The translations under genes and the position numbers were made by a program. From Chloroflexota bacterium (lineage in GTDB: Bacteria; Chloroflexota; UBA11872; VXOZ01), in contig JAPOQA010000060.1 of assembly GCA_026710945.1 (NCBI GenBank), forward strand, positions 1-55,967: a stretch of 55,967 nt of DNA, given 5' to 3'. Shown here piece after piece: positions 1-55,967 of this stretch. The notes beneath the pieces were generated by a model, which was given only the letters and a program-made list of their open reading frames with translations, was not told the DNA's origin and ran no database searches. Numbering within the stretch: position 1 is the first letter of the stretch; each line of letters begins with the position of its first letter.

Positions 1-95
1 AACGACCTGTGTCCTACTTGCAGTCGCCCCACCTCCCCCAGTGCAACGGAACTGGTCTAAGTACGCCTCGCGATCATCGTAGAATTGCTCTCTTG
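1..95. repeat. Terminal direct repeat, left copy
   Basis: Bases 1-95 are identical to 55873-55967. An exact overlap at both ends of an assembled contig is what a de Bruijn assembler leaves on a circular molecule. The reading frame of the lipoprotein gene remains open when 55872 is joined to 1, which supports a real circle of 55,872 bp. A repeat-induced false circle is still possible because the overlap lies inside a modular gene. Confidence 0.9.
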
Positions 96-1419
96 CTCCT
101 AGCGTGATGTAACGGATAGCAGGTTCTGCGGCCCAGGCTGCTGTCGTTGCATGCACGATGCTTGCCTGCAACCTGCCCGGAGATGCCTGCTCAACCGCTA
201 CGACCTTCTCCTGTACTTCTTCCGGCCACGCGCACGGGCCACTATCCAACCACTGTTTCGCGGCTTCTCCGTAAGCCCGCGGGTCAATCAAATACCCATG
301 CATGAACTGCTCCACGCTTGGGTACGCGCCGGCGGGATAGTTGTCCCATGTGTATATGAGGTAGATCGTCCGGGAATTGCCAATCCTCGGCGCCAACCTC
401 TCTGTCCAGTTAATGACAGCAGGGTGAGAAGCATGTACGCCCATCATCTTAGCAATACTTGCTATTGCGACGACTTCCGGGTGTTCGAAGTAGAATTCCA
501 CCACTTCCAAAGTCGATTCCCCCAGTGGCAGCGGCTCCAATGGCGCTGGTGTGGACATCGTCGTAGGAACCGGCGTGGGCGTTGCCCCGGGCTTTTGAGT
601 CGCCGTAGCAACCGGTGTCGGCACGGGTGTTGGCGTCGGTGCAGCTGGTGTCCGAATTACTGCTCGCCCGCCGACCCCAGCGCAGCGGAAGCGATCCAGG
701 TACGCATCGGGATCCACAAAGTAATCCGATTTTGCTTTTATTGTAATGGCCTCCATAGCTGGTTCTGCCATCCACTGTGCATGCAAAACGCTAATGATCG
801 TTGCTTCCAACCAGCCTGGGGACTCCCGCTCCAGAGCTACGACCTGCGCTTGCACTTCCTCCGGCCACGTGCATGGACCGCTATCCAACCAGTCTCTCGC
901 CGCCTGCGCATAAGCCATTGGGTTGCGTATATAACCATCCATGAACTGCTCGATGTCGGGGTACGTCCCAATGGGGTAGTGAGCCCACGTGTACATCTGA
1001 TAGACCATAGGGGAGGCGGCGATTCTCCACTCCAATTCGTTCACCCACATGTTAAGCCTGGGGTCTTCTGGAGCCGTGTCAAACATTTTGGCTAATACCA
1101 CTATCGCGACGACTTCAGGGAGTTCATAGAAGAATTCTACTGCTTCCAAAGTGGATTCCCCCAACGGCAGCGGCGCAGCGGGCACTGGTGTGGGAATCGT
1201 GGTGGGAACCGGCGTAGGTACTGCCCTGGACACTTGAGTCGCATTGGCAAGTAGTGTCGGCGTGGGAGACGTAGCCGGCGCTGTCGGCTCTGCGGTCGGC
1301 GTCTGCCTTGCCACTGCCTTGGCGGGCGGCGTTGCCGATTCGCTCGCGGGGTCGGCACCGCACGCTGTCCCAAGTACCGCGAGCAGCGCCGCGATCAGCG
1401 CGAGGCGGAGGTATACCAC
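1..1419 (-). CDS. Modular lipoprotein with two repeated domains (5' part; continues across the circle join)
   Basis: This is the 5' part of a gene of about 643 codons that runs off position 1 and continues at 55872 down to a stop at 55360. I start it at GTG 1419, with GGAGG just upstream. The N-terminus is a lipoprotein signal ending in the lipobox LGTAC, so the protein should be anchored outside the membrane. A Thr/Pro-rich linker follows, then two homologous modules of about 190 residues. Each begins GESTLE, carries an EQFM-GY segment and the motif WLDSGPC-WPEEVQ, and ends in a cysteine near YLD-FRC. The modules are separated by TPTPVPT linkers. The start overlaps the end of the upstream DUF6884 gene by about 25 nt. 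Function is unknown; paired conserved cysteines suggest disulfide-stabilised extracellular domains (inference). Confidence 0.75.
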   Translation of the reverse strand, partial: MVYLRLALIAALLAVLGTACGADPASESATPPAKAVARQTPTAEPTAPATSPTPTLLANATQVSRAVPTPVPTTIPTPVPAAPLPLGESTLEAVEFFYELPEVVAIVVLAKMFDTAPEDPRLNMWVNELEWRIAASPMVYQMYTWAHYPIGTYPDIEQFMDGYIRNPMAYAQAARDWLDSGPCTWPEEVQAQVVALERESPGWLEATIISVLHAQWMAEPAMEAITIKAKSDYFVDPDAYLDRFRCAGVGGRAVIRTPAAPTPTPVPTPVATATQKPGATPTPVPTTMSTPAPLEPLPLGESTLEVVEFYFEHPEVVAIASIAKMMGVHASHPAVINWTERLAPRIGNSRTIYLIYTWDNYPAGAYPSVEQFMHGYLIDPRAYGEAAKQWLDSGPCAWPEEVQEKVVAVEQASPGRLQASIVHATTAAWAAEPAIRYITLGAREQFYDDREAYLDQFRCTGGGGATASRTQVV

Positions 1420-1832
1420 CGCGACCGCCCTCCATGCCCTAGTCCCGCCAGTGGCTTGCGCACGATGGCGCCCGCTTGGCGCAAGCCGTCTTCCAATCCA
1501 TTGTCGATATATTTCTTGCCGGCGTGAATCTCTATCACCTTGCCCCGCACGTTGCCCACTCTACGCAACAACGCATCGACGAATTCCTGTGACAGTTGAC
1601 GCCGTTCATGTGCTGAATAGTAAGCTATATCCATGTCGTACCATTCAATTGGACGATCTGGATCAACTAGCCCGTACTTCGGACTAAGGATAAACCAGAG
1701 CGCGCCTTTCTCCTCAACGTACCACCGGGCCTTTTTGAAAGAAGGCGAGCAGTAATGATCTTTGGCGGGACCACGATGCTTGTGCTGCTTCTTGGCGCAG
1801 GAAACCAGGATAATGTCGGGTGTTCTGTTAAT
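1395..1832 (-). CDS. DUF6884 family protein
   Basis: About 145 residues that read as a complete DUF6884 protein. The N-terminus IILVSCAKKQ is followed by the AKDHYCSP segment, then LSPKYGLVDPDRPIEWYD, and the C-terminal VIEIHAGKKY and PLAGLGHG motifs. DUF6884 is a small alpha/beta family common on phages and mobile elements; its activity is not established. The frame is closed by a TGA just upstream. No ATG precedes the conserved N-terminus, and the best start is ATT at 1832 placed 6-7 nt after AAAGGAA; a later CTG is an alternative. It overlaps the start of the downstream lipoprotein gene, so the two may be co-transcribed. Confidence 0.7.
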   Translation of the reverse strand: MNRTPDIILVSCAKKQHKHRGPAKDHYCSPSFKKARWYVEEKGALWFILSPKYGLVDPDRPIEWYDMDIAYYSAHERRQLSQEFVDALLRRVGNVRGKVIEIHAGKKYIDNGLEDGLRQAGAIVRKPLAGLGHGGRSRWYTSASR

Positions 1833-1978
1833 GTCTATTTCCTTTCAAGTGCGCCCTAATCTATAGGTCATGTTAATAGTATGAAACCACGAAACAGTGC
1901 TCTAGTATACATTCCGGTGCTTGTCTATGCTAATATACGGTATCCAATTCAGTGCAGCGGAGGAGGCAGACTTTTCCC

Positions 1979-3052
1979 ATGCAGGTGCAAATTACGGCGC
2001 CGATACATGGCGCGGTGCTCAACCGTCACGACGGGCGGCAGGGTGACGACGGCTTGCACATCACGGTGCAGGGCGTGGTGAGCGAGGCCGATACGGTGAC
2101 GGTGAACGGCGTGCGGGCCAGGATTGTCGGCGCGACCTTCACGGTGGCATACACCCTGGACGCCCACGAGACGGTGCTCACGGCGGTAGCGGAACGCGGC
2201 GGCGAAACGCTCTCCCACGCGGTCACGGTGCTCTGGGACCGCAACTCGTTCCCGCGCTACCGCTTTTCGCTGGATGACGACATCTACTTCCTGCGCGACA
2301 TTGCCTTTGAGCGGCCAAAGTCGCTCTTCGACAACTTCTACCTGGGCTTCATGCGCGACCTGCGCGACAAGTACGGCGCCAAGACCCACATCAACATCTA
2401 CTACGCCTGCGAGGACTTCGACCTGCGCCAGATGCCGGATACGTACAAGTCGGAGTGGCGCGATAACGCCGACTGGCTGCAGCTTTCCTTCCACGCCCGC
2501 GCCGACCAGCCGCGGGATCCGTATAAAGAAGCGTCGGCGGAGAAGCTGCTCACGGACTTCCGACAGGTGCGCGACGAGACGCTGCGCTTCGCGGGCGAGG
2601 AGAGCTGGTCGCACTTCACCACGATCCACTGGGGCGAGGGCACCCGCCTGGGCTGCCGCGCGCTGCGCCAGGAGGGCATCTGGGGCCTGGCCGGCTATTT
2701 CATTCCCGCACCGGACCTGCGCGTCAACTACTATCTGGACGCCGCCACCACCGCGTATCTCAATTCCCACGACTACTGGATGGACTACAGCGAGGATATT
2801 CTGTTCGTGACCCACGATCAGGTCATCAACTCCATCAAGACGCCGGAAGCCGTGGTGGCGCATTTGGAGACCGTGGCGCAAGATCCCCACCGCAGCGAGA
2901 TTATGGAATTGATGGTCCACGAGCAGTACTTCCGCAATCACCTGCCACACTTCCAGCCCAACGTGCCGGAAAAAACCGAGGCGGCCATCCGCTGGGCGAC
3001 CGATCACGGTTACACGTCGGTACTCTACAATGAGGGCTTCCTGGGGGCGTAG
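1979..3052 (+). CDS. Ig-like domain plus deacetylase-like domain protein
   Basis: A protein of 357 residues from ATG 1979; an in-frame GTG at 1952 is possible, and GGAGGAGG lies between them. Residues 1-85 look like a small beta-sandwich of the glucodextranase-B/Ig type (ITAPIHGAVLN...VTVNGV...DAHETVLTAVA). The remainder starts at RYRFSLDDDIYFLRDI and holds an LSFHARAD segment, a WSHFTTIHWGEG segment and MELMVHEQYF. Acidic residues early and spaced histidines recall the polysaccharide deacetylase (glycoside hydrolase/deacetylase) fold, but I cannot align the full metal triad. No signal peptide is visible. The gene is isolated, divergent from its upstream neighbour. A carbohydrate-active role is inference only. 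Confidence 0.55.
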   Translation: MQVQITAPIHGAVLNRHDGRQGDDGLHITVQGVVSEADTVTVNGVRARIVGATFTVAYTLDAHETVLTAVAERGGETLSHAVTVLWDRNSFPRYRFSLDDDIYFLRDIAFERPKSLFDNFYLGFMRDLRDKYGAKTHINIYYACEDFDLRQMPDTYKSEWRDNADWLQLSFHARADQPRDPYKEASAEKLLTDFRQVRDETLRFAGEESWSHFTTIHWGEGTRLGCRALRQEGIWGLAGYFIPAPDLRVNYYLDAATTAYLNSHDYWMDYSEDILFVTHDQVINSIKTPEAVVAHLETVAQDPHRSEIMELMVHEQYFRNHLPHFQPNVPEKTEAAIRWATDHGYTSVLYNEGFLGA

Positions 3053-3112
3053 CCAGCCGCCGCGCAGTTCGGTTGGAGAATTCGCAGGGGTGTATTGGGA
3101 CTTCTTGAATTT

Positions 3113-3544
3113 CTACTTCTTGGGACCACAGACGCGAAGGGGCACGATATATCGTGCCCCTACCCAGCGGAGTTGAGAAGATTCGCCCTCACCCCGACCC
3201 TCTCCCTTGACGGGAGAGGGAATAATCTCCTTTCCACACGGGTTTTGCAATGGTCTCCAGAGGGAGAGGGAGTCTCTTTGTCTGCAGGCGTGTGTAGCGC
3301 ATGGGTCTGACTGGGGGCGAATGTCTGCCGACACGTCCGCTCTCGTGGTCAGCAGCGTTTCGAGCATGCCCAGCGCGGCCTGTGCCGTCATATAGTCGTC
3401 GCTGGCGAGCAAGCCGCTGTCCGGTTGCTGGCGCTCCCATGCGCCCTGCAGGGCTTCCAGTGCCTTGCGGTAGGCAACGGCGAGCGAGTCTGGCACGACA
3501 TGCTCTACCGTTGCATCAATCTGTTGCCCGTTTTCCTCGGTCAT
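3113..3544 (-). CDS. Hypothetical protein, 3' end built from repeat sequence
   Basis: The ORF codes for 143 residues. Its first 75 or so look genuine (MTEENGQQIDATVEHVVP, then an alanine/leucine-rich helical stretch) and its ATG overlaps the stop of the upstream decayed primase-like frame at 3541. The last half is simply translated intergenic repeats and the palindrome at 3139-3160, so the original C-terminus seems lost. No known family is recognised. It is probably a remnant of the plasmid-type operon that included the two primase-like genes. Confidence 0.4.
   Translation of the reverse strand: MTEENGQQIDATVEHVVPDSLAVAYRKALEALQGAWERQQPDSGLLASDDYMTAQAALGMLETLLTTRADVSADIRPQSDPCATHACRQRDSLSLWRPLQNPCGKEIIPSPVKGEGRGEGESSQLRWVGARYIVPLRVCGPKK
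3139..3160. repeat. Perfect 22-bp palindrome
   Basis: Two 11-bp arms beginning GGGGCACGATA meet with no spacer. It lies in the intergenic stretch after the deacetylase-like gene and could be an interspersed palindromic repeat or a hairpin attenuating the convergent transcripts. Confidence 0.7.
3185..3290. repeat. Interspersed repeat remnant (CCCTCACCCC type)
   Basis: The stretch reads CCCTCACCCCGACCCTCTCC, then a short inverted repeat (CTCTCCC...GGGAGAG), then a second GAGGGAGAGGG block. This style of sequence is a widespread intergenic repeat in GC-rich bacteria. It has replaced the natural 3' end of the small gene at 3113-3544. Confidence 0.5.
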
Positions 3545-4739
3545 AGCACCGTCCTTTTAGTGTACTGCGCGGTCAAATCGGTAAATGCGGCGGCGATCGC
3601 GACATCGTTATCCCCATCAACGTCGCCGGTGACGCCCACAGACGACGTGTGCTGCTCCTGGTGCCTAGGCTTTCTGGCCGTGTTTTGGCTGGCGCTGCGA
3701 CGCTTCAACGGTGCTTCTGCAGGGTCCACGCCGTCGGGCAAGCGCATAATGGACACCGTGATTTCTCGATTGGCGAGTGCTTGCCCCGCGAGCTGAGCGG
3801 CTTCGCGCCCCCCTTTGTCCCCGTCCCCGGCCACAAACGGATGCGCCGGTAGTGCTCGATGCCCTGCCACGTAGCACACTGCCGCATGTCTGCGGTGCCG
3901 CAGACGATGGCAACGGTCCCACCTTCGTAGCCCGAATGCGCAAGCCGTCCGCCAGGCCCTCGCACAGGTGGAGAACGTCGCCATCGCCTATCAGGAGCAC
4001 ATGCCCCGATGCGATGCCGTAGGTACGCTTGGATAAGCCTTCGTCGGCCTCTGGTCAATCCAGCGCCGGCTTGCCCTCAGCATCGATGCTGACAAGCTGC
4101 ACGGCGGCCGGGGCAGGTGTTCTGGGGTAGATCGCTTGCCACACAGCGAGTGGCGCGAGCTTGAATAGAATCGCACCCGCACCTTCATGCAGGCCGCGAA
4201 ACCAAGGCGCGCTTGCCGGCAGCCACGCCAAGCCTGGCGGGAACGGTGCGTCCGGCTGCCACAGATCGCGTAGCGCGGCCCAGCGCCGCACCGGATGCGC
4301 TTGGTCGGCGGGGATCTGTTCCCAGCCCTCACAGACTTCCGCCAGCCGTACTGTAGCACGCTTGGAATCACTTGCCCGGGTATCTGTACGCGCAGGTACC
4401 GACGAATCCGGATAGGAATGTCCTTCAGGCGGCTTGCGCAGCCGTGAGGGAGATCTGTGTGCCGTGTATGGGCTACTGGGGTCTGACAGGTAGCCGTGTT
4501 CCTGTAGCCAGGCGATTGCGCCGGCTTTATCGGTGTTCGCCTCGCGCTGTATCAAGTCCAGCACACCGCCGCCCTCCCCAGCCTCAAAGTCGTGCCAGGT
4601 TCCCCGGTCGACATGCACGACAAGACTACCCTTGCGCCCCCAGCGCAGCTCGCGCCTGCCGCTGTAGGTGCGGGTTAGGCTCGCCCAGCAGCTCGCGGGC
4701 CACCGGTTCGGCAATGGACGCCCAGTCTATGTCCTTCAC
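3541..4739 (-). pseudogene. Decayed CHC2/TOPRIM primase-like gene, copy 2
   Basis: The gene starts at GTG 4739 after GGAGGACCAA and is homologous along its length to the upstream copy at 4762-5823. Matching landmarks in order: VKDIDWASIAEPVA, then WGRKGSLVVHV, TWHDFEAGEGGGVLDLI (the region after the CHC2 zinc-finger position), HPVRRWAALRDLWQP, AVQLVSIDAEGKP, LHLCEGLADGLRI (TOPRIM-like), ITVSIMRLPDG. To read this continuously one must cross a frameshift near 4690, a stop at 4055 and two more frameshifts between about 3980 and 3800. The intact family makes RNA primers or related products during plasmid/phage replication. Several lesions make this a pseudogene with little doubt. Confidence 0.8.
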
Positions 4740-4761
4740 TTGGTCCTCCCGCGTGTGCAGG

Positions 4762-5823
4762 TCATGGTCCGAATTGTCGGGACCGGAACGGATTGTCGCC
4801 CTGCCAAAGCGGCACGCTGGCGACGTCTCCTCCGTCCGGCAAATACATAATTGAAACAAACGTGTAGTTATTCGCAAAGCGCTGTTCCGCTCGCCACGCT
4901 GCCTCTCGGCTGGCTTCGTTCCAGGTTGGCCATAGACACACGGGTCGAAAGCAGTCTATGTAGCCCCACGTGTGACACTGCGCCAACCCAGTCGTGTCAC
5001 CTGTTACCACCACGGACTCGCCTTCATAGCGTCGCAGCTTTAAGCCGGAGGCCAGGCCCTCGCACACATGGAGTGTGGTGCTGGTTGTGTTCAAGAGGGC
5101 AAAGCATGTGCCTGCGGTCGTACCATAGAACTCCAGTTGGCCCAAGATAGGTGTACCTGCGGCGTTGATGCCCATTAGCTGCAAGGCTTGCGGTCGCGGC
5201 GCGTGAGGATACGTCGCCTGCCAGGCAGCGAGCGGCGCAAGAAAAACCAAAATCGTGCCTGCACCTGTCTGCTCGCGAAATACACGGGTGCTTGCCGGTA
5301 TCCATGCAATACCAGGCGGGAAAGGTATGTCTGGCTGCCACAGGTCGCGCAGCGCAGCCCAACGTCGGACCGGATGTGAGGCATCTTCAGGGACGGTTTC
5401 CATTCCTACCATCACCCCCAAAGGCGGAGAAACCCAGGGATACGCCCGGGCAAGATTGTTGTTAAACGGACCAGGGTGCCAAACAAGGTGTTCTGCGGGT
5501 GCTCTTTGTGTGAGGGTACAATCCAATTCTGCGGCTTTGCGTGCGTCCTTCTGCGTGAAGAGAGCGCTGGGAGCTAGCAGTCCCTGTTTCCCCAGCCAGG
5601 CCCACGCGCCGGGGCGGCCCGTGCGTTTCTCACGGGCAATGAGGTCGAGGAAGTCGCCACCTTCATCGGTTTCGTAGTCATACCAAATGCCGGTGCCGAC
5701 GTGGAGCACGAGAAAGCTTCCCTAGCGCCACCAGCACATCTCACCCAGGGAGTATTGCGTCGGCTCGTCCAGCAGTTCGGGCGCTACCATCTTGGCGACG
5801 GCGGACCAGTTCGCGTTTTTCAC
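4762..5823 (-). pseudogene. CHC2/TOPRIM primase-like gene, copy 1, interrupted by an in-frame TAG
   Basis: From GTG 5823 (GGAG 7 nt upstream) the frame reads VKNANWSAVAKMVAPELL, then CWWR, a TAG at 5722-5724 (codon 34), then GSFLVLHVGTGIWYDYETDE and on to 4762 without further stops. Copy 2 has a lysine codon at the TAG position, so a single A-to-T change would explain it. Downstream are the zinc-finger-like region, HPVRRWAALRDLWQP, LHVCEGLASGLKL and a TOPRIM-like acidic patch. A shorter product could start at GTG 5709 but would lack the N-terminus. Tandem with copy 2 only 23 nt further on. Either pseudogene or, less likely, amber readthrough or an assembly error. Confidence 0.7.
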
Positions 5824-6048
5824 GGACACACTCCACACATACAGGTCGCTTGGGATTGTCTATCCTTCGCCACGTCAAAGATCGTGTGTCTACCTCAGGC
5901 AAGACACGACGTCGCACGTCGGGATGCGGACGAACTCCATACGTCGTGCCGGCGCACATCGTTGCAGCAGGCAAACCAATTTCTTACCACCCCCAGGCCT
6001 GGGTACAGCGGCCCCGGCCTACGCAGTGAGTGCGGTTTGAAATAGCGG

Positions 6049-6264
6049 CTAGACGGCGTTTGCCGCACGGCGGTCGCGCTCCTGCTCTTTCTGAGCTTTA
6101 CGTTCCGACGCCTCTAGCGCGTCGCGCACCACTTGGCGTAGCCAGTCCGAGTCGCGAAGTCCGGCGCGTATCGCCGCTTCTGTGATGCGCTCTTTAACAC
6201 TAGGTATTTCGTAGAACGAAACCTGCTTGGAGCGGCGGCGCTCGCCGAGCGTTTTCATGCCCAT
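6049..6264 (-). CDS. Small ribbon-helix-helix protein (MobC/CopG-like)
   Basis: A protein of 71 residues beginning MGMKTLGERRRSKQVSFYEI at ATG 6264, with AAGGAGGTG 4-5 nt upstream. A basic N-terminus, a VSFYEI beta-strand, two helices (VKERITEAAIRAGL, SDWLRQVVRDALEA) and a charged tail fit an RHH DNA-binding protein, as in relaxosome accessory MobC or plasmid copy-control proteins. It lies directly upstream of the primase-like copies on the same strand, consistent with a former plasmid mobilisation/replication operon. A perfect 12-bp palindrome overlaps its 5' untranslated region, suggesting autoregulation. Confidence 0.6.
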   Translation of the reverse strand: MGMKTLGERRRSKQVSFYEIPSVKERITEAAIRAGLRDSDWLRQVVRDALEASERKAQKEQERDRRAANAV

Positions 6265-6278
6265 GCAACACCTCCTTG

Positions 6279-6290
6279 TTGTAGCTACAA
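6279..6290. promoter_or_regulatory. Palindromic operator candidate upstream of the RHH gene
   Basis: TTGTAGCTACAA is a perfect 12-bp palindrome ending a few bases upstream of the ribosome binding site of the RHH gene. RHH proteins commonly bind such short symmetric sites in their own promoter; the assignment is inference. Confidence 0.4.
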
Positions 6291-6537
6291 TTGTCGCTAT
6301 GCTACCACAGCAATATGGTGGATAACAGTCAAACAATGCTTATTCGTGCCTTGGCGCCTTTCTTGTGCGGGCATGATAATGAGGGCCCCAATGTAGTTTC
6401 ATAAAAAGGCTGAGGTTGGCGAAGTTGGGTGAGGCGCCTTTGATCTCGATGTCGGTGCGGCGATTTGCACAACATAATGCTCCTGGCCTTCTGCATGAAG
6501 TGCTTACTGACGAAGACAGGAGAATGGAGTATGGACA

Positions 6538-7872
6538 ATGGAATTGAATTGCAAAGATAGCATAGTTGAGTTTCTGGAACGCTTGGCCAGATCCGGCTCC
6601 AAGGCGCTTAAGAAAGGGGAACCGCAGTTTGTTCCTGAGTCGCTTTTTGTTTGTCTTGGTATGGACGAGGACCTGTGTTCTGAGTTTTGGCGGGTCCTGC
6701 ACAAATTAAGAAACGAGCTGGTTCCTAGGCATGCCGAAGACAATGATCTACTTAACGCGTTTTGGGACGAACTAGTCTGTGAGATCGATACTGACCCTGG
6801 AATGTATCTGGATAGTCCTCAAACCTTGACTGGTCTTGTCAATAGATTTGGTGACTGCTGGAAGAAGCCTCTCCTTGAATTTGAAGTGATGTATTCTATC
6901 GACAATATGGATGTGGGGGCGAAGCCGGTTACAGTTCTTGGAGTGGAGTTCTTCACTGCGACCAAGGAGGCTTTGGCAGAAGACATTTGGGGTTCAGAAA
7001 GAGTCGAGGAATGGATTGAGAACGAGATGGCTCTGGCTGCTGTGAAAGTCGAAGCTGCCTCAAGTTCGACAGCTTATTGGGTGGGAACGACGCAAGTGGA
7101 CAATGCGCTCGCTGTGATGCGAGTGTCAGCTCTGGCCGGGCGTCCAGCGGTTGTTTGGCTTGTCGATGAACTAGTGCAATGGGGTCGTTCTGGTCATTCT
7201 CTAGTGATGTCGCTCAGCGTGGAAGAGCCATCACTCGAATGGCACTGGCACCGACCATATAGCGCGGTAGTTGATGATCTGAGCGATGCCATAGGTAAGG
7301 GCTTTGAACAGCTGAGAGCAAGGCTTTTCTGCGATCTTCCGAACGATATTCGCGGCAGGATTCTTAGAGCCGTCTATTGGATATCACGTAGCACTGCACA
7401 TGAGGAACCTGCCCATAAATTAGTTGATCTGTGCACAGCATTAGAGGTTCTTCTTGTCCCTGATGGGCAGGAACAGTCAAGCAAAGGGAGCCTCATTACC
7501 CTGCGATATTTTCTGTTGACAAGCACTCAGGAAACCATAATAAAGCATCTATATGACCGTCGAAATGACGTGGTCCATGAGGGGGCGTTGTCAGTAGTCA
7601 GTGCTACTGACGTATGGAGACTAAGGCTGGTTTGTTATGTGACCATTAGTTGCATTGCTGGTCGTTCAGCTAACTCCCCCGAAATGCTAACTCTTCGGGA
7701 TTTAATCGACGAGCTTGAGACGAAAGAGAGTCTCGAGAGGTTCATCGGACTTGTAGACAGAAAAGTGCTTACGGCTCCTTTGTCAAACAAAATTGCCCGC
7801 GCGGCAAAAAGCAGACTAAAGAAGATGACGACACAGAGCAATGGCAACCAACAGACGTCAGATAGTGGTTAA
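6538..7872 (+). CDS. HEPN-domain protein (ApeA/Abi-like), candidate defence RNase
   Basis: A protein of 444 residues from ATG 6538. The C-terminal third carries a HEPN signature: LVDLCTALEVLLVPDG, GSLITLRYFLL, then LYDRRNDVVHEG, in which R342 and H347 give the catalytic R-x4-H of HEPN ribonucleases. The N-terminal two thirds show no family I recognise. This arrangement resembles ApeA-type HEPN proteins and other abortive-infection RNases. It opens a continuous defence island on the plus strand. Base composition is more AT-rich than the neighbours, suggesting recent acquisition. Anti-phage function is inferred from the motif and context. Confidence 0.65.
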   Translation: MELNCKDSIVEFLERLARSGSKALKKGEPQFVPESLFVCLGMDEDLCSEFWRVLHKLRNELVPRHAEDNDLLNAFWDELVCEIDTDPGMYLDSPQTLTGLVNRFGDCWKKPLLEFEVMYSIDNMDVGAKPVTVLGVEFFTATKEALAEDIWGSERVEEWIENEMALAAVKVEAASSSTAYWVGTTQVDNALAVMRVSALAGRPAVVWLVDELVQWGRSGHSLVMSLSVEEPSLEWHWHRPYSAVVDDLSDAIGKGFEQLRARLFCDLPNDIRGRILRAVYWISRSTAHEEPAHKLVDLCTALEVLLVPDGQEQSSKGSLITLRYFLLTSTQETIIKHLYDRRNDVVHEGALSVVSATDVWRLRLVCYVTISCIAGRSANSPEMLTLRDLIDELETKESLERFIGLVDRKVLTAPLSNKIARAAKSRLKKMTTQSNGNQQTSDSG

Positions 7873-7915
7873 CTCCGACGACGCCTGTCTGCTCGATATG
7901 CTGCTGGCGGCGCGG

Positions 7916-8302
7916 TTACCAGAGGCGGCGCACGCCGTAGCGGTCGAAGAGGGGTTCGTTGGAGATGAGAACGAGATCGCGCGCCAGCGCTTGGGCGATG
8001 AGCATGCGGTCGAACGGATCGCGGTGGTGGCCCGGCAGCGCGCCGGCTCGCGCGGCGTCAGCTACGGTGATCGGCAACTCCTCAAAGTCTTGGTCTGCGA
8101 TCGCTCCGGCGATGTCAGGCACGATCTCATCGGCTCCCGAAAGTTTGCCAAGGCGGTGCTTGGTGGCGATCTCCCAGGCAGACGCCGCACTGACGAGTAT
8201 GACGTTCGCTTCGTCGGCAATAGCGCGTCGGGCAGGTTGCGACAGCCGTTCGTCCGTCGTCATCCACCAGATGAACGCGTGGGTGTCAAGCAGCAGCCGC
8301 AA
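7916..8302 (-). CDS. vapC: PIN-domain toxin (VapC family)
   Basis: A protein of 128 residues with the complete PIN fold pattern. It has the N-terminal LLLDTHAFIWW (first catalytic Asp at position 6), SAASAWEIATKHRLGKL (conserved Glu) and HHRDPFDRMLIAQA (two further Asp), with NEPLFDRYGV at the end. VapC toxins are Mg-dependent RNases that cut tRNA or rRNA until neutralised by the antitoxin. The start lies 2 nt after the stop of the antitoxin gene, as expected for a translationally linked pair. The length is normal for the family. Confidence 0.92.
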   Translation of the reverse strand: MRLLLDTHAFIWWMTTDERLSQPARRAIADEANVILVSAASAWEIATKHRLGKLSGADEIVPDIAGAIADQDFEELPITVADAARAGALPGHHRDPFDRMLIAQALARDLVLISNEPLFDRYGVRRLW

Positions 8303-8304
8303 TC

Positions 8305-8541
8305 TCAGCCTTCACCTTCCCAGGCGGCCAGTTCTTCCTCCGGCAACGGATCAAAGAAGCTGTCGTTGAGCTCTATCAAGCCCTTCCAGGCGCCGGGCTG
8401 CCGCTTACCACGCTTCTTGCAACACACGAGCCGGGCTACTGGTGTGCCATTGCGGGCGATGATGATCTCCTCGCCCGCCTCAACCTGTGCGAGCAGGCGC
8501 GACAAGTGAGTCTTTGCTTCATGGATGTTCACAACCGGCAT
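8305..8541 (-). CDS. Phd/YefM-type antitoxin
   Basis: A protein of 78 residues starting MPVVNIHEAKTHLSRLLAQV, the canonical Phd/YefM N-terminus, followed by GEEIIIARNGTPVARLV. The C-terminal tail (FDPLPEEELAAWEGEG) is acidic and would wrap the toxin. It precedes vapC in the same operon and should repress their shared promoter. Upstream of the ATG is TAGGACTCC-type spacing rather than a strong Shine-Dalgarno. The pair may stabilise the element or add abortive-infection capacity. Confidence 0.9.
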   Translation of the reverse strand: MPVVNIHEAKTHLSRLLAQVEAGEEIIIARNGTPVARLVCCKKRGKRQPGAWKGLIELNDSFFDPLPEEELAAWEGEG

Positions 8542-8820
8542 GTAGGACTCCTTGGCTACGGAGTTTAGCTAAGTATATGACTAATCCAATACTCGTGTCA
8601 ACCCGCACATTCACTCGCAAGCGGTTGCGCGCCGCGCATCCGGGCATCAGGCTCAGCCATGACCAGCCCTAAAATGACTGAAACAGGCATGGTTCAGTCC
8701 CCGATGGTTCACTACGCTTGACAAACTCAAGAACTTTCACCTTGACCCTGGTGCTGGACCTGTAGGCTGTGAGCGCAGCCACCGGATGGCCCTCTTCTGG
8801 AACGGGGCTGTGCTTTATCG

Positions 8821-8857
8821 TTGACTCCTTAGTCGGCTTATTGCTATACTCTATAGC
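8821..8857 (+). promoter_or_regulatory. Promoter with overlapping operator for the CBASS operon
   Basis: TTGACT at 8821-8826 and TATACT at 8845-8850 with an 18-bp spacer make a good sigma-70 promoter. A perfect inverted repeat, GCTATA-ctc-TATAGC (8843-8857), covers the -10 box and would let a repressor block initiation. The gap 8542-9001 holds no convincing gene; a 41-codon frame from 8871 is not supported. Confidence 0.5.
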
Positions 8858-9001
8858 AGACATAGCATATATGCAGCCCAATCCCTCCCGTCTGAAGAGC
8901 GGGGCGATTGGCGACTTCTATGTACTGGGGATCTCTAGAAGAGCCGCGCATACGGCCATCCAGCGCTTCATAGATTGCGGAGACCGTGCAAGGTAAGGAT
9001 C

Positions 9002-9967
9002 ATGACACGACAACACGTTGACCATGGCGATATCGCGAGGTTCGCCCAGGACAGGGTGAACCTGCCAAGAGACAAGGCAAGTGAGTATCGTGCCCAGGCT
9101 CGCCGCCTCCGGGAGAAGCTCGACGGATACCTGAGCGAGAATCCCGACTTCACTCTCAAGAAGATGCTGTTGTCGGGTAGCCTTGCGAAAGGGACAGCAC
9201 TGCGCTCCCTGAACGATATCGACCTAGCATGTTACATCAGCGGGGCTGACACTCCCAACGATGTGGCCGAATTGCTTGAATACCTAGCCGAGCGTCTCCG
9301 AAAAGCCTTCCCGAACTTCAGCCCGGACCAGGTACATCCCCAGACCTACAGCGTCACCGTCTCATTCCGAGGCACAGGGCTCGATGTTGACGTGGTCCCC
9401 ATCCTCTACGATGGGGATCCGCAATGGTACGGAAGGCTTGTCAGCCAAGACGACGGCTCGTTCCTAGAGACCAGCATCCCGCTTCACCTCGAATTCATAG
9501 ACAAGCGCAAGAAGGCGCAGGAACAGCATTTCGCGCAGGTCGTACGCTTGGTGAAGTTCTGGGCAGGTAGGCTGAAAGATGAGTCGCCTGGCTTTCGATT
9601 CAAGTCCTTCATGATAGAGATGATCCTTTCACACCTTTGTGACAAGGGGCTCGACCTTTCCGACTACCCTGAGGCGCTTCAGCACTTCTTCACGTACGTT
9701 GCCCGCACCGATATGCGAGAGAAGGTGTTCTTCACTGACTACTACCAATTATCAGCGGTTGGACAATTCTCCGGTCCGGTGCAGATCATCGACCCTGTAA
9801 ACGAGAAGAACAACGTTGCCGCTCTGTACACCGACGCGGAGGCTGACGCGATAGTAGAGACCGCCCTTGACGCGGGCGATGCAATAGACGCGGCGCTTGC
9901 CGCACCGACCAAGCAAGAGACTGTCTACTACTGGCGAAGGGTGTTTGGCTCTTCGTTTCAAGTCTGA
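9002..9967 (+). CDS. CBASS cyclic oligonucleotide synthase (CD-NTase)
   Basis: A protein of 321 residues from ATG 9002 (AAGGTAAGG upstream). The nucleotidyltransferase core is plain: LLSGSLAKGTALRSLNDIDL at about residues 56-75 gives the GS and D-x-D metal ligands. LDVDVVPIL near 127 gives the third acidic residue, and KFWAGRL and FKSFMIEMILSHL belong to the helical second domain. CD-NTases sense phage infection and make cyclic di- or trinucleotides that activate an effector. It is followed at 8 nt by a HORMA gene and a TRIP13-like ATPase, which places it in type III CBASS. I cannot assign the nucleotide product or the clade. Confidence 0.88.
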   Translation: MTRQHVDHGDIARFAQDRVNLPRDKASEYRAQARRLREKLDGYLSENPDFTLKKMLLSGSLAKGTALRSLNDIDLACYISGADTPNDVAELLEYLAERLRKAFPNFSPDQVHPQTYSVTVSFRGTGLDVDVVPILYDGDPQWYGRLVSQDDGSFLETSIPLHLEFIDKRKKAQEQHFAQVVRLVKFWAGRLKDESPGFRFKSFMIEMILSHLCDKGLDLSDYPEALQHFFTYVARTDMREKVFFTDYYQLSAVGQFSGPVQIIDPVNEKNNVAALYTDAEADAIVETALDAGDAIDAALAAPTKQETVYYWRRVFGSSFQV

Positions 9968-9975
9968 GGAGGAGA

Positions 9976-10488
9976 ATGACTTACAGCTACTCGGTCACTG
10001 AAGCGTTCACTCGCACCCATGCTAAGCACATGGCGGCGAAGGTCGCCACCGACCTCAAGCGAATGCAGAGGTTCTACGGCGAGCCGTCTGACGACCGGAT
10101 TACCGCCTATGAGGCGGAGGCCATAGAGTTCCTCAAGGAAGGATTCCTAGGCTCTGTTACTTATGGCTTCCGCCGCAATGGCATCTTGATCGCGCCGACT
10201 TTGCGTTACACGGCCCGGGACCTCGCCGGTGCATCCACCGTTGACGATGACCCTGGACGAATTCGCCCCGGTGAGGATATCAGCGGAGCGTCCTTCTACA
10301 GCTACTTGATGTCCAGTCCTGCATGGGACCGACTGACAGAGCAGGAGAAAGAGGCATTCAGCAGCTGTCTTCCCTTCCAGAGGACTGGTGCGCCGGAACC
10401 TGGAATCAACGGCTCCTGGAGCGGAGACCTGATTTACTCCGCAGGAGGCCGTGCACTTGACCGTGCCAGCTTGAGGAGCTATAGGTGA
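9976..10488 (+). CDS. Bacterial HORMA domain protein (CBASS regulator)
   Basis: A protein of 170 residues with GAGGAGGAG immediately upstream of the ATG. The start YSVTEAFTRTHAKHMAAKV, then DLKRMQRFYGEPSDDRI, GASFYSYLMSSPAWDRLT and LPFQRTGAPEP match the bacterial HORMA-1 family. In type III CBASS the HORMA protein closes around a peptide, binds the CD-NTase and switches on second-messenger synthesis. Its stop overlaps the start of the ATPase gene (GTGA), so stoichiometry is probably coupled. No second HORMA gene is present, unlike operons with two paralogues. Confidence 0.85.
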   Translation: MTYSYSVTEAFTRTHAKHMAAKVATDLKRMQRFYGEPSDDRITAYEAEAIEFLKEGFLGSVTYGFRRNGILIAPTLRYTARDLAGASTVDDDPGRIRPGEDISGASFYSYLMSSPAWDRLTEQEKEAFSSCLPFQRTGAPEPGINGSWSGDLIYSAGGRALDRASLRSYR

Positions 10489-11423
10489 CAACGCAGTCGA
10501 CCACCGACGACCTGTTTGACAGCCCCATCACCTACCCAGACGTCGGAGCGCGAGAGCGTCTGTACCGCCTCGTTGGGGTGGACGACCACAAGACCCGCTT
10601 GGCTAAGATGCTCGGACTGCTCATCAACCCATCAGGTCTCAATGCCTGGGTGAGCAAGCACCATCCCGAAGCCAGCGGAGTGCTCGACACGGTATTGAGA
10701 AGGCCGCCTCTCGTCGTGCTGGCTGGCGACGTTGGATCTGGGAAATCTGAGCTCGCGGAGACCATCGGCGATGATGTGGCCCGTCGGGAGGGCGTGAGCA
10801 TCGTACTTTTCCCGATGAGTCTCTCCACACGTGGACAAGGACGCGTTGGCGAGATGACCCAGTTACTGTCCGCTGCCTTCGACCACACTCTGAGGGAAGC
10901 TCGAAGGTTCAAGGATGTCAACGGGGCCTCACGAGGAGCTGTCGTTCTCCTGGTAGACGAAGCCGATGCTATCGCCCAATCACGTGAGGCGGCACAGATG
11001 CATCATGAAGACCGGGCCGGTGTGAATGCCTTTATCCGTGGGGTAGACCGCCTTGCCAACAGCAAGCTTCCGGCTGCCGTGATCATGTGCACAAACCGGC
11101 TCGGTGCTTTGGATCCGGCAGTACAGCGCCGTGCAGCAGACATCCTCACATTCACTCGACCAGACAGGGGGCAACGCTCGGCCATACTAGCGCCGCACTT
11201 ACACCAGTTGGGGTTTTCGCAGACGCAGCTCGCAGCTGTGGTCGATGCCACCGGGCCACACCAGCATGGGGACTACGGCTTTACATTCTCAGATCTCACC
11301 CAGAGGCTTCTACCCGCAATTGTGCTCGATGCGTATCCCGACGGCCCAGTAAACGCGGACAGTGCTCTGAAGATCACCCAAGCAATGACTCCTACAGCGC
11401 CCTTCCGGGATGGTGCATCGTGA
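10485..11423 (+). CDS. TRIP13/Pch2-like AAA+ ATPase (CBASS regulator)
   Basis: A protein of 312 residues from GTG 10485. Walker A is AGDVGSGKSE (about residues 79-88), Walker B VVLLVDEAD (about 154-162), with sensor-1 MCTNRLGALDPAVQRRA and a C-terminal lid domain. The HORMA-TRIP13 pairing is the hallmark of type III CBASS: the ATPase opens the HORMA protein and turns the CD-NTase off in the absence of phage. Both ends overlap neighbours by 4 nt, indicating tight translational coupling in the order synthase, HORMA, ATPase, effector. Confidence 0.88.
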   Translation: MTTQSTTDDLFDSPITYPDVGARERLYRLVGVDDHKTRLAKMLGLLINPSGLNAWVSKHHPEASGVLDTVLRRPPLVVLAGDVGSGKSELAETIGDDVARREGVSIVLFPMSLSTRGQGRVGEMTQLLSAAFDHTLREARRFKDVNGASRGAVVLLVDEADAIAQSREAAQMHHEDRAGVNAFIRGVDRLANSKLPAAVIMCTNRLGALDPAVQRRAADILTFTRPDRGQRSAILAPHLHQLGFSQTQLAAVVDATGPHQHGDYGFTFSDLTQRLLPAIVLDAYPDGPVNADSALKITQAMTPTAPFRDGAS

Positions 11424-12145
11424 GCGAGTGGTCGCTGGAACAGCTCCTCGCTGGACTGCATGACGACATCCAGCGACGCCTGGAGACCGCTCGGCGGAGT
11501 TTCGCGCACCCTGGCACCAAGGGAGATGCCAGCGAGAACGTGTGGCTGGACCTTCTCAGCACGTATCTGCCTCAGCGCTACCAAGCCGCCAAGGCTCATG
11601 TGGTGGATAGCAGAGGAGTATTCAGCGACCAGATTGACGTGGTCGTATACGACCGTCAGTACTCACCCTTCATCTTCCGGTACGAAGAGCAGACCATCAT
11701 CCCTGCTGAAAGTGTGTACGCAGTGTTCGAGGCCAAGCAGACGCTCAATGCGGCGCATGTAGAGTACGCACGCGAGAAGGTGGCTAGCGTGCGCCGACTT
11801 CACCGGACCAGCCTGCCCATTCCCCATGCAGGAGGAACCTATCTACCCAAGGCACTCATTCCCATATGTGGTGGTCTGTTGACTCTTGAGAGCGATTGGA
11901 AGCCAGCCCTTGGCGAGCCTTTGCTCACAGCGCTTGGCGACGGCATGGGCGATGATCATCTGGACCTCGGTTGTGTTGCCGCCCATGGGTACTTCAGGTT
12001 TGACGAAGGCAGCGAGGCATACGAGAAGCACTCAGGCGGCAAGCCTGCGACCGCTTTCCTGCTCACGCTAATCTCGCAGCTTCAGTTTAGCGGCACAGTG
12101 CCAATGATCGATGTCCATGCGTACGCCCAGTGGCTCTCTAACTGA
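11420..12145 (+). CDS. DUF6602 protein, candidate PD-(D/E)XK nuclease effector of CBASS
   Basis: A protein of 241 residues from GTG 11420, overlapping the ATPase stop by 4 nt. The DUF6602 core is clear: GDASENVWLDLLSTYLPQRY, then FSDQIDVVVYDRQYSPFIF and ESVYAVFEAKQTL. The Asp of QIDVVVYD and the E-A-K of FEAK form a PD-(D/E)XK-like metal site. The C-terminal half has CVAAHGYF and FLLTLISQLQFSGTVPMID. As the last gene of the four-gene CBASS operon it occupies the effector position normally filled by NucC, Cap4 or a membrane protein. Nuclease activity triggered by cyclic nucleotide is inference. Confidence 0.75.
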   Translation: MSEWSLEQLLAGLHDDIQRRLETARRSFAHPGTKGDASENVWLDLLSTYLPQRYQAAKAHVVDSRGVFSDQIDVVVYDRQYSPFIFRYEEQTIIPAESVYAVFEAKQTLNAAHVEYAREKVASVRRLHRTSLPIPHAGGTYLPKALIPICGGLLTLESDWKPALGEPLLTALGDGMGDDHLDLGCVAAHGYFRFDEGSEAYEKHSGGKPATAFLLTLISQLQFSGTVPMIDVHAYAQWLSN

Positions 12146-12161
12146 CTAGGAAACACCGTTT

Positions 12162-13999
<1,838 letters not shown>

Positions 14000-14003
<4 letters not shown>

Positions 14004-14254
14004 ACGAAGCGTGGACGTGGCGTCCCTTAGGCGAGGTGACGATCCGAGGATCGAACTGGAATCCTCGCGCTGATCCACGGCCTGTAATTCGTTACGTGGA
14101 CGTGTCAGCGGTTTCACGCGATAAACTCAGAGTAGTCTTCGATGTGGAGCCGCTGCTGGGCGTGACGGCGCTGGAATCCGTCGGGATAGAGGTTGACCCA
14201 ATGAATCAACAGTTGAAAAGGCTGCCCGCTGTGCGGCTCAAGGGGCTCTCTTAA
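14000..14254 (+). pseudogene. Truncated HsdS-like fragment
   Basis: An 84-codon frame starting at an ATGA overlap with hsdM, exactly where an hsdS gene should begin. Its first 45 residues (WTWRPLGEVTIRG, IRYVDVSAVSRDKL) look like the start of a target-recognition domain. After that the similarity stops and the frame closes at a TAA. A complete HsdS follows 17 nt later, so this is best read as the stump of an earlier specificity subunit replaced by recombination. It could also be a small real protein; I consider that less likely. Confidence 0.55.
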
Positions 14255-14271
14255 ATGATTGAGGACATTCA

Positions 14272-15555
14272 GTGGTCTCGGAGAACTGGACAATAAAGTC
14301 TTTTGCCGAGATAGCCCGCTATTCGGCAGGACGGACACCTGCCCGCGCCACACCAGAGTACTGGATGGCAGCGGACGATAGTGTCCCATGGGTTGCAATT
14401 TCCGATATGACTGAGTTCGGCTTAGTCTCGCAGACAAAGGAACGCATCTCAGGAACAGCGTTTGACGAGATATTCGGAAACAAGGCAGTTCCAGCCGGCA
14501 CCTTGCTGATGAGTTTCAAGCTAACGATAGGACGAATAGCCACGCTTGGGGTAGATGCCTGCCACAACGAAGCCATCATTGCCATCTACCCTCACGAGGG
14601 AGTAAACCAGAGTTATTTGGGCTACTTTCTCTCACAGGTGGATTACGACGCCCTACAAGATAGGCAAGTCAAAGGGAACACTCTCAATCGCAACAAGATT
14701 GACCGTATTCAAGTCTTGCTGCCACCGCAAAGTGAGCAGGTTAGAATCGCTGAGTTCCTGGACCACGTTCGACGTTCCATCGACTTGCAGGACCAGAGTC
14801 TTGCCACGGCCCAGGCCCTCAAACGTGCCGCCATGCACACCCTCTTCACCCGCGGCCTGCGCGGCGAGCCGCAGAAGGAAACCGAGATCGGGCCGGTGCC
14901 GGAGAGTTGGGAGCCTGTTGCCGTCAACTCCGTCGCCGTTGTGAAGGGCGGGAAGCGAATGCCCAAGGGGGTTGCGCTAACCAGCGAGAACACAGGCCAG
15001 CCCTACATTCGTGTAACGGATTTCAGGGACCATAGAGTAGATGCTGGCCAAGTGCTATTTGTACCGGATGGTTACAAGTCCGTGATTGCTCGATATACCA
15101 TATCCAGTAGGGATGTCTACATATCGATTGCCGGTACTATTGGGCTGGTAGGCCAGATTTCCGAGAGCCTAGATGGTGCTAACTTGACCGAAAACGCTGC
15201 CAAAGTCTCCGTAACAGATGAGCGGGTTACGCCACGCTTCTTGATGTATGCGCTTGCTTCGGATACATGCCAAACACAGATCGCGCAGTCTACAGCTACG
15301 AATGCCCAGCCGAAGCTAGCACTGGTACGGATAGAACAACTGCAGTTGCCAATACCTCCCAAATTGGACGAGCAGCGCGAGGTCGTTGCCATCCTAGATG
15401 CTATCGATCACAAGATAGATCTTCACCGCCGGAAGCGCGCCATGCTGGAGGAGCTGTTCAAGGCTCTGCTGCACAAGCTGATGACGGGGGGAATCAGGGC
15501 CGCCGATCTTGATTTATCGGCTATGGTGGAGTCGACGGATTTTTCACAGGAGTAA
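14272..15555 (+). CDS. hsdS: Type I restriction-modification specificity subunit
   Basis: A protein of 427 residues from GTG 14272. Two target-recognition domains are visible: WTIKSFAEIARYSAGRTPAR, and later SWEPVAVNSVAVVKGGKRMP. Each is followed by the central and C-terminal coiled-coil spacers (LPPQSEQVRIAEFLDHVRRS; LDEQREVVAILDAIDHKIDL). The phrase LKRAAMHTLFTRGLRGE between them is typical. HsdS sets the bipartite DNA sequence recognised by the methyltransferase and nuclease. Specificity cannot be read from sequence alone. The TIR gene starts one base after its stop. Confidence 0.92.
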   Translation: MVSENWTIKSFAEIARYSAGRTPARATPEYWMAADDSVPWVAISDMTEFGLVSQTKERISGTAFDEIFGNKAVPAGTLLMSFKLTIGRIATLGVDACHNEAIIAIYPHEGVNQSYLGYFLSQVDYDALQDRQVKGNTLNRNKIDRIQVLLPPQSEQVRIAEFLDHVRRSIDLQDQSLATAQALKRAAMHTLFTRGLRGEPQKETEIGPVPESWEPVAVNSVAVVKGGKRMPKGVALTSENTGQPYIRVTDFRDHRVDAGQVLFVPDGYKSVIARYTISSRDVYISIAGTIGLVGQISESLDGANLTENAAKVSVTDERVTPRFLMYALASDTCQTQIAQSTATNAQPKLALVRIEQLQLPIPPKLDEQREVVAILDAIDHKIDLHRRKRAMLEELFKALLHKLMTGGIRAADLDLSAMVESTDFSQE

Positions 15556-15556
15556 T

Positions 15557-16732
15557 GTGATCATAGGAACCAACTCGCAACCTCCCTTTATGCTCTATGT
15601 CGTCTGGCATCCGAATTACGCTCTCGGTGAGAAGGTCGCAGGGCTGTTTCACGACCACTACGGCGCTCACCGGTATAGAAACGTGGCCGGTGGGGCCAGT
15701 GTGCGCGTTATTTTTCGGAATGCTGCTGCGCCCGGCTCTCAGACTCCCCTGCCAATTGACTGGGATAGCACCGGCACAACTGCGGTAGTTGTTTTGATTG
15801 ATCACTCGCTTACAAATGATCCCGCATGGGTTCAGTATGTTCATGACCTTGCGGGAGAAGCCGCCGATAGAGGCCTTAACACCCGCGTGTTTCCGGTTGA
15901 GATGGAAGCGGGTGCGCTTGAAATAGGACTTGAGGAGCAAGCGCTGCGCTGGGACCATTGGGCAGGCACCAATGAAGAACGAGAACAGCGGCTCCTCAGA
16001 GATCTCACGCACGAGTTCAATAGGATGCTGAGACATCACTTAGTTCGGCTTCAGCATCCCGATGCCAAAGAGAGCCTTGAACGCTACTTGAAGAAAGTCA
16101 ACGTCTTCCTCAGTCATTCTAAACACGATGACTACGGAGAGCGGATTGCAGGCAAGATTCGAGATTGGCTCCACAACAACAGCGCGTTGTCGAGCTTCTT
16201 GGACATTTATGACATTCCAGCAGGCACGCCATTTTCGTCGGTTATTGACCATTCCATACAAGACGGAGTGATTATAGTAATCTACACCGACTCCTACTCG
16301 TCGCGCGAGTGGTGCCGCCGTGAAGTGATAACAACAAAACGGGCGAACACGCCCATGCTGGTAGTTGACTGCCTGCAAACGGTTGACGAGCGAGCGTTCC
16401 CCTACTTGGGAAACGTGCCGTTTATTCGGATGGATACCATTTGCATGGATCGAATTGACCAAGTAGTGGGACTCTTACTCGATGAAGTATTCAAGGACTT
16501 TCTATGGCGATGCAGTGTCGAGCGCCTGCGCAAGCGTTACCCACAGATCCTGTTCATAGCGCGTTCGCCAGAGTTGATGTCACTGGTCAACCTGCCGGCC
16601 CGCGCCGACGAAACTGACCAGTATATCGTCTATCCTGATCCGCCTTTGGGTCAAGCGGAGGCACAGTTGTTCGCTGATATTGCCCACGACGTACATGTGC
16701 AAAGTCTGAGACAGTGGTTAGCGGAGGAGTGA
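15557..16732 (+). CDS. TIR-domain protein 1 (C-terminal TIR, novel N-terminal domain)
   Basis: A protein of 391 residues from GTG 15557, with ACAGGAG upstream. Residues about 181-330 form a TIR domain: VNVFLSHSKHDDYGERIAGK, FLDIYDIPAGTPF, IVIYTDSYSSREWCRREV. Glu256 in WCRRE sits at the NADase catalytic position. Residues 1-150 (MLYVVWHPNYALGEKVAGLF...TTAVVVLIDHSL) look like a second, divergent TIR/SEFIR-type alpha/beta domain. A C-terminal region of about 60 residues is unassigned. It lies in the type I RM operon between hsdS and hsdR and starts a three-gene cassette with SLOG and TIR2. A role as NAD-consuming sensor or effector is inferred. Confidence 0.8.
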   Translation: MIIGTNSQPPFMLYVVWHPNYALGEKVAGLFHDHYGAHRYRNVAGGASVRVIFRNAAAPGSQTPLPIDWDSTGTTAVVVLIDHSLTNDPAWVQYVHDLAGEAADRGLNTRVFPVEMEAGALEIGLEEQALRWDHWAGTNEEREQRLLRDLTHEFNRMLRHHLVRLQHPDAKESLERYLKKVNVFLSHSKHDDYGERIAGKIRDWLHNNSALSSFLDIYDIPAGTPFSSVIDHSIQDGVIIVIYTDSYSSREWCRREVITTKRANTPMLVVDCLQTVDERAFPYLGNVPFIRMDTICMDRIDQVVGLLLDEVFKDFLWRCSVERLRKRYPQILFIARSPELMSLVNLPARADETDQYIVYPDPPLGQAEAQLFADIAHDVHVQSLRQWLAEE

Positions 16733-16734
16733 AA

Positions 16735-17586
16735 ATGGCAACAAAGGAATCCCAGAAGCTCAAGGTCATTGCTATCTCAACGTCAGAGAGTCCCGACATG
16801 GCGGTGTTTGGGTTAAGTGATGGACACTTGCGAGATGCCACGGCAGAGATCGCTACGTACCTCCTTGCCTTTGGCGCGGACTTGGCATACGGTGGCGACC
16901 TGCGCCAACATGGCTTTACGGAACTGCTTTTCGATTTGGTTCTGCGCTACCGCCGAGATGGCGACGGGATCAGGAAGCCTAGGGTAACTAGCTATCTGGC
17001 GTGGCCCGTTCATATTCTAATGACGGTCGTTAAGCTGAGTGAAATCGAAGAGGAACTCCAAGGGACCGCCCTCCTTGCTCTCATCGACAGAGATGGCAAG
17101 CGATTGACACTGCAAGAGCGTAAAGTGCTTCCTTGCCATGAGCCCGATGATGAAGAGTGGGCAGAGGGCCTAACAACGATGCGCAGGATCATGCACGATG
17201 AAACAGATGCGCGCATCCTACTCGGCGGGCGTGTGGAAAGCTATAAGGGGAATATGCCCGGCATTGCGGAAGAAGCCCTGCTGTCTTTAGATTCTGGTCA
17301 ACCGATCTTCCTGATCGGCGGCTTCGGCGGTTGCACAAGAGACATTGCGGAGACACTCGGCCTCGTCGATGCTTGGGCCGGCTCCCGTCCGGCCTGGCCT
17401 GGCCGTCAGCGTTTCGAATGCTACGGACCGGACAATCTCCACAACGGTCTTTCTGCCAAAGAGAACCGTGTACTTGCACACACGCCGCACATCGATCAAG
17501 CCGTGACTCTGGTTATGCAAGGGCTTCATCGGCTGCGTAGAGGCGCACACAATGGCTCTTGTGAGAGAGGGGATGGACGTGCATAA
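16735..17586 (+). CDS. SLOG-superfamily protein associated with TIR genes
   Basis: A protein of 283 residues with GGAGGAG before ATG 16735, 2 nt after the TIR1 stop. The Rossmann-like start KVIAISTSESPDMAVFGLSD and the segment LLAFGADLAYGGDLRQHGFT are typical of SLOG nucleotide-binding proteins. Later pieces are ARILLGGRVESYKGNMPGI, with a glycine-rich loop, and PIFLIGGFGGCTRDIAE. SLOG domains bind NAD- or nucleotide-derived ligands; in Thoeris the ThsA SLOG domain senses the TIR product. Here no SIR2, transmembrane or caspase effector is fused. The protein may therefore be a stand-alone sensor acting on the flanking TIR proteins. Confidence 0.75.
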   Translation: MATKESQKLKVIAISTSESPDMAVFGLSDGHLRDATAEIATYLLAFGADLAYGGDLRQHGFTELLFDLVLRYRRDGDGIRKPRVTSYLAWPVHILMTVVKLSEIEEELQGTALLALIDRDGKRLTLQERKVLPCHEPDDEEWAEGLTTMRRIMHDETDARILLGGRVESYKGNMPGIAEEALLSLDSGQPIFLIGGFGGCTRDIAETLGLVDAWAGSRPAWPGRQRFECYGPDNLHNGLSAKENRVLAHTPHIDQAVTLVMQGLHRLRRGAHNGSCERGDGRA

Positions 17587-18178
17587 AGTGTTTATCAGTT
17601 ATCACCATGATAATGACCAGTGGTACAAAGAGGAATTGGTAAGATCTGGGGAGCAAAACCGAATCTTCATGAATGAGTCGGTCGATATCGGCGATATCCC
17701 TGACCACCTTAGCGATCAACAGATTCGCAAGATTATCAGGGATGAACGTCTGAGACTATCCACGGTCACCATTGTCCTAGTTGGAACTGAAACAAGACGC
17801 AGGAAGCACGTGGACTGGGAAATCTATTCAAGTATGTACGATGGGGCTGTTAACAAGAAATCGGGGATTTTGGTTATTATGCTGCCACCGACAGACTATG
17901 GTTCCCTTCACGTGTCACATGGACTGCCCGAGAAGGCCTTGTATCCGGACATAACGTCATGGACATCAATCCACTCAAGAGCTGAATACGAACGTCGATA
18001 TCCCTACATGCCGGACAGGCTCATTGATAATTTAGTTAAGCCGGAGGCAAAGATATCTGTCACGTCATGGAACAGAATCAATCCCACGAGTCTGAGGTTT
18101 CTGGTTGAAGCAGCGTTTCAGAATCGGAACCACTGCGAGTATGACTTGAGCCGATCTATGAGACGAGTCAACTCGTGA
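17552..18178 (+). CDS. TIR-like protein 2 (DUF1863/ThsB type)
   Basis: A protein of 208 residues overlapping the SLOG gene by 35 nt; ATG 17573 after GAGAGAGG is an alternative start. The N-terminus HKVFISYHHDNDQWYKEELV and the later DWEIYSSMYDG, with SGILVIMLPPTDYG, match the DUF1863/MTH538 TIR-like family that includes Thoeris ThsB. ThsB proteins sense phage and make a cyclic ADP-ribose isomer. The tail (YEYDLSRSMRR-like) is basic. Together with TIR1 and SLOG it forms a TIR-SLOG-TIR cassette co-directional with hsdS, with overlapping reading frames indicating one transcript. Confidence 0.8.
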   Translation: MALVREGMDVHKVFISYHHDNDQWYKEELVRSGEQNRIFMNESVDIGDIPDHLSDQQIRKIIRDERLRLSTVTIVLVGTETRRRKHVDWEIYSSMYDGAVNKKSGILVIMLPPTDYGSLHVSHGLPEKALYPDITSWTSIHSRAEYERRYPYMPDRLIDNLVKPEAKISVTSWNRINPTSLRFLVEAAFQNRNHCEYDLSRSMRRVNS

Positions 18179-18265
18179 CGTCGCGTCACTACTTGGCCTC
18201 TAACTACCGAGCCGATTGTGACAGTACGGCGCATCAGTGACACGAATGAGAGACAGAATGCGCCT

Positions 18266-19678
18266 ATGACTATCGACCGAATTGCAGCACTGGCTGCGTC
18301 TGGCGAGTCTGAGACTTTGGAATTTAAGACTTCCACAGGAACCCGTCGTGAGGCGGCTTGGACCGTGTGCGCCATGCTGAATCAGCGAGGTGGCTGCGTT
18401 TTGTTTGGAGTGACACCGGAAGGGAGAGTAGCGGGACAGCATGTGAGTGAGCGTACGATTGAAGAGGTCAGTGCGGAACTACAGAGGATAGATCCAGCCG
18501 CTTTCCCATCAGTCGAACGGCTTCCCGTGAACGGCGACCATGAGGTGATTGTTGTCGGTGTGGAAAAAGGGCCAGTAAGGCCATATGCCTACCGGGGCAC
18601 GGCCTACCGCAGGGTCGGGAATACGACGGTTGCTATGTCGGCCGACGAGTACAACCGCATGTTAACCGAGCGCATGCATGGCGGACAGCGCTGGGAAAAC
18701 CAGTCCCTCGCGGGGTGGTCGGTGGACGATCTGGACGAGGCTGAGATTCGACGGACGGTCGCTGAGGCGGTCCGGCGCGGACGGCTGGAGGAGCCTGTAG
18801 GTGGAGAACCAACCGACCTCCTGCGCGGACTCGGCCTTCTGCATGACGGCGTGCTGCTTCGGGCGGCGGCGGTGCTGTTCGGCAGCACGGAGCGGCTGGA
18901 GTTCGAGATGCCGCAGTGCCTGCTGCGCGTCGCCCGTTTCCGGGGGATCGACCGGATGGAATTCCTGGACAATCGCCAGTTCAACGGCAACGCCTTCACA
19001 CTCCTGGCGAACGCGGAGCGCTTTCTGCGCGACACCCTGCCCATCGCCGGACGGTTCGAGCAGGACCGATTCGAGCGAATCGACGAGCCCCTATACCCGC
19101 CCCTGGCCACGCGAGAGGCGCTGGCCAATGCCCTGTGCCACCGCGACTACTCCATTGGAGGCAGTTCGGTTGGTATAGCGGTCTACGACGACCGCCTTGA
19201 GGTCACATCCTCCGGGTCGCTGCACTTCGGCTTGACGCCGGAGAAGCTGTTTGGACCGCATGAGTCGCGGCCGTGGAACCCGTTGATCGCCCGCACCTTC
19301 TACCGGCGCGGGATCATCGAGGAATGGGGCAGCGGGACGCTGAAGATGGCCGAGCTCACGAGCAGCGCCGGTCTTCCCGTCCCGGAGATCGAGGATGATG
19401 GCGGGGCCGTCACCGTGCGGTTCCGACATGGCCGATTCGTTCCAAGGCCTACAACCAGCGGCGTGAGCGGGCCTGAAGAACGACGGGAGACGATACTCGC
19501 CCTGCTGGAAGGCGTGGAGAACGGCTTGACGCGCCGCGAGATTCACGCCCGCGTGGGGTCCGGCATCAGCGAGCGTCAGGTGCGAACGACACTGGAGGAG
19601 TTGCGAGACAACGGCCTCGTCATGTCCACGGCTCGCGGCCCATTGACGCGATGGAGACGTGTGGTGGGTGCGGGATAG
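18266..19678 (+). CDS. AlbA_2/Schlafen-type ATP-binding protein with C-terminal winged helix
   Basis: A protein of 470 residues from ATG 18266 (a GTG at 18218 is possible). Residues 1-120 are an AlbA_2 domain: ESETLEFKTSTG, MLNQRGGCVLFGVTPEGRVAG and RRVGNTTVAMS. The middle has YPPLATREALANALCHRDYS and VYDDRLEVTSSG, an HATPase-like segment, and IIEEWGSGTLKM. The end has a winged helix (RREIHARVGSGISERQVRTTLEEL). This family often sits inside type I restriction operons between hsdS and hsdR, where it is thought to regulate restriction; the precise role is not known. It is followed by hsdR after 42 nt. Confidence 0.85.
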   Translation: MTIDRIAALAASGESETLEFKTSTGTRREAAWTVCAMLNQRGGCVLFGVTPEGRVAGQHVSERTIEEVSAELQRIDPAAFPSVERLPVNGDHEVIVVGVEKGPVRPYAYRGTAYRRVGNTTVAMSADEYNRMLTERMHGGQRWENQSLAGWSVDDLDEAEIRRTVAEAVRRGRLEEPVGGEPTDLLRGLGLLHDGVLLRAAAVLFGSTERLEFEMPQCLLRVARFRGIDRMEFLDNRQFNGNAFTLLANAERFLRDTLPIAGRFEQDRFERIDEPLYPPLATREALANALCHRDYSIGGSSVGIAVYDDRLEVTSSGSLHFGLTPEKLFGPHESRPWNPLIARTFYRRGIIEEWGSGTLKMAELTSSAGLPVPEIEDDGGAVTVRFRHGRFVPRPTTSGVSGPEERRETILALLEGVENGLTRREIHARVGSGISERQVRTTLEELRDNGLVMSTARGPLTRWRRVVGAG

Positions 19679-19720
19679 GGGCGCGATGGTGCGAGATAGG
19701 GGCGCGATAGGGGTCAGACC

Positions 19721-22714
19721 ATGACCGAGTCGAAGATCACAGAAGCAGGCAGCGTCCAGTTTCCGATGGTTCGTCACGCGGCGGAGATCGGGTGGACGCC
19801 GCTGTCGCCATCGAATGCCCTCATCAAGCGAGGGGGCGAGGCCGGGCTGCTGTTTCGCGGCGTGTTGGAAGAGGCACTGCATCGCTTCAATTCCTGGATG
19901 ACGGACGACGCCGTCCGGTCAGTGGTCGAGAACATCCAGGCGCTTCCGCCGACCATTGAAGGCAACCGGCGGATGCTGGCCTGGCTGCGGGGTGAGCGGC
20001 AGTGGTACGACGAAGCTGAACAGCGTCACCGGCAGGTCAGGCTTGTCGACTTCGATGACCCAGGCGCAAACGTCCTGCACGTGACCTGGGAGTGGCGGCT
20101 CAAGCCGCCGGCCCGCAAGGGCAACCGCGCCGACGTGATGTTCGTGGTCAACGGCGTGCCGGTCGCCATCGTCGAGCATAAGAACCCGACAGATGACGAG
20201 GCTATCGAACGTGGCATCAAGCAGTTGCGTCGCTACGAGATCGAGACCCCCGAGCTCATAGGCGCGGCCCAGCTATTCAACGTCACCCACCTGCTCGACT
20301 ACTGGTACGGCGTCACCTGGAACCTGTCGCGCCGCTACATGGCGCGGTGGAAGGAGACGCAAGAAGAGAGCTACCGCTTCGCCGTCCAGTCCTTCTTCGA
20401 GCCGACGGACTTCCTGCGCACCCTACGCGACTGGATACTCTTCTATGTAGAGGACGGCGAGACGCGGAAGACCGTGCTGCGCCAGCACCAGCGCCGCGCC
20501 GTGGACCGCATCGTCGAACGCTGCGCCGAGACGGTGAGACACAGGGGCCTCGTCTGGCATACTCAGGGGGCAGGCAAGACCTTCACGCTGCTCACCGCCG
20601 CCCGCCTGGTCCTTGAGGCCAAGGAGGAGTTCCATAACCCCACGGTGGTCGTCGTGGTGGACCGAACGGAATTGGAGGGCCAGCTTGCAGGCTGGGTCGA
20701 GCGGCTGCTCGGCGAGATGCAACAGCAGGACATCGCCGTCTGGCACGCTGGCTCGAAGGAACAACTGCGGGAGTTACTGACTACCGATAGGAGAGGGCTG
20801 ATCATCTCGATGATTCACAAGTTCGAGGGTATCGAAAAGGACGCCAATGCCCGCGACAACATCTACGTGTTCATCGACGAGGCCCACCGCTCCGTGGCCA
20901 GGGAGCTTGGCACGTACCTCATGGCCGCGCTGCCCAACTCGACCATCATCGGCTTCACCGGCACGCCCATCGCACGAACGGAGCACGGAGAGGGCACCTT
21001 CAAGATATTCGGGGCCGACGACGATGAGGGCTACCTCGACAAGTATTCGATTGCCGAGTCCATTGAGGACAAGACGACGCTGCCCATACGCCACATGATG
21101 GCGCCCAGCGAGATGACCGTGCCGGCGGCCCAGCTCGACCGGGAGTTCTTCGCCTTGGCCGAGATGGAAGGTGTCACCGACGTCGATGAGCTCAACCGCG
21201 TGCTTGACCGGGCCGTGGGCTTGCGCACCTTCCTCACTGCCGACGACCGCATCGAGAAGGTAGCGGCGTTTGTTGCTCAGCACTTTCGGGAGAACGTGCT
21301 GCCCCTTGGCTACAAAGCGTTCCTGGTAGCGGTCAACCGGGAGGCCTGCGCCAAGTACAAGCGGGCGCTGGACAAGCTGCTTCCATCGGAATGGACCGTG
21401 CCGGTGTATTCGGAAAACACCAATGACGTTGTGGAAAGGCCCCTCGTCGCCAAGCTCCAGCTTTCGGAAGAGCGGGAGAAGGACGTTCGCCTGATGTTCA
21501 AGAAGGCGAGCGAGGACCCGAAGCTGCTCATCGTCACCGATAAGCTGCTGACCGGCTTCGACGCGCCACTGTTGTACTGCATGTACCTGGACAAGCCGAT
21601 GCGCGACCACGTCCTCTTGCAGGCGATTGCGCGGGTGAACCGGCCATATGTGGACGCGAAGAGCATCAGCAAGCGCATCGGTCTCGTCGTTGACTTCGTG
21701 GGCGTGCTGCGCGAGTTGAGGAAGGCGCTGCAGTTCGACTCATCCGACGTGAGCGGCGTCATCGAGGGCCTCGACCGGCTGATGCACGACTTCCACGACA
21801 AGATTGCCGAGGCGAAGGCAAGATACCTGGACAATGCGGATGGCGGCAAAGTAGCCGAGACGCGAGCAGCCTATGCCACCGCAGGAGGGGGCGCAGACGA
21901 GCGATTGGAGCAGGTGGTGTACACGCGCTTTCTCGATCCCGATGCTCGCAAGGGGTTTTTCTCGGCATACAAGGAGATCGAGGCGTTGTGGGAGATATTG
22001 TCGCCTGCGGCTGAGTTGTGGGACCATATTGACACCTTCAAGCGTCTCACCCATCTCTATGCCGTCGTTCGCAACGCCTACGCCGACCGCCCCGACTTTG
22101 TGGCAGATCTGGCGTACAAGACCCAGCGGCTGGTGGAAAAGTCGGCTGCGATGTACGGCCTGGGGAACCTGACCAAGTCCGTGACTTTCGACCTTCGCAC
22201 CCTTGAGGCTCTGCGCAAGGAATCGGGGCCAGACGAGGCCAAGGTATTCAACCTGGTGCGCGGACTTCAGACGGAGGTAGAGAACGGGCCGGAACTGGAG
22301 TCCGTGCTACGGCCGCTCAAGGAACGCGCGGAGTCCGTGCTGAAGGGTCTTGAAGAGCGCACGACAACCGGACTCGCGGCGATGGACATATTGGAGGTCC
22401 TCGCCAAAGAGAAGGAGGCCGACGTCGCCGCCGCAAGGGACAGCACATTGCCACCACGGGCATTCGAGGTGTATTGGACGCTGAAGGAGAACGCCGCCCT
22501 CCAAGCGGCCGGTGTGTGCGCGAAGGAGTTCGCAGAGGAGGCCCAGGCGCTTGTGAACCGCTTTCCCAACGCCGCCGTCAACGCCGACGAGCATCGACGG
22601 CTGAGGACTTCGCTGTACAACCCCCTGCTGAAGGTGGAGAGCCATGAGCGAGGCCGAATTGTAGATCAGACCTTGGCGATACTACTGAGTGAAGGCAACG
22701 ATGCCGAGGCGTGA
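19721..22714 (+). CDS. hsdR: Type I restriction endonuclease subunit
   Basis: A protein of 997 residues. The nuclease domain carries [12 protein letters not shown] and AIVEHKNP (about 134-155), the PD-(D/E)XK motif with E-H-K. The helicase motor has Walker A HTQGAGKT (about 278-286), DEAH near 387 and GFTGTPI. It also has [11 protein letters not shown] and [10 protein letters not shown], motifs of superfamily 2. HsdR translocates DNA and cuts unmethylated target molecules at a distance. Length and domain order are normal, so the system looks intact. A short run of direct GGGGCGCGATA-type repeats precedes the ATG (19676-19715). Confidence 0.95.
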
Positions 22715-23000
22715 CGACAGACACAGCGACTTGCGGCAACGGGTGGAGTATTGGGCGGAGCGTCTCCACGTCCCTGCGCCGCATGTACGCGTCCGAGGCA
22801 TGACCCGCAAGTGGGGTTCCTGCTCGACTGCCGGCACGATCACCCTGGCAACCGACTTGGGCAGTCAGGATGCCGAGTTTCAGGACTTCGTAATCGCGCA
22901 CGAATTGCTACACCTACGGGTTCCGAACCACGGGAAGCTCTTCAAGGCGCTCATGACAGCGCACGTGCCCGACTGGAAAGAGCACGACATTGCGAAGTAA
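22701..23000 (+). CDS. YgjP-like metallopeptidase domain protein
   Basis: A protein of 99 residues (ATG 22701; GTG 22689 also possible) overlapping the end of hsdR by 14 nt. It holds [20 protein letters not shown], then [19 protein letters not shown] with the zinc-binding H-E-x-x-H and the third ligand His, and ends in WKEHDI. This is the compact YgjP/DUF45 family, often the last gene of type I restriction operons. Its substrate is unknown; a role in turning over HsdR is a common speculation only. Confidence 0.85.
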
Positions 23001-23320
23001 AGCGTGGCCTGTTGCTGCTTTTCAACATCCGCTGCATTTTTCTTCAACACCCAGGGGGCTTCCCTTGGCACTCTCCTGCTGGGGAGCCTCCTACTTCACA
23101 TGAAGCGAAAGCACGATATGTCTCGAACTCCAGTAGAGAATTCAGTCGCCGTCAGCGTGGCGGATCAGGCTGCGCCGACCGAGGCGCAGCCCGTCTGAGA
23201 AGCAAACCCTCGATCTCTTTTCACTGTTTCAAAGGAGAGCAGTCAGTATCTAGCGTGACAATTGGTGTGAATGTGACAGAAGCACAGCCCACAGCCCCTG
23301 CATGACGGGACTCTGTAGAA

Positions 23321-23356
23321 TAGCACCCGACCCTGGCGTCGGGTGAGGATTGAAAC
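23321..23356 (+). repeat. Solitary CRISPR-repeat-like sequence
   Basis: The 36-bp unit contains a perfect stem, CACCCGAC-cctggc-GTCGGGTG, followed by AGGATTGAAAC, the 3' handle typical of type I-C/I-D/III repeats. No second copy or spacer pattern is visible nearby, so it is an orphan repeat or look-alike. It differs from the type I-E repeat of the array at 48770. The surrounding stretch 23001-23473 holds no gene I can support. Confidence 0.5.
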
Positions 23357-23473
23357 AAGGGACTCACGGAAGAAGGGCTTTGCCCTCGGGTAGCACTGAC
23401 ATGTGTCCTGCAAGCGCGCAGTAGCGCCACAGCCTTCGTTTTTGCACCGAGAAAAGCCTCCTATGCACCGTTT

Positions 23474-23698
23474 ATGACCCTCCTTCTTGCGTTCCTTCTG
23501 CTGGAAATCTCCACTGTGTCCATGCCCGCCCGTAGCCATCAGAAATGCCAGTTTGTTCTCGGCTTCAAGGCCCTCCAGGACCTGATAGGCCATGAGATCG
23601 TCGGCGACTATCTGGGAAACGAACATTACAACGCCATTGGCGACAGTGTGCAGTGCACCACGGACGGGATGCTCGTGTGGTGCAAGGCTGACAACTAG
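23474..23698 (+). pseudogene. Truncated secreted protein, N-terminal module only
   Basis: A 74-codon frame with a short signal-like start (MTLLLAFLLLEISTVSMPA). It is followed by SHQKCQFVLGFKALQDLIGH and EHYNAIGDSVQCTTDGMLVW. This module is clearly homologous to residues 25-85 of the LRR protein at 29201-30235 (LGFATLRDLIGH, EHYNDIGDS, GGLLAWRKADN). Here it stops right after WCKADN, where the other copy continues for a further 250 residues. It is most likely the 5' stump of such a gene, cut by the event that brought in the downstream DUF4238 gene. Confidence 0.55.
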
Positions 23699-23963
23699 AC
23701 CACGGCCTGTTCCAATGACTGCTGACACGGGCAAGGGCGTCGAAACGCCGTACAGCGCCTCTCAGCGCGTCGTTTTTGCTCGCCACGGTCGAGATATGAC
23801 TATAGCGACTCTTGTCACGCCGTTTAAGGCAGTTCTCAGTGTGTCGCGCTCTGTGGCGTACGAGGCACGGATCGCGACGCTGGAACGCCGTATTGCTGAA
23901 CTGGAGCAACGGATATGCGAGTTGGAGAGGCATAGTAATATCGAGAGAGGAATTTGGAAACAC

Positions 23964-24776
23964 GTGAGCAATCCGAAGCGTCAGCATTATATTCCGCAGA
24001 TGTTGCTCAAGCACTTTGTGGATGACAAGAACCAGCTCTGGTTCTTTGAACAGGATACATCGAAAACGCGGGTAGAGAAACGGAATATCAAGAGTACCTT
24101 TCGTAAGAAGAATGTTTACACATTCACCAATCCAGACGGTAGTAGAGACTATTCCACAGAGAATTCTCTCTCCGAGCTTGAAAGTGCAGCCGACCCAGTT
24201 GTCTGTAAGATTGTTGAACATGCACGGGATGGTAAGCCGCCGAGTCTGACACTTGACGAGAGAGAGGTTTGGGACTGGTTCTTTGTGACACTCTCGAAGC
24301 GGTCGCCAGACGAGGCTGCGCAGCTAATATCAGGCCTCTTGGAGGACGAGGATATGCAACGGATGTACAGGAAACGTTGGGGAATGGCAGAAGCGGAATC
24401 TATTAATCGCGAAGCCATGGGAAAATTCTTGCAAAACGAAATATGGCCGCGCAGTTTCCAGGAAAAGTGGAACAAAGCTCTCTCCTCTCTTAGTGGAATG
24501 AAACTGTGGGTAACAGTTTCATCCAAAGGGCAAGACGGACTTATCGTTGGAAGCAATCCGGTCATAAGGGCTGGTGGTCACTTAAATGATCCAGGCACTG
24601 AGCTTATTTTGGCCCTCGCTCACGATGTAGCAGTGAGCTTCAACCATAAGCAGGGGGGAGTAGGTGAGTTGAGTGGCGAATATGTCCACTATTTCAACAG
24701 GGTCGTATTCAACCAGAGCACGAAAGTTGCTGGGCGTTCAAAGCAACAACTTGAGTCCTTGCGCCGCTTTGCCTAG
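23964..24776 (+). CDS. DUF4238 family protein
   Basis: A protein of 270 residues from GTG 23964. The DUF4238 signature is at the very start: NPKRQHYIPQMLLKHFVDD, then WFFEQDTSKTR and FRKKNVYTF, with later VSSKGQDGLIVGSNPVI. The frame remains open upstream through a coiled coil (RIATLERRIAELEQRICELE) to ATG 23796. That coil resembles the one in the secreted protein at 53745-54584 and may be a fused remnant rather than part of DUF4238. Function is unknown; members often lie in defence islands, as here. The gene is AT-richer than its surroundings. Confidence 0.7.
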   Translation: MSNPKRQHYIPQMLLKHFVDDKNQLWFFEQDTSKTRVEKRNIKSTFRKKNVYTFTNPDGSRDYSTENSLSELESAADPVVCKIVEHARDGKPPSLTLDEREVWDWFFVTLSKRSPDEAAQLISGLLEDEDMQRMYRKRWGMAEAESINREAMGKFLQNEIWPRSFQEKWNKALSSLSGMKLWVTVSSKGQDGLIVGSNPVIRAGGHLNDPGTELILALAHDVAVSFNHKQGGVGELSGEYVHYFNRVVFNQSTKVAGRSKQQLESLRRFA

Positions 24777-24817
24777 GGCTGCGCGCCGCACTTTGGCCCT
24801 TAATTGTCGCTCCCATC

Positions 24818-24853
24818 TAAATGTGCGATAAATAGATACGTATCGTGCATTTA
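24818..24853. promoter_or_regulatory. Imperfect inverted repeat upstream of the recombinase
   Basis: Arms of 13 bp (TAAATGTGCGATA at 24818 and TATCGTGCATTTA at 24841) differ at two central positions and are spaced by 10 bp. A perfect 10-bp palindrome, GATACGTATC, spans the inner edge. The geometry is that of a tyrosine-recombinase core site (two binding arms and a short spacer), or of an operator for the gene 40 bp downstream. Confidence 0.45.
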
Positions 24854-24894
24854 GTCATGCACAGACGGCCCTCGGCCGTAGGAGTACCCGCCAC

Positions 24895-25897
24895 ATGACC
24901 ACCCCGATCGCTTCCCGCACGAACGCGCCCTTAACGACGTCGGCCGCTGTAGCATCGCTTCCGGAGTCGCAGGACGCGGAGCTCGCGCCGCTGGCGGCGC
25001 TGGACGCCGATGTCGCCCAAAGCCATCGAGGCGTCGCGCAGCCGCCATACACGCCGCGCGCTGGCCTCACGCTGGCGCGTGTTCACGGACTGGGCCCAGG
25101 CCCACGGTGTGCCGGTGTTGCCGGCAGCACCGGAGGACGTGGCACGCTACCTGACGGCGCTGGCGCAGCGAGGCGCGTCAGTGGCCACCATCCGCGCCTA
25201 TGCATCTGCGATCGCTACGCGGCACCGCGATGCCGACCTGGACAACCCGTGCGCCCACCAAGGTGTGCGCCTGGCCATCAAGGGCCTGAGCCGCGCACAC
25301 GCGCAGCCGCAGCGCCAGGCAACGCCGCTTGATGCGGCCGCGCTCGAAGCGATCCGCGAAACCGCTTATTTACCGCGTCCGGGCCGCGGCGGTGTGCTGG
25401 AGTCGGAAGCAACAGCGTTGGCGCGTGGCCTTGTCGATATTGCGCTCTGTACTCTCATGAGCGACGCAGGCCTGCGCCGCAGCGAAGCGGCCGCGCTGAC
25501 CTGGGGCGACGTGGAGCGCTGGCCGGACGGCAGCGGCCGTGTTACGGTGCGCCGCTCCAAGACGGACCAGACCGCTGCCGGCGCAGTGGTAGGCGTGACC
25601 CGGATGACAATGCGTGCACTCGATGCCATCCGGCCAGACGATGTTGGTGCCGAAAATTCTATCTTCGGGCTATCGGGAGCGCAGATCAGCCGGCGCATTG
25701 CGCGCGCCGCGCTGCAGGCAGGCCTGCGGGGTGACTATACCGGCCACTCAGGCCGCGTCGGGCTGGCTGTGCGCATGGCGCAGAACGCCGTGCCCACGGA
25801 TGCCACGATGCGCCAGGGGCGCTGGGCGAGTGCGGGTATGGTGACGCGCTACACGCGGCAGGTGAGCGCCGGTGAAGCGCTGCGCTGGCTAAAGTGA
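24895..25897 (+). CDS. Tyrosine recombinase/integrase, probably frameshifted near its N-terminus
   Basis: From ATG 25010 the frame gives 295 residues with an N-terminal SAM-like DNA-binding domain (HTRRALASRWRVFTDWAQ). The catalytic residues are present: R in DAGLRRSEAAAL, H-x-x-R in YTGHSGRVGLA, W in QGRWASAG, and Y in VTRYTRQ. There is no good ribosome binding site for 25010. A separate ATG at 24895 with GGAG upstream opens MTTPIASRTNAPL...LAALDADV, which looks like the natural N-terminus and runs into the wrong frame at about 25015-25020. A one-base slip at the CCC run would fuse them. Such recombinases resolve plasmid multimers or integrate elements. Confidence 0.75.
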
Positions 25898-25948
25898 CGG
25901 CAGGGGCCGCGACGTGGCTCCAGTTCCACAGAGAGTGCCGCAGAGGAC

Positions 25949-25982
25949 AAGAGCCGGTGTTGCTGGCAAGACACCGGCTCTT
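25949..25982 (+). terminator. Strong stem-loop after the recombinase gene
   Basis: A perfect 12-bp inverted repeat (AAGAGCCGGTGT with its complement) encloses a 10-nt loop. The following bases (TTGCTTTAAA) are only weakly T-rich. A transcription terminator 50 nt after the recombinase stop is the simplest reading; a recombination arm is an alternative. Confidence 0.55.
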
Positions 25983-26018
25983 GCTTTAAACTCCTCTCGC
26001 GCAAGGAAAGGGCGTGAC

Positions 26019-26237
26019 ATGGATCTCTATTTCGCACACATAAACGCCGGCGAAGACGCGAGTATCGTCTATGACGCCATCACAGGCCGCGTGCTAGCGA
26101 TCGTGGCGCGCGTTGGTGACGCCCGCGCGGTCTTTCACGTGGCGGACGTGACCGAGCTAGAACGGAGCGCAAACACGACAGACGTGCGGGAGATTATCGC
26201 CGATTGGTGGCGGCAGCACATGCGCGGCGGCGTGTAG
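26019..26237 (+). CDS. Small hypothetical protein
   Basis: A protein of 72 residues from ATG 26019, with AAGGAAAGG upstream. The sequence MDLYFAHINAGEDASIVYDA, then GRVLAIVARVGDARAVFHVA and a tryptophan-containing tail shows no family I know. Codon use resembles the neighbours and it sits alone between the stem-loop and the kinase. The following 309 bases to 26546 show no supported gene; a 63-codon minus-strand frame at 26269 is too weak to call. Confidence 0.45.
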   Translation: MDLYFAHINAGEDASIVYDAITGRVLAIVARVGDARAVFHVADVTELERSANTTDVREIIADWWRQHMRGGV

Positions 26238-26546
26238 GGCCGGCGGGGTGACTGGCGCAAGGCGCAGTTTATCGGTTTGAATCTTTCCTGCGCTGACATT
26301 GGTTACTAGCAAGCAAGACCCCCTCCCCGATATAGTCAGCATCGGGGAAAATCCGCTCCCAAAAGAAGCTGTAACCGGATATGTTCACTCCTTGGACGCA
26401 AGCGACACGCAACACTAAGGTGCTCGTGGACAGTCGATTTGGGTGCGGTCGCATACGCAAAGCGGTTCGCCAAACGGGTGTGGCACGTCGTCCCTGATGA
26501 ACAATTAGAGTCCTCTCAGGAGATCAGGCAGACACGATCCCGGCAG

Positions 26547-28931
26547 TCATCCGTTCTCCTCTTGCGTCTCTCCCTTGGGCATCCGGTAGCCGACGCGGGG
26601 CTCGGTGAAGATGTAGGTGGGGTTGCGCGCGTCGTCGCCCAGCTTGCCCCGCAGCTTGCGCACGATGGTGCGCATGGGCCGCAGGTCGCCGCTGCCCATC
26701 TCCCCCCACACCCGCTCCAGAAGATGCTCGTAGGTCAGCACCCGTCCAGCGCTGACCGAGAGCTCGGCGAGCAGCCGGTACTCCATCGGGAGTAGATGCA
26801 CCGCCCGACCGGCAAGGGTCACCCCGCGCTCGGTGTAGTCGATGGTGAGGTCGCCCAGCACGTACGGTTCCGATGGTTCGGGGACCTCCCGCCGGCGCAG
26901 GGCCGCCCCGATCCTCGCCGTGAGCTCCGTCGGCGAGAAGGGCTTGACGACGTAATCGGCGGCGCCCATGCCGAAGGCCGGGGCGATGAGCTCGTCCCGG
27001 CCGTAGGCGGAAAGGAAGATGATCGGCACGTCCGCCGTGCTCAGCATCTCCTGCATCAGCTCGATGCCGTCGGTAGCGGGAAGCATGAGGTCCAGCAGCA
27101 CCAGCTGGGGCCGCTCCTCTGCCAAGAGGCGGAGCGCCTCCTCCGGATCCCCGGACACTATGGGGGCGTAACCCGACTGAATGAGGGTGTCCTGGACATA
27201 GCGAAGGTCTTTGGGGTCATCTTCCACCACCAGCACCCGCACCCGTTCTCCCTGCCTGCGCCGCGAGGAGCGCGACGAGGACGACGAGCGAGAACCCGCC
27301 GTTCCGCTGCCGGTTTCTCCCACGGTGGGCAGGGTGAAGGTGAAGCGGGCGCCAAGGCCCGGCCCGTCGCTCTCGGCCCAGATGCGCCCTCCGTGGGCCT
27401 CCACTATCCCCTTGCAGATGGCCAGACCCAGGCCCGTGTCCCCTCCCTGCTCATCGGACTGCACCCGGGAGAACTTGCGGAACAGGTGGGACAGGCTCTC
27501 CGCCGGGATGCCCCGCCCCTCGTCGGCTACCGAGAACGTGACGTGAAGATCCTCCCCCACGACGTTCACCCGGATGATGGACGACTCGGAGGAGTGGCGG
27601 GCGGCGTTGGTGAGCAAGTTGCCCAGCACCTGGACGACGCGCCGCCGGTCCGCCAGCACCAGGGGGACGTCGGGCTCGACGTCGATGGCTAGGTTGTTCC
27701 TGCCCCCGGCGGTTGTGAAGACGCTCCTCGCCCGCTCCACCAGCACAGCCGCCTCCGCCGGTTCGGGACTGACCGCCAGCGTGCCTGTCTCGATGCGGGT
27801 CACGTCAAGAAGGTCGGAGACCAGGTCGTGCATGTGGTCGGCCTGCTCCCCGATGATACGGAGGAACTGGCGAATCACGGCGGGGTCCAGGTCCGTGGGC
27901 GACTCCAGTACCGTGGCGGTGGAGCCCTTGATGGAGGTCAGGGGAGCCCTAAGCTCGTGGCTCACCATGGCCAGGAACTCGGCCCGCAGACGCTCCTGCT
28001 CCTCAACATTGGCCATATCCTGCATGGTCACGACCACCGACTCCACCGCGTCCCCATCGGAGAGGACGGGCGTTACGTTGAGCAGCGCCGTGGCTCTCCG
28101 CCCGTCAGGGACCTCTAGGACGATCTCCTCGGCCCGCAGCGTCTCCCCCACGCTCAGAAGCTCGGCTAGGGGAAACTCCCGCAGGGAGACCTCCCGCCCG
28201 TCGGCCCGCCGGAAGCTTACCTCCTCCAGCAACTGTTCCAGACTCTGTTCCGGGCCGCGCAGCCCGTCCACGATCCTCAGGGCTTCCCGATTGATGAAGG
28301 AAAGCGTCCCCGTACCTGCGTTGAAGACCACGACGCCCACCGGAGAGGTGTCGATCAGCGTCTCCAGATCGGCCTTGGCCCGCCGTTCCTCCCGGTGCCG
28401 GCGGGCGTTGGCGATCACCAGCGCCGCCTGGGCGGAGAGCATCACCAGGATCTCCTCATCCTCCTGGCTGAATTCCCGACCCTCTGCCTCGTGGGCGAGG
28501 TAGATAGTACCCACGCCGACACCCCGGTGGCGGATTGGCGTCACCAGCAGGGCGAACGCCGTCACCGGAGGCGAGAACTTGGGCATCCCCAGCGCGCTCA
28601 GGTGGCCGGCGATGTCAGAAACTCGCAGGGGCACTTTGACCCCGCTGAGATATTCGAAGAAACCCAACCCCTGGGGCAATTCCCACAGCCTCTGATGTTC
28701 CTCCCGGGTTAGTCCGGAAACGAAGAAGTCAGGCCGCTGCCCAGCTTTGTCCAGAATGGTTATCGCTCCGTAGCGGGAGCCGGTCAGGGTTCTTGCGCTG
28801 TCCACCACCTCCTGCAGCACCGTGTCGAAGTCCAGGCTCTCATTGATGCGCAGGCTGGCTTGGCTCAGCCTGGCGAGCCGGTCCCGCAGGGCGGCCTCGT
28901 TCTCCGACAGCGGTTCATGCGGTAGGTCCAA
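26547..28931 (-). CDS. Hybrid GAF-PAS-histidine kinase-response regulator
   Basis: A single protein of 794 residues joins a full two-component pathway. It has GAF (about 20-180), PAS (190-310), HisKA with phospho-acceptor in MVSHELRAPL (His about 324) and HATPase_c with GRGIPAESLSHLF and GGDTGLGLAICKGI. These are followed by a serine-rich linker, a receiver domain with Asp about 613 in LVLLDLMLPATDG, and an OmpR-type winged helix (VLTYEHLLERVWG, VGYRMPKG) at the end. No transmembrane helix is visible, so it should sense a cytosolic signal. Phosphotransfer could pass within one chain and control transcription directly. The upstream region is the 248-bp repeat shared with position 53477. Unrelated in function to the defence genes as far as seen. 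Confidence 0.9.
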   Translation of the reverse strand: MDLPHEPLSENEAALRDRLARLSQASLRINESLDFDTVLQEVVDSARTLTGSRYGAITILDKAGQRPDFFVSGLTREEHQRLWELPQGLGFFEYLSGVKVPLRVSDIAGHLSALGMPKFSPPVTAFALLVTPIRHRGVGVGTIYLAHEAEGREFSQEDEEILVMLSAQAALVIANARRHREERRAKADLETLIDTSPVGVVVFNAGTGTLSFINREALRIVDGLRGPEQSLEQLLEEVSFRRADGREVSLREFPLAELLSVGETLRAEEIVLEVPDGRRATALLNVTPVLSDGDAVESVVVTMQDMANVEEQERLRAEFLAMVSHELRAPLTSIKGSTATVLESPTDLDPAVIRQFLRIIGEQADHMHDLVSDLLDVTRIETGTLAVSPEPAEAAVLVERARSVFTTAGGRNNLAIDVEPDVPLVLADRRRVVQVLGNLLTNAARHSSESSIIRVNVVGEDLHVTFSVADEGRGIPAESLSHLFRKFSRVQSDEQGGDTGLGLAICKGIVEAHGGRIWAESDGPGLGARFTFTLPTVGETGSGTAGSRSSSSSRSSRRRQGERVRVLVVEDDPKDLRYVQDTLIQSGYAPIVSGDPEEALRLLAEERPQLVLLDLMLPATDGIELMQEMLSTADVPIIFLSAYGRDELIAPAFGMGAADYVVKPFSPTELTARIGAALRRREVPEPSEPYVLGDLTIDYTERGVTLAGRAVHLLPMEYRLLAELSVSAGRVLTYEHLLERVWGEMGSGDLRPMRTIVRKLRGKLGDDARNPTYIFTEPRVGYRMPKGETQEENG

Positions 28932-28970
28932 CTCACCACCTCCATGCGACTACGCAGGCCCGTCTTCCCG

Positions 28971-29218
28971 GGCCGCAGGAATCGGCGTCCGCCGGGGCAA
29001 TTATGCCAGTTTTGCCGACACATCACAATAGGTCATAGAATATCGGCGGATAGATCACGGCTATATCATACGCGCATAGTATAATTCAAAGCGAGTGTAG
29101 CCAGCAAGTGGACAGTGCTGCGCTTTGGGCGCGAGAAGAATTGCTCGGGGTTTGGAATCCGTACCTCACCGGTTGACCGCGACAGCGGAAGGGATAGCAA
29201 GTGTACCGCTTTACCTCG
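28971..29218 (+). repeat. Leader repeat A, copy 1 (248 bp)
   Basis: This segment recurs at 53477-53724 with the same length and about 11 mismatches. It contains the intergenic region and the first six codons of the LRR protein gene, including GTG 29201 and its ribosome binding site. It thus carries a promoter-leader unit that has been copied in front of an unrelated secreted-protein gene. Confidence 0.9.
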
Positions 29219-30235
29219 TTCCTGCTCGTGTTTCTGTTCTTCCTAGTTTTCACTGGGCAAGTTTCAGCGTCAAGTCATTGTGAGTTTCGCTTAGGCTTTG
29301 CTACCCTGCGTGACCTTATCGGTCACGGCATCGTCGGCGAGTGCTTGGAAAACGAGCACTACAACGACATCGGCGATAGCAACCAGCACACCACCGGCGG
29401 CCTGCTCGCATGGCGCAAAGCCGACAACCGGACGGCGTTCACCGACGGCTACCGCACCTGGATCAACGGGCCGAACGGCCTAGTACAGCGCCTCAATACT
29501 GAGCGTTTCGAGTGGGAAGCCGATTACGCCCCCGGCGGCGGCATTGCAACGCCGACTCCGACGCCTATCCCGCCACCTACGCCCACGCCACCGCCGGCTA
29601 CACCGACGCCCGCTCCACCACCAGCTACACCCACGCCACCACCGGCTGCACCGACTCCCACTGCACCCACACCTACACCGGCTCCACCCGTGCCCGCCGG
29701 TAGCGTCGCCTCCGACCGGGCCGCACTGGTGGCCTTATATAAATCCACCGGCGGTGCGCGCTGGGTGACCCGGACCAACTGGCTGACCAGCCGTCCCTTG
29801 GGCACATGGCACGGCGTGACCACCAACGCCGCAGGCCGTGTCATTAAATTGGCCCTCGTCGCCAACTACTTGACCAAGAACATCGCGCCGGAACTGGGCA
29901 ATCTCTCCCACCTGGAAGACCTGAATCTTTCGGGCAACTTCCTCACCGGAAAGATTCCGCCGGAGTTGGGCAACCTTGCCATCCTGGAAACCCTCCACCT
30001 GCCGCTGAACGAGTTGACCGGGGAAATCCCGGCCGAGTTAGGCCGGCTGTCCAACCTCAGGGCGCTAAACCTTTCTAGCAACGAGTTGAGCGGGCAGATC
30101 CCCGCCGAGTTGGGAAACCTTGAGAAACTGGTTTGGGTGTATCTGGCCGATAACGAGCTCACGGGATGCGTACCTGCGGGGCTGAGCAACATAGTGCTCA
30201 ACGACTTCGAGGAACTCGGCCTGCCCTTCTGCTGA
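29201..30235 (+). CDS. Secreted leucine-rich-repeat protein
   Basis: A protein of 344 residues from GTG 29201 (GGAAGGG 8 nt upstream). A signal peptide (FLLVFLFFLVFTGQVSAS) is followed by a module with SHCEFRLGFATLRDLIGHGI. A Pro/Thr-rich linker comes next (about 118-165), then at least four plant-type LRRs (LxxLxLxxNxLTGxIPxELG) ending in a cysteine cap. The N-terminal module is shared with the fragment at 23474. Extracellular LRRs of this type mediate protein binding and are common in host-associated bacteria. The linker is low-complexity and likely flexible. Confidence 0.8.
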   Translation: MYRFTSFLLVFLFFLVFTGQVSASSHCEFRLGFATLRDLIGHGIVGECLENEHYNDIGDSNQHTTGGLLAWRKADNRTAFTDGYRTWINGPNGLVQRLNTERFEWEADYAPGGGIATPTPTPIPPPTPTPPPATPTPAPPPATPTPPPAAPTPTAPTPTPAPPVPAGSVASDRAALVALYKSTGGARWVTRTNWLTSRPLGTWHGVTTNAAGRVIKLALVANYLTKNIAPELGNLSHLEDLNLSGNFLTGKIPPELGNLAILETLHLPLNELTGEIPAELGRLSNLRALNLSSNELSGQIPAELGNLEKLVWVYLADNELTGCVPAGLSNIVLNDFEELGLPFC

Positions 30236-30303
30236 GGGTGACCTCGGCTGCGCGTCGGTCAGCCATCTTGCCGTACTCCCTCAGCAAGGCGGTCGGCTTC
30301 AGT

Positions 30304-30370
30304 TCCTGGCGAGACCTGTGCACAGGCCAAGCCGGCTGACGGACAGCGGGAGGAGTGTTGCATTGTAGCC
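30304..30370 (+). repeat. Direct repeat B, copy 1
   Basis: About 66 bp starting TCCTGGCGAGACCTGTGCAC and ending just upstream of the lipoprotein start is repeated at 31425-31490, just after that gene, with about four mismatches. The two copies frame the gene like a cassette. Confidence 0.85.
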
Positions 30371-30405
30371 GATCACTCGTATTCATGCGCCGCAGAGGGG
30401 TTGTC

Positions 30406-31392
30406 ATGTTGAAACGTCTCGGTGGACTCATATTCGGTCTTCTGCTGGCATTGCTCACGGCAAGCACGGTTTCGATCGTCTTGCTGAGCGTGGCGGCCGT
30501 CATGCTGCTGTCGGCATGCGCTGTCGAGCCGCAACCGATGCCTGCGACGACACCCAGGCCCACACCGACACCTGTTCCTATTGCAGACCCGGGGACGATA
30601 TGGGTAAAGCCGCCGGAGCACATGGCGTACATCTGGTGGGAGTGGAGTGAAGTCCGAGATGATCAGGGGAATAGGTTCGACGAGTTCGAGGAATTGGTCA
30701 TAGACTTCACGGTCCATAGCGATGTTGAGCCGTTAGGAAGCGGCAACGGGCTTTACTTGATACTTGCCTGGGGCACAATCTCGGACCTGTCATTCTACTT
30801 TGGGTTGCAGACCGACGTGCACGCCGATGAGCCTCCGTATTGGCGGGGCAAGGGCGTGATCTTCAGCCGTTGGGAAACTCGCGACCTTGCCAACGCCCGC
30901 TACCCAGAGGACGGCTGGACTCAATCAGCCGGGCACGAGGGAGACTTCATCGGGGTGAGGCGGCTCTATCCCTGGGGAACGGGAGACTATCGCGTGCGGA
31001 TGGCCCCTGATGAAACTGCCCCCAACGACTCTGATGGCGTGTGGTTCGGGCTCTGGATCACAAACATGACCTCTGCTGAAACTACCTGGATCGGCTCGCT
31101 CAAGTTTCCGCTGCAGGATGGTAAAGCCGTAATACAAACGTGGGTCTATAGCGCGATGGAGATATATGGCCCGGAAATCCGTTCAATCGACATTCCCGCC
31201 TGGCACGTCTCTATGAAGCGGCCAGTGGGCGACGGGGGCAGGGCGTCATGGGGTACCACCGGATACTCTTCCTTCGAGAGCGGGCTTCTGAATTCTGAAA
31301 TCCACTATGATGCGGCCAACGACGTCGTGCATATCCAAGCAGGAGGGACAACAGTGCGCCGTACCGTACCTGGCACCCTAGAGTTTCGGTAG
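30406..31392 (+). CDS. Lipoprotein of unknown function
   Basis: A protein of 328 residues from ATG 30406 (GAGGGG upstream). A hydrophobic signal ends in the lipobox MLLSAC, followed by a short TP-rich linker. The folded part contains several tryptophan-rich strands (HMAYIWWEWSEVRDDQGN, LILAWGTISDLSFYFGLQTD, DGVWFGLWITNM). A lectin-like beta-sandwich, possibly related to DUF3472, is a guess. It is flanked by direct repeat B on both sides, so the gene seems to have moved or duplicated as a unit. Confidence 0.6.
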   Translation: MLKRLGGLIFGLLLALLTASTVSIVLLSVAAVMLLSACAVEPQPMPATTPRPTPTPVPIADPGTIWVKPPEHMAYIWWEWSEVRDDQGNRFDEFEELVIDFTVHSDVEPLGSGNGLYLILAWGTISDLSFYFGLQTDVHADEPPYWRGKGVIFSRWETRDLANARYPEDGWTQSAGHEGDFIGVRRLYPWGTGDYRVRMAPDETAPNDSDGVWFGLWITNMTSAETTWIGSLKFPLQDGKAVIQTWVYSAMEIYGPEIRSIDIPAWHVSMKRPVGDGGRASWGTTGYSSFESGLLNSEIHYDAANDVVHIQAGGTTVRRTVPGTLEFR

Positions 31393-31424
31393 GTGTCGAG
31401 AAGAGTCTGCAATCTGGCTGAGTA

Positions 31425-31490
31425 TCCTGGCGAGACCTGTGCACAAGCCAAGCCGGCTGACGGGCAGCGGGAGGAGTGTTGCATAGTAGC
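31425..31490 (+). repeat. Direct repeat B, copy 2
   Basis: Near-identical to 30304-30370. Here it is not followed by a lipoprotein start but by a gene-poor stretch containing an RCC1 relic. Confidence 0.85.
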
Positions 31491-31641
31491 TAATGCCTGC
31501 GAAGCTATTTTCTCTAAGAATCAACAGTCAGGCTAAACCACATACCCATCTGCAACATGGGAGCAAGGTGCGGGTGCCCCGGCATCTTCAAAGAAGAGGG
31601 TGCTGCCACCACAACCCGCGCTAAGCTCCCTCCCTTGGACC

Positions 31642-31716
31642 GGCCAGGCTGCGCCCCCTGATGGCACCTTCATTGCCGTCAGCGCGGGATGGTTTCACAC
31701 CTGCGGCTGGTGCTGC
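31642..31716 (+). pseudogene. RCC1-repeat relic
   Basis: A short frame reads GQAAPPDGTFIAVSAGWFHT followed by CG, which is a recognisable RCC1 beta-propeller blade. No start, signal or further blades are present, so it is a residual fragment of a larger secreted RCC1 protein. The rest of 31393-31744 holds repeat B copy 2 and nothing else I recognise. Confidence 0.5.
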
Positions 31717-31744
31717 GGAATGAGACTAGGAAAGGCGTAGGCAA

Positions 31745-31895
31745 CAGAAAGGAGAAGGCCAATTGGAATACCGGATAGAGGGCAATCCCGCGTACGGACA
31801 CCTTAGCGTGCGGCTCGGTCCTGGCGAGCGTTTCGTCGCCGAGGGGGGCAGCATGGCGTGGATGTCGGAGGGCGTACAGGTGAAAGCGCGCCTGC
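31745..31895 (+). repeat. Repeat C, copy 1 (AIM24 5' end)
   Basis: These 151 bp match 33663-33813 with only a few substitutions and carry the ribosome binding site, TTG start and first 43 codons of an AIM24 gene. Confidence 0.9.
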
Positions 31896-32053
31896 ATTGT
31901 GGTCACCGAGAATGGTTCCAATATGGCTATCGCCTGCACACGATCAGGCCAAGTTCAGGTCACTCGCCGAAGCTTGTTATCATTGGCGAGCGCGTCAAAG
32001 GCTGTAGTGTCGAAGAGTCGTTCTGGAGCGAGAACCTAAACACCCCCGGCTAG
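31763..32053 (+). CDS. Chimeric ORF: AIM24 N-terminus joined to a DUF4177-like C-terminus
   Basis: The 96-codon frame starts at TTG 31763 after AAAGGAGAAGG. Its first 44 residues equal the N-terminus of the AIM24 gene at 33681 (GNPAYGHLSVRLGPGERFVA). At about 31896 it switches to YGYRLHTIRPSSGHSPKLVI and SFWSENLNTPG. That is the C-terminal half of the small protein at 54648-54872. Both halves are at usable reading frame, so the fusion could be translated, but neither domain is complete. It is best seen as a recombination product. Confidence 0.7.
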   Translation: MEYRIEGNPAYGHLSVRLGPGERFVAEGGSMAWMSEGVQVKARLHCGHREWFQYGYRLHTIRPSSGHSPKLVIIGERVKGCSVEESFWSENLNTPG

Positions 32054-32086
32054 TCAAGTATATAGTTCCCAAGGAAAAGGAGAGCC

Positions 32087-33598
32087 ATGTCACAGTTAGA
32101 TCAATCGCTCCTCATATTCTTCATCGTCTATGTCCTGGCGGTGATAGGCATATCGCTCTACCGCACGAACCGGGCGCAAGAGATGGCAGACCATGTGCTG
32201 GCAGGGAGACGCATAGGCACCATTGCATCAGGCCTGAGCGCCAGTTCCTCGCTGGAGCGCGGCTGGGCGGTGTTTATCTTGCCCGCCATGGCCTTCGGCA
32301 GCTTCCCGCACTATGTCGTTGGGTTGACAATTGCGGCAACAGTGGGCTTGTGGGCCTCCTGGAGGTTCGTCGCTCCCCGGCTGCGCCGCTTTACCTTCGC
32401 CGCCCAGAATGCGCTCACCCTGCCGGAATTCCTGGAGCGGCGCTTCGATGACCGCACCGGTGTCTTGCGTCTCCTCGCGGCTGTACTGACGCTCTTGTTC
32501 GTGCTCTTCTACGTGAGCGCAGGCATCATGGCCGGCGGAACCCTATTCAATATCGCATTCGACGTTAATGTTGCGGTCGGCGGACTCATCACACTGCTCG
32601 TGGTGCTGGCGTACATTTTCATTGGCGGCTACATCGTGGTCGCGCGCACAGACGTCTTTCAGAGCATCGTTACGTTGCTCGGCATCAGTATCTTGGCAGT
32701 CGCCGTATTCGTCGTCACAGACAACCCCACGGCAGGAATCGCAGACTCCTTTAGCGATCCACTCGCTTCCATTAGCGAAAGGGTGAATGTATTCCTCTTC
32801 TTGCTCTTCATGGTAGCGGTGTCTCAAGGCGCGTTTGGCGCGCAGCGGCTCCTGCAGCGCTTCATGGCGGCAAAGAGCGAAGCCATTATGGACACCAGCC
32901 GTAGAATTAGCACGTTGTGGATCTTCATCATCTTCGGCTTCAGCGTTTTGCTGGGCTTGTTCGCCGGGAACGCCTTGCCGCAAGTAGACGACCGCCTTCT
33001 AACCGTCAGCGCGGAAATTGAAGGAATCCAGCTTTTCTACTGGCTGGCGGAATTCATCGCAAATCCCGTCCTCGGTGCCCTTGCCCTTACCGCCGTGATT
33101 GCTGTGGTCATGAGCACGATGGACTCGCAGATGCTCATTGGCGCAAGTGTCGCCGCTTCCGACCTTCCCATCGTGCGCCGGTTTGCCCAGCGCAAGCGCT
33201 TCGAGTTCGTAATGGGCGCGTACATGCGTGTCTGGATCGGCCGCACCATGTTGATTCTCATCGGAATCGTCGCTTGGCTGCTCGCTCAGAGCCAGCCCAA
33301 CTCAATCTTCGCCTTCCTCACGTACGGCTGGTTGGGCATGGGGGGGACGTTTGGGCCGGTAGTCTTGCTGTCACTCTATTGGCGTCGGTTCAACCTCTAT
33401 GGCGCGATGGCCGCGCTCATTGCCGGCGGACTCTTGACCCTTGTTAGCGCACTCACGGACCTACACGTTGGTATCTTCGGAGTTCTCACGCTGGGCGTAC
33501 TACCGCTCGCCGTAGCGGTGACCCTGGCGACCAAAGCGCCGTCCGCCGCGGTGGAAGCGATGTTCGAGCGGGGAATAGCCAAGACCGAATCCGCGTAG
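32087..33598 (+). CDS. Sodium:solute symporter (SSS family, PutP-like)
   Basis: A protein of 503 residues with about 13 transmembrane segments, starting at ATG 32087 after AAGGAAAAGGAG. Family marks include the N-terminal LAGRRIGTIASGLSASSSLE, then GGYIVVARTDVFQSI, QGAFGAQRLLQRFMAAKSE and VMSTMDSQMLIGASV. The order resembles the proline/pantothenate branch, and it probably imports an amino or organic acid with Na+. The exact substrate cannot be read. A 49-bp piece of its coding sequence is duplicated just after its stop. Confidence 0.9.
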   Translation: MSQLDQSLLIFFIVYVLAVIGISLYRTNRAQEMADHVLAGRRIGTIASGLSASSSLERGWAVFILPAMAFGSFPHYVVGLTIAATVGLWASWRFVAPRLRRFTFAAQNALTLPEFLERRFDDRTGVLRLLAAVLTLLFVLFYVSAGIMAGGTLFNIAFDVNVAVGGLITLLVVLAYIFIGGYIVVARTDVFQSIVTLLGISILAVAVFVVTDNPTAGIADSFSDPLASISERVNVFLFLLFMVAVSQGAFGAQRLLQRFMAAKSEAIMDTSRRISTLWIFIIFGFSVLLGLFAGNALPQVDDRLLTVSAEIEGIQLFYWLAEFIANPVLGALALTAVIAVVMSTMDSQMLIGASVAASDLPIVRRFAQRKRFEFVMGAYMRVWIGRTMLILIGIVAWLLAQSQPNSIFAFLTYGWLGMGGTFGPVVLLSLYWRRFNLYGAMAALIAGGLLTLVSALTDLHVGIFGVLTLGVLPLAVAVTLATKAPSAAVEAMFERGIAKTESA

Positions 33599-33613
33599 GC
33601 ACGCATAGACACG

Positions 33614-33662
33614 CCCCGGCTGCGCCGCTTTACCTTCGCGGCCCAGAATTCGCTCACCTTGG
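33614..33662 (+). repeat. Duplicated fragment of the symporter gene
   Basis: The 49 bp beginning CCCCGGCTGCGCCGCTTTAC match 32375-32423 inside the symporter gene with about four changes. The fragment lies between that gene and the AIM24 gene and abuts repeat C copy 2. Confidence 0.8.
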
Positions 33663-33813
33663 CAGAAAGGAGAAGGCCAATTGAAATACCAGATAGAGGG
33701 CAATCCCGCGTACGGTCACCTTAGCGTGCGGCTCGGTCCCGGCGAGCGTTTCGTCGCCGAGGGAGGCAGCATGGCGTGGATGTCGGAGGGCGTACAGGTG
33801 AAAGCGCGGCTGC
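33663..33813 (+). repeat. Repeat C, copy 2 (AIM24 5' end)
   Basis: Second copy of the 151-bp segment at 31745-31895, here in its intact setting as the start of a full AIM24 gene. Confidence 0.9.
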
Positions 33814-34340
33814 TCGGCGGATTCCTGCGCGCGTTTTTCAGAAAGCTGGTCGGCGGCGAGTCGCTCTTCGTCGGCGAGTACAGCCATCCGACCGGCGGAG
33901 AGGTGACGTTTTCACCCTCCATTCCCGGCAATGTCGGACACCGTGCGCTGGCCGGTGACTCGCTGGTGCTGACCGGAGGATCGTTCATGGCAGCTACGCC
34001 CGGCGTCCAGCTCAAGATGCGCTTCGGCGGCTTCAAGAGCATGTTCTCCGGCGAGGGCATGTTCCTCATCGAGTGCAGCGGCAACGGAGACCTGTTCTTC
34101 AACACCTTCGGCGCGCTCATCGAAAGGGAGGTGGAAGATGGCTTCACCGTCGATACCGGCCACGTAGTAGCGTGGGAGCCTACGGTGGACTACTCGATTC
34201 GCGGCATGGGCAACCTGAAGAGCACGCTGCTTTCGGGCGAGGGTCTGGCAATGCGGTTTACGGGCCGGGGCAAGGTGTATCTCCAGACCAGAACCTTGGG
34301 GTCAGTCGCCAACTGGCTCATACCATTCCTGCCGGCATAG
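33681..34340 (+). CDS. AIM24 family protein 1
   Basis: A protein of 219 residues from TTG 33681 after AAAGGAGAAGG. It has the AIM24 beta-sandwich pattern: ERFVAEGGSMAWMSEGVQVK, RKLVGGESLFVGEYSH, the middle GGSFMAATPGVQLKMRFGGF with FSGEGMFLIECSG, and DTGHVVAWEPTVDYSI. AIM24 proteins are widespread and of unknown biochemical role; the eukaryotic member is a mitochondrial inner-membrane protein. It is first of three adjacent paralogues with gaps of 16 nt and 1 nt, forming one operon. Confidence 0.9.
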   Translation: MKYQIEGNPAYGHLSVRLGPGERFVAEGGSMAWMSEGVQVKARLLGGFLRAFFRKLVGGESLFVGEYSHPTGGEVTFSPSIPGNVGHRALAGDSLVLTGGSFMAATPGVQLKMRFGGFKSMFSGEGMFLIECSGNGDLFFNTFGALIEREVEDGFTVDTGHVVAWEPTVDYSIRGMGNLKSTLLSGEGLAMRFTGRGKVYLQTRTLGSVANWLIPFLPA

Positions 34341-34356
34341 AGGAGGTAGCGTAGCA

Positions 34357-35049
34357 ATGGCCAAATGCACACTCACCGGCGGCGGAGGCTTCAAGGCCGC
34401 GCTGGTGGAAATCGGACCCGCTGAAAAATTCATGTCGGAAGCGGGGGCAATGTATCGCACCTCCGACAACGTGGACGTCCAGGTCACCACGCGCACCCGG
34501 TCCGCGGGTGGGCTGTTCGGCGGCATCAAGCGGATGTTCGCCGGCGAGAGCTTCTTTCTATCGGAGTATCGGACGACAGACGGACGCGGCGGCGAGGTGG
34601 GGCTTGCGCCCACGCTGCCCGGCGACGTAGCGCTCATCCAGTGCAACGGGCAGAGCAGTTGGATATGCACCGGAGGCAGCTACATCGGCTCGTCGGAAAA
34701 CCTGAGCCTGGATACGGAATTCCAGGGCCTTCGCGGGATGTTCTCAGGCGAGTCGCTCTCGTTCCTCAAGGTCGATGGCGTGGGAGAGTTGCTCGTGAGC
34801 GCTTTCGGCGCCATCCGGGAAATCGACGTGGACGGCGCATTCACCGTTGACACGGGCCACGTGGTCGCGTTCGAAGACACGCTGACCTACTCCCTCGGCA
34901 AAGCGGGCGGTAGCTGGCTCCAGTCGTTTCTTGCCAGCGAGGGTATAACGCTCAACTTCAGCGGGCGCGGCAAGCTGTATGTCCAGAGCCACAACCCCAG
35001 CGAGTGGGGAGGCACGTTGGGCGGGCTGCTGCCGGAAAGGAAGCAATGA
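34357..35049 (+). CDS. AIM24 family protein 2
   Basis: A protein of 230 residues (ATG 34357, GAGGTAG upstream). It has the same fold as its neighbours: EKFMSEAGAMYRTSDNVDVQ, KRMFAGESFFLSEYRT, GLAPTLPGDVALIQCNG and DTGHVVAFEDTLTYSLGKAG. It is divergent from AIM24-1, so the duplication is old. Adjacent paralogues suggest a hetero-oligomer (inference). Confidence 0.9.
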   Translation: MAKCTLTGGGGFKAALVEIGPAEKFMSEAGAMYRTSDNVDVQVTTRTRSAGGLFGGIKRMFAGESFFLSEYRTTDGRGGEVGLAPTLPGDVALIQCNGQSSWICTGGSYIGSSENLSLDTEFQGLRGMFSGESLSFLKVDGVGELLVSAFGAIREIDVDGAFTVDTGHVVAFEDTLTYSLGKAGGSWLQSFLASEGITLNFSGRGKLYVQSHNPSEWGGTLGGLLPERKQ

Positions 35050-35050
35050 G

Positions 35051-35731
35051 GTGAAGTACGAGATAGAGAGCCGGCCGACTTACAGCGTCCTGGAGGTCGG
35101 CCTCGACCCCAACGAGTCTGTCGTGGCGGAGTCCGGCGCGATGATATGGATGAGCAGTTCGATCCAACTCAACACCTCGATGCAGGGAGGCATGTTCAAG
35201 AGTCTGCGCAGGTCCGCGCTCGGCGGCGAGAGCTTCTTCCAGAACGTCTTCGAGGCGCAAGACGCCCCCGGTGTCGTGGCGTTTTCGCCGGGGCAACCCG
35301 GCGACATCGTGGCCGTCGACCTCAGCCGCGGCGACGTGCTCATGGAGGACAGCGCCTACCTGGCAGCGGAACAGGGAGTCACCATCGACACCACCTTCCA
35401 GGGTTTCCGGGGCTTCTTCAATGAAGGTCTCTTCATCCTCAGGGCCACCGGCAGCGGGTTGCTCTTCTTCAGCGGCTACGGTGACATCGAGGAGATTGAG
35501 GTGGATGGCACGTACATCGTGGATAACGGTCACGCCGTGGCGTGGGAGCCAACGCTAACGTATGAGATTACGCGCGGCCGCTCTATCCGTTCGTTCCTGT
35601 TCTCGGACCAACTGCTGTTGAGATTCGGCGGCCGCGGCCGGCTGTGGGTCCAGTCACGGAATCCCCAGGCGTTGGCCAACTGGGTGCATCCTTTCAGAGC
35701 CATTGAGAGCCAGGACTCCGACGACGACTAG
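35051..35731 (+). CDS. AIM24 family protein 3
   Basis: A protein of 226 residues from GTG 35051, one base after the previous stop, with AAGGAAG upstream. Motifs: ESVVAESGAMIWMSSSIQLN, LGGESFFQNVFEAQ, AFSPGQPGDIVAVDL, DNGHAVAWEPTLTYEI, and an acidic tail SQDSDDD. It is the last gene of the AIM24 trio. The stretch after it, 35732-35957, contains no gene I can support. Confidence 0.9.
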   Translation: MKYEIESRPTYSVLEVGLDPNESVVAESGAMIWMSSSIQLNTSMQGGMFKSLRRSALGGESFFQNVFEAQDAPGVVAFSPGQPGDIVAVDLSRGDVLMEDSAYLAAEQGVTIDTTFQGFRGFFNEGLFILRATGSGLLFFSGYGDIEEIEVDGTYIVDNGHAVAWEPTLTYEITRGRSIRSFLFSDQLLLRFGGRGRLWVQSRNPQALANWVHPFRAIESQDSDDD

Positions 35732-35957
35732 TGGTTCGACATGTTTGTAGCGATAGGCACGAGCGCCGGTAGCGTAGGCTCGCACGGGACGTGTGCGCAA
35801 CCTGTGCCATCTTCCCGTGACGTGGGGCAGTCACGCCAATCCGAGGGGTTGATCACAGGTTACAAACCTACGCTACCGTTTATTCTGTTCATCAATCCAA
35901 AATGGTTGAACCACTAGGAGCGCAAAGCAAATTACTGGCTGCAAGGAGGTTGTAGCT

Positions 35958-36077
35958 ATGCGGCAGAATTTTTTTAGGAGCCGTCTTTTCAATTGGATCA
36001 TAGTCGGGGTAGCCGTGATTGCCATCCTGATCATCGCTCGGGTCTGCGGAATCCCTATCGAGTTCACCGTCGGATAG
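35958..36077 (+). CDS. Very small membrane protein
   Basis: A 39-residue frame with an excellent ribosome binding site (AAGGAGG, 8 nt before the ATG). It reads MRQNFFRSRLFNWIIVGVAV and continues as IAILIIARVCGIPIEFTVG: a basic start, then one transmembrane helix. The size is below usual gene-calling limits. The strong start signal and hydrophobic core make it a plausible real gene; function is unknown. Confidence 0.55.
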   Translation: MRQNFFRSRLFNWIIVGVAVIAILIIARVCGIPIEFTVG

Positions 36078-36225
36078 ACTGCCCGGCAGAAGCAAGCAGC
36101 GCCCGCCCGGAACACGCTCCCGTGCCGCCTGGGGCGGGCCGCCATGCTCTCGGCGCAACGTCGGTACAAGCCGGGAGCGGGCATCCCCGCCGCACGATTA
36201 ACACGGTTAAAAGGAGATTGCCAAA

Positions 36226-38475
36226 GTGAACGCATCCACCTCTCATATCCGTTGGTTGGCGACCTTGGGAGTCCTGCTCCTCATTGTGGCTCTAAGCGCC
36301 TGCGGCGAGATTCCGGCGCTCACTGCTACGCCCGTAGCTACGCACACGCCGACGCCGACGCCCATCCCCGCGAGTCCAACGCCGGAGCAGCCCGCCGCCG
36401 CCATTGCCGAGCTTGATGTCAGCATTGATAGCGGCGGTACTGTTTGGCAGGAAGTGTTCGCTACGCTCACCACCGCCGAGCAAGCGTGCATCCGCAACGC
36501 GCTGGGTGACGAGTTGGAGTCGGCGCTGGGCCGACCTGTCATGGGCGAGAGCGACAGCCCGGAGCAGTGGGAGGTGTCCATATTTTCCTGTCTCGCTCCG
36601 GAAATTGCCCGTGCCGTCTACTTCTCCGTTGTGATCGCCGAGATGCAAGAGGACGTGGAGTTGAGCGAGGTCGAACTAGCCTGCTTGCGGGAGTCGGTGG
36701 CCGCTACCGACGTGGCGGCCGTGGTTGCCGCCATGGTTGCCGACGCCGACGATCACACGGCGGCTGCGGCGTTCTTCTCCGACTTTGTGAGCTGCCTGCC
36801 GGACCTGCTCCTCTCGACCATGGTCGCGGAGATGGGGGTGGAGTGGGAAGAGTTGAGCGAGGACGAAGTAGCCTGCTTGCGCGGGTTGCTGGCTGAGGTT
36901 AACTGGGGCGCCATGTTCTTCGCTGATGAAGACGTCGAGGCGTATGCGGACTTCGCCGTCGGCATGCTTTCTTGCGTTCCGGCCCTACTCCTGTCCAGCG
37001 CGCTGGGTGAAGAGGTGGAGCTGAGCGAGGCAGAAGCGTCTTGCCTGCGGGAGGCGTTCGCCGCTATCGACATTGCCGCCCTGCTTACCGCCGCAGACGA
37101 CCTCGCCGGGTTTGCGGCGCTGGCGCCGGACCTGGTGGGGTGTGTCCCGGATCTGTTCGTCTCCCTCTTCATCGCGGAAACGGGGGCGAGCATAGAAGAC
37201 TTGAGCGCAGAGGAGAGGGACTGCCTGCGGGAGGCGATCGTCGCTATCGACTGGGCAGCCGTGGTTGCCGGCACTGACGATAGCGCTGCCGTGTCCGCGG
37301 CATCCTCTGCCTTTTTCTCTTGCGTTCCGGGCCTCATACTCTCCGCCGCGTTCGGAGAGGACGTGGAGTTGAGTGAAGACGAAGCGTCTTGCCTAAGGAA
37401 GTCGTTCGCTGATATTGACGTGACCGCCCTGATTGCCGTCCCAGACGACCCCGACGCGGCTGTGAAGTCGGTCGCGGCGCTGCTGAACTGCGTTCCGCAC
37501 CTGTTCTTTGCCGGCCTGACCGAGGATGGAGAGGCGTTGAGCGAGGAAGAAGCGTCCTGCCTGCGGGAACTGGTAGCCGATACCGACCTCGCTGCCCTGC
37601 TTGCTTCCCCCGACGACTCCGCCGCGTACGTGGCGTTCGGTGTCGGGCTGTTGCTCTGCGTGCCGGACCTGTTGAGCGCAAGGGATGAGGGAGACATAGC
37701 CCCCGTCTCCGACAGCGTCGACGACCACGCCGACTCAGTCGAGGAGGCCACCACTATAACCGTCGGGGAAGCTGTGCAAGGCACGCTGGACTACGCGGAC
37801 GACACCGACGTCTTCGCGTTCCAGGCAAAGGAGGGCTTGTTCTACCAGATAGACGTGGCGCTGGGAACGCTCTCCGACTCACTGGTGGGACTGTATGACG
37901 CCTACGAGCAGGAGTTGGCGTACAACGACGATCACGGTGATTCGCTGGCCTCGCGCATCGTTTGGGCAGTGCCGCGCTCAGGCGCATACTACGTTGCGGT
38001 GGAGGGCTACGGCGCCGGTTCGTATACTCTGACGGTGGCCGTTTCCGATGTCACGGACGACTACGCCAACTCACTGGAGGGAGCCACCGCTGTGACGGTC
38101 GGGGAGGCTGTGCAAGGCATGCTGGAGTATGAAAATGACATTGACTTCTTCGTGTTCCTGGCAGAGAAAGGCTTGTTCTACCAGATAGACGTGGCGCTGG
38201 GAACGCTCTCCGACTCACTGGTGGGACTGTATGACGCCTACGAGCAGGAGTTGGCGTACAACGACGATCACGGTGAATCGCTGGCCTCGCGCATCGTTTG
38301 GGCAGCGCCGCGCTCGGGTGCGTACTACATCGCGGTGGAGGGCTATAGCGCCGGTTCCTATACCCTTACGGTGGCCGTAGCCACGCCGACTGAAGCGAAC
38401 ACCGGAGCGATCGAGGGCGGCACGTCATTGACTGTTGCCTCCGTCAGGCCAGCTGGTTTCATATCTGCGGAATGA
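36226..38475 (+). CDS. Large repeat lipoprotein: cysteine-pair repeats plus two PPC-like domains
   Basis: A protein of 749 residues from GTG 36226 (AAGGAG 9 nt upstream). The signal ends in the lipobox ALSAC and is followed by a TP linker. Residues about 70-490 hold roughly seven repeats of 60-75 residues. Each has the pattern ELSE-E-x-x-CLR, an acidic/alanine helix, and then a second cysteine in CVPDLL or CLPDLL. Two bacterial pre-peptidase C-terminal (PPC)-like domains follow (TVGEAVQGTLDYADDTDVFA, GLFYQIDVALGTLSDSLVGL). The two PPC copies are near-identical in DNA over about 147 bp (37834-37980 and 38170-38316), a recent duplication or gene conversion. It is probably an extracellular binding or structural protein. 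Confidence 0.75.
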   Translation: MNASTSHIRWLATLGVLLLIVALSACGEIPALTATPVATHTPTPTPIPASPTPEQPAAAIAELDVSIDSGGTVWQEVFATLTTAEQACIRNALGDELESALGRPVMGESDSPEQWEVSIFSCLAPEIARAVYFSVVIAEMQEDVELSEVELACLRESVAATDVAAVVAAMVADADDHTAAAAFFSDFVSCLPDLLLSTMVAEMGVEWEELSEDEVACLRGLLAEVNWGAMFFADEDVEAYADFAVGMLSCVPALLLSSALGEEVELSEAEASCLREAFAAIDIAALLTAADDLAGFAALAPDLVGCVPDLFVSLFIAETGASIEDLSAEERDCLREAIVAIDWAAVVAGTDDSAAVSAASSAFFSCVPGLILSAAFGEDVELSEDEASCLRKSFADIDVTALIAVPDDPDAAVKSVAALLNCVPHLFFAGLTEDGEALSEEEASCLRELVADTDLAALLASPDDSAAYVAFGVGLLLCVPDLLSARDEGDIAPVSDSVDDHADSVEEATTITVGEAVQGTLDYADDTDVFAFQAKEGLFYQIDVALGTLSDSLVGLYDAYEQELAYNDDHGDSLASRIVWAVPRSGAYYVAVEGYGAGSYTLTVAVSDVTDDYANSLEGATAVTVGEAVQGMLEYENDIDFFVFLAEKGLFYQIDVALGTLSDSLVGLYDAYEQELAYNDDHGESLASRIVWAAPRSGAYYIAVEGYSAGSYTLTVAVATPTEANTGAIEGGTSLTVASVRPAGFISAE

Positions 38476-38586
38476 TGAGAGACAGCCAGGAGAAGCAATT
38501 ATGGGTCCTAAAGAGCAGAAGTTCTGGCTGCTGTTGATGAGGCGATTGTGAAGTAGAAGCGTGAAGGAAGCCTGAAAGGACTCCCT

Positions 38587-38925
38587 ATGTCTGTATTTTA
38601 CAACAGAGTTGAGGTTGTAGGACCAAATATTCTCAAAGTCGGTGAGCATGGCACCCCACCACGCAAGCCTGTTTACTTGCCGTTCTGTCCGAAGGAAGGT
38701 AAGGGCGACGACTGCAAACGTGCCCTGTAAGAAATACTGGCGAACGAGAAAGGCGTGGTCCTTCCATTTACCGAGAGGGTCTCATCCAGCAGCCCCATGA
38801 TTTGGGACGTTTCTTGTGAAGGCACAAATGAATCACTCAGCGACTTGCTCGTTGCTGAAGGCCTTGCCATCAAGTGGGCCATGCCGAAAGGGCCGGGAAC
38901 TGTTGAGTGCCCTACTTCTTACTAG
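38587..38925 (+). pseudogene. SNase-like relic with one in-frame stop
   Basis: From ATG 38587 (GAAAGGA upstream) the frame runs 112 codons apart from a TAA at 38728-38730. It includes SVFYNRVEVVGPNILKVGEH and, after the stop, NESLSDLLVAEGLAIKW. The latter resembles the C-terminal LN-LLV-EGLA motif of staphylococcal-nuclease-like proteins. Assignment to SNase is tentative; the stop makes this a probable pseudogene. Confidence 0.45.
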
Positions 38926-39158
38926 CCGCCAATACCACCATCAAACGCCCATTTGGCAGATGCTGCCAGGATCTGCGTTTGCCGTTTCCACATCGATGGC
39001 GTTGAAGGTCAGGCTGTTCAGAAAGAATGAAACTGACGCCTTTGAGTGCCTGTAGAGCGCACTCTCCTCCATAGTGCCAATTATCGCACGTATCTCGGGA
39101 ATATTGAGCATAGGAAGCTGGAGGTTTAGGAATAGTCGCACCAACGCAGCATGAATGC

Positions 39159-41813
39159 GTGCCGGTCTACACGCGGAGGCACTGGGGCAAGTTCGACCAG
39201 GGCGAAATACACCTCCTAGAGCACCACCTCGCCGACGTTGGCGCCTGCTTTGAGGCGCTGCTGGCTCAGCATACGATTCGCAAGAGGCTAGCGCGTTCCG
39301 GCGGCTTGGATGACCTAGACGACGTGGCCGTGGCCCGTTTATCCATTCTTGCCGCCTTACACGACATTGGCAAGGCAAACGTTGGCTTTCAGACGCGGGT
39401 CTGGCGTGACTCCGACTTCCCGGAAGGACGACGCAGACCAGGACGCTCCGGTCACTTTAACGAGTTGGTACCCGTGCTCAACGGGGAAGATCGGCGAACG
39501 GCCGCCTGGTTTTTCGACGCCCTTGGCTGGTGGTGGGACGCAACCGAGACTTGGGATGATCGCTGCGGCAAGACGGTCTGTGCCCTGTTCGTCGCTGCAC
39601 TTTCCCATCACGGACGGCCGCTGAAACTGGAAGGTGGATACTCCAGGAACGAGGCTATCTGGCAGCGTCTCGGTGAACTGGAGCCCAAGCAGCTCGTAGA
39701 GCGCATTGGGGTTCTGGTAAAGGATTGGTTCCCCGCCGCCTTCTCCGATGGCGCGCCGCTGCCCGTGGCTCCCGAGTTCCAGCACATGTTCCTAGGCCTA
39801 TGCAACTGGGCCGACTGGATTGGCTCCAATGAGGAGTGGTTTTGTTACCTTGACTCGCGGCAGGACGACTACTTCCTGCACGCTCAACGGCAGGCAGAGG
39901 ATGCAATCCAGGCACTAGGGCTAGATGTTGAACAGCAGAGGGCCAGTTTCCAAGACGTTCCCGATTTCGGCGGACTATTCGAGATTCCAGGCTCACCTGA
40001 ACCCAACGCCATCCAGCGCACGGCCGCCGCAGACACTTTCCTTGAAGAGACGCTGGTCATCATTGAGTCGGAGACAGGCTCCGGCAAAACGGAGGCGGTT
40101 CTGTGGCGGTTCGCCCGAATGTACAAGGCCGGGCTTGTGGACGGCCTCTACTTTGCACTGCCCACGCGGGCCGCGGCAGTCCAGATCCACGACCGCGTCA
40201 AGCGATTTGCCGCCAACCTGTTGCCGGCGCGGCACAGACCGCCCGTCGTGCTGGCCGTGCCCGGCTACGACCCCGGTAAAGACGCCGACTCCATAGGATT
40301 GCCCTCCTACAATCCCTGGTGGGACGACCACCACGGCGCGGAGAAGCCCTGGGCCACCGAGAGCCCCAAGAGGTTCCTCTCCGCCCAGATAGCGGTTGGG
40401 ACGGTTGACCAAGCCATGATGGGGGCGCTTATGGTCAAGAACGCGCACATGAGGGCCGCCTGCCTGTCGCGCAATCTGCTTGTGGTGGACGAGGTTCACG
40501 CCTCCGACACGTACATGAGGGTAGTTCTGGAGGCGCTTCTGGATGCCCACATCGGTGACGGCGGCTACGCCCTGCTCATGTCGGCGACTTTGGGCTCGGC
40601 CGCCCGGCATCGCTGGCTCAATCACGGCAGGCCTCACGCCGGAGAAGGGCCAACTCTTTTAGAAGCGATTGACGCTCCGTATCCCGCCGTCAGCGTCAAG
40701 AGCATGGAGGGAGATAAGTTGGTTGGCACACGGGAGAACGACCAGGATAAACGCGCAAGGGTAGAAACGGCCCCTGAGATGGGAGACTTCCATGCCGTGG
40801 CGCAGCGCGCTCTGGAGGCTGCCCGCAGCGGCGCAAAGGTGCTAGTAATCAGAAACACCGTTGGCTATGCAATAAGGACGCAGCAGGCGTTGGAAGAGCT
40901 CGCAGGGCCGGACAATCAGGACCTGCTGTTTGACGTAGAAGGCTTACCTGCCCTGCATCACGGGCGCTTTGCAACTATAGACCGCCAGCGCTTGGACAAG
41001 CGGGTTGAGAAAGTCCTGGGCAGAAAGGACCGCAGCTCCGGCGGTCGAGTCGTGATTGGTACACAGACGCTGGAGCAGTCCCTGGACATCGACGCGGATC
41101 TGCTCATCAGCGACCTGTGCCCGGTGGACGTGCTGCTGCAGCGCATCGGCCGCCTGCACCGACATCGTCGGGGCGATCGCCCCGACGGGTACGAAACCCC
41201 GGTCTGCGTTGTACTCGCGCCGCCAGACAACGACCTCTCGCCTTTGCTCGGAAGCGGGACGGAGGCCAACGGGCTGGGTCCTTACGGTGGGGTGTACGAA
41301 GATCTGCGAACCCTGGAGGCAACGCTCCGGCTCATAGAGCAGCATTCCGAGTGGCACATACCGGAGATGAACCGCAAGCTGGTGGAGCAAGCCACCCACC
41401 CCGCTGCGCTGGAGGAGATTGTCCAGAAGATGGAGTTGCAGAGCGAAGATTGGCGAGTCCATGCAAATGAAATAGCGGGAGTGGGGATAGCTCAGGGCCA
41501 GACCGCCCAGTTCTCTATAATCAGGCGGGATAAGTCCTTCTTCACCGACAACCGGGACGTGGTCTTCGGCGATATGGAAGAGCGGATACGGACGCGCTTG
41601 GGCGACGACCGCGTCGACATAGTTTTCGACCCGCAGCCAGCCAGCCCATTCGATGCGGCGGCCAGCATCGAAAGGCTGGCGATGTCAGCCCGGTGGCTGG
41701 GAGGAGAGGATATCCCTGAATCGGTGGTACCGGAGCGAACCGACGAAGGGTTCGCCTTTACCATCGGCGACCGCGGCTTCATCTACGACCGGCTGGGCCT
41801 GCGCCGGGTCTAA
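39159..41813 (+). CDS. cas3: CRISPR-associated helicase-nuclease Cas3 (type I-E)
   Basis: A protein of 884 residues from GTG 39159; no convincing ribosome binding site precedes it, so the start may be slightly different. The HD nuclease has HHLADVGA near the N-terminus, then LAALHDIGKANVGFQ (catalytic H-D near 68). The helicase has Walker A ESETGSGKTEAV (about 304), VVDEVHASDT (about 443), SATLGSA, and GTQTLEQSLDID with QRIGRLHRHRR. Cas3 is recruited by Cascade bound to target DNA and degrades it processively. All motifs look intact. Confidence 0.95.
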   Translation: MPVYTRRHWGKFDQGEIHLLEHHLADVGACFEALLAQHTIRKRLARSGGLDDLDDVAVARLSILAALHDIGKANVGFQTRVWRDSDFPEGRRRPGRSGHFNELVPVLNGEDRRTAAWFFDALGWWWDATETWDDRCGKTVCALFVAALSHHGRPLKLEGGYSRNEAIWQRLGELEPKQLVERIGVLVKDWFPAAFSDGAPLPVAPEFQHMFLGLCNWADWIGSNEEWFCYLDSRQDDYFLHAQRQAEDAIQALGLDVEQQRASFQDVPDFGGLFEIPGSPEPNAIQRTAAADTFLEETLVIIESETGSGKTEAVLWRFARMYKAGLVDGLYFALPTRAAAVQIHDRVKRFAANLLPARHRPPVVLAVPGYDPGKDADSIGLPSYNPWWDDHHGAEKPWATESPKRFLSAQIAVGTVDQAMMGALMVKNAHMRAACLSRNLLVVDEVHASDTYMRVVLEALLDAHIGDGGYALLMSATLGSAARHRWLNHGRPHAGEGPTLLEAIDAPYPAVSVKSMEGDKLVGTRENDQDKRARVETAPEMGDFHAVAQRALEAARSGAKVLVIRNTVGYAIRTQQALEELAGPDNQDLLFDVEGLPALHHGRFATIDRQRLDKRVEKVLGRKDRSSGGRVVIGTQTLEQSLDIDADLLISDLCPVDVLLQRIGRLHRHRRGDRPDGYETPVCVVLAPPDNDLSPLLGSGTEANGLGPYGGVYEDLRTLEATLRLIEQHSEWHIPEMNRKLVEQATHPAALEEIVQKMELQSEDWRVHANEIAGVGIAQGQTAQFSIIRRDKSFFTDNRDVVFGDMEERIRTRLGDDRVDIVFDPQPASPFDAAASIERLAMSARWLGGEDIPESVVPERTDEGFAFTIGDRGFIYDRLGLRRV

Positions 41814-41846
41814 GAGCCTGTTTACGATCTGCTTGTCTGGGCGCGC

Positions 41847-41977
41847 AACGTTCGCCCCCGTATCGTGTCGATACGCTGTATCGAGTACGGGGCAGGCTCT
41901 GAGCACTTCGGCAAGCTCAGCACAGGCTTGTCGAAGTGCTCAGAGCTTACCCCGTACGTGATGTGGGGGCGAACGTT
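41847..41977. repeat. Long nested hairpin between cas3 and cas8e
   Basis: Outer arms AACGTTCGCCCCC (41847) and GGGGGCGAACGTT (41965) enclose inner arms GTACGGGG/CCCCGTAC and GCTCTGAGCACTTCG/CGAAGTGCTCAGAGC, the whole spanning 131 bp. It looks like a palindromic insertion element or processing/termination hairpin. The rest of 41814-42121 shows no gene. Confidence 0.7.
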
Positions 41978-42121
41978 TCTCGTGCAGACAAAACGAGTGT
42001 AACCAGGTTCTAACGGCGCGCGGAACCGCTGAGATGCCGCTGGCAAATGCGTTGCTTTGCCGTTATTGCTCGTGTATCGTTCTTTGCATGATCCGATTGA
42101 CTATCGCCTGGAGTCCCTCCG

Positions 42122-43720
42122 ATGTACAACATCCTCACTGAGTCCCTGATACGGGTGGTCAAATCCAACGGCGCTCGAGAAAAGGCGTCCCTGCCCGCAG
42201 TCTACGCCGCGCTCATGACCGACCAAGTAGAGGCGTTCCCCGCCCTGCGCCCCCACCAGCGCCACGCCTGGCACGCCTTCCTGGTCCAGTTGGGCGCTAT
42301 GGCCGTGCACCGGGCAGACCTGAACCAACCGCCGGAGCAAGCCGACGAGTGGCTGCGTATCATAAAGGCCCTTACGAGAGATGAACTCGCGAAGGTTGCT
42401 TACCCGGATGATGACCCGCGGCGGCTGGATGAACCCTGGCAACTGGTCGTAGACGACATCACCAAGCCCGCCTTCATGCAGCCGCCGGCGCGTTCCGAAG
42501 AGCGCTCATCGGACTACAAGAGCGCAGTCGCCACTCCAGATGAGTTGGACATGCTGGTCACGTCCAAGAACCACGATCTGAAATCGGCCGTGGCCGTCCA
42601 GTCCGCCACTGATGACTGGATGTTCGCGCTGATTACTCTACAAACAATGGAGGGATTCAGCGGCGCCGGCAACTATGGTATATCCAGAATGAACGGCGGC
42701 ATGAGCAGCAGGCCTGCCTTCAGCATTACTCAGGACATTCGACTTGGCGCACACGCGAAACGCGATATGAAAGTCCTGCTGGAACGTCGTCAGGAGCCTA
42801 ACGGCCATTGCCTGCTGTGGGCTCTCCCCTGGGATGGCGCTCCGGCGGAGGCGCTGCTTCTGAGCGCCTTGGATCCCCACTACCTCGAGATCTGTCGGCG
42901 TATACGGCTGGGCGTGGACGGCTCAGGAGATCTGAGCGTGGTCAGGACGTCGTCCAAGGCGGCCCGTATAGAGGCCAAGGCCAGCAAGGGCATTACAGGA
43001 GACCCCTGGACGCCCATAGACAGAAAGGATGCCAAGTCGTTGACCCTTGCCAATGGCGGCTTTACCTACAAGAGGACCGTAGAGTATCTATTTGGTGATG
43101 ATTGGGAAATGCCCGAGTTGCTTAGGCCTACAGACGCAGAGGTTCGCTCCCCGGAGACCATGACGCTTGTCGCGAGGGGGATGGTGCGCGGGCAGGGCAA
43201 GACCGAAGGCTACTACGAGCGCATGATTCCCGTCAGGAAGAGGTTTCAATCGGCGATGCTGCGTCAGAGTGGGCAGGACGACATCGGGCAAATTGCCACG
43301 GTCCGCATTGAATATATAAGTGCAGTCCAGCGGATTCTCAGCCACGCCATCCAGGTGTTTCTGGCAGGAGGTGACAGCGATGCTGTAGGCCCTGAGCATC
43401 GCAATCTGGCTCGACCCTGGCTAAATCGCCTGGATGGAATTGTGGATCGCACTTTCTTCGATGACCTCCAGGACGAGTTTGAGGAAGAAGATTCGGAAGA
43501 GCGCGATCGCATGCGCAACCGCTGGCTAATGAACCGCCGGGACGGCGTTGTCGATCACGCCCGCAACATTCTGTCCGCGGCCATCGACTCCCTGCCCTGT
43601 CCGGCGATTCACCGCTTCAAGGCCCGCGCCAACGCCGAGGCGCTGTTCGAGGGGAGAATACGCGGTAACCGGGGCCTGCCCTTCCTGTTCACTGAGAAAG
43701 GAGATGATGATGAAAGCTAA
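42122..43720 (+). CDS. casA: Cascade large subunit Cas8e (Cse1)
   Basis: A protein of 532 residues opening with MYNILTESLIRVV and a conserved Cse1 layout. Its N-terminal domain contains FPALRPHQRHAWHAFLVQLG, and GFSGAGNYGISRMNGGMSSR forms the L1 region contacting the PAM side; a C-terminal four-helix bundle follows. Cas8e recognises the PAM and recruits Cas3. It is followed by cse2, with overlapping starts. Normal length for the family. Confidence 0.93.
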   Translation: MYNILTESLIRVVKSNGAREKASLPAVYAALMTDQVEAFPALRPHQRHAWHAFLVQLGAMAVHRADLNQPPEQADEWLRIIKALTRDELAKVAYPDDDPRRLDEPWQLVVDDITKPAFMQPPARSEERSSDYKSAVATPDELDMLVTSKNHDLKSAVAVQSATDDWMFALITLQTMEGFSGAGNYGISRMNGGMSSRPAFSITQDIRLGAHAKRDMKVLLERRQEPNGHCLLWALPWDGAPAEALLLSALDPHYLEICRRIRLGVDGSGDLSVVRTSSKAARIEAKASKGITGDPWTPIDRKDAKSLTLANGGFTYKRTVEYLFGDDWEMPELLRPTDAEVRSPETMTLVARGMVRGQGKTEGYYERMIPVRKRFQSAMLRQSGQDDIGQIATVRIEYISAVQRILSHAIQVFLAGGDSDAVGPEHRNLARPWLNRLDGIVDRTFFDDLQDEFEEEDSEERDRMRNRWLMNRRDGVVDHARNILSAAIDSLPCPAIHRFKARANAEALFEGRIRGNRGLPFLFTEKGDDDES

Positions 43721-44321
43721 TGCACCGGAAGTTGAGTATCCGGCTGGGCTTCCCCAAGAGCCCGAGCGCAGAAGTTGGGGTGACACCGCCTTTGCCTTAG
43801 CCGGTGAAGTAGCGGGGCGGAGACTCTCGCCGGGCGATCGCGCTGAACTGCGCCGTATGGACCCCGATTCGCCCGGCCCCGCAGTCTACTGGCGGCTGAT
43901 GGCAGAACACGATCTGCTGGGCAACCGGGCCCTGGAAAGGAAGTGGGCGCTCATCCTGCACGGCATCGCTCTGATGACGCCTAGGATCGGCGTGGACGGC
44001 GTTCCGCAGTCTGCCCACAACGGATCCACCCCCGTCGGTCGGGCGCTCTTTCTGGGCGGTGAAGCGCAGAGGGAAAAGGGTTTCTACAGCGAGTCACGGC
44101 TCAACAGGCTGCTGACAGCCCGGGGAGGCATGCTTCGTACCCTGCTGGCCCGCGCGTTTCGCACCCTTGCGTCCGCCGGTGTGTCCTTCAACTGGCGGGA
44201 GATGGCGCAGTTCATACTCAGCGAGGGCTATGACGAAGAGGCGGCAGAGCGGGCGCGCCGACGCATTGCCAGCGAGTATTACCGGGCGGAACGCCGCAGT
44301 GCCCCAGTTTCGGAAAACTGA
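43710..44321 (+). CDS. casB: Cascade small subunit Cse2
   Basis: A protein of 203 residues. Three consecutive ATG codons (43704, 43707, 43710) follow AAAGGAG; I choose 43710 for best spacing. Motifs of Cse2: LSPGDRAELRRMDPDSPG, WALILHGIALMTP, GRALFLGGEAQREKGFYSES, RLNRLLTARGGML. The gene overlaps the end of casA by 11 nt. Cse2 dimers stabilise the R-loop along the Cascade belly. Confidence 0.93.
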   Translation: MKANAPEVEYPAGLPQEPERRSWGDTAFALAGEVAGRRLSPGDRAELRRMDPDSPGPAVYWRLMAEHDLLGNRALERKWALILHGIALMTPRIGVDGVPQSAHNGSTPVGRALFLGGEAQREKGFYSESRLNRLLTARGGMLRTLLARAFRTLASAGVSFNWREMAQFILSEGYDEEAAERARRRIASEYYRAERRSAPVSEN

Positions 44322-44430
44322 ACCGAATACATCGTGGATAGGAAAGGAGAACGGAATTAGTAGATTGAACTCACACCGTGCGGATATGCGAAAGCCCATG
44401 CATACTCGCGCCTGAAGCGGCTCCTCGCTA

Positions 44431-44540
44431 TGTCATCCCTGCGGCTTCGCTCAGGATAAACTCCGCGGCGAAGAATCTAGGGTCAGGACCCCTCTTGAAT
44501 CCGTGTTTTCGACGAAGTCGACGCTGTGCTCAGCATGACA
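44431..44540. mobile_element. MITE-like element inside the cas operon
   Basis: A 110-bp non-coding unit has near-inverted ends (TGTCATCCCTG and CAGCATGACA) and internal GAAGAATCT/GGACCCCTC blocks that recall interspersed TGTCAT repeats of this bacterial group. It lies in the 279-bp gap between cse2 and cas7, genes that are normally adjacent. It carries no transposase. Confidence 0.6.
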
Positions 44541-44600
44541 CGAAGTGAAGCCCCACGAAGCTATCACGTAGAGGTCGTATGATTTCAAAGGAGATTTCAC

Positions 44601-45773
44601 ATGACAACACCAAGGTTCCTACAGATACACGCCCTGCACTCCTACCCGGCGGCGCTGCTGAACCGCGACGATAGCGGTCTGGCCAAGCGCATGCCCTTTG
44701 GCGGCGCGGTGCGTACCCGCATTTCATCCCAGTGCCTCAAGCGTCACTGGCGGGTGGCTGAAGATGAGTACGCCATCCACAATATTCCCGACGCCGCAGC
44801 GGCTATCCGCTCGCGAAACATCGTTGAGCAGAAAGTCATGCAGCCGATACGGGAGGCTGGCGGGATAGCCGAGGACGTGCTGGATGCTGTGAATAGCGCT
44901 TTCAACGTCCATGTTTACGGATCCGGCGGCACATCGGAATCAGGCCGCCAGCCCCTGCTGCTGGGCTTCCCGGAAGTGGGATATCTGCAAGAAAAAGCCG
45001 CCGAGATTTGCGCCGCGCACGCGGACGACGCCGCCGGAGCCAAGGCGTCAGCGGACGCGCTCTTCGGGAAACGGCAGGGAGAGAGCGCGAACTTCCGTGC
45101 TTTTCGCGAGTCGGCCCGACTGCCCGGCGGGCTGGAGGGCGCGCTGTTCGGGCGCATGGTCACGTCCGACCCTGCCGCCAACATCGACGCCGCCGTTCAC
45201 GTGGCCCACGCCTTCACCGTTCACCCGGAGGAGAGCGAGAGCGATTACTTCTCCGTGGTGGACGACCTGCAAACGGAGGACGAGGACCCCGGGGCCGCTC
45301 ACATCGGGGACATGGAGCTTACGGCCGGGCTGTTCTACGGCTACGTGGTGGTTGACGTGCCGGGGCTGATCTCCAACCTGGAGGGTTGCAAGGCGGAGGA
45401 CTGGGAGAGCGCCGACAGGTCGCTGGCCGCTCGGGTGGTCGAGCATCTTGCGCACCTGATCGCCACGGTCTCGCCCGGCGCGAAACGGGGGTCCACCGCG
45501 CCGTACGCGTATGCGGACCTGATGCTGATCGAGGCCGGAAAGCGCCAGCCCCGCAGCTTGGCCAACGCCTTTAGAAAACCGGCCAAGGCGCAGGTAGAGG
45601 ACGCCACCGAAAGGCTATCCTGCCATCTGGAGAAGCTGGACAATGCCTATGGTGCCGCAGAGACCCGCGGGGTGATGTGCCTAGAAGATTGCGAAATCCC
45701 TGGCACGCCGCGCCTTAACCTGGACGCTCTGGCTTCCTGGGCGGCGGAGACGGTTCGCAACGGAGAGGCGTAG
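44601..45773 (+). CDS. casC: Cascade backbone subunit Cas7e (Cse4)
   Basis: A protein of 390 residues with AAAGGAG 8 nt before the ATG. The family mark RFLQIHALHSYPAALLNRDD is followed by LAKRMPFGGAVRTRISSQCL and VDVPGLISNLEGC, all typical of type I-E Cas7. Six copies coat the crRNA. It retains its own strong ribosome binding site after the MITE-like insertion, so translation should persist, though transcription from the upstream promoter may be reduced. Confidence 0.95.
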   Translation: MTTPRFLQIHALHSYPAALLNRDDSGLAKRMPFGGAVRTRISSQCLKRHWRVAEDEYAIHNIPDAAAAIRSRNIVEQKVMQPIREAGGIAEDVLDAVNSAFNVHVYGSGGTSESGRQPLLLGFPEVGYLQEKAAEICAAHADDAAGAKASADALFGKRQGESANFRAFRESARLPGGLEGALFGRMVTSDPAANIDAAVHVAHAFTVHPEESESDYFSVVDDLQTEDEDPGAAHIGDMELTAGLFYGYVVVDVPGLISNLEGCKAEDWESADRSLAARVVEHLAHLIATVSPGAKRGSTAPYAYADLMLIEAGKRQPRSLANAFRKPAKAQVEDATERLSCHLEKLDNAYGAAETRGVMCLEDCEIPGTPRLNLDALASWAAETVRNGEA

Positions 45774-45776
45774 GCC

Positions 45777-46559
45777 ATGCGCCACCTCATACTGCGGCTG
45801 GAAGCGCCGCTCATGGCCTTCGGCGGCGAGACCATCGACAACTACGGCGTCATACGTCGATTCCCGGCGGCGTCCATGCTCACCGGGCTGCTGGCCAACG
45901 CTCTGGGCTGGCGCCGCACCGAGGCGAAACGGCATCAGCGCTTGCAAGACCGACTGGTCTTCGCCGCCCGCATCGACCGGGAACCGGCGGGCGGGGTGCG
46001 CTTGACGGACTTCCAAACTGCTCAACTTGGAGCCTCTGACATGGGATGGACCACACGAGGGCTGCCTGAAGGTCGCGCAGGAGGGGCCAATACCTACAAT
46101 GCTCCCCACCTGCGCTACCGCGACTACTTTGCGGATATGCGCGTTACCGTGGCCCTCAGGCTTGAGCCGGTGGACGAGTCGCTGACGTTGGCCAACGTAG
46201 CAGAAGCGCTCCAGGAGCCGGCGCGGCCGCTCTTCATCGGGCGCAAGCCGTGCCTGCCGTCGCGGCCGCTGTTCGTCGCTTACGCGGACGGAAAAACGGC
46301 GCTGGCCGCGTTGCTGGCATCGCAACCGGAAGAGGACAGTGACAATTCCAACACCCTCGCAGCCATGTGGCCAGCCTACGAGGCAGTGGGCGAGGACGAT
46401 AGGGTGAAGACCGCCCGCCGCTACATGCTCACCGACCAGCGCAACTGGGTATCGGGGCTGCACGGCGGCGGTCGCTGGGTATGCGAGGGCGCCGTCTGCA
46501 ACGCGCGAGCCGGCGCCGTCGGGGAATCCCCGGCATCCACGGCAAGGGAGCAGACATGA
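45777..46559 (+). CDS. casD: Cascade subunit Cas5e
   Basis: A protein of 260 residues 3 nt after casC. The RAMP fold start HLILRLEAPLMAFGGETIDN and the later FPAASMLTGLLANALGW fit Cas5e, as do LTDFQTAQLGASDMGWTTRG and RRYMLTDQRNWVSGLHGGG. Cas5e caps the 5' end of the crRNA. The stop overlaps the next ATG (ATGA). Confidence 0.94.
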   Translation: MRHLILRLEAPLMAFGGETIDNYGVIRRFPAASMLTGLLANALGWRRTEAKRHQRLQDRLVFAARIDREPAGGVRLTDFQTAQLGASDMGWTTRGLPEGRAGGANTYNAPHLRYRDYFADMRVTVALRLEPVDESLTLANVAEALQEPARPLFIGRKPCLPSRPLFVAYADGKTALAALLASQPEEDSDNSNTLAAMWPAYEAVGEDDRVKTARRYMLTDQRNWVSGLHGGGRWVCEGAVCNARAGAVGESPASTAREQT

Positions 46560-47347
46560 CCACAACCACCGGAGCAACTTCCGCAACGGGAGTCCTACAG
46601 ATGGTGCGCGCCCAGATTGACGCGCGAGAGTTTCGTCGCTGGATGGGCAGCAAGCGCCTCCAGGACCCGGATCACGCCATGCACTGCCTGCTGAGCGAGT
46701 GCTTTGGGGAACTGGCGCCCAAGCCCTTCCGCCTGATACTGCCGCGGGATTGTCCCACCGGCGTCCTCTACGGCTACGGCCGCAGCGACGCGGACACGCT
46801 GCGGGAGATGGCCAACGTCTACGCCGACCCCTTGCAGAGCCGCGTCATTCCGGTAGACGAAATGGACAGCAAGGCAATGCCGTCGGCGTGGCGGGTCGGA
46901 CAAAGGCTCGGCTTCGAGGTTCGCGTCCGGCCCGTGGTGCGGAAGCCCAGAGAGGACTCTGAACGTCGTCACAGAGAGATGGATGCTTTTCAAGCCGAGG
47001 CTGAACGGCATCCCAAAGGCAAGATGCCCCGCAGCCGGGAGCAGGTCTACGCGGATTGGTTGGCGGACAAATTCGCCATACTTTTGTCGGAAGAGTCGGG
47101 TGGAAGGCTGCGTCAAGGTCGAAGGCTCGGTGCGAGCCTAGACTTGACCCAGACCACGCTGGTCTCCTTCCAGCGCACGCGGGCCTACCGCAAGGCCGGG
47201 GCCGCCCCATACTCCGAGGGGCCGGACGCCGTCATGCGGGGTGTGCTCACCATAACCGACTCGGAGGCGTTCGCCGCGCTGCTCGCCAAGGGCATCGGTC
47301 GCCATCGGGCCTACGGATTTGGCATGCTCCTGCTGCGTCCGGTTTGA
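46556..47347 (+). CDS. casE: CRISPR RNA endonuclease Cas6e
   Basis: A protein of 263 residues. Early DPDHAMHCLLSECFGE includes the His of the family active site. The C-terminal GIGRHRAYGFGMLLLRP is the glycine-rich loop that binds the repeat hairpin. Cas6e cuts within the array repeats to release crRNAs and stays bound. It is somewhat longer than the E. coli protein, with a charged insert in the middle (PREDSERRHREMDAF). Confidence 0.95.
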   Translation: MTTTTGATSATGVLQMVRAQIDAREFRRWMGSKRLQDPDHAMHCLLSECFGELAPKPFRLILPRDCPTGVLYGYGRSDADTLREMANVYADPLQSRVIPVDEMDSKAMPSAWRVGQRLGFEVRVRPVVRKPREDSERRHREMDAFQAEAERHPKGKMPRSREQVYADWLADKFAILLSEESGGRLRQGRRLGASLDLTQTTLVSFQRTRAYRKAGAAPYSEGPDAVMRGVLTITDSEAFAALLAKGIGRHRAYGFGMLLLRPV

Positions 47348-47427
47348 AGCGCCGTCCGCAGGGCGCGCACTGGCGATTCGCCGCCGCAGCACCTTAACAA
47401 GCAAATACGCAAGCAGCGAGGCAAGAA

Positions 47428-48357
47428 ATGCTGAGAGGCAGACTAGGACTTGAAACCGCGCGGATCCCACATGCGGACCGCCACGGTCTGTTGTGGCTGT
47501 CCCGCGGCGCGCTTACGGTGCGGGACGGCACGTTGCGCTTTCGCCGCGAGATCCCGCCCACCGCCGATAGCTCGCTGGACGCCGGGGAATACGGCATACC
47601 CTTTCAAACCCTTTCCATGATCCTACTGGGGCCGGGCTCCACGGTTAGCCATGACGCCTTGCGCCTCATGGCGCGCCACGGGACGGCCCTGGTGGCAGTG
47701 GGCGAGGACGGCGTCCGGTGTTACACCGCGCCGCCGCTCATGCCCGATACATCCGAGGTGGCCCGCCGCCAGATGCGCGCCTGGGGCGACCCCACCGGCA
47801 GCCGCATAACCATAGCGCGCAAGATGTATGCCCTCCGCCTTGGCGAAGTGCTGCCCCATCAGAACCTTGATGTCCTCAGGGGCATCGAAGGCGCCCGCAT
47901 GAAGCAATCCTACCGAAATCTGGCCCAGCGATACGGCGTGCCGTGGCACGGTCGGCGCTACGACCGGAGCAATCCGCTCTCTGCCGATATACCAAACCAG
48001 GCGATCAATCACGCCTCGGTTGCCGTGACATCGGCGGCTGCTATCGCCGTGATCTCGGTGGGCGCGATTCCGCAGTTGGGCTTCATACACGAGCACAGCG
48101 GCGATGCCTTTGTCCTGGACATCGCCGATCTCTTCCGGGACACAATCCTGCTTCCCGCCGCGCTCAAGTCCGCCAAGGCGGTAATGCAAGACCCCGCGCT
48201 GAACATCGAGAGGCATACCCGCCGTACCACGGGGGAGATGCTGAGGACCGAGAACGTTATTCCCAAGATGATAGACCGCATTAAGGTCCTCTTCGAAGGC
48301 GTAGCACCCATCGAGGCGAAGGCCGAAGCGCCTGGGCAAGGACACCTGGAAGCGTAA
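47428..48357 (+). CDS. cas1: CRISPR adaptation integrase Cas1 (type I-E)
   Basis: A protein of 309 residues. Motifs include SLDAGEYGIPFQTLSMILLG, GIEGARMKQSYRNLAQRYGV (catalytic Glu) and AINHASVAVTSAAAIAVISV. FIHEHSGDAFVLDIADLFRD supplies the catalytic His and Asp. Cas1 integrates prespacers next to the leader in complex with Cas2. It is separated from casE by 80 nt. Confidence 0.95.
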   Translation: MLRGRLGLETARIPHADRHGLLWLSRGALTVRDGTLRFRREIPPTADSSLDAGEYGIPFQTLSMILLGPGSTVSHDALRLMARHGTALVAVGEDGVRCYTAPPLMPDTSEVARRQMRAWGDPTGSRITIARKMYALRLGEVLPHQNLDVLRGIEGARMKQSYRNLAQRYGVPWHGRRYDRSNPLSADIPNQAINHASVAVTSAAAIAVISVGAIPQLGFIHEHSGDAFVLDIADLFRDTILLPAALKSAKAVMQDPALNIERHTRRTTGEMLRTENVIPKMIDRIKVLFEGVAPIEAKAEAPGQGHLEA

Positions 48358-48375
48358 TACTCCAAGGAACTGTGC

Positions 48376-48663
48376 ATGATCGTAATCGTCACGACAAACG
48401 TGGAGGCGCGCTACCGGGGTTTCCTGGCGTCGGCGATGTTGGAAATAGCTCCTGGTGTATATACGTCGCCCAACATGACGAGAGGCATAAGAGAGAGGAT
48501 TTGGGATGTGCTAAGCCGTTGGTACGAGGAGCTTGGGCAGGGCGCAATCGTGATGACCTGGCGAGACCCGTCCGGTGTGGGCAATCAGCAGATCAGGACC
48601 CTGGGCGAGGCGCCCAAGGAGATTGTGGATGCGGATGGCGTCTTCCTGGTGAAATACAGCTAG
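48376..48663 (+). CDS. cas2: CRISPR adaptation protein Cas2e
   Basis: A protein of 95 residues, 18 nt after cas1, with CCAAGGA upstream of the ATG. MIVIVTTNVEARYRGFLASA, EIAPGVYTSPNMTRGIRERI and a short VKYS tail are the type I-E Cas2 signature. It bridges two Cas1 dimers. The array begins about 106 nt downstream, leaving room for a leader. Confidence 0.95.
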   Translation: MIVIVTTNVEARYRGFLASAMLEIAPGVYTSPNMTRGIRERIWDVLSRWYEELGQGAIVMTWRDPSGVGNQQIRTLGEAPKEIVDADGVFLVKYS

Positions 48664-48769
48664 GCAGCAGTCGATATCGTTGGCGCAGCATTGAGCACGC
48701 TGTTCTCTCTGCGATATGAATATGCAAAACCAAGGCTATGAGAGAAGGCGCAGTGATAGGCAATGCAAG
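48664..48769 (+). promoter_or_regulatory. CRISPR leader
   Basis: The 106 bp between cas2 and the first repeat lie at the functional end of the array. The opposite end bears the degenerate repeat, so new spacers should be added here and the precursor RNA transcribed rightward. Confidence 0.6.
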
Positions 48770-51055
48770 GGTTCCCCCGTGCACGCGGGGATAGACCGGT
48801 GTATCGCGGGGGCTGCTATCGCGTGAACTGGGTTCCCCCGTGCACGCGGGGATAGACCCAAGCCTTGTACACCGCGCCAAGTATCGGAATAGGTTCCCCC
48901 GTGCACGCGGGGATAGACCGGTGAGCGCGGCGGCGAAGCGGGCGGGAGTGACGGTTCCCCCGTGCACGCGGGGATAGACCGCGCGTATTACCCTTTTCGT
49001 CTCGCTCGACTGAGGTTCCCCCGTGCACGCGGGGATAGACCCGGGATATCTCCGTCATTTCCTGCACGCGATTCAGGTTCCCCCGTGCACGCGGGGATAG
49101 ACCCTGGTTGTGCCTAATATGACCAGAACGGCACGAGGTTCCCCCGTGCACGCGGGGATAGACCCGGTGCCGCGAGCTGCACGATCCGGCGCGGCTTGGT
49201 TCCCCCGTGCACGCGGGGATAGACCCTGCTGCCGAGACCTCGCGCACGTATAGCTGCGGGTTCCCCCGTGCACGCGGGGATAGACCGCACGGGCGCGGCC
49301 AGTATGAGGTGGATACGCCGGTTCCCCCGTGCACGCGGGGATAGACCGGAGACCAGAGTAATGGCACAGCAAGCGACCGAGGTTCCCCCGTGCACGCGGG
49401 GATAGACCGTATTACGGGGGAGTGATATCGGACGAACGAATGGTTCCCCCGTGCACGCGGGGATAGACCGTTGGGCAGAGGACGGTACGAGGTGGATACG
49501 CCGGTTCCCCCGTGCACGCGGGGATAGACCCTCTTCGCGTGTTTCTGCCATTGTGATGCGCTCGGTTCCCCCGTGCACGCGGGGATAGACCCCAGTTGTG
49601 TAGCTGGAGCTCGCCGTCCTCGTCGGTTCCCCCGTGCACGCGGGGATAGACCACCCGTCGCCGACGTCCTACCCGATAGCATCAGGGTTCCCCCGTGCAC
49701 GCGGGGATAGACCCAATGTCTTTTGCAGAGTACGACCGAGACAAGGGGTTCCCCCGTGCACGCGGGGATAGACCGTGCGGCTCAAGGGATGCGACCGACG
49801 CACACCAGGTTCCCCCGTGCACGCGGGGATAGACCTCTTGTGGAGCTCCTGGTAGCAGATGGCGCAAAGGTTCCCCCGTGCACGCGGGGATAGACCTGCT
49901 GTCGGGTAGCAGGTCGGAGACGGGTTTGAGGTTCCCCCGTGCACGCGGGGATAGACCGCGCATGTTGATGGCAGAAGCGGCGGAGAAGCGGGTTCCCCCG
50001 TGCACGCGGGGATAGACCCGGCATGGTGCTAGGCATGGTGCAACGTGCCGCGGTTCCCCCGTGCACGCGGGGATAGACCCGTGAACTACAGAAAGGACGG
50101 GACAAAAGACATGGTTCCCCCGTGCACGCGGGGATAGACCTATGCTTGAGGATGCCGGCTCCTATGTGTTGATGGTTCCCCCGTGCACGCGGGGATAGAC
50201 CCCGTACAAGCGGCAATGCAGGAAGCGGAGCGCAGGTTCCCCCGTGCACGCGGGGATAGACCCCTATCCGCGTGTTCATCGGACAGAAGCAGCCGGGTTC
50301 CCCCGTGCACGCGGGGATAGACCTTACCGTGTCAACTCCAACTGAGCAATCGGACGGGTTCCCCCGTGCACGCGGGGATAGACCTTCTTGAGGGTCTCCG
50401 TTTCACCAATCGCCCGCGGTTCCCCCGTGCACGCGGGGATAGACCCGCGTTCTTTCGCCGCGAGAGATGCTACCGAACGGTTCCCCCGTGCACGCGGGGA
50501 TAGACCGTTCTGCCTACAGCGGAAGCCCTCGTCGAGCGCGGTTCCCCCGTGCACGCGGGGATAGACCTGCCCGCGTATCTTGACCAGCACTCGACGCACA
50601 GGTTCCCCCGTGCACGCGGGGATAGACCTCGTGGATTCTCTGGGGCGGCACGATGGAGCAGGGTTCCCCCGTGCACGCGGGGATAGACCGTTCAGGTGTG
50701 CCACCTACCGCATCAAACGCATGGTTCCCCCGTGCACGCGGGGATAGACCTGGTCGGCGCTCAGGCGTTCCCGCTTCATGCGGGGTTCCCCCGTGCACGC
50801 GGGGATAGACCGTAAGTGGAGAAGAACTGGCGCTCCATGTTCTGGGTTCCCCCGTGCACGCGGGGATAGACCCTGTATGCGTCGGAGACGTTCTACTGGT
50901 GCCAAGGTTCCCCCGTGCACGCGGGGATAGACCTAGCACGCTCGGCAGCAGGCAAGCGGCAAGGGTGGTTCCCCCGTGCACGCGGGGATAGACCTTGGCT
51001 ACCGACCATAGTTGACGATCTGTTTGTGGTTCCCCCGTGCTCGCCATGAAAGACG
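48770..51055 (+). CRISPR. Type I-E CRISPR array: 37 complete repeats plus one degenerate terminal repeat
   Basis: The 28-bp repeat begins GGTTCCCCCGTGCACG and ends GGGGATAGACC, with an internal CCCCG/CGGGG stem; it matches the pattern of type I-E repeats read in crRNA direction. Repeats recur every 61 bp (one step of 62), first at 48770, last complete at 50967. That gives 37 spacers of about 33 bp. The 38th repeat at 51028 keeps only its first 14 bases or so before diverging. Complete repeats appear essentially invariant. Two spacers (49287-49319 and 49470-49502) are related to each other. Confidence 0.98.
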
Positions 51056-51129
51056 GCACTACACTTACGCATGACGCATCTGCGCAGTTATGCAGATACG
51101 ACGTTATGTGGTTGCGTTGATGCGTAATT

Positions 51130-51649
51130 GTGATACAGTTCTCTCACCAGACGATTGACACGCGCAGGGCTATGAAGGAAGATGGCGATCTGCTGCGCGG
51201 CATCGTTGAGGCTGATGAGACCTATTTGGGTGGCAAGACACGCGGTGACGACCGTGTCATGGGACGCAGTCGCAAGCGCAAGGTAGGTATTGGGTGCCGT
51301 GGAGCGCGGCGGTATGGTCAAGGCTTCACTCTCGCCTCGCATCACCGCCAGGTTCATCAACATGTTCCTACGCAAGAATATCGACCCACGGTCAATTCTC
51401 ATGACCGACCAATGGCCCGGCTACAATGAGGTGCACGACTGGATGCAGCATCTCAGCGTCAGCCACAACAAGACCTACGTGGACGGCATCATCCACACGA
51501 ACACCATTGAGGGTTTCTGGTCACTGGTCAAGCGTGCCATCACCGGCCAGCTTCACCACTACACCATTGAGCACACGCCGGCATACATCAACGAAGCGAC
51601 GTACAAAGACAAATCTTGTGGCGCCTTACCCACCAGACTATGGCAATAA
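51130..51649 (+). pseudogene. IS1595-family transposase relic 1
   Basis: LLRGIVEADETYLGGKTRGD gives the first Asp of the catalytic triad. A frameshift near 51295 moves the frame to GGMVKASLSPRITARFINMF, then ILMTDQWPGYNEVHDWM (second Asp) and HTNTIEGFWSLVKRAITGQL (third position). The N-terminal zinc-ribbon/HTH part is missing, so this is a truncated, frameshifted ISXO2-like transposase. It begins about 75 bp after the last array repeat and could have trimmed the array end. Confidence 0.75.
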
Positions 51650-51703
51650 CTGCCACAATCACCAGGACTAGAATAAGCTCTGTCCAACTACCGAAATTCA
51701 TGG

Positions 51704-51895
51704 TCACTGACCCATCTTCTGCAGGATATTCGCCTTGAGGGTCTCATATTCTGCCTCTGAGATGAGTTCTTGCTCGAACATGGACTTGGCTTTGGCTAGC
51801 CTCTCTACGGGGTCTTCTGCCAGGCCTTTCGCAGGAGTGCCATCAGTAGGCATCATAATCTGTGTACCTCCTGCTCGTGCGCGCTCCTCTTCCAT
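51704..51895 (-). CDS. SHOCT-domain protein, probably 5'-truncated
   Basis: A 63-residue frame ending in DPVERLAKAKSMFEQELISE with EYETLKANILQKMG, a clear SHOCT (short C-terminal) helix pair. The frame continues upstream of ATG 51895, but near 51905 the sequence becomes the opposite-strand ParA fragment. The rest of the original gene is therefore missing. SHOCT domains usually terminate membrane or nucleic-acid-binding proteins; the partner domain is lost here. Confidence 0.6.
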   Translation of the reverse strand: MEEERARAGGTQIMMPTDGTPAKGLAEDPVERLAKAKSMFEQELISEAEYETLKANILQKMGQ

Positions 51896-51911
51896 TTCAC
51901 GTACGCGCCGC

Positions 51912-52271
51912 ACCCCTCCTGCTGCCTCGGAATGGCTGTGGGAGGTACTCCTTGCCGCTGACCTTGTATTGATTCCTGTGCGACCCTCCCCTGACGACCT
52001 GCGGTCTGTAGGTGCCACGCTAGCCGCCGTCAACGAAGCCACCAAGCCGTTTGCCTTTGTGCTGTCCCAAACGCCCCGTGCCCGGATCACTGAAGAGGCG
52101 GTCCGCGTGCTAGCCCAGCATGGCCGGCTAGCACCAGTGAACATCGCTCAGCGTGTTGCCTATGCCGAAACAGCAGCCACGGGGCAGGGCGTTACAGAAA
52201 CCAAAGACACAAAAGCGGGTACAGAGATTGTCGCCGTATGGGACTACGTGAAGGGAATGCTCAATGCCTAA
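51912..52271 (+). pseudogene. ParA-family ATPase fragment (C-terminal 120 codons)
   Basis: The frame reads TPPAASEWLWEVLLAADLVL, then IPVRPSPDDLRSVGATLAAV, KPFAFVLSQTPRA and GTEIVAVWDYVKGML. This is the C-terminal half of a ParF/VirC1-type ParA. The N-terminal Walker A (KGGxGKT) is absent because the sequence is broken at about 51905. Its stop overlaps the start of the RHH partner gene, the normal layout of a plasmid partition operon. It cannot be functional as it stands. Confidence 0.75.
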
Positions 52272-52530
52272 AAAACCTGTTGACCTCGATGGGCTGTTGG
52301 ACACCGAAACCCGACCGACCGATACCGGGATACCACAACGCGGCGCCGAGCCGACCGCTTCAGACAAGCCATCAGCAGCAAAGAAACGAAAAGGCGAGAA
52401 GCGACTCACACTCGCTCTTGACAGCGCAACCTACCGTCAGCTGCGCATGTACGCCGCAGAAACCGACCAAACCCATCAGGCGATTCTTGAAACCGCACTT
52501 GCGGAATACCTCAACCGCGCAACTACGTAA
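52264..52530 (+). CDS. Ribbon-helix-helix partition partner (ParG-like)
   Basis: An 88-residue protein with a polar, probably disordered N-terminus (DGLLDTETRPTDTG) and a C-terminal RHH (RLTLALDSATYRQLRMYAAE, ILETALAEYLNRA). Small proteins of this type follow ParF-like ParA genes and bind centromere repeats. This one appears complete although its ParA is not. A partial copy of its 3' end recurs at 55231. Confidence 0.7.
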   Translation: MPKKPVDLDGLLDTETRPTDTGIPQRGAEPTASDKPSAAKKRKGEKRLTLALDSATYRQLRMYAAETDQTHQAILETALAEYLNRATT

Positions 52531-52552
52531 TCACGTAAAGCAATGTAACCGG
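52531..52552. promoter_or_regulatory. ACGTAA-type iterons beside the partition gene
   Basis: TACGTAATCACGTAAAG follows the RHH gene, and the duplicated copy near 55312-55330 has TTACGTAATAACGTAAAT. Repeated ACGTAA units next to an RHH partition protein could be centromere or operator sites; the stretch is short and the call tentative. Confidence 0.3.
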
Positions 52553-52553
52553 C

Positions 52554-52985
52554 CGTCGAGGTCGACGAAACCTGCGTCGGCGGGTCCGACAGCAACCGCC
52601 ACTCCAAGAAGAAGTACCGTGCCGGGCCAAGCTCCGGCAAGGAGATGGTGTTCGGCCTGCACCAGCGCGACGGCAGGGTCAAGGCGTTCTGCATCCCCAA
52701 CGCATCCCGCGAGACGCTATTCCGGTCCATCAGGAACAACGTCGAGCCGGACTCCACGGTCTGCTCCGACGACTGGCGGGCGTATCGAGGTTTGCCCGGG
52801 TACTGGTATGCGTGGGTGAACCAAAGTTGCAGGGAGTACGTGAATGGAGAACTCACGCGCAGTCTATCGAGAGCGTGTGGGCGGTCCTCAAACGCGGCTT
52901 CAAAGGCGTGTACTACTCGATGAGCGCCAAGTACCTGCACCGCTGCGTCAACGAATGCACAGAGCGGCTCAACACTATTGGTCTG
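52554..52985 (+). pseudogene. IS1595-family transposase relic 2
   Basis: VEVDETCVGGSDSNRHSKKK is the start of the ISXO2-like catalytic domain. It continues as GKEMVFGLHQRDGRVKAF and STVCSDDWRAYRGLPGYWY (second Asp). A frameshift near 52850 leads to SIESVWAVLKRGFKGVYYSM and LHRCVNECTERLN. The N-terminus is missing and the 3' end runs into the small minus-strand genes. It differs clearly from relic 1, so two separate insertions have decayed here. Confidence 0.75.
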
Positions 52986-53133
52986 ACCTCTCTGGAACGT
53001 CTTGCTCGGGGCGTACGACAATTGGCCGGTTCAACTCTTCCGCATCGGGGTCTGGTGCGTTTTCCACATCCTCTGGCCGGATAGACAACAACGCCTGAAC
53101 CATCCTTCTGCTGTCTGCGGGTAGTTGACTCAT
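52975..53133 (-). CDS. Small hypothetical protein
   Basis: A 52-residue frame beginning MSQLPADSRRMVQALLSIRP at an ATGA overlap with the upstream small gene. The tail is rich in Pro/Glu/Asp, and the stop falls at the junction with transposase relic 2, so the natural C-terminus may be lost. No family is recognised. The overlap with its neighbour is the main evidence that it is real. Confidence 0.4.
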   Translation of the reverse strand: MSQLPADSRRMVQALLSIRPEDVENAPDPDAEELNRPIVVRPEQDVPERSDQ

Positions 53134-53330
53134 TGCTGTTCCACCTTGCCAATTGCCCCAACAACTGTATATGCCAACTCCCAAAGCTCTTCTCGCGTGC
53201 GACGCTCAAGCGGCCACTCAAACACCGTAATCCGCGTGTCTATGTGATTGCCGAACCGGTCCCTAGGCGCGTGATCGACCGGCACGATTGCCGCAATCAG
53301 CAATATAACTATCGTCGCTACGGTCTCCAT
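53130..53330 (-). CDS. Small single-pass membrane protein
   Basis: A 66-residue frame beginning METVATIVILLIAAIVPVDH, a membrane helix, followed by a soluble segment (ITVFEWPLERRTREELWELA). It is translationally coupled to the small gene downstream. No family is recognised; it may be a phage- or plasmid-derived accessory gene. Confidence 0.4.
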   Translation of the reverse strand: METVATIVILLIAAIVPVDHAPRDRFGNHIDTRITVFEWPLERRTREELWELAYTVVGAIGKVEQQ

Positions 53331-53476
53331 CACCTGCCCCGTCCTTTCTGGCTGCTGACATGTCTTGCCCCCTTTGTGTAGATTGCGCTGCAAAGCGTTT
53401 GTAGCGCAGCAATGATAGTATGGAGGCTTTACATGGTCGCGACTACAGAGGAAGCCAAGACAGACAATCCCACAGA

Positions 53477-53724
53477 GGCCGCAGGAATCGGCGCCCACCG
53501 GGGCAATTATGCCAGTTTTGCCGATACATCACAATAGGTCATAGAACATCGGCGGATAGATCACGGCTATATCATACGCGCATAGTACAATTCAAAGCGA
53601 GTGTAGCCAGCAAGTGGACAGTGCTGAGCTTTGGGCGCGAGAAGAAGTGCTCGGGGTTTGGGATCCGTACCTCACCGGTTGACCGCGACAGCGGAAAGGA
53701 TAATAAGTGTACCGCTTTACCTCG
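53477..53724 (+). repeat. Leader repeat A, copy 2 (248 bp)
   Basis: Second copy of the segment at 28971-29218 with about 11 differences. It includes the GTG start and first six codons of the LRR gene (GTG TAC CGC TTT ACC TCG), after which the sequence switches to a different secreted-protein gene. Confidence 0.9.
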
Positions 53725-53744
53725 CACGCTGCAAGGGGGCTTCC

Positions 53745-54584
53745 ATGCCACGCATCTTATCCGTCGTTCTCGCACTCATTCTCCTACTCCTCTCCGCGGT
53801 GCCACTGCCTGCTGACGAAATCGACCCGCGCCTGCAAGATGCCCTGAACATGATCGAGGAAACTTGGCCGGGGGGCGTTTACGGTGAATATAGTGCAGTG
53901 ACCACGAAAGACCCAAAGTTCACCTTTGGCCACATCGAGCACCTGGCGCAGTACACCATTTCCACAAACACCATCACGGTTGACGAATCCATGCGCCACC
54001 AACCGCTCGAAGTGATTGCCTACCTGCTGGTGCACGAGCTGTTCCATGCGGGCCATCCCTGGACGAAGTACGGAGAAAAGCCGAAGGGCGGGGAAGGATT
54101 AGCCATTGATTATTGCTTTATGAATGAACATTTTGCCGAAAACAGAGCGGCGTGGTGGTGGAGCAAAAGGTACGGGGAAGCGGGACACCCCGACACGGAC
54201 AACGCCCGCGTTAGACATGCCAACTACGCCGCGTGGTTGTTTCGTCAGGACTATAGAGACATTGAAAACGGCAAAGAAGCCAATCGATTTAAGGACTTCA
54301 TGCGCGAGCTTCTCAAGGACTACTGCAAGCTAGGGCAGACAGCGGCGCCAGTGCCCACACCTACGCCGGCACCGCAGCAGAGCGCAACTAACCGCATTGC
54401 GGCGCTAGAGCGGCGCATCGCAGCGTTGGAGCGCCGCATTCAGCAGATGGAGAATACCGGCAACAGCGACCAGCACACGCACCGCTGCGGAACCACCTTG
54501 CTTGGTCGTGGCCAGCATACGCACTATCCGGCTAGCTGGCTCCTCGATGACCCCGGGCACGAGCATCAGATTCAGTGTCAGTAA
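53745..54584 (+). CDS. Secreted metallopeptidase-like protein with coiled coil and His-rich tail
   Basis: A protein of 279 residues from ATG 53745 (AAGGGGG 6 nt upstream). The signal peptide is ILSVVLALILLLLSAVPLPA. The body has VIAYLLVHELFHAGHPWTKY, carrying a zinc-binding H-E-x-x-H, and an alanine/tryptophan-rich helical part. A TPTPAP linker and a coiled coil (RIAALERRIAALERRIQQME) lead to a tail with QHTHRC, GQHTHYP and PGHEHQIQC, probably metal-binding. The coil resembles that upstream of the DUF4238 gene. It uses the leader from repeat A. Confidence 0.65.
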   Translation: MPRILSVVLALILLLLSAVPLPADEIDPRLQDALNMIEETWPGGVYGEYSAVTTKDPKFTFGHIEHLAQYTISTNTITVDESMRHQPLEVIAYLLVHELFHAGHPWTKYGEKPKGGEGLAIDYCFMNEHFAENRAAWWWSKRYGEAGHPDTDNARVRHANYAAWLFRQDYRDIENGKEANRFKDFMRELLKDYCKLGQTAAPVPTPTPAPQQSATNRIAALERRIAALERRIQQMENTGNSDQHTHRCGTTLLGRGQHTHYPASWLLDDPGHEHQIQCQ

Positions 54585-54647
54585 AACGAGGATTGATTCG
54601 CTGGTAGAAGATGGGTTGTTAGAAGCATTGCCTAAAGGAGGCGAGCA

Positions 54648-54872
54648 ATGGCGAGTCCGATACGTCCACTGAATTGGGTTGTAGTCACGAAGGATGGTGC
54701 CGATGCTAGCCTGAAAGCTGCAATCGAACGTCTCAACAAGATTGGATACCGTCTGTACACGATCAGACCGGGTTCAAACAACTCACGAAAGTTTGTTGTC
54801 ATTGGTGAGAGCTTCCAAGGCAGTAGCGTCGAAGAGTCGTCCTGGAGCGAGAACCTCAACACCCCCAGATAG
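54648..54872 (+). CDS. Small DUF4177-like protein
   Basis: A 74-residue protein with AAAGGAGG before the ATG. The pattern WVVVTKDGADASLKAAIERL, then NKIGYRLYTIRPG and SRKFVVIGESF is a short alpha/beta domain like DUF4177. The C-terminal half (YRLYTIRPG to SENLNTPR) is repeated in the chimeric ORF at 31763. It is followed by a small coiled-coil/membrane protein in the same direction. Confidence 0.6.
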   Translation: MASPIRPLNWVVVTKDGADASLKAAIERLNKIGYRLYTIRPGSNNSRKFVVIGESFQGSSVEESSWSENLNTPR

Positions 54873-54910
54873 TCACGTATGGAGAACCTCCTGGATAGAG
54901 AAGCAGAATC

Positions 54911-55132
54911 TTGGCGATAATTGCACCTGAAGAGACAGACGTAGAGAGTAGGCTCGCCAGCATCGAAGAACGCCTGATTGTAATTGAGACGCGCATGGAA
55001 ACGTTCGCCACCAAAGCCGACCTGCGTCAACTAGAGGTGCAGATGGTCAAATGGATGGTCGGCGTGCAAGTCATCCTGATACTGGCGTTGGTGGCCGTGT
55101 TTGCTGGGTTTGCTCAAGTCTTTTGGTACTAG
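54911..55132 (+). CDS. Small coiled-coil membrane-anchored protein
   Basis: A 73-residue frame from TTG 54911, with a heptad-rich segment (VESRLASIEERLIVIETRME) and one C-terminal transmembrane helix (VQVILILALVAVFAGFAQVF). This layout recalls DUF1640-like or XhlA-like anchored coiled coils. A strong terminator follows 34 nt downstream, supporting transcription in this direction. Confidence 0.55.
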   Translation: MAIIAPEETDVESRLASIEERLIVIETRMETFATKADLRQLEVQMVKWMVGVQVILILALVAVFAGFAQVFWY

Positions 55133-55166
55133 CTGGCAGTCGATCACGCAGTTGGTAAAAGACAGA

Positions 55167-55193
55167 CCCCCCGGCGCTGGCCGGGGGGTTTTT
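55167..55193 (+). terminator. Rho-independent terminator
   Basis: Stem CCCCCCGGC/GCCGGGGGG with a 4-base loop, immediately followed by TTTTT. It ends the plus-strand transcript that carries the two small genes upstream. Confidence 0.9.
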
Positions 55194-55230
55194 CCTGATC
55201 CTCTCGCGGCAGGATGCGCCTATCGCCGCC

Positions 55231-55337
55231 TGGGCATGTACGCCGCAGAAATCGACCAAACACACCAGGCGATCCTCGAAACCGCACTTGCGGAATACCT
55301 CAACCGCGTAATTACGTAATAACGTAAATCAACTTGC
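55231..55337 (+). pseudogene. Relic of the RHH partition gene 3' end
   Basis: The segment encoding MYAAEIDQTHQAILETALAE with YLNRVIT matches the last 30 codons of the gene at 52264 plus about 20 bases downstream, at close to 90% identity. No start is present. It is a duplicated remnant of the partition locus. Confidence 0.8.
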
Positions 55338-55359
55338 CGACGTAGAAGCCCAGGAGTAG

Positions 55360-55967
55360 CTAGCCAGGCTTCTTCGCCTCAATCCAGTCGTTGTACTGCC
55401 TGCAGAATTCCTGTTTCTGCGCGTCTGTCAACTGTTCCATCTCAGCAAGCCCAACCGCTGTATTGGGATCCACATCGGGCCAACGACGGCTAAAATTCTC
55501 GGCAAATGCCGTTGTTTGATCCTCCCTTAGACTTGGGTGGCTAACTACGCAGCCGGGGTGCACTAGGAACGCGGAGTAGAAAACTGGCTCATCTTCTAGC
55601 GCAAAACTGTAACCTGCTGCGAGATACATCCTTAGGACTAGAGGGGCAGACCCCGTGAGGTAAGCAAGACGATTTGCAACGTTCTGTACGTTGGCGCTTG
55701 AGGCTTCTTCTTGCAGTTTGTCCACAAGGTAGCCGACAAGTATTTCACGGGCAAGTCTAGGCTCACGCGGACTGTCGAGTATCTCTACAGCAGGAGTGGC
55801 AGTTGCCGTAGGAACCGGTGTTGGCATGGGAGTGGATGCCGCAGTAGCAACTTGCGTTGGGGGAGTCGGCCAAACGACCTGTGTCCTACTTGCAGTCGCC
55901 CCACCTCCCCCAGTGCAACGGAACTGGTCTAAGTACGCCTCGCGATCATCGTAGAATTGCTCTCTTG
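55360..55967 (-). CDS. Modular lipoprotein (3' part; same gene as 1-1419)
   Basis: The C-terminal part of the lipoprotein that begins at 1419. Joined at 1/55872, the frame passes from WPTPPTQVATAAS through a MPTPVPTATATPA linker into a third, different module (EPRLAREILVGYLVDKLQEE, APLVLRMYLAAGYSFALED, EMEQLTDAQKQEFCRQYNDW) and stops at 55360. Bases 55873-55967 are the terminal overlap and repeat the coding sequence at 1-95. If the start were taken inside this part alone, the result would be an artificial protein without signal peptide. Confidence 0.7.
   Translation of the reverse strand, partial: REQFYDDREAYLDQFRCTGGGGATASRTQVVWPTPPTQVATAASTPMPTPVPTATATPAVEILDSPREPRLAREILVGYLVDKLQEEASSANVQNVANRLAYLTGSAPLVLRMYLAAGYSFALEDEPVFYSAFLVHPGCVVSHPSLREDQTTAFAENFSRRWPDVDPNTAVGLAEMEQLTDAQKQEFCRQYNDWIEAKKPG
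55873..55967. repeat. Terminal direct repeat, right copy
   Basis: Identical to 1-95. See the left copy. Confidence 0.9.

What the first reader, a model, noticed from the sequence alone, without database searches (positions are those of the whole stretch)
49287..49502. Two spacers encode the same peptide with synonymous differences
Spacers at 49287-49319 and 49470-49502 agree at 24 of 33 positions. In one frame they read HGRGQYEVDT and LGRGRYEVDT, with most differences in third or synonymous positions (CGC/AGA, GGC/GGA, TAT/TAC). They probably come from homologous genes of two related phages or plasmids, recording repeated encounters with one viral family.
Basis: seen in the sequence. Interest (0 to 1): 0.58.

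Follow-up and report, generated by a model that had tools for sequence, protein, structure and literature searches.

The report
Related CRISPR spacers from homologous genes
A bacterial CRISPR memory bank holds two pairs of similar but not identical entries, most simply read as records of the same gene taken from related viruses or plasmids, which is an ordinary outcome of this immune system.

Summary
Spacers 9 (49287-49319) and 12 (49470-49502) of a 37-spacer type I-E array agree at 24 of 33 positions. The next best same-strand, same-register pair agrees at 17, and 0 of 2000 shuffles reach 24. In one frame they read HGRGQYEVDT and LGRGRYEVDT. The frame continues past the shared 14-nt end (about 1e-4 for that frame). 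The excess of silent changes is only modest (P 0.03-0.06).

Spacer 15 (49653-49685) and the reverse complement of spacer 19 (49897-49929) agree at 25 of 29 positions and read PVADVLPDS / PVSDLLPDS (0 of 1000 shuffles). No third pair exceeds chance.

A complete cas3-cse1-cse2-cas7-cas5-cas6-cas1-cas2 operon precedes the array.

No protospacer was found in viral contigs, bacterial genomes, phages, plasmids (one spacer), this genome or 400 phylum relatives. The sources and the PAM therefore stay unknown.

Best reading: independent captures of homologous sites from diverged relatives of two mobile-element genes, an ordinary feature of type I-E immunity. Paralogues within one element are not excluded.

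The parts
39159..41813 (+). cas3 (HD nuclease-helicase)
   Evidence: Pfam Cas3_HD, Cas3-like_C_2; TIGR01587
42122..43720 (+). cas8e / cse1
   Evidence: PF09481; TIGR02547 below its cut-off, 62.1 of 70.05 bits
43548..44321 (+). cse2 (true start probably later than the ORF start, which overlaps cse1)
   Evidence: PF09485 at residues 97-245; TIGR02548
44601..45773 (+). cas7e
   Evidence: PF09344; TIGR01869
45777..46559 (+). cas5e
   Evidence: PF09704; TIGR01868
46481..47347 (+). cas6e
   Evidence: PF08798; TIGR01907
47428..48357 (+). cas1e
   Evidence: TIGR03638, type I-E Cas1e, 278.8 bits
48376..48663 (+). cas2e, 95 aa
   Evidence: TIGR01873 type I-E Cas2e, E 1.6e-29; the ORF first tried, 48372-48719, is another frame and had no hit
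48664..48769 (+). presumed leader between cas2 and the first repeat
   Evidence: position only; leader function inferred
48770..51055 (+). CRISPR array: 37 identical 28-nt repeats, 37 spacers (36 of 33 nt, one of 34), degenerate last repeat 51028-51055
49287..49319 (+). spacer 9, frame +1 HGRGQYEVDT(P)
49470..49502 (+). spacer 12, frame +1 LGRGRYEVDT(P); 24/33 identical to spacer 9
49653..49685 (+). spacer 15, frame +1 PVADVLPDSI
49897..49929 (-). spacer 19; its reverse complement reads KPVSDLLPDS and matches spacer 15 at 25/29

Best explanation
This is an ordinary type I-E CRISPR array. On two occasions it captured a spacer from the same site of a homologous gene carried by diverged relatives of one mobile element, probably phages: spacers 9 and 12 from one gene on the same strand and register, spacers 15 and 19 from a second gene on opposite strands. 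Spacer 12 lies farther from the leader and is presumably older. Its crRNA would differ from the target of spacer 9 at 5 of the first 8 bases (the seed), so it should not have cut the element recorded by spacer 9, and a new spacer was taken. Shown: the array, the cas operon, and homology within both pairs. Inferred: the phage origin, the order of capture, the failure of cross-interference, and the conserved PAM that would explain the identical register of spacers 9 and 12.
For: 24/33 identity at zero offset, 0 of 2000 shuffles. Second pair 25/29, 0 of 1000 shuffles. Exactly two peptide pairs stand clear of shuffled arrays, scoring 45 and 40, next 28, null best 34 in 12 shuffles. The frame continues past the identical block. 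Complete I-E cas set. The shared 3' 14-mer occurs exactly in this genome only in the two spacers, and the pattern search of 41 class genomes hits only this array, so no self or close-relative source is seen. In E. coli type I-E the seed is 8-10 nt and priming is reported to tolerate up to 13 mutations (passages of PMC4782391).
Against: No protospacer in any collection searched (one search gave 9 hits, none in a recognised phage gene). The excess of silent changes is modest for pair 1 (P 0.03-0.06) and absent for pair 2 (P 0.43-0.93). Two sites in one element would look the same.
Confidence: 0.75

Rival explanations
1. Both spacers of a pair come from one mobile element that carries paralogous or internally repeated copies of the gene.
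For: The sequence evidence (homologous coding segments) fits equally; no source genome is known.
Against: Needs two different duplicated genes, or two elements, to give both pairs; related elements that reinfect one host are the commoner situation (general knowledge).
Confidence: 0.15
2. The pair arose inside the array: a spacer was duplicated and then mutated.
For: Exact spacer duplication does happen in a relative's array (L219 spacers 6 and 7 identical).
Against: All 37 full repeats are identical, while the spacers would have gathered 9 changes in 33 nt. Changes in pair 1 respect a reading frame. Spacers 15 and 19 are on opposite strands and shifted by 4 nt, which duplication does not give.
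Confidence: 0.04
3. The similarity is chance.
For: 666 pairs were compared, and 2 of 1000 shuffles reach pair 9/12 when all offsets and strands are allowed.
Against: 0 of 2000 shuffles at zero offset; peptide-level support; a second independent pair.
Confidence: 0.02
4. The shared sequence is a conserved DNA element (a binding site or a mobile-element end) rather than a coding segment.
For: The 14 identical bases of pair 1 are contiguous, and synonymy alone is weak.
Against: Amino-acid similarity extends through the diverged part (1e-4 for that frame); pair 2 behaves the same way with another sequence.
Confidence: 0.04

Closest known systems
Type I-E CRISPR-Cas (E. coli K-12 / Streptomyces avermitilis type)
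   Same: Full cas3-cse1-cse2-cas7-cas5-cas6e-cas1e-cas2e set in order, 28-nt repeat of the I-E kind with 33-nt spacers, array directly after cas2.
   Different: The first spacer base is not fixed (C14 G12 T10 A1). In S. avermitilis and E. coli a fixed G from the AAG PAM would be expected there (inferred from passages of PMC4762764). The PAM of this system is unknown.
Multiple spacers against related viruses in one host (e.g. Sulfolobus islandicus SIRV/SSV spacers)
   Same: Hosts hold imperfectly matching spacers against diverging viruses (passages of PMC6452263).
   Different: There the viruses are known; here neither source is. The evidence here is spacer-to-spacer homology within one array.

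Membership tests
Type I-E CRISPR-Cas | Cas3 plus Cse1, Cse2, Cas7e, Cas5e, Cas6e | tested here: met
   Cse1 passes Pfam's cut-off but not NCBIfam's (62.1 of 70.05 bits)
Type I-E CRISPR-Cas | Cas1e and Cas2e adaptation pair | tested here: met
   TIGR03638, TIGR01873
Type I-E CRISPR-Cas | Adjacent array of near-identical 28-29 nt repeats with 32-33 nt spacers | tested here: met
   37 identical repeats, 36 spacers of 33 nt and one of 34
Type I-E CRISPR-Cas | AAG-type PAM beside protospacers | tested here: inconclusive
   no protospacer found; the overhang of spacer 19 gives AA upstream of the homologue of spacer 15 (sequences), which is a single case
Spacer pair from homologous genes | Similarity beyond chance | tested here: met
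Spacer pair from homologous genes | Conservation in one reading frame | tested here: met
   weaker by the substitution test
Spacer pair from homologous genes | Protospacers identified in two related elements | tested here: inconclusive
   none found; the collections may lack the sources

The most novel reading that the evidence does not exclude
The four spacers record a chase between this host and at least two diverging gene families of one virus lineage, with each re-capture at a conserved site fixed by an in-frame PAM codon. If a 28+1 repeat register is assumed, the codons of spacers 9, 12 and 15 begin at protospacer position 1. The wobble changes at positions 6, 12 and 18 of pair 1 would then fall exactly on bases that Cascade does not read, so that an old crRNA could still prime against a relative. 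The register is assumed, not shown.
Probability: 0.08. Interest if true: 0.45.

Novelty: new member of a known kind. Interest (0 to 1): 0.2.

Why it matters
Homologous spacer pairs let one infer that a host met related elements, and which residues of the target protein are conserved, even when no source virus is in any database. They also give short sequence baits (GRG[QR]YEVDTP, PV[AS]D[VL]LPDS) for finding those viruses later. The biology itself is expected of CRISPR immunity.

Tried and rejected
Phage BLAST hits. For spacers 9 and 12 the hits (E 0.09 to 4) lie in unrelated genes: a PhoH-like protein, hypothetical proteins, and an unannotated gut phage fragment. The spacer frame agrees in 4 of the 5 hits examined, because a match to the same coding bases favours it, but none has more than 25/33 matches, so I take them as chance. 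For spacer 15 the 16 hits are mostly tape-measure or minor tail proteins of actinophages, 15 of 16 on the opposite strand, 20-22 nt long, E 0.3 or worse. For spacer 19 there were 2 hits at E 4. These were not followed further.

RGxY[DE]VD[AST]P and RGRY[DE]VD[AST] gave 2 and 16 stretches. The only pair in long in-frame homologous ORFs is a primase-like phage protein (L203, L204; family name recalled, not searched), with RGRYDVDAP but D-E/D-S instead of x-G before it and at most 23/33 bases shared. I did not accept it.

Pattern PV[AS]D[VL]LPDS in genome contigs: 9 stretches, at or below my rough chance expectation, mixed reading frames, among them a cobaltochelatase-like protein in two Pseudomonas (name recalled); none taken as a source. 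My idea that pair 2 is a ParB-like domain was not supported by any search.

Phylum scan of 400 genomes: pair-1 pattern with 2 mismatches gave 3 matches outside the window's genome against 5 for the reversed control pattern; pair-2 pattern with 1 mismatch gave 4 against 4. These control totals are my reading of the tables. The matches sit mostly in frames that look non-coding. Plasmids were searched with spacer 12 only: 2 Streptomyces records at E 0.3. A third candidate pair, spacers 13 and 20, is at chance level (229 of 1000 shuffles reach it).

Literature: searches listed no paper that I recognised from title or abstract as being on homologous spacer pairs within one array (searches returned 0 papers). 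This is not a claim that none exists; only open-licence papers are held, and I read passages of three.

Full report
What is there. The window is contig C60 of a 3.52-Mb, 70-contig genome. From 39159 to 48663 on the + strand it carries cas3, cse1, cse2, cas7e, cas5e, cas6e, cas1e and cas2e. Cse1 is below NCBIfam's cut-off but above Pfam's. About 106 bases after cas2 begins an array of 37 identical 28-nt repeats (GGTTCCCCCGTGCACGCGGGGATAGACC), with 37 spacers and a degenerate last repeat at 51028. The repeat occurs nowhere else in the genome at up to 3 mismatches. This is a type I-E system with its array read from the cas2 side.

The reported pair. Spacers 9 and 12 agree at 24 of 33 bases in the same register. 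Of 666 spacer pairs the next best agrees at 17, and the best of 2000 shuffled arrays reaches 22. If any offset up to 13 nt and both strands are allowed, 2 of 1000 shuffles reach the pair's score. The frame with the strongest peptide similarity reads HGRGQYEVDT and LGRGRYEVDT. Given the base identity, such peptide conservation in the best of six frames has P 0.03 to 0.06, so 'synonymous differences' is true but modest as evidence. A better test takes the first 19 nt, outside the identical 14-nt end: random spacer starts match the first six codons this well in 1 of 10,000 draws for that frame, while base identity alone (10 of 19) has P 0.016. The pair is therefore homologous over its length and most likely coding.

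A second pair. Comparison over all frames shows exactly two peptide pairs clear of the null: 9/12 (score 45) and 15/19 (score 40), then 28; the best of 12 shuffled arrays was 34. Spacer 15 and the reverse complement of spacer 19 agree at 25 of 29 overlapping bases (0 of 1000 shuffles) and read PVADVLPDS / PVSDLLPDS. They were taken from opposite strands and are offset by 4 nt, so duplication inside the array cannot explain them. Here the substitution test gives no sign of selection for silent change (P 0.43 to 0.93), as only 4 bases differ.

Sources. Pair 1 in its narrow form gave 0 hits in both collections. Relaxed forms gave only sequences that I judge unrelated. BLAST of spacers 9, 12, 15 and 19 against phages, and of spacer 12 against plasmids, gave nothing better than E 0.09; a search of the whole array against phages gave no spacer-level match better than E 0.7. 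The 41 class genomes gave only this array, and 400 phylum genomes gave only chance-level matches. The 22 spacers compared from arrays with similar repeats in two relatives share nothing with this array beyond chance level (two longer gaps between repeats were left out). Protospacers and PAM remain unknown.

How it probably works. New spacers are added at the leader end (general knowledge of CRISPR), so spacer 12 should be older than spacer 9, and 19 older than 15. The nine differences of pair 1 include five of the first eight bases. In E. coli type I-E the seed lies there, and primed adaptation is reported to tolerate up to 13 mutations (passages of PMC4782391). By that rule the old crRNA would not have cut the new relative but might have helped in taking new spacers from it; this is inference from another organism. 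The identical register of 9 and 12 suggests that a PAM is conserved in both homologues. The overhang of spacer 19 shows AA just upstream of the homologue of spacer 15, in keeping with an AAN-type PAM, but this is one case. The reverse reading is less tidy: the homologue of spacer 19 seen in spacer 15 has GA, not AA, at that place (sequences). The first spacer base is not fixed here, and A is nearly absent (1 of 37, P 0.002), unlike the fixed G expected from AAG systems (inferred from passages of PMC4762764).

Verdict. The claim of two related phages is plausible but unproven, since two copies in one element fit as well. Such pairs are an expected product of CRISPR immunity, so interest is low. 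The new facts are the second pair and a quantified null.

Noticed in passing
   Followed up: yes
first base of the 37 spacers, 48798-51027: A is nearly absent at spacer base 1 (1 of 37, P 0.002); this may reflect the PAM or the prespacer-trimming rule of this system.
   Followed up: partly
51028-51649: The array ends in a degenerate repeat, followed within about 260 nt by an ORF with an ISXO2/IS1595-like transposase domain; the sequence looks like an element remnant beside the array.
   Followed up: no
L219 spacers 6 and 7: A relative's I-E array (G009) holds an exactly duplicated spacer.
   Followed up: no
GQ919031.1, 83938-83962: Streptomyces phage ZL12 holds a stretch of about 25 nt matching this CRISPR repeat outside any annotated gene; not examined further.
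   Followed up: no
52430-52543 and 55219-55332: Two 114-nt direct repeats, 88% identical, downstream of the array.
   Followed up: no
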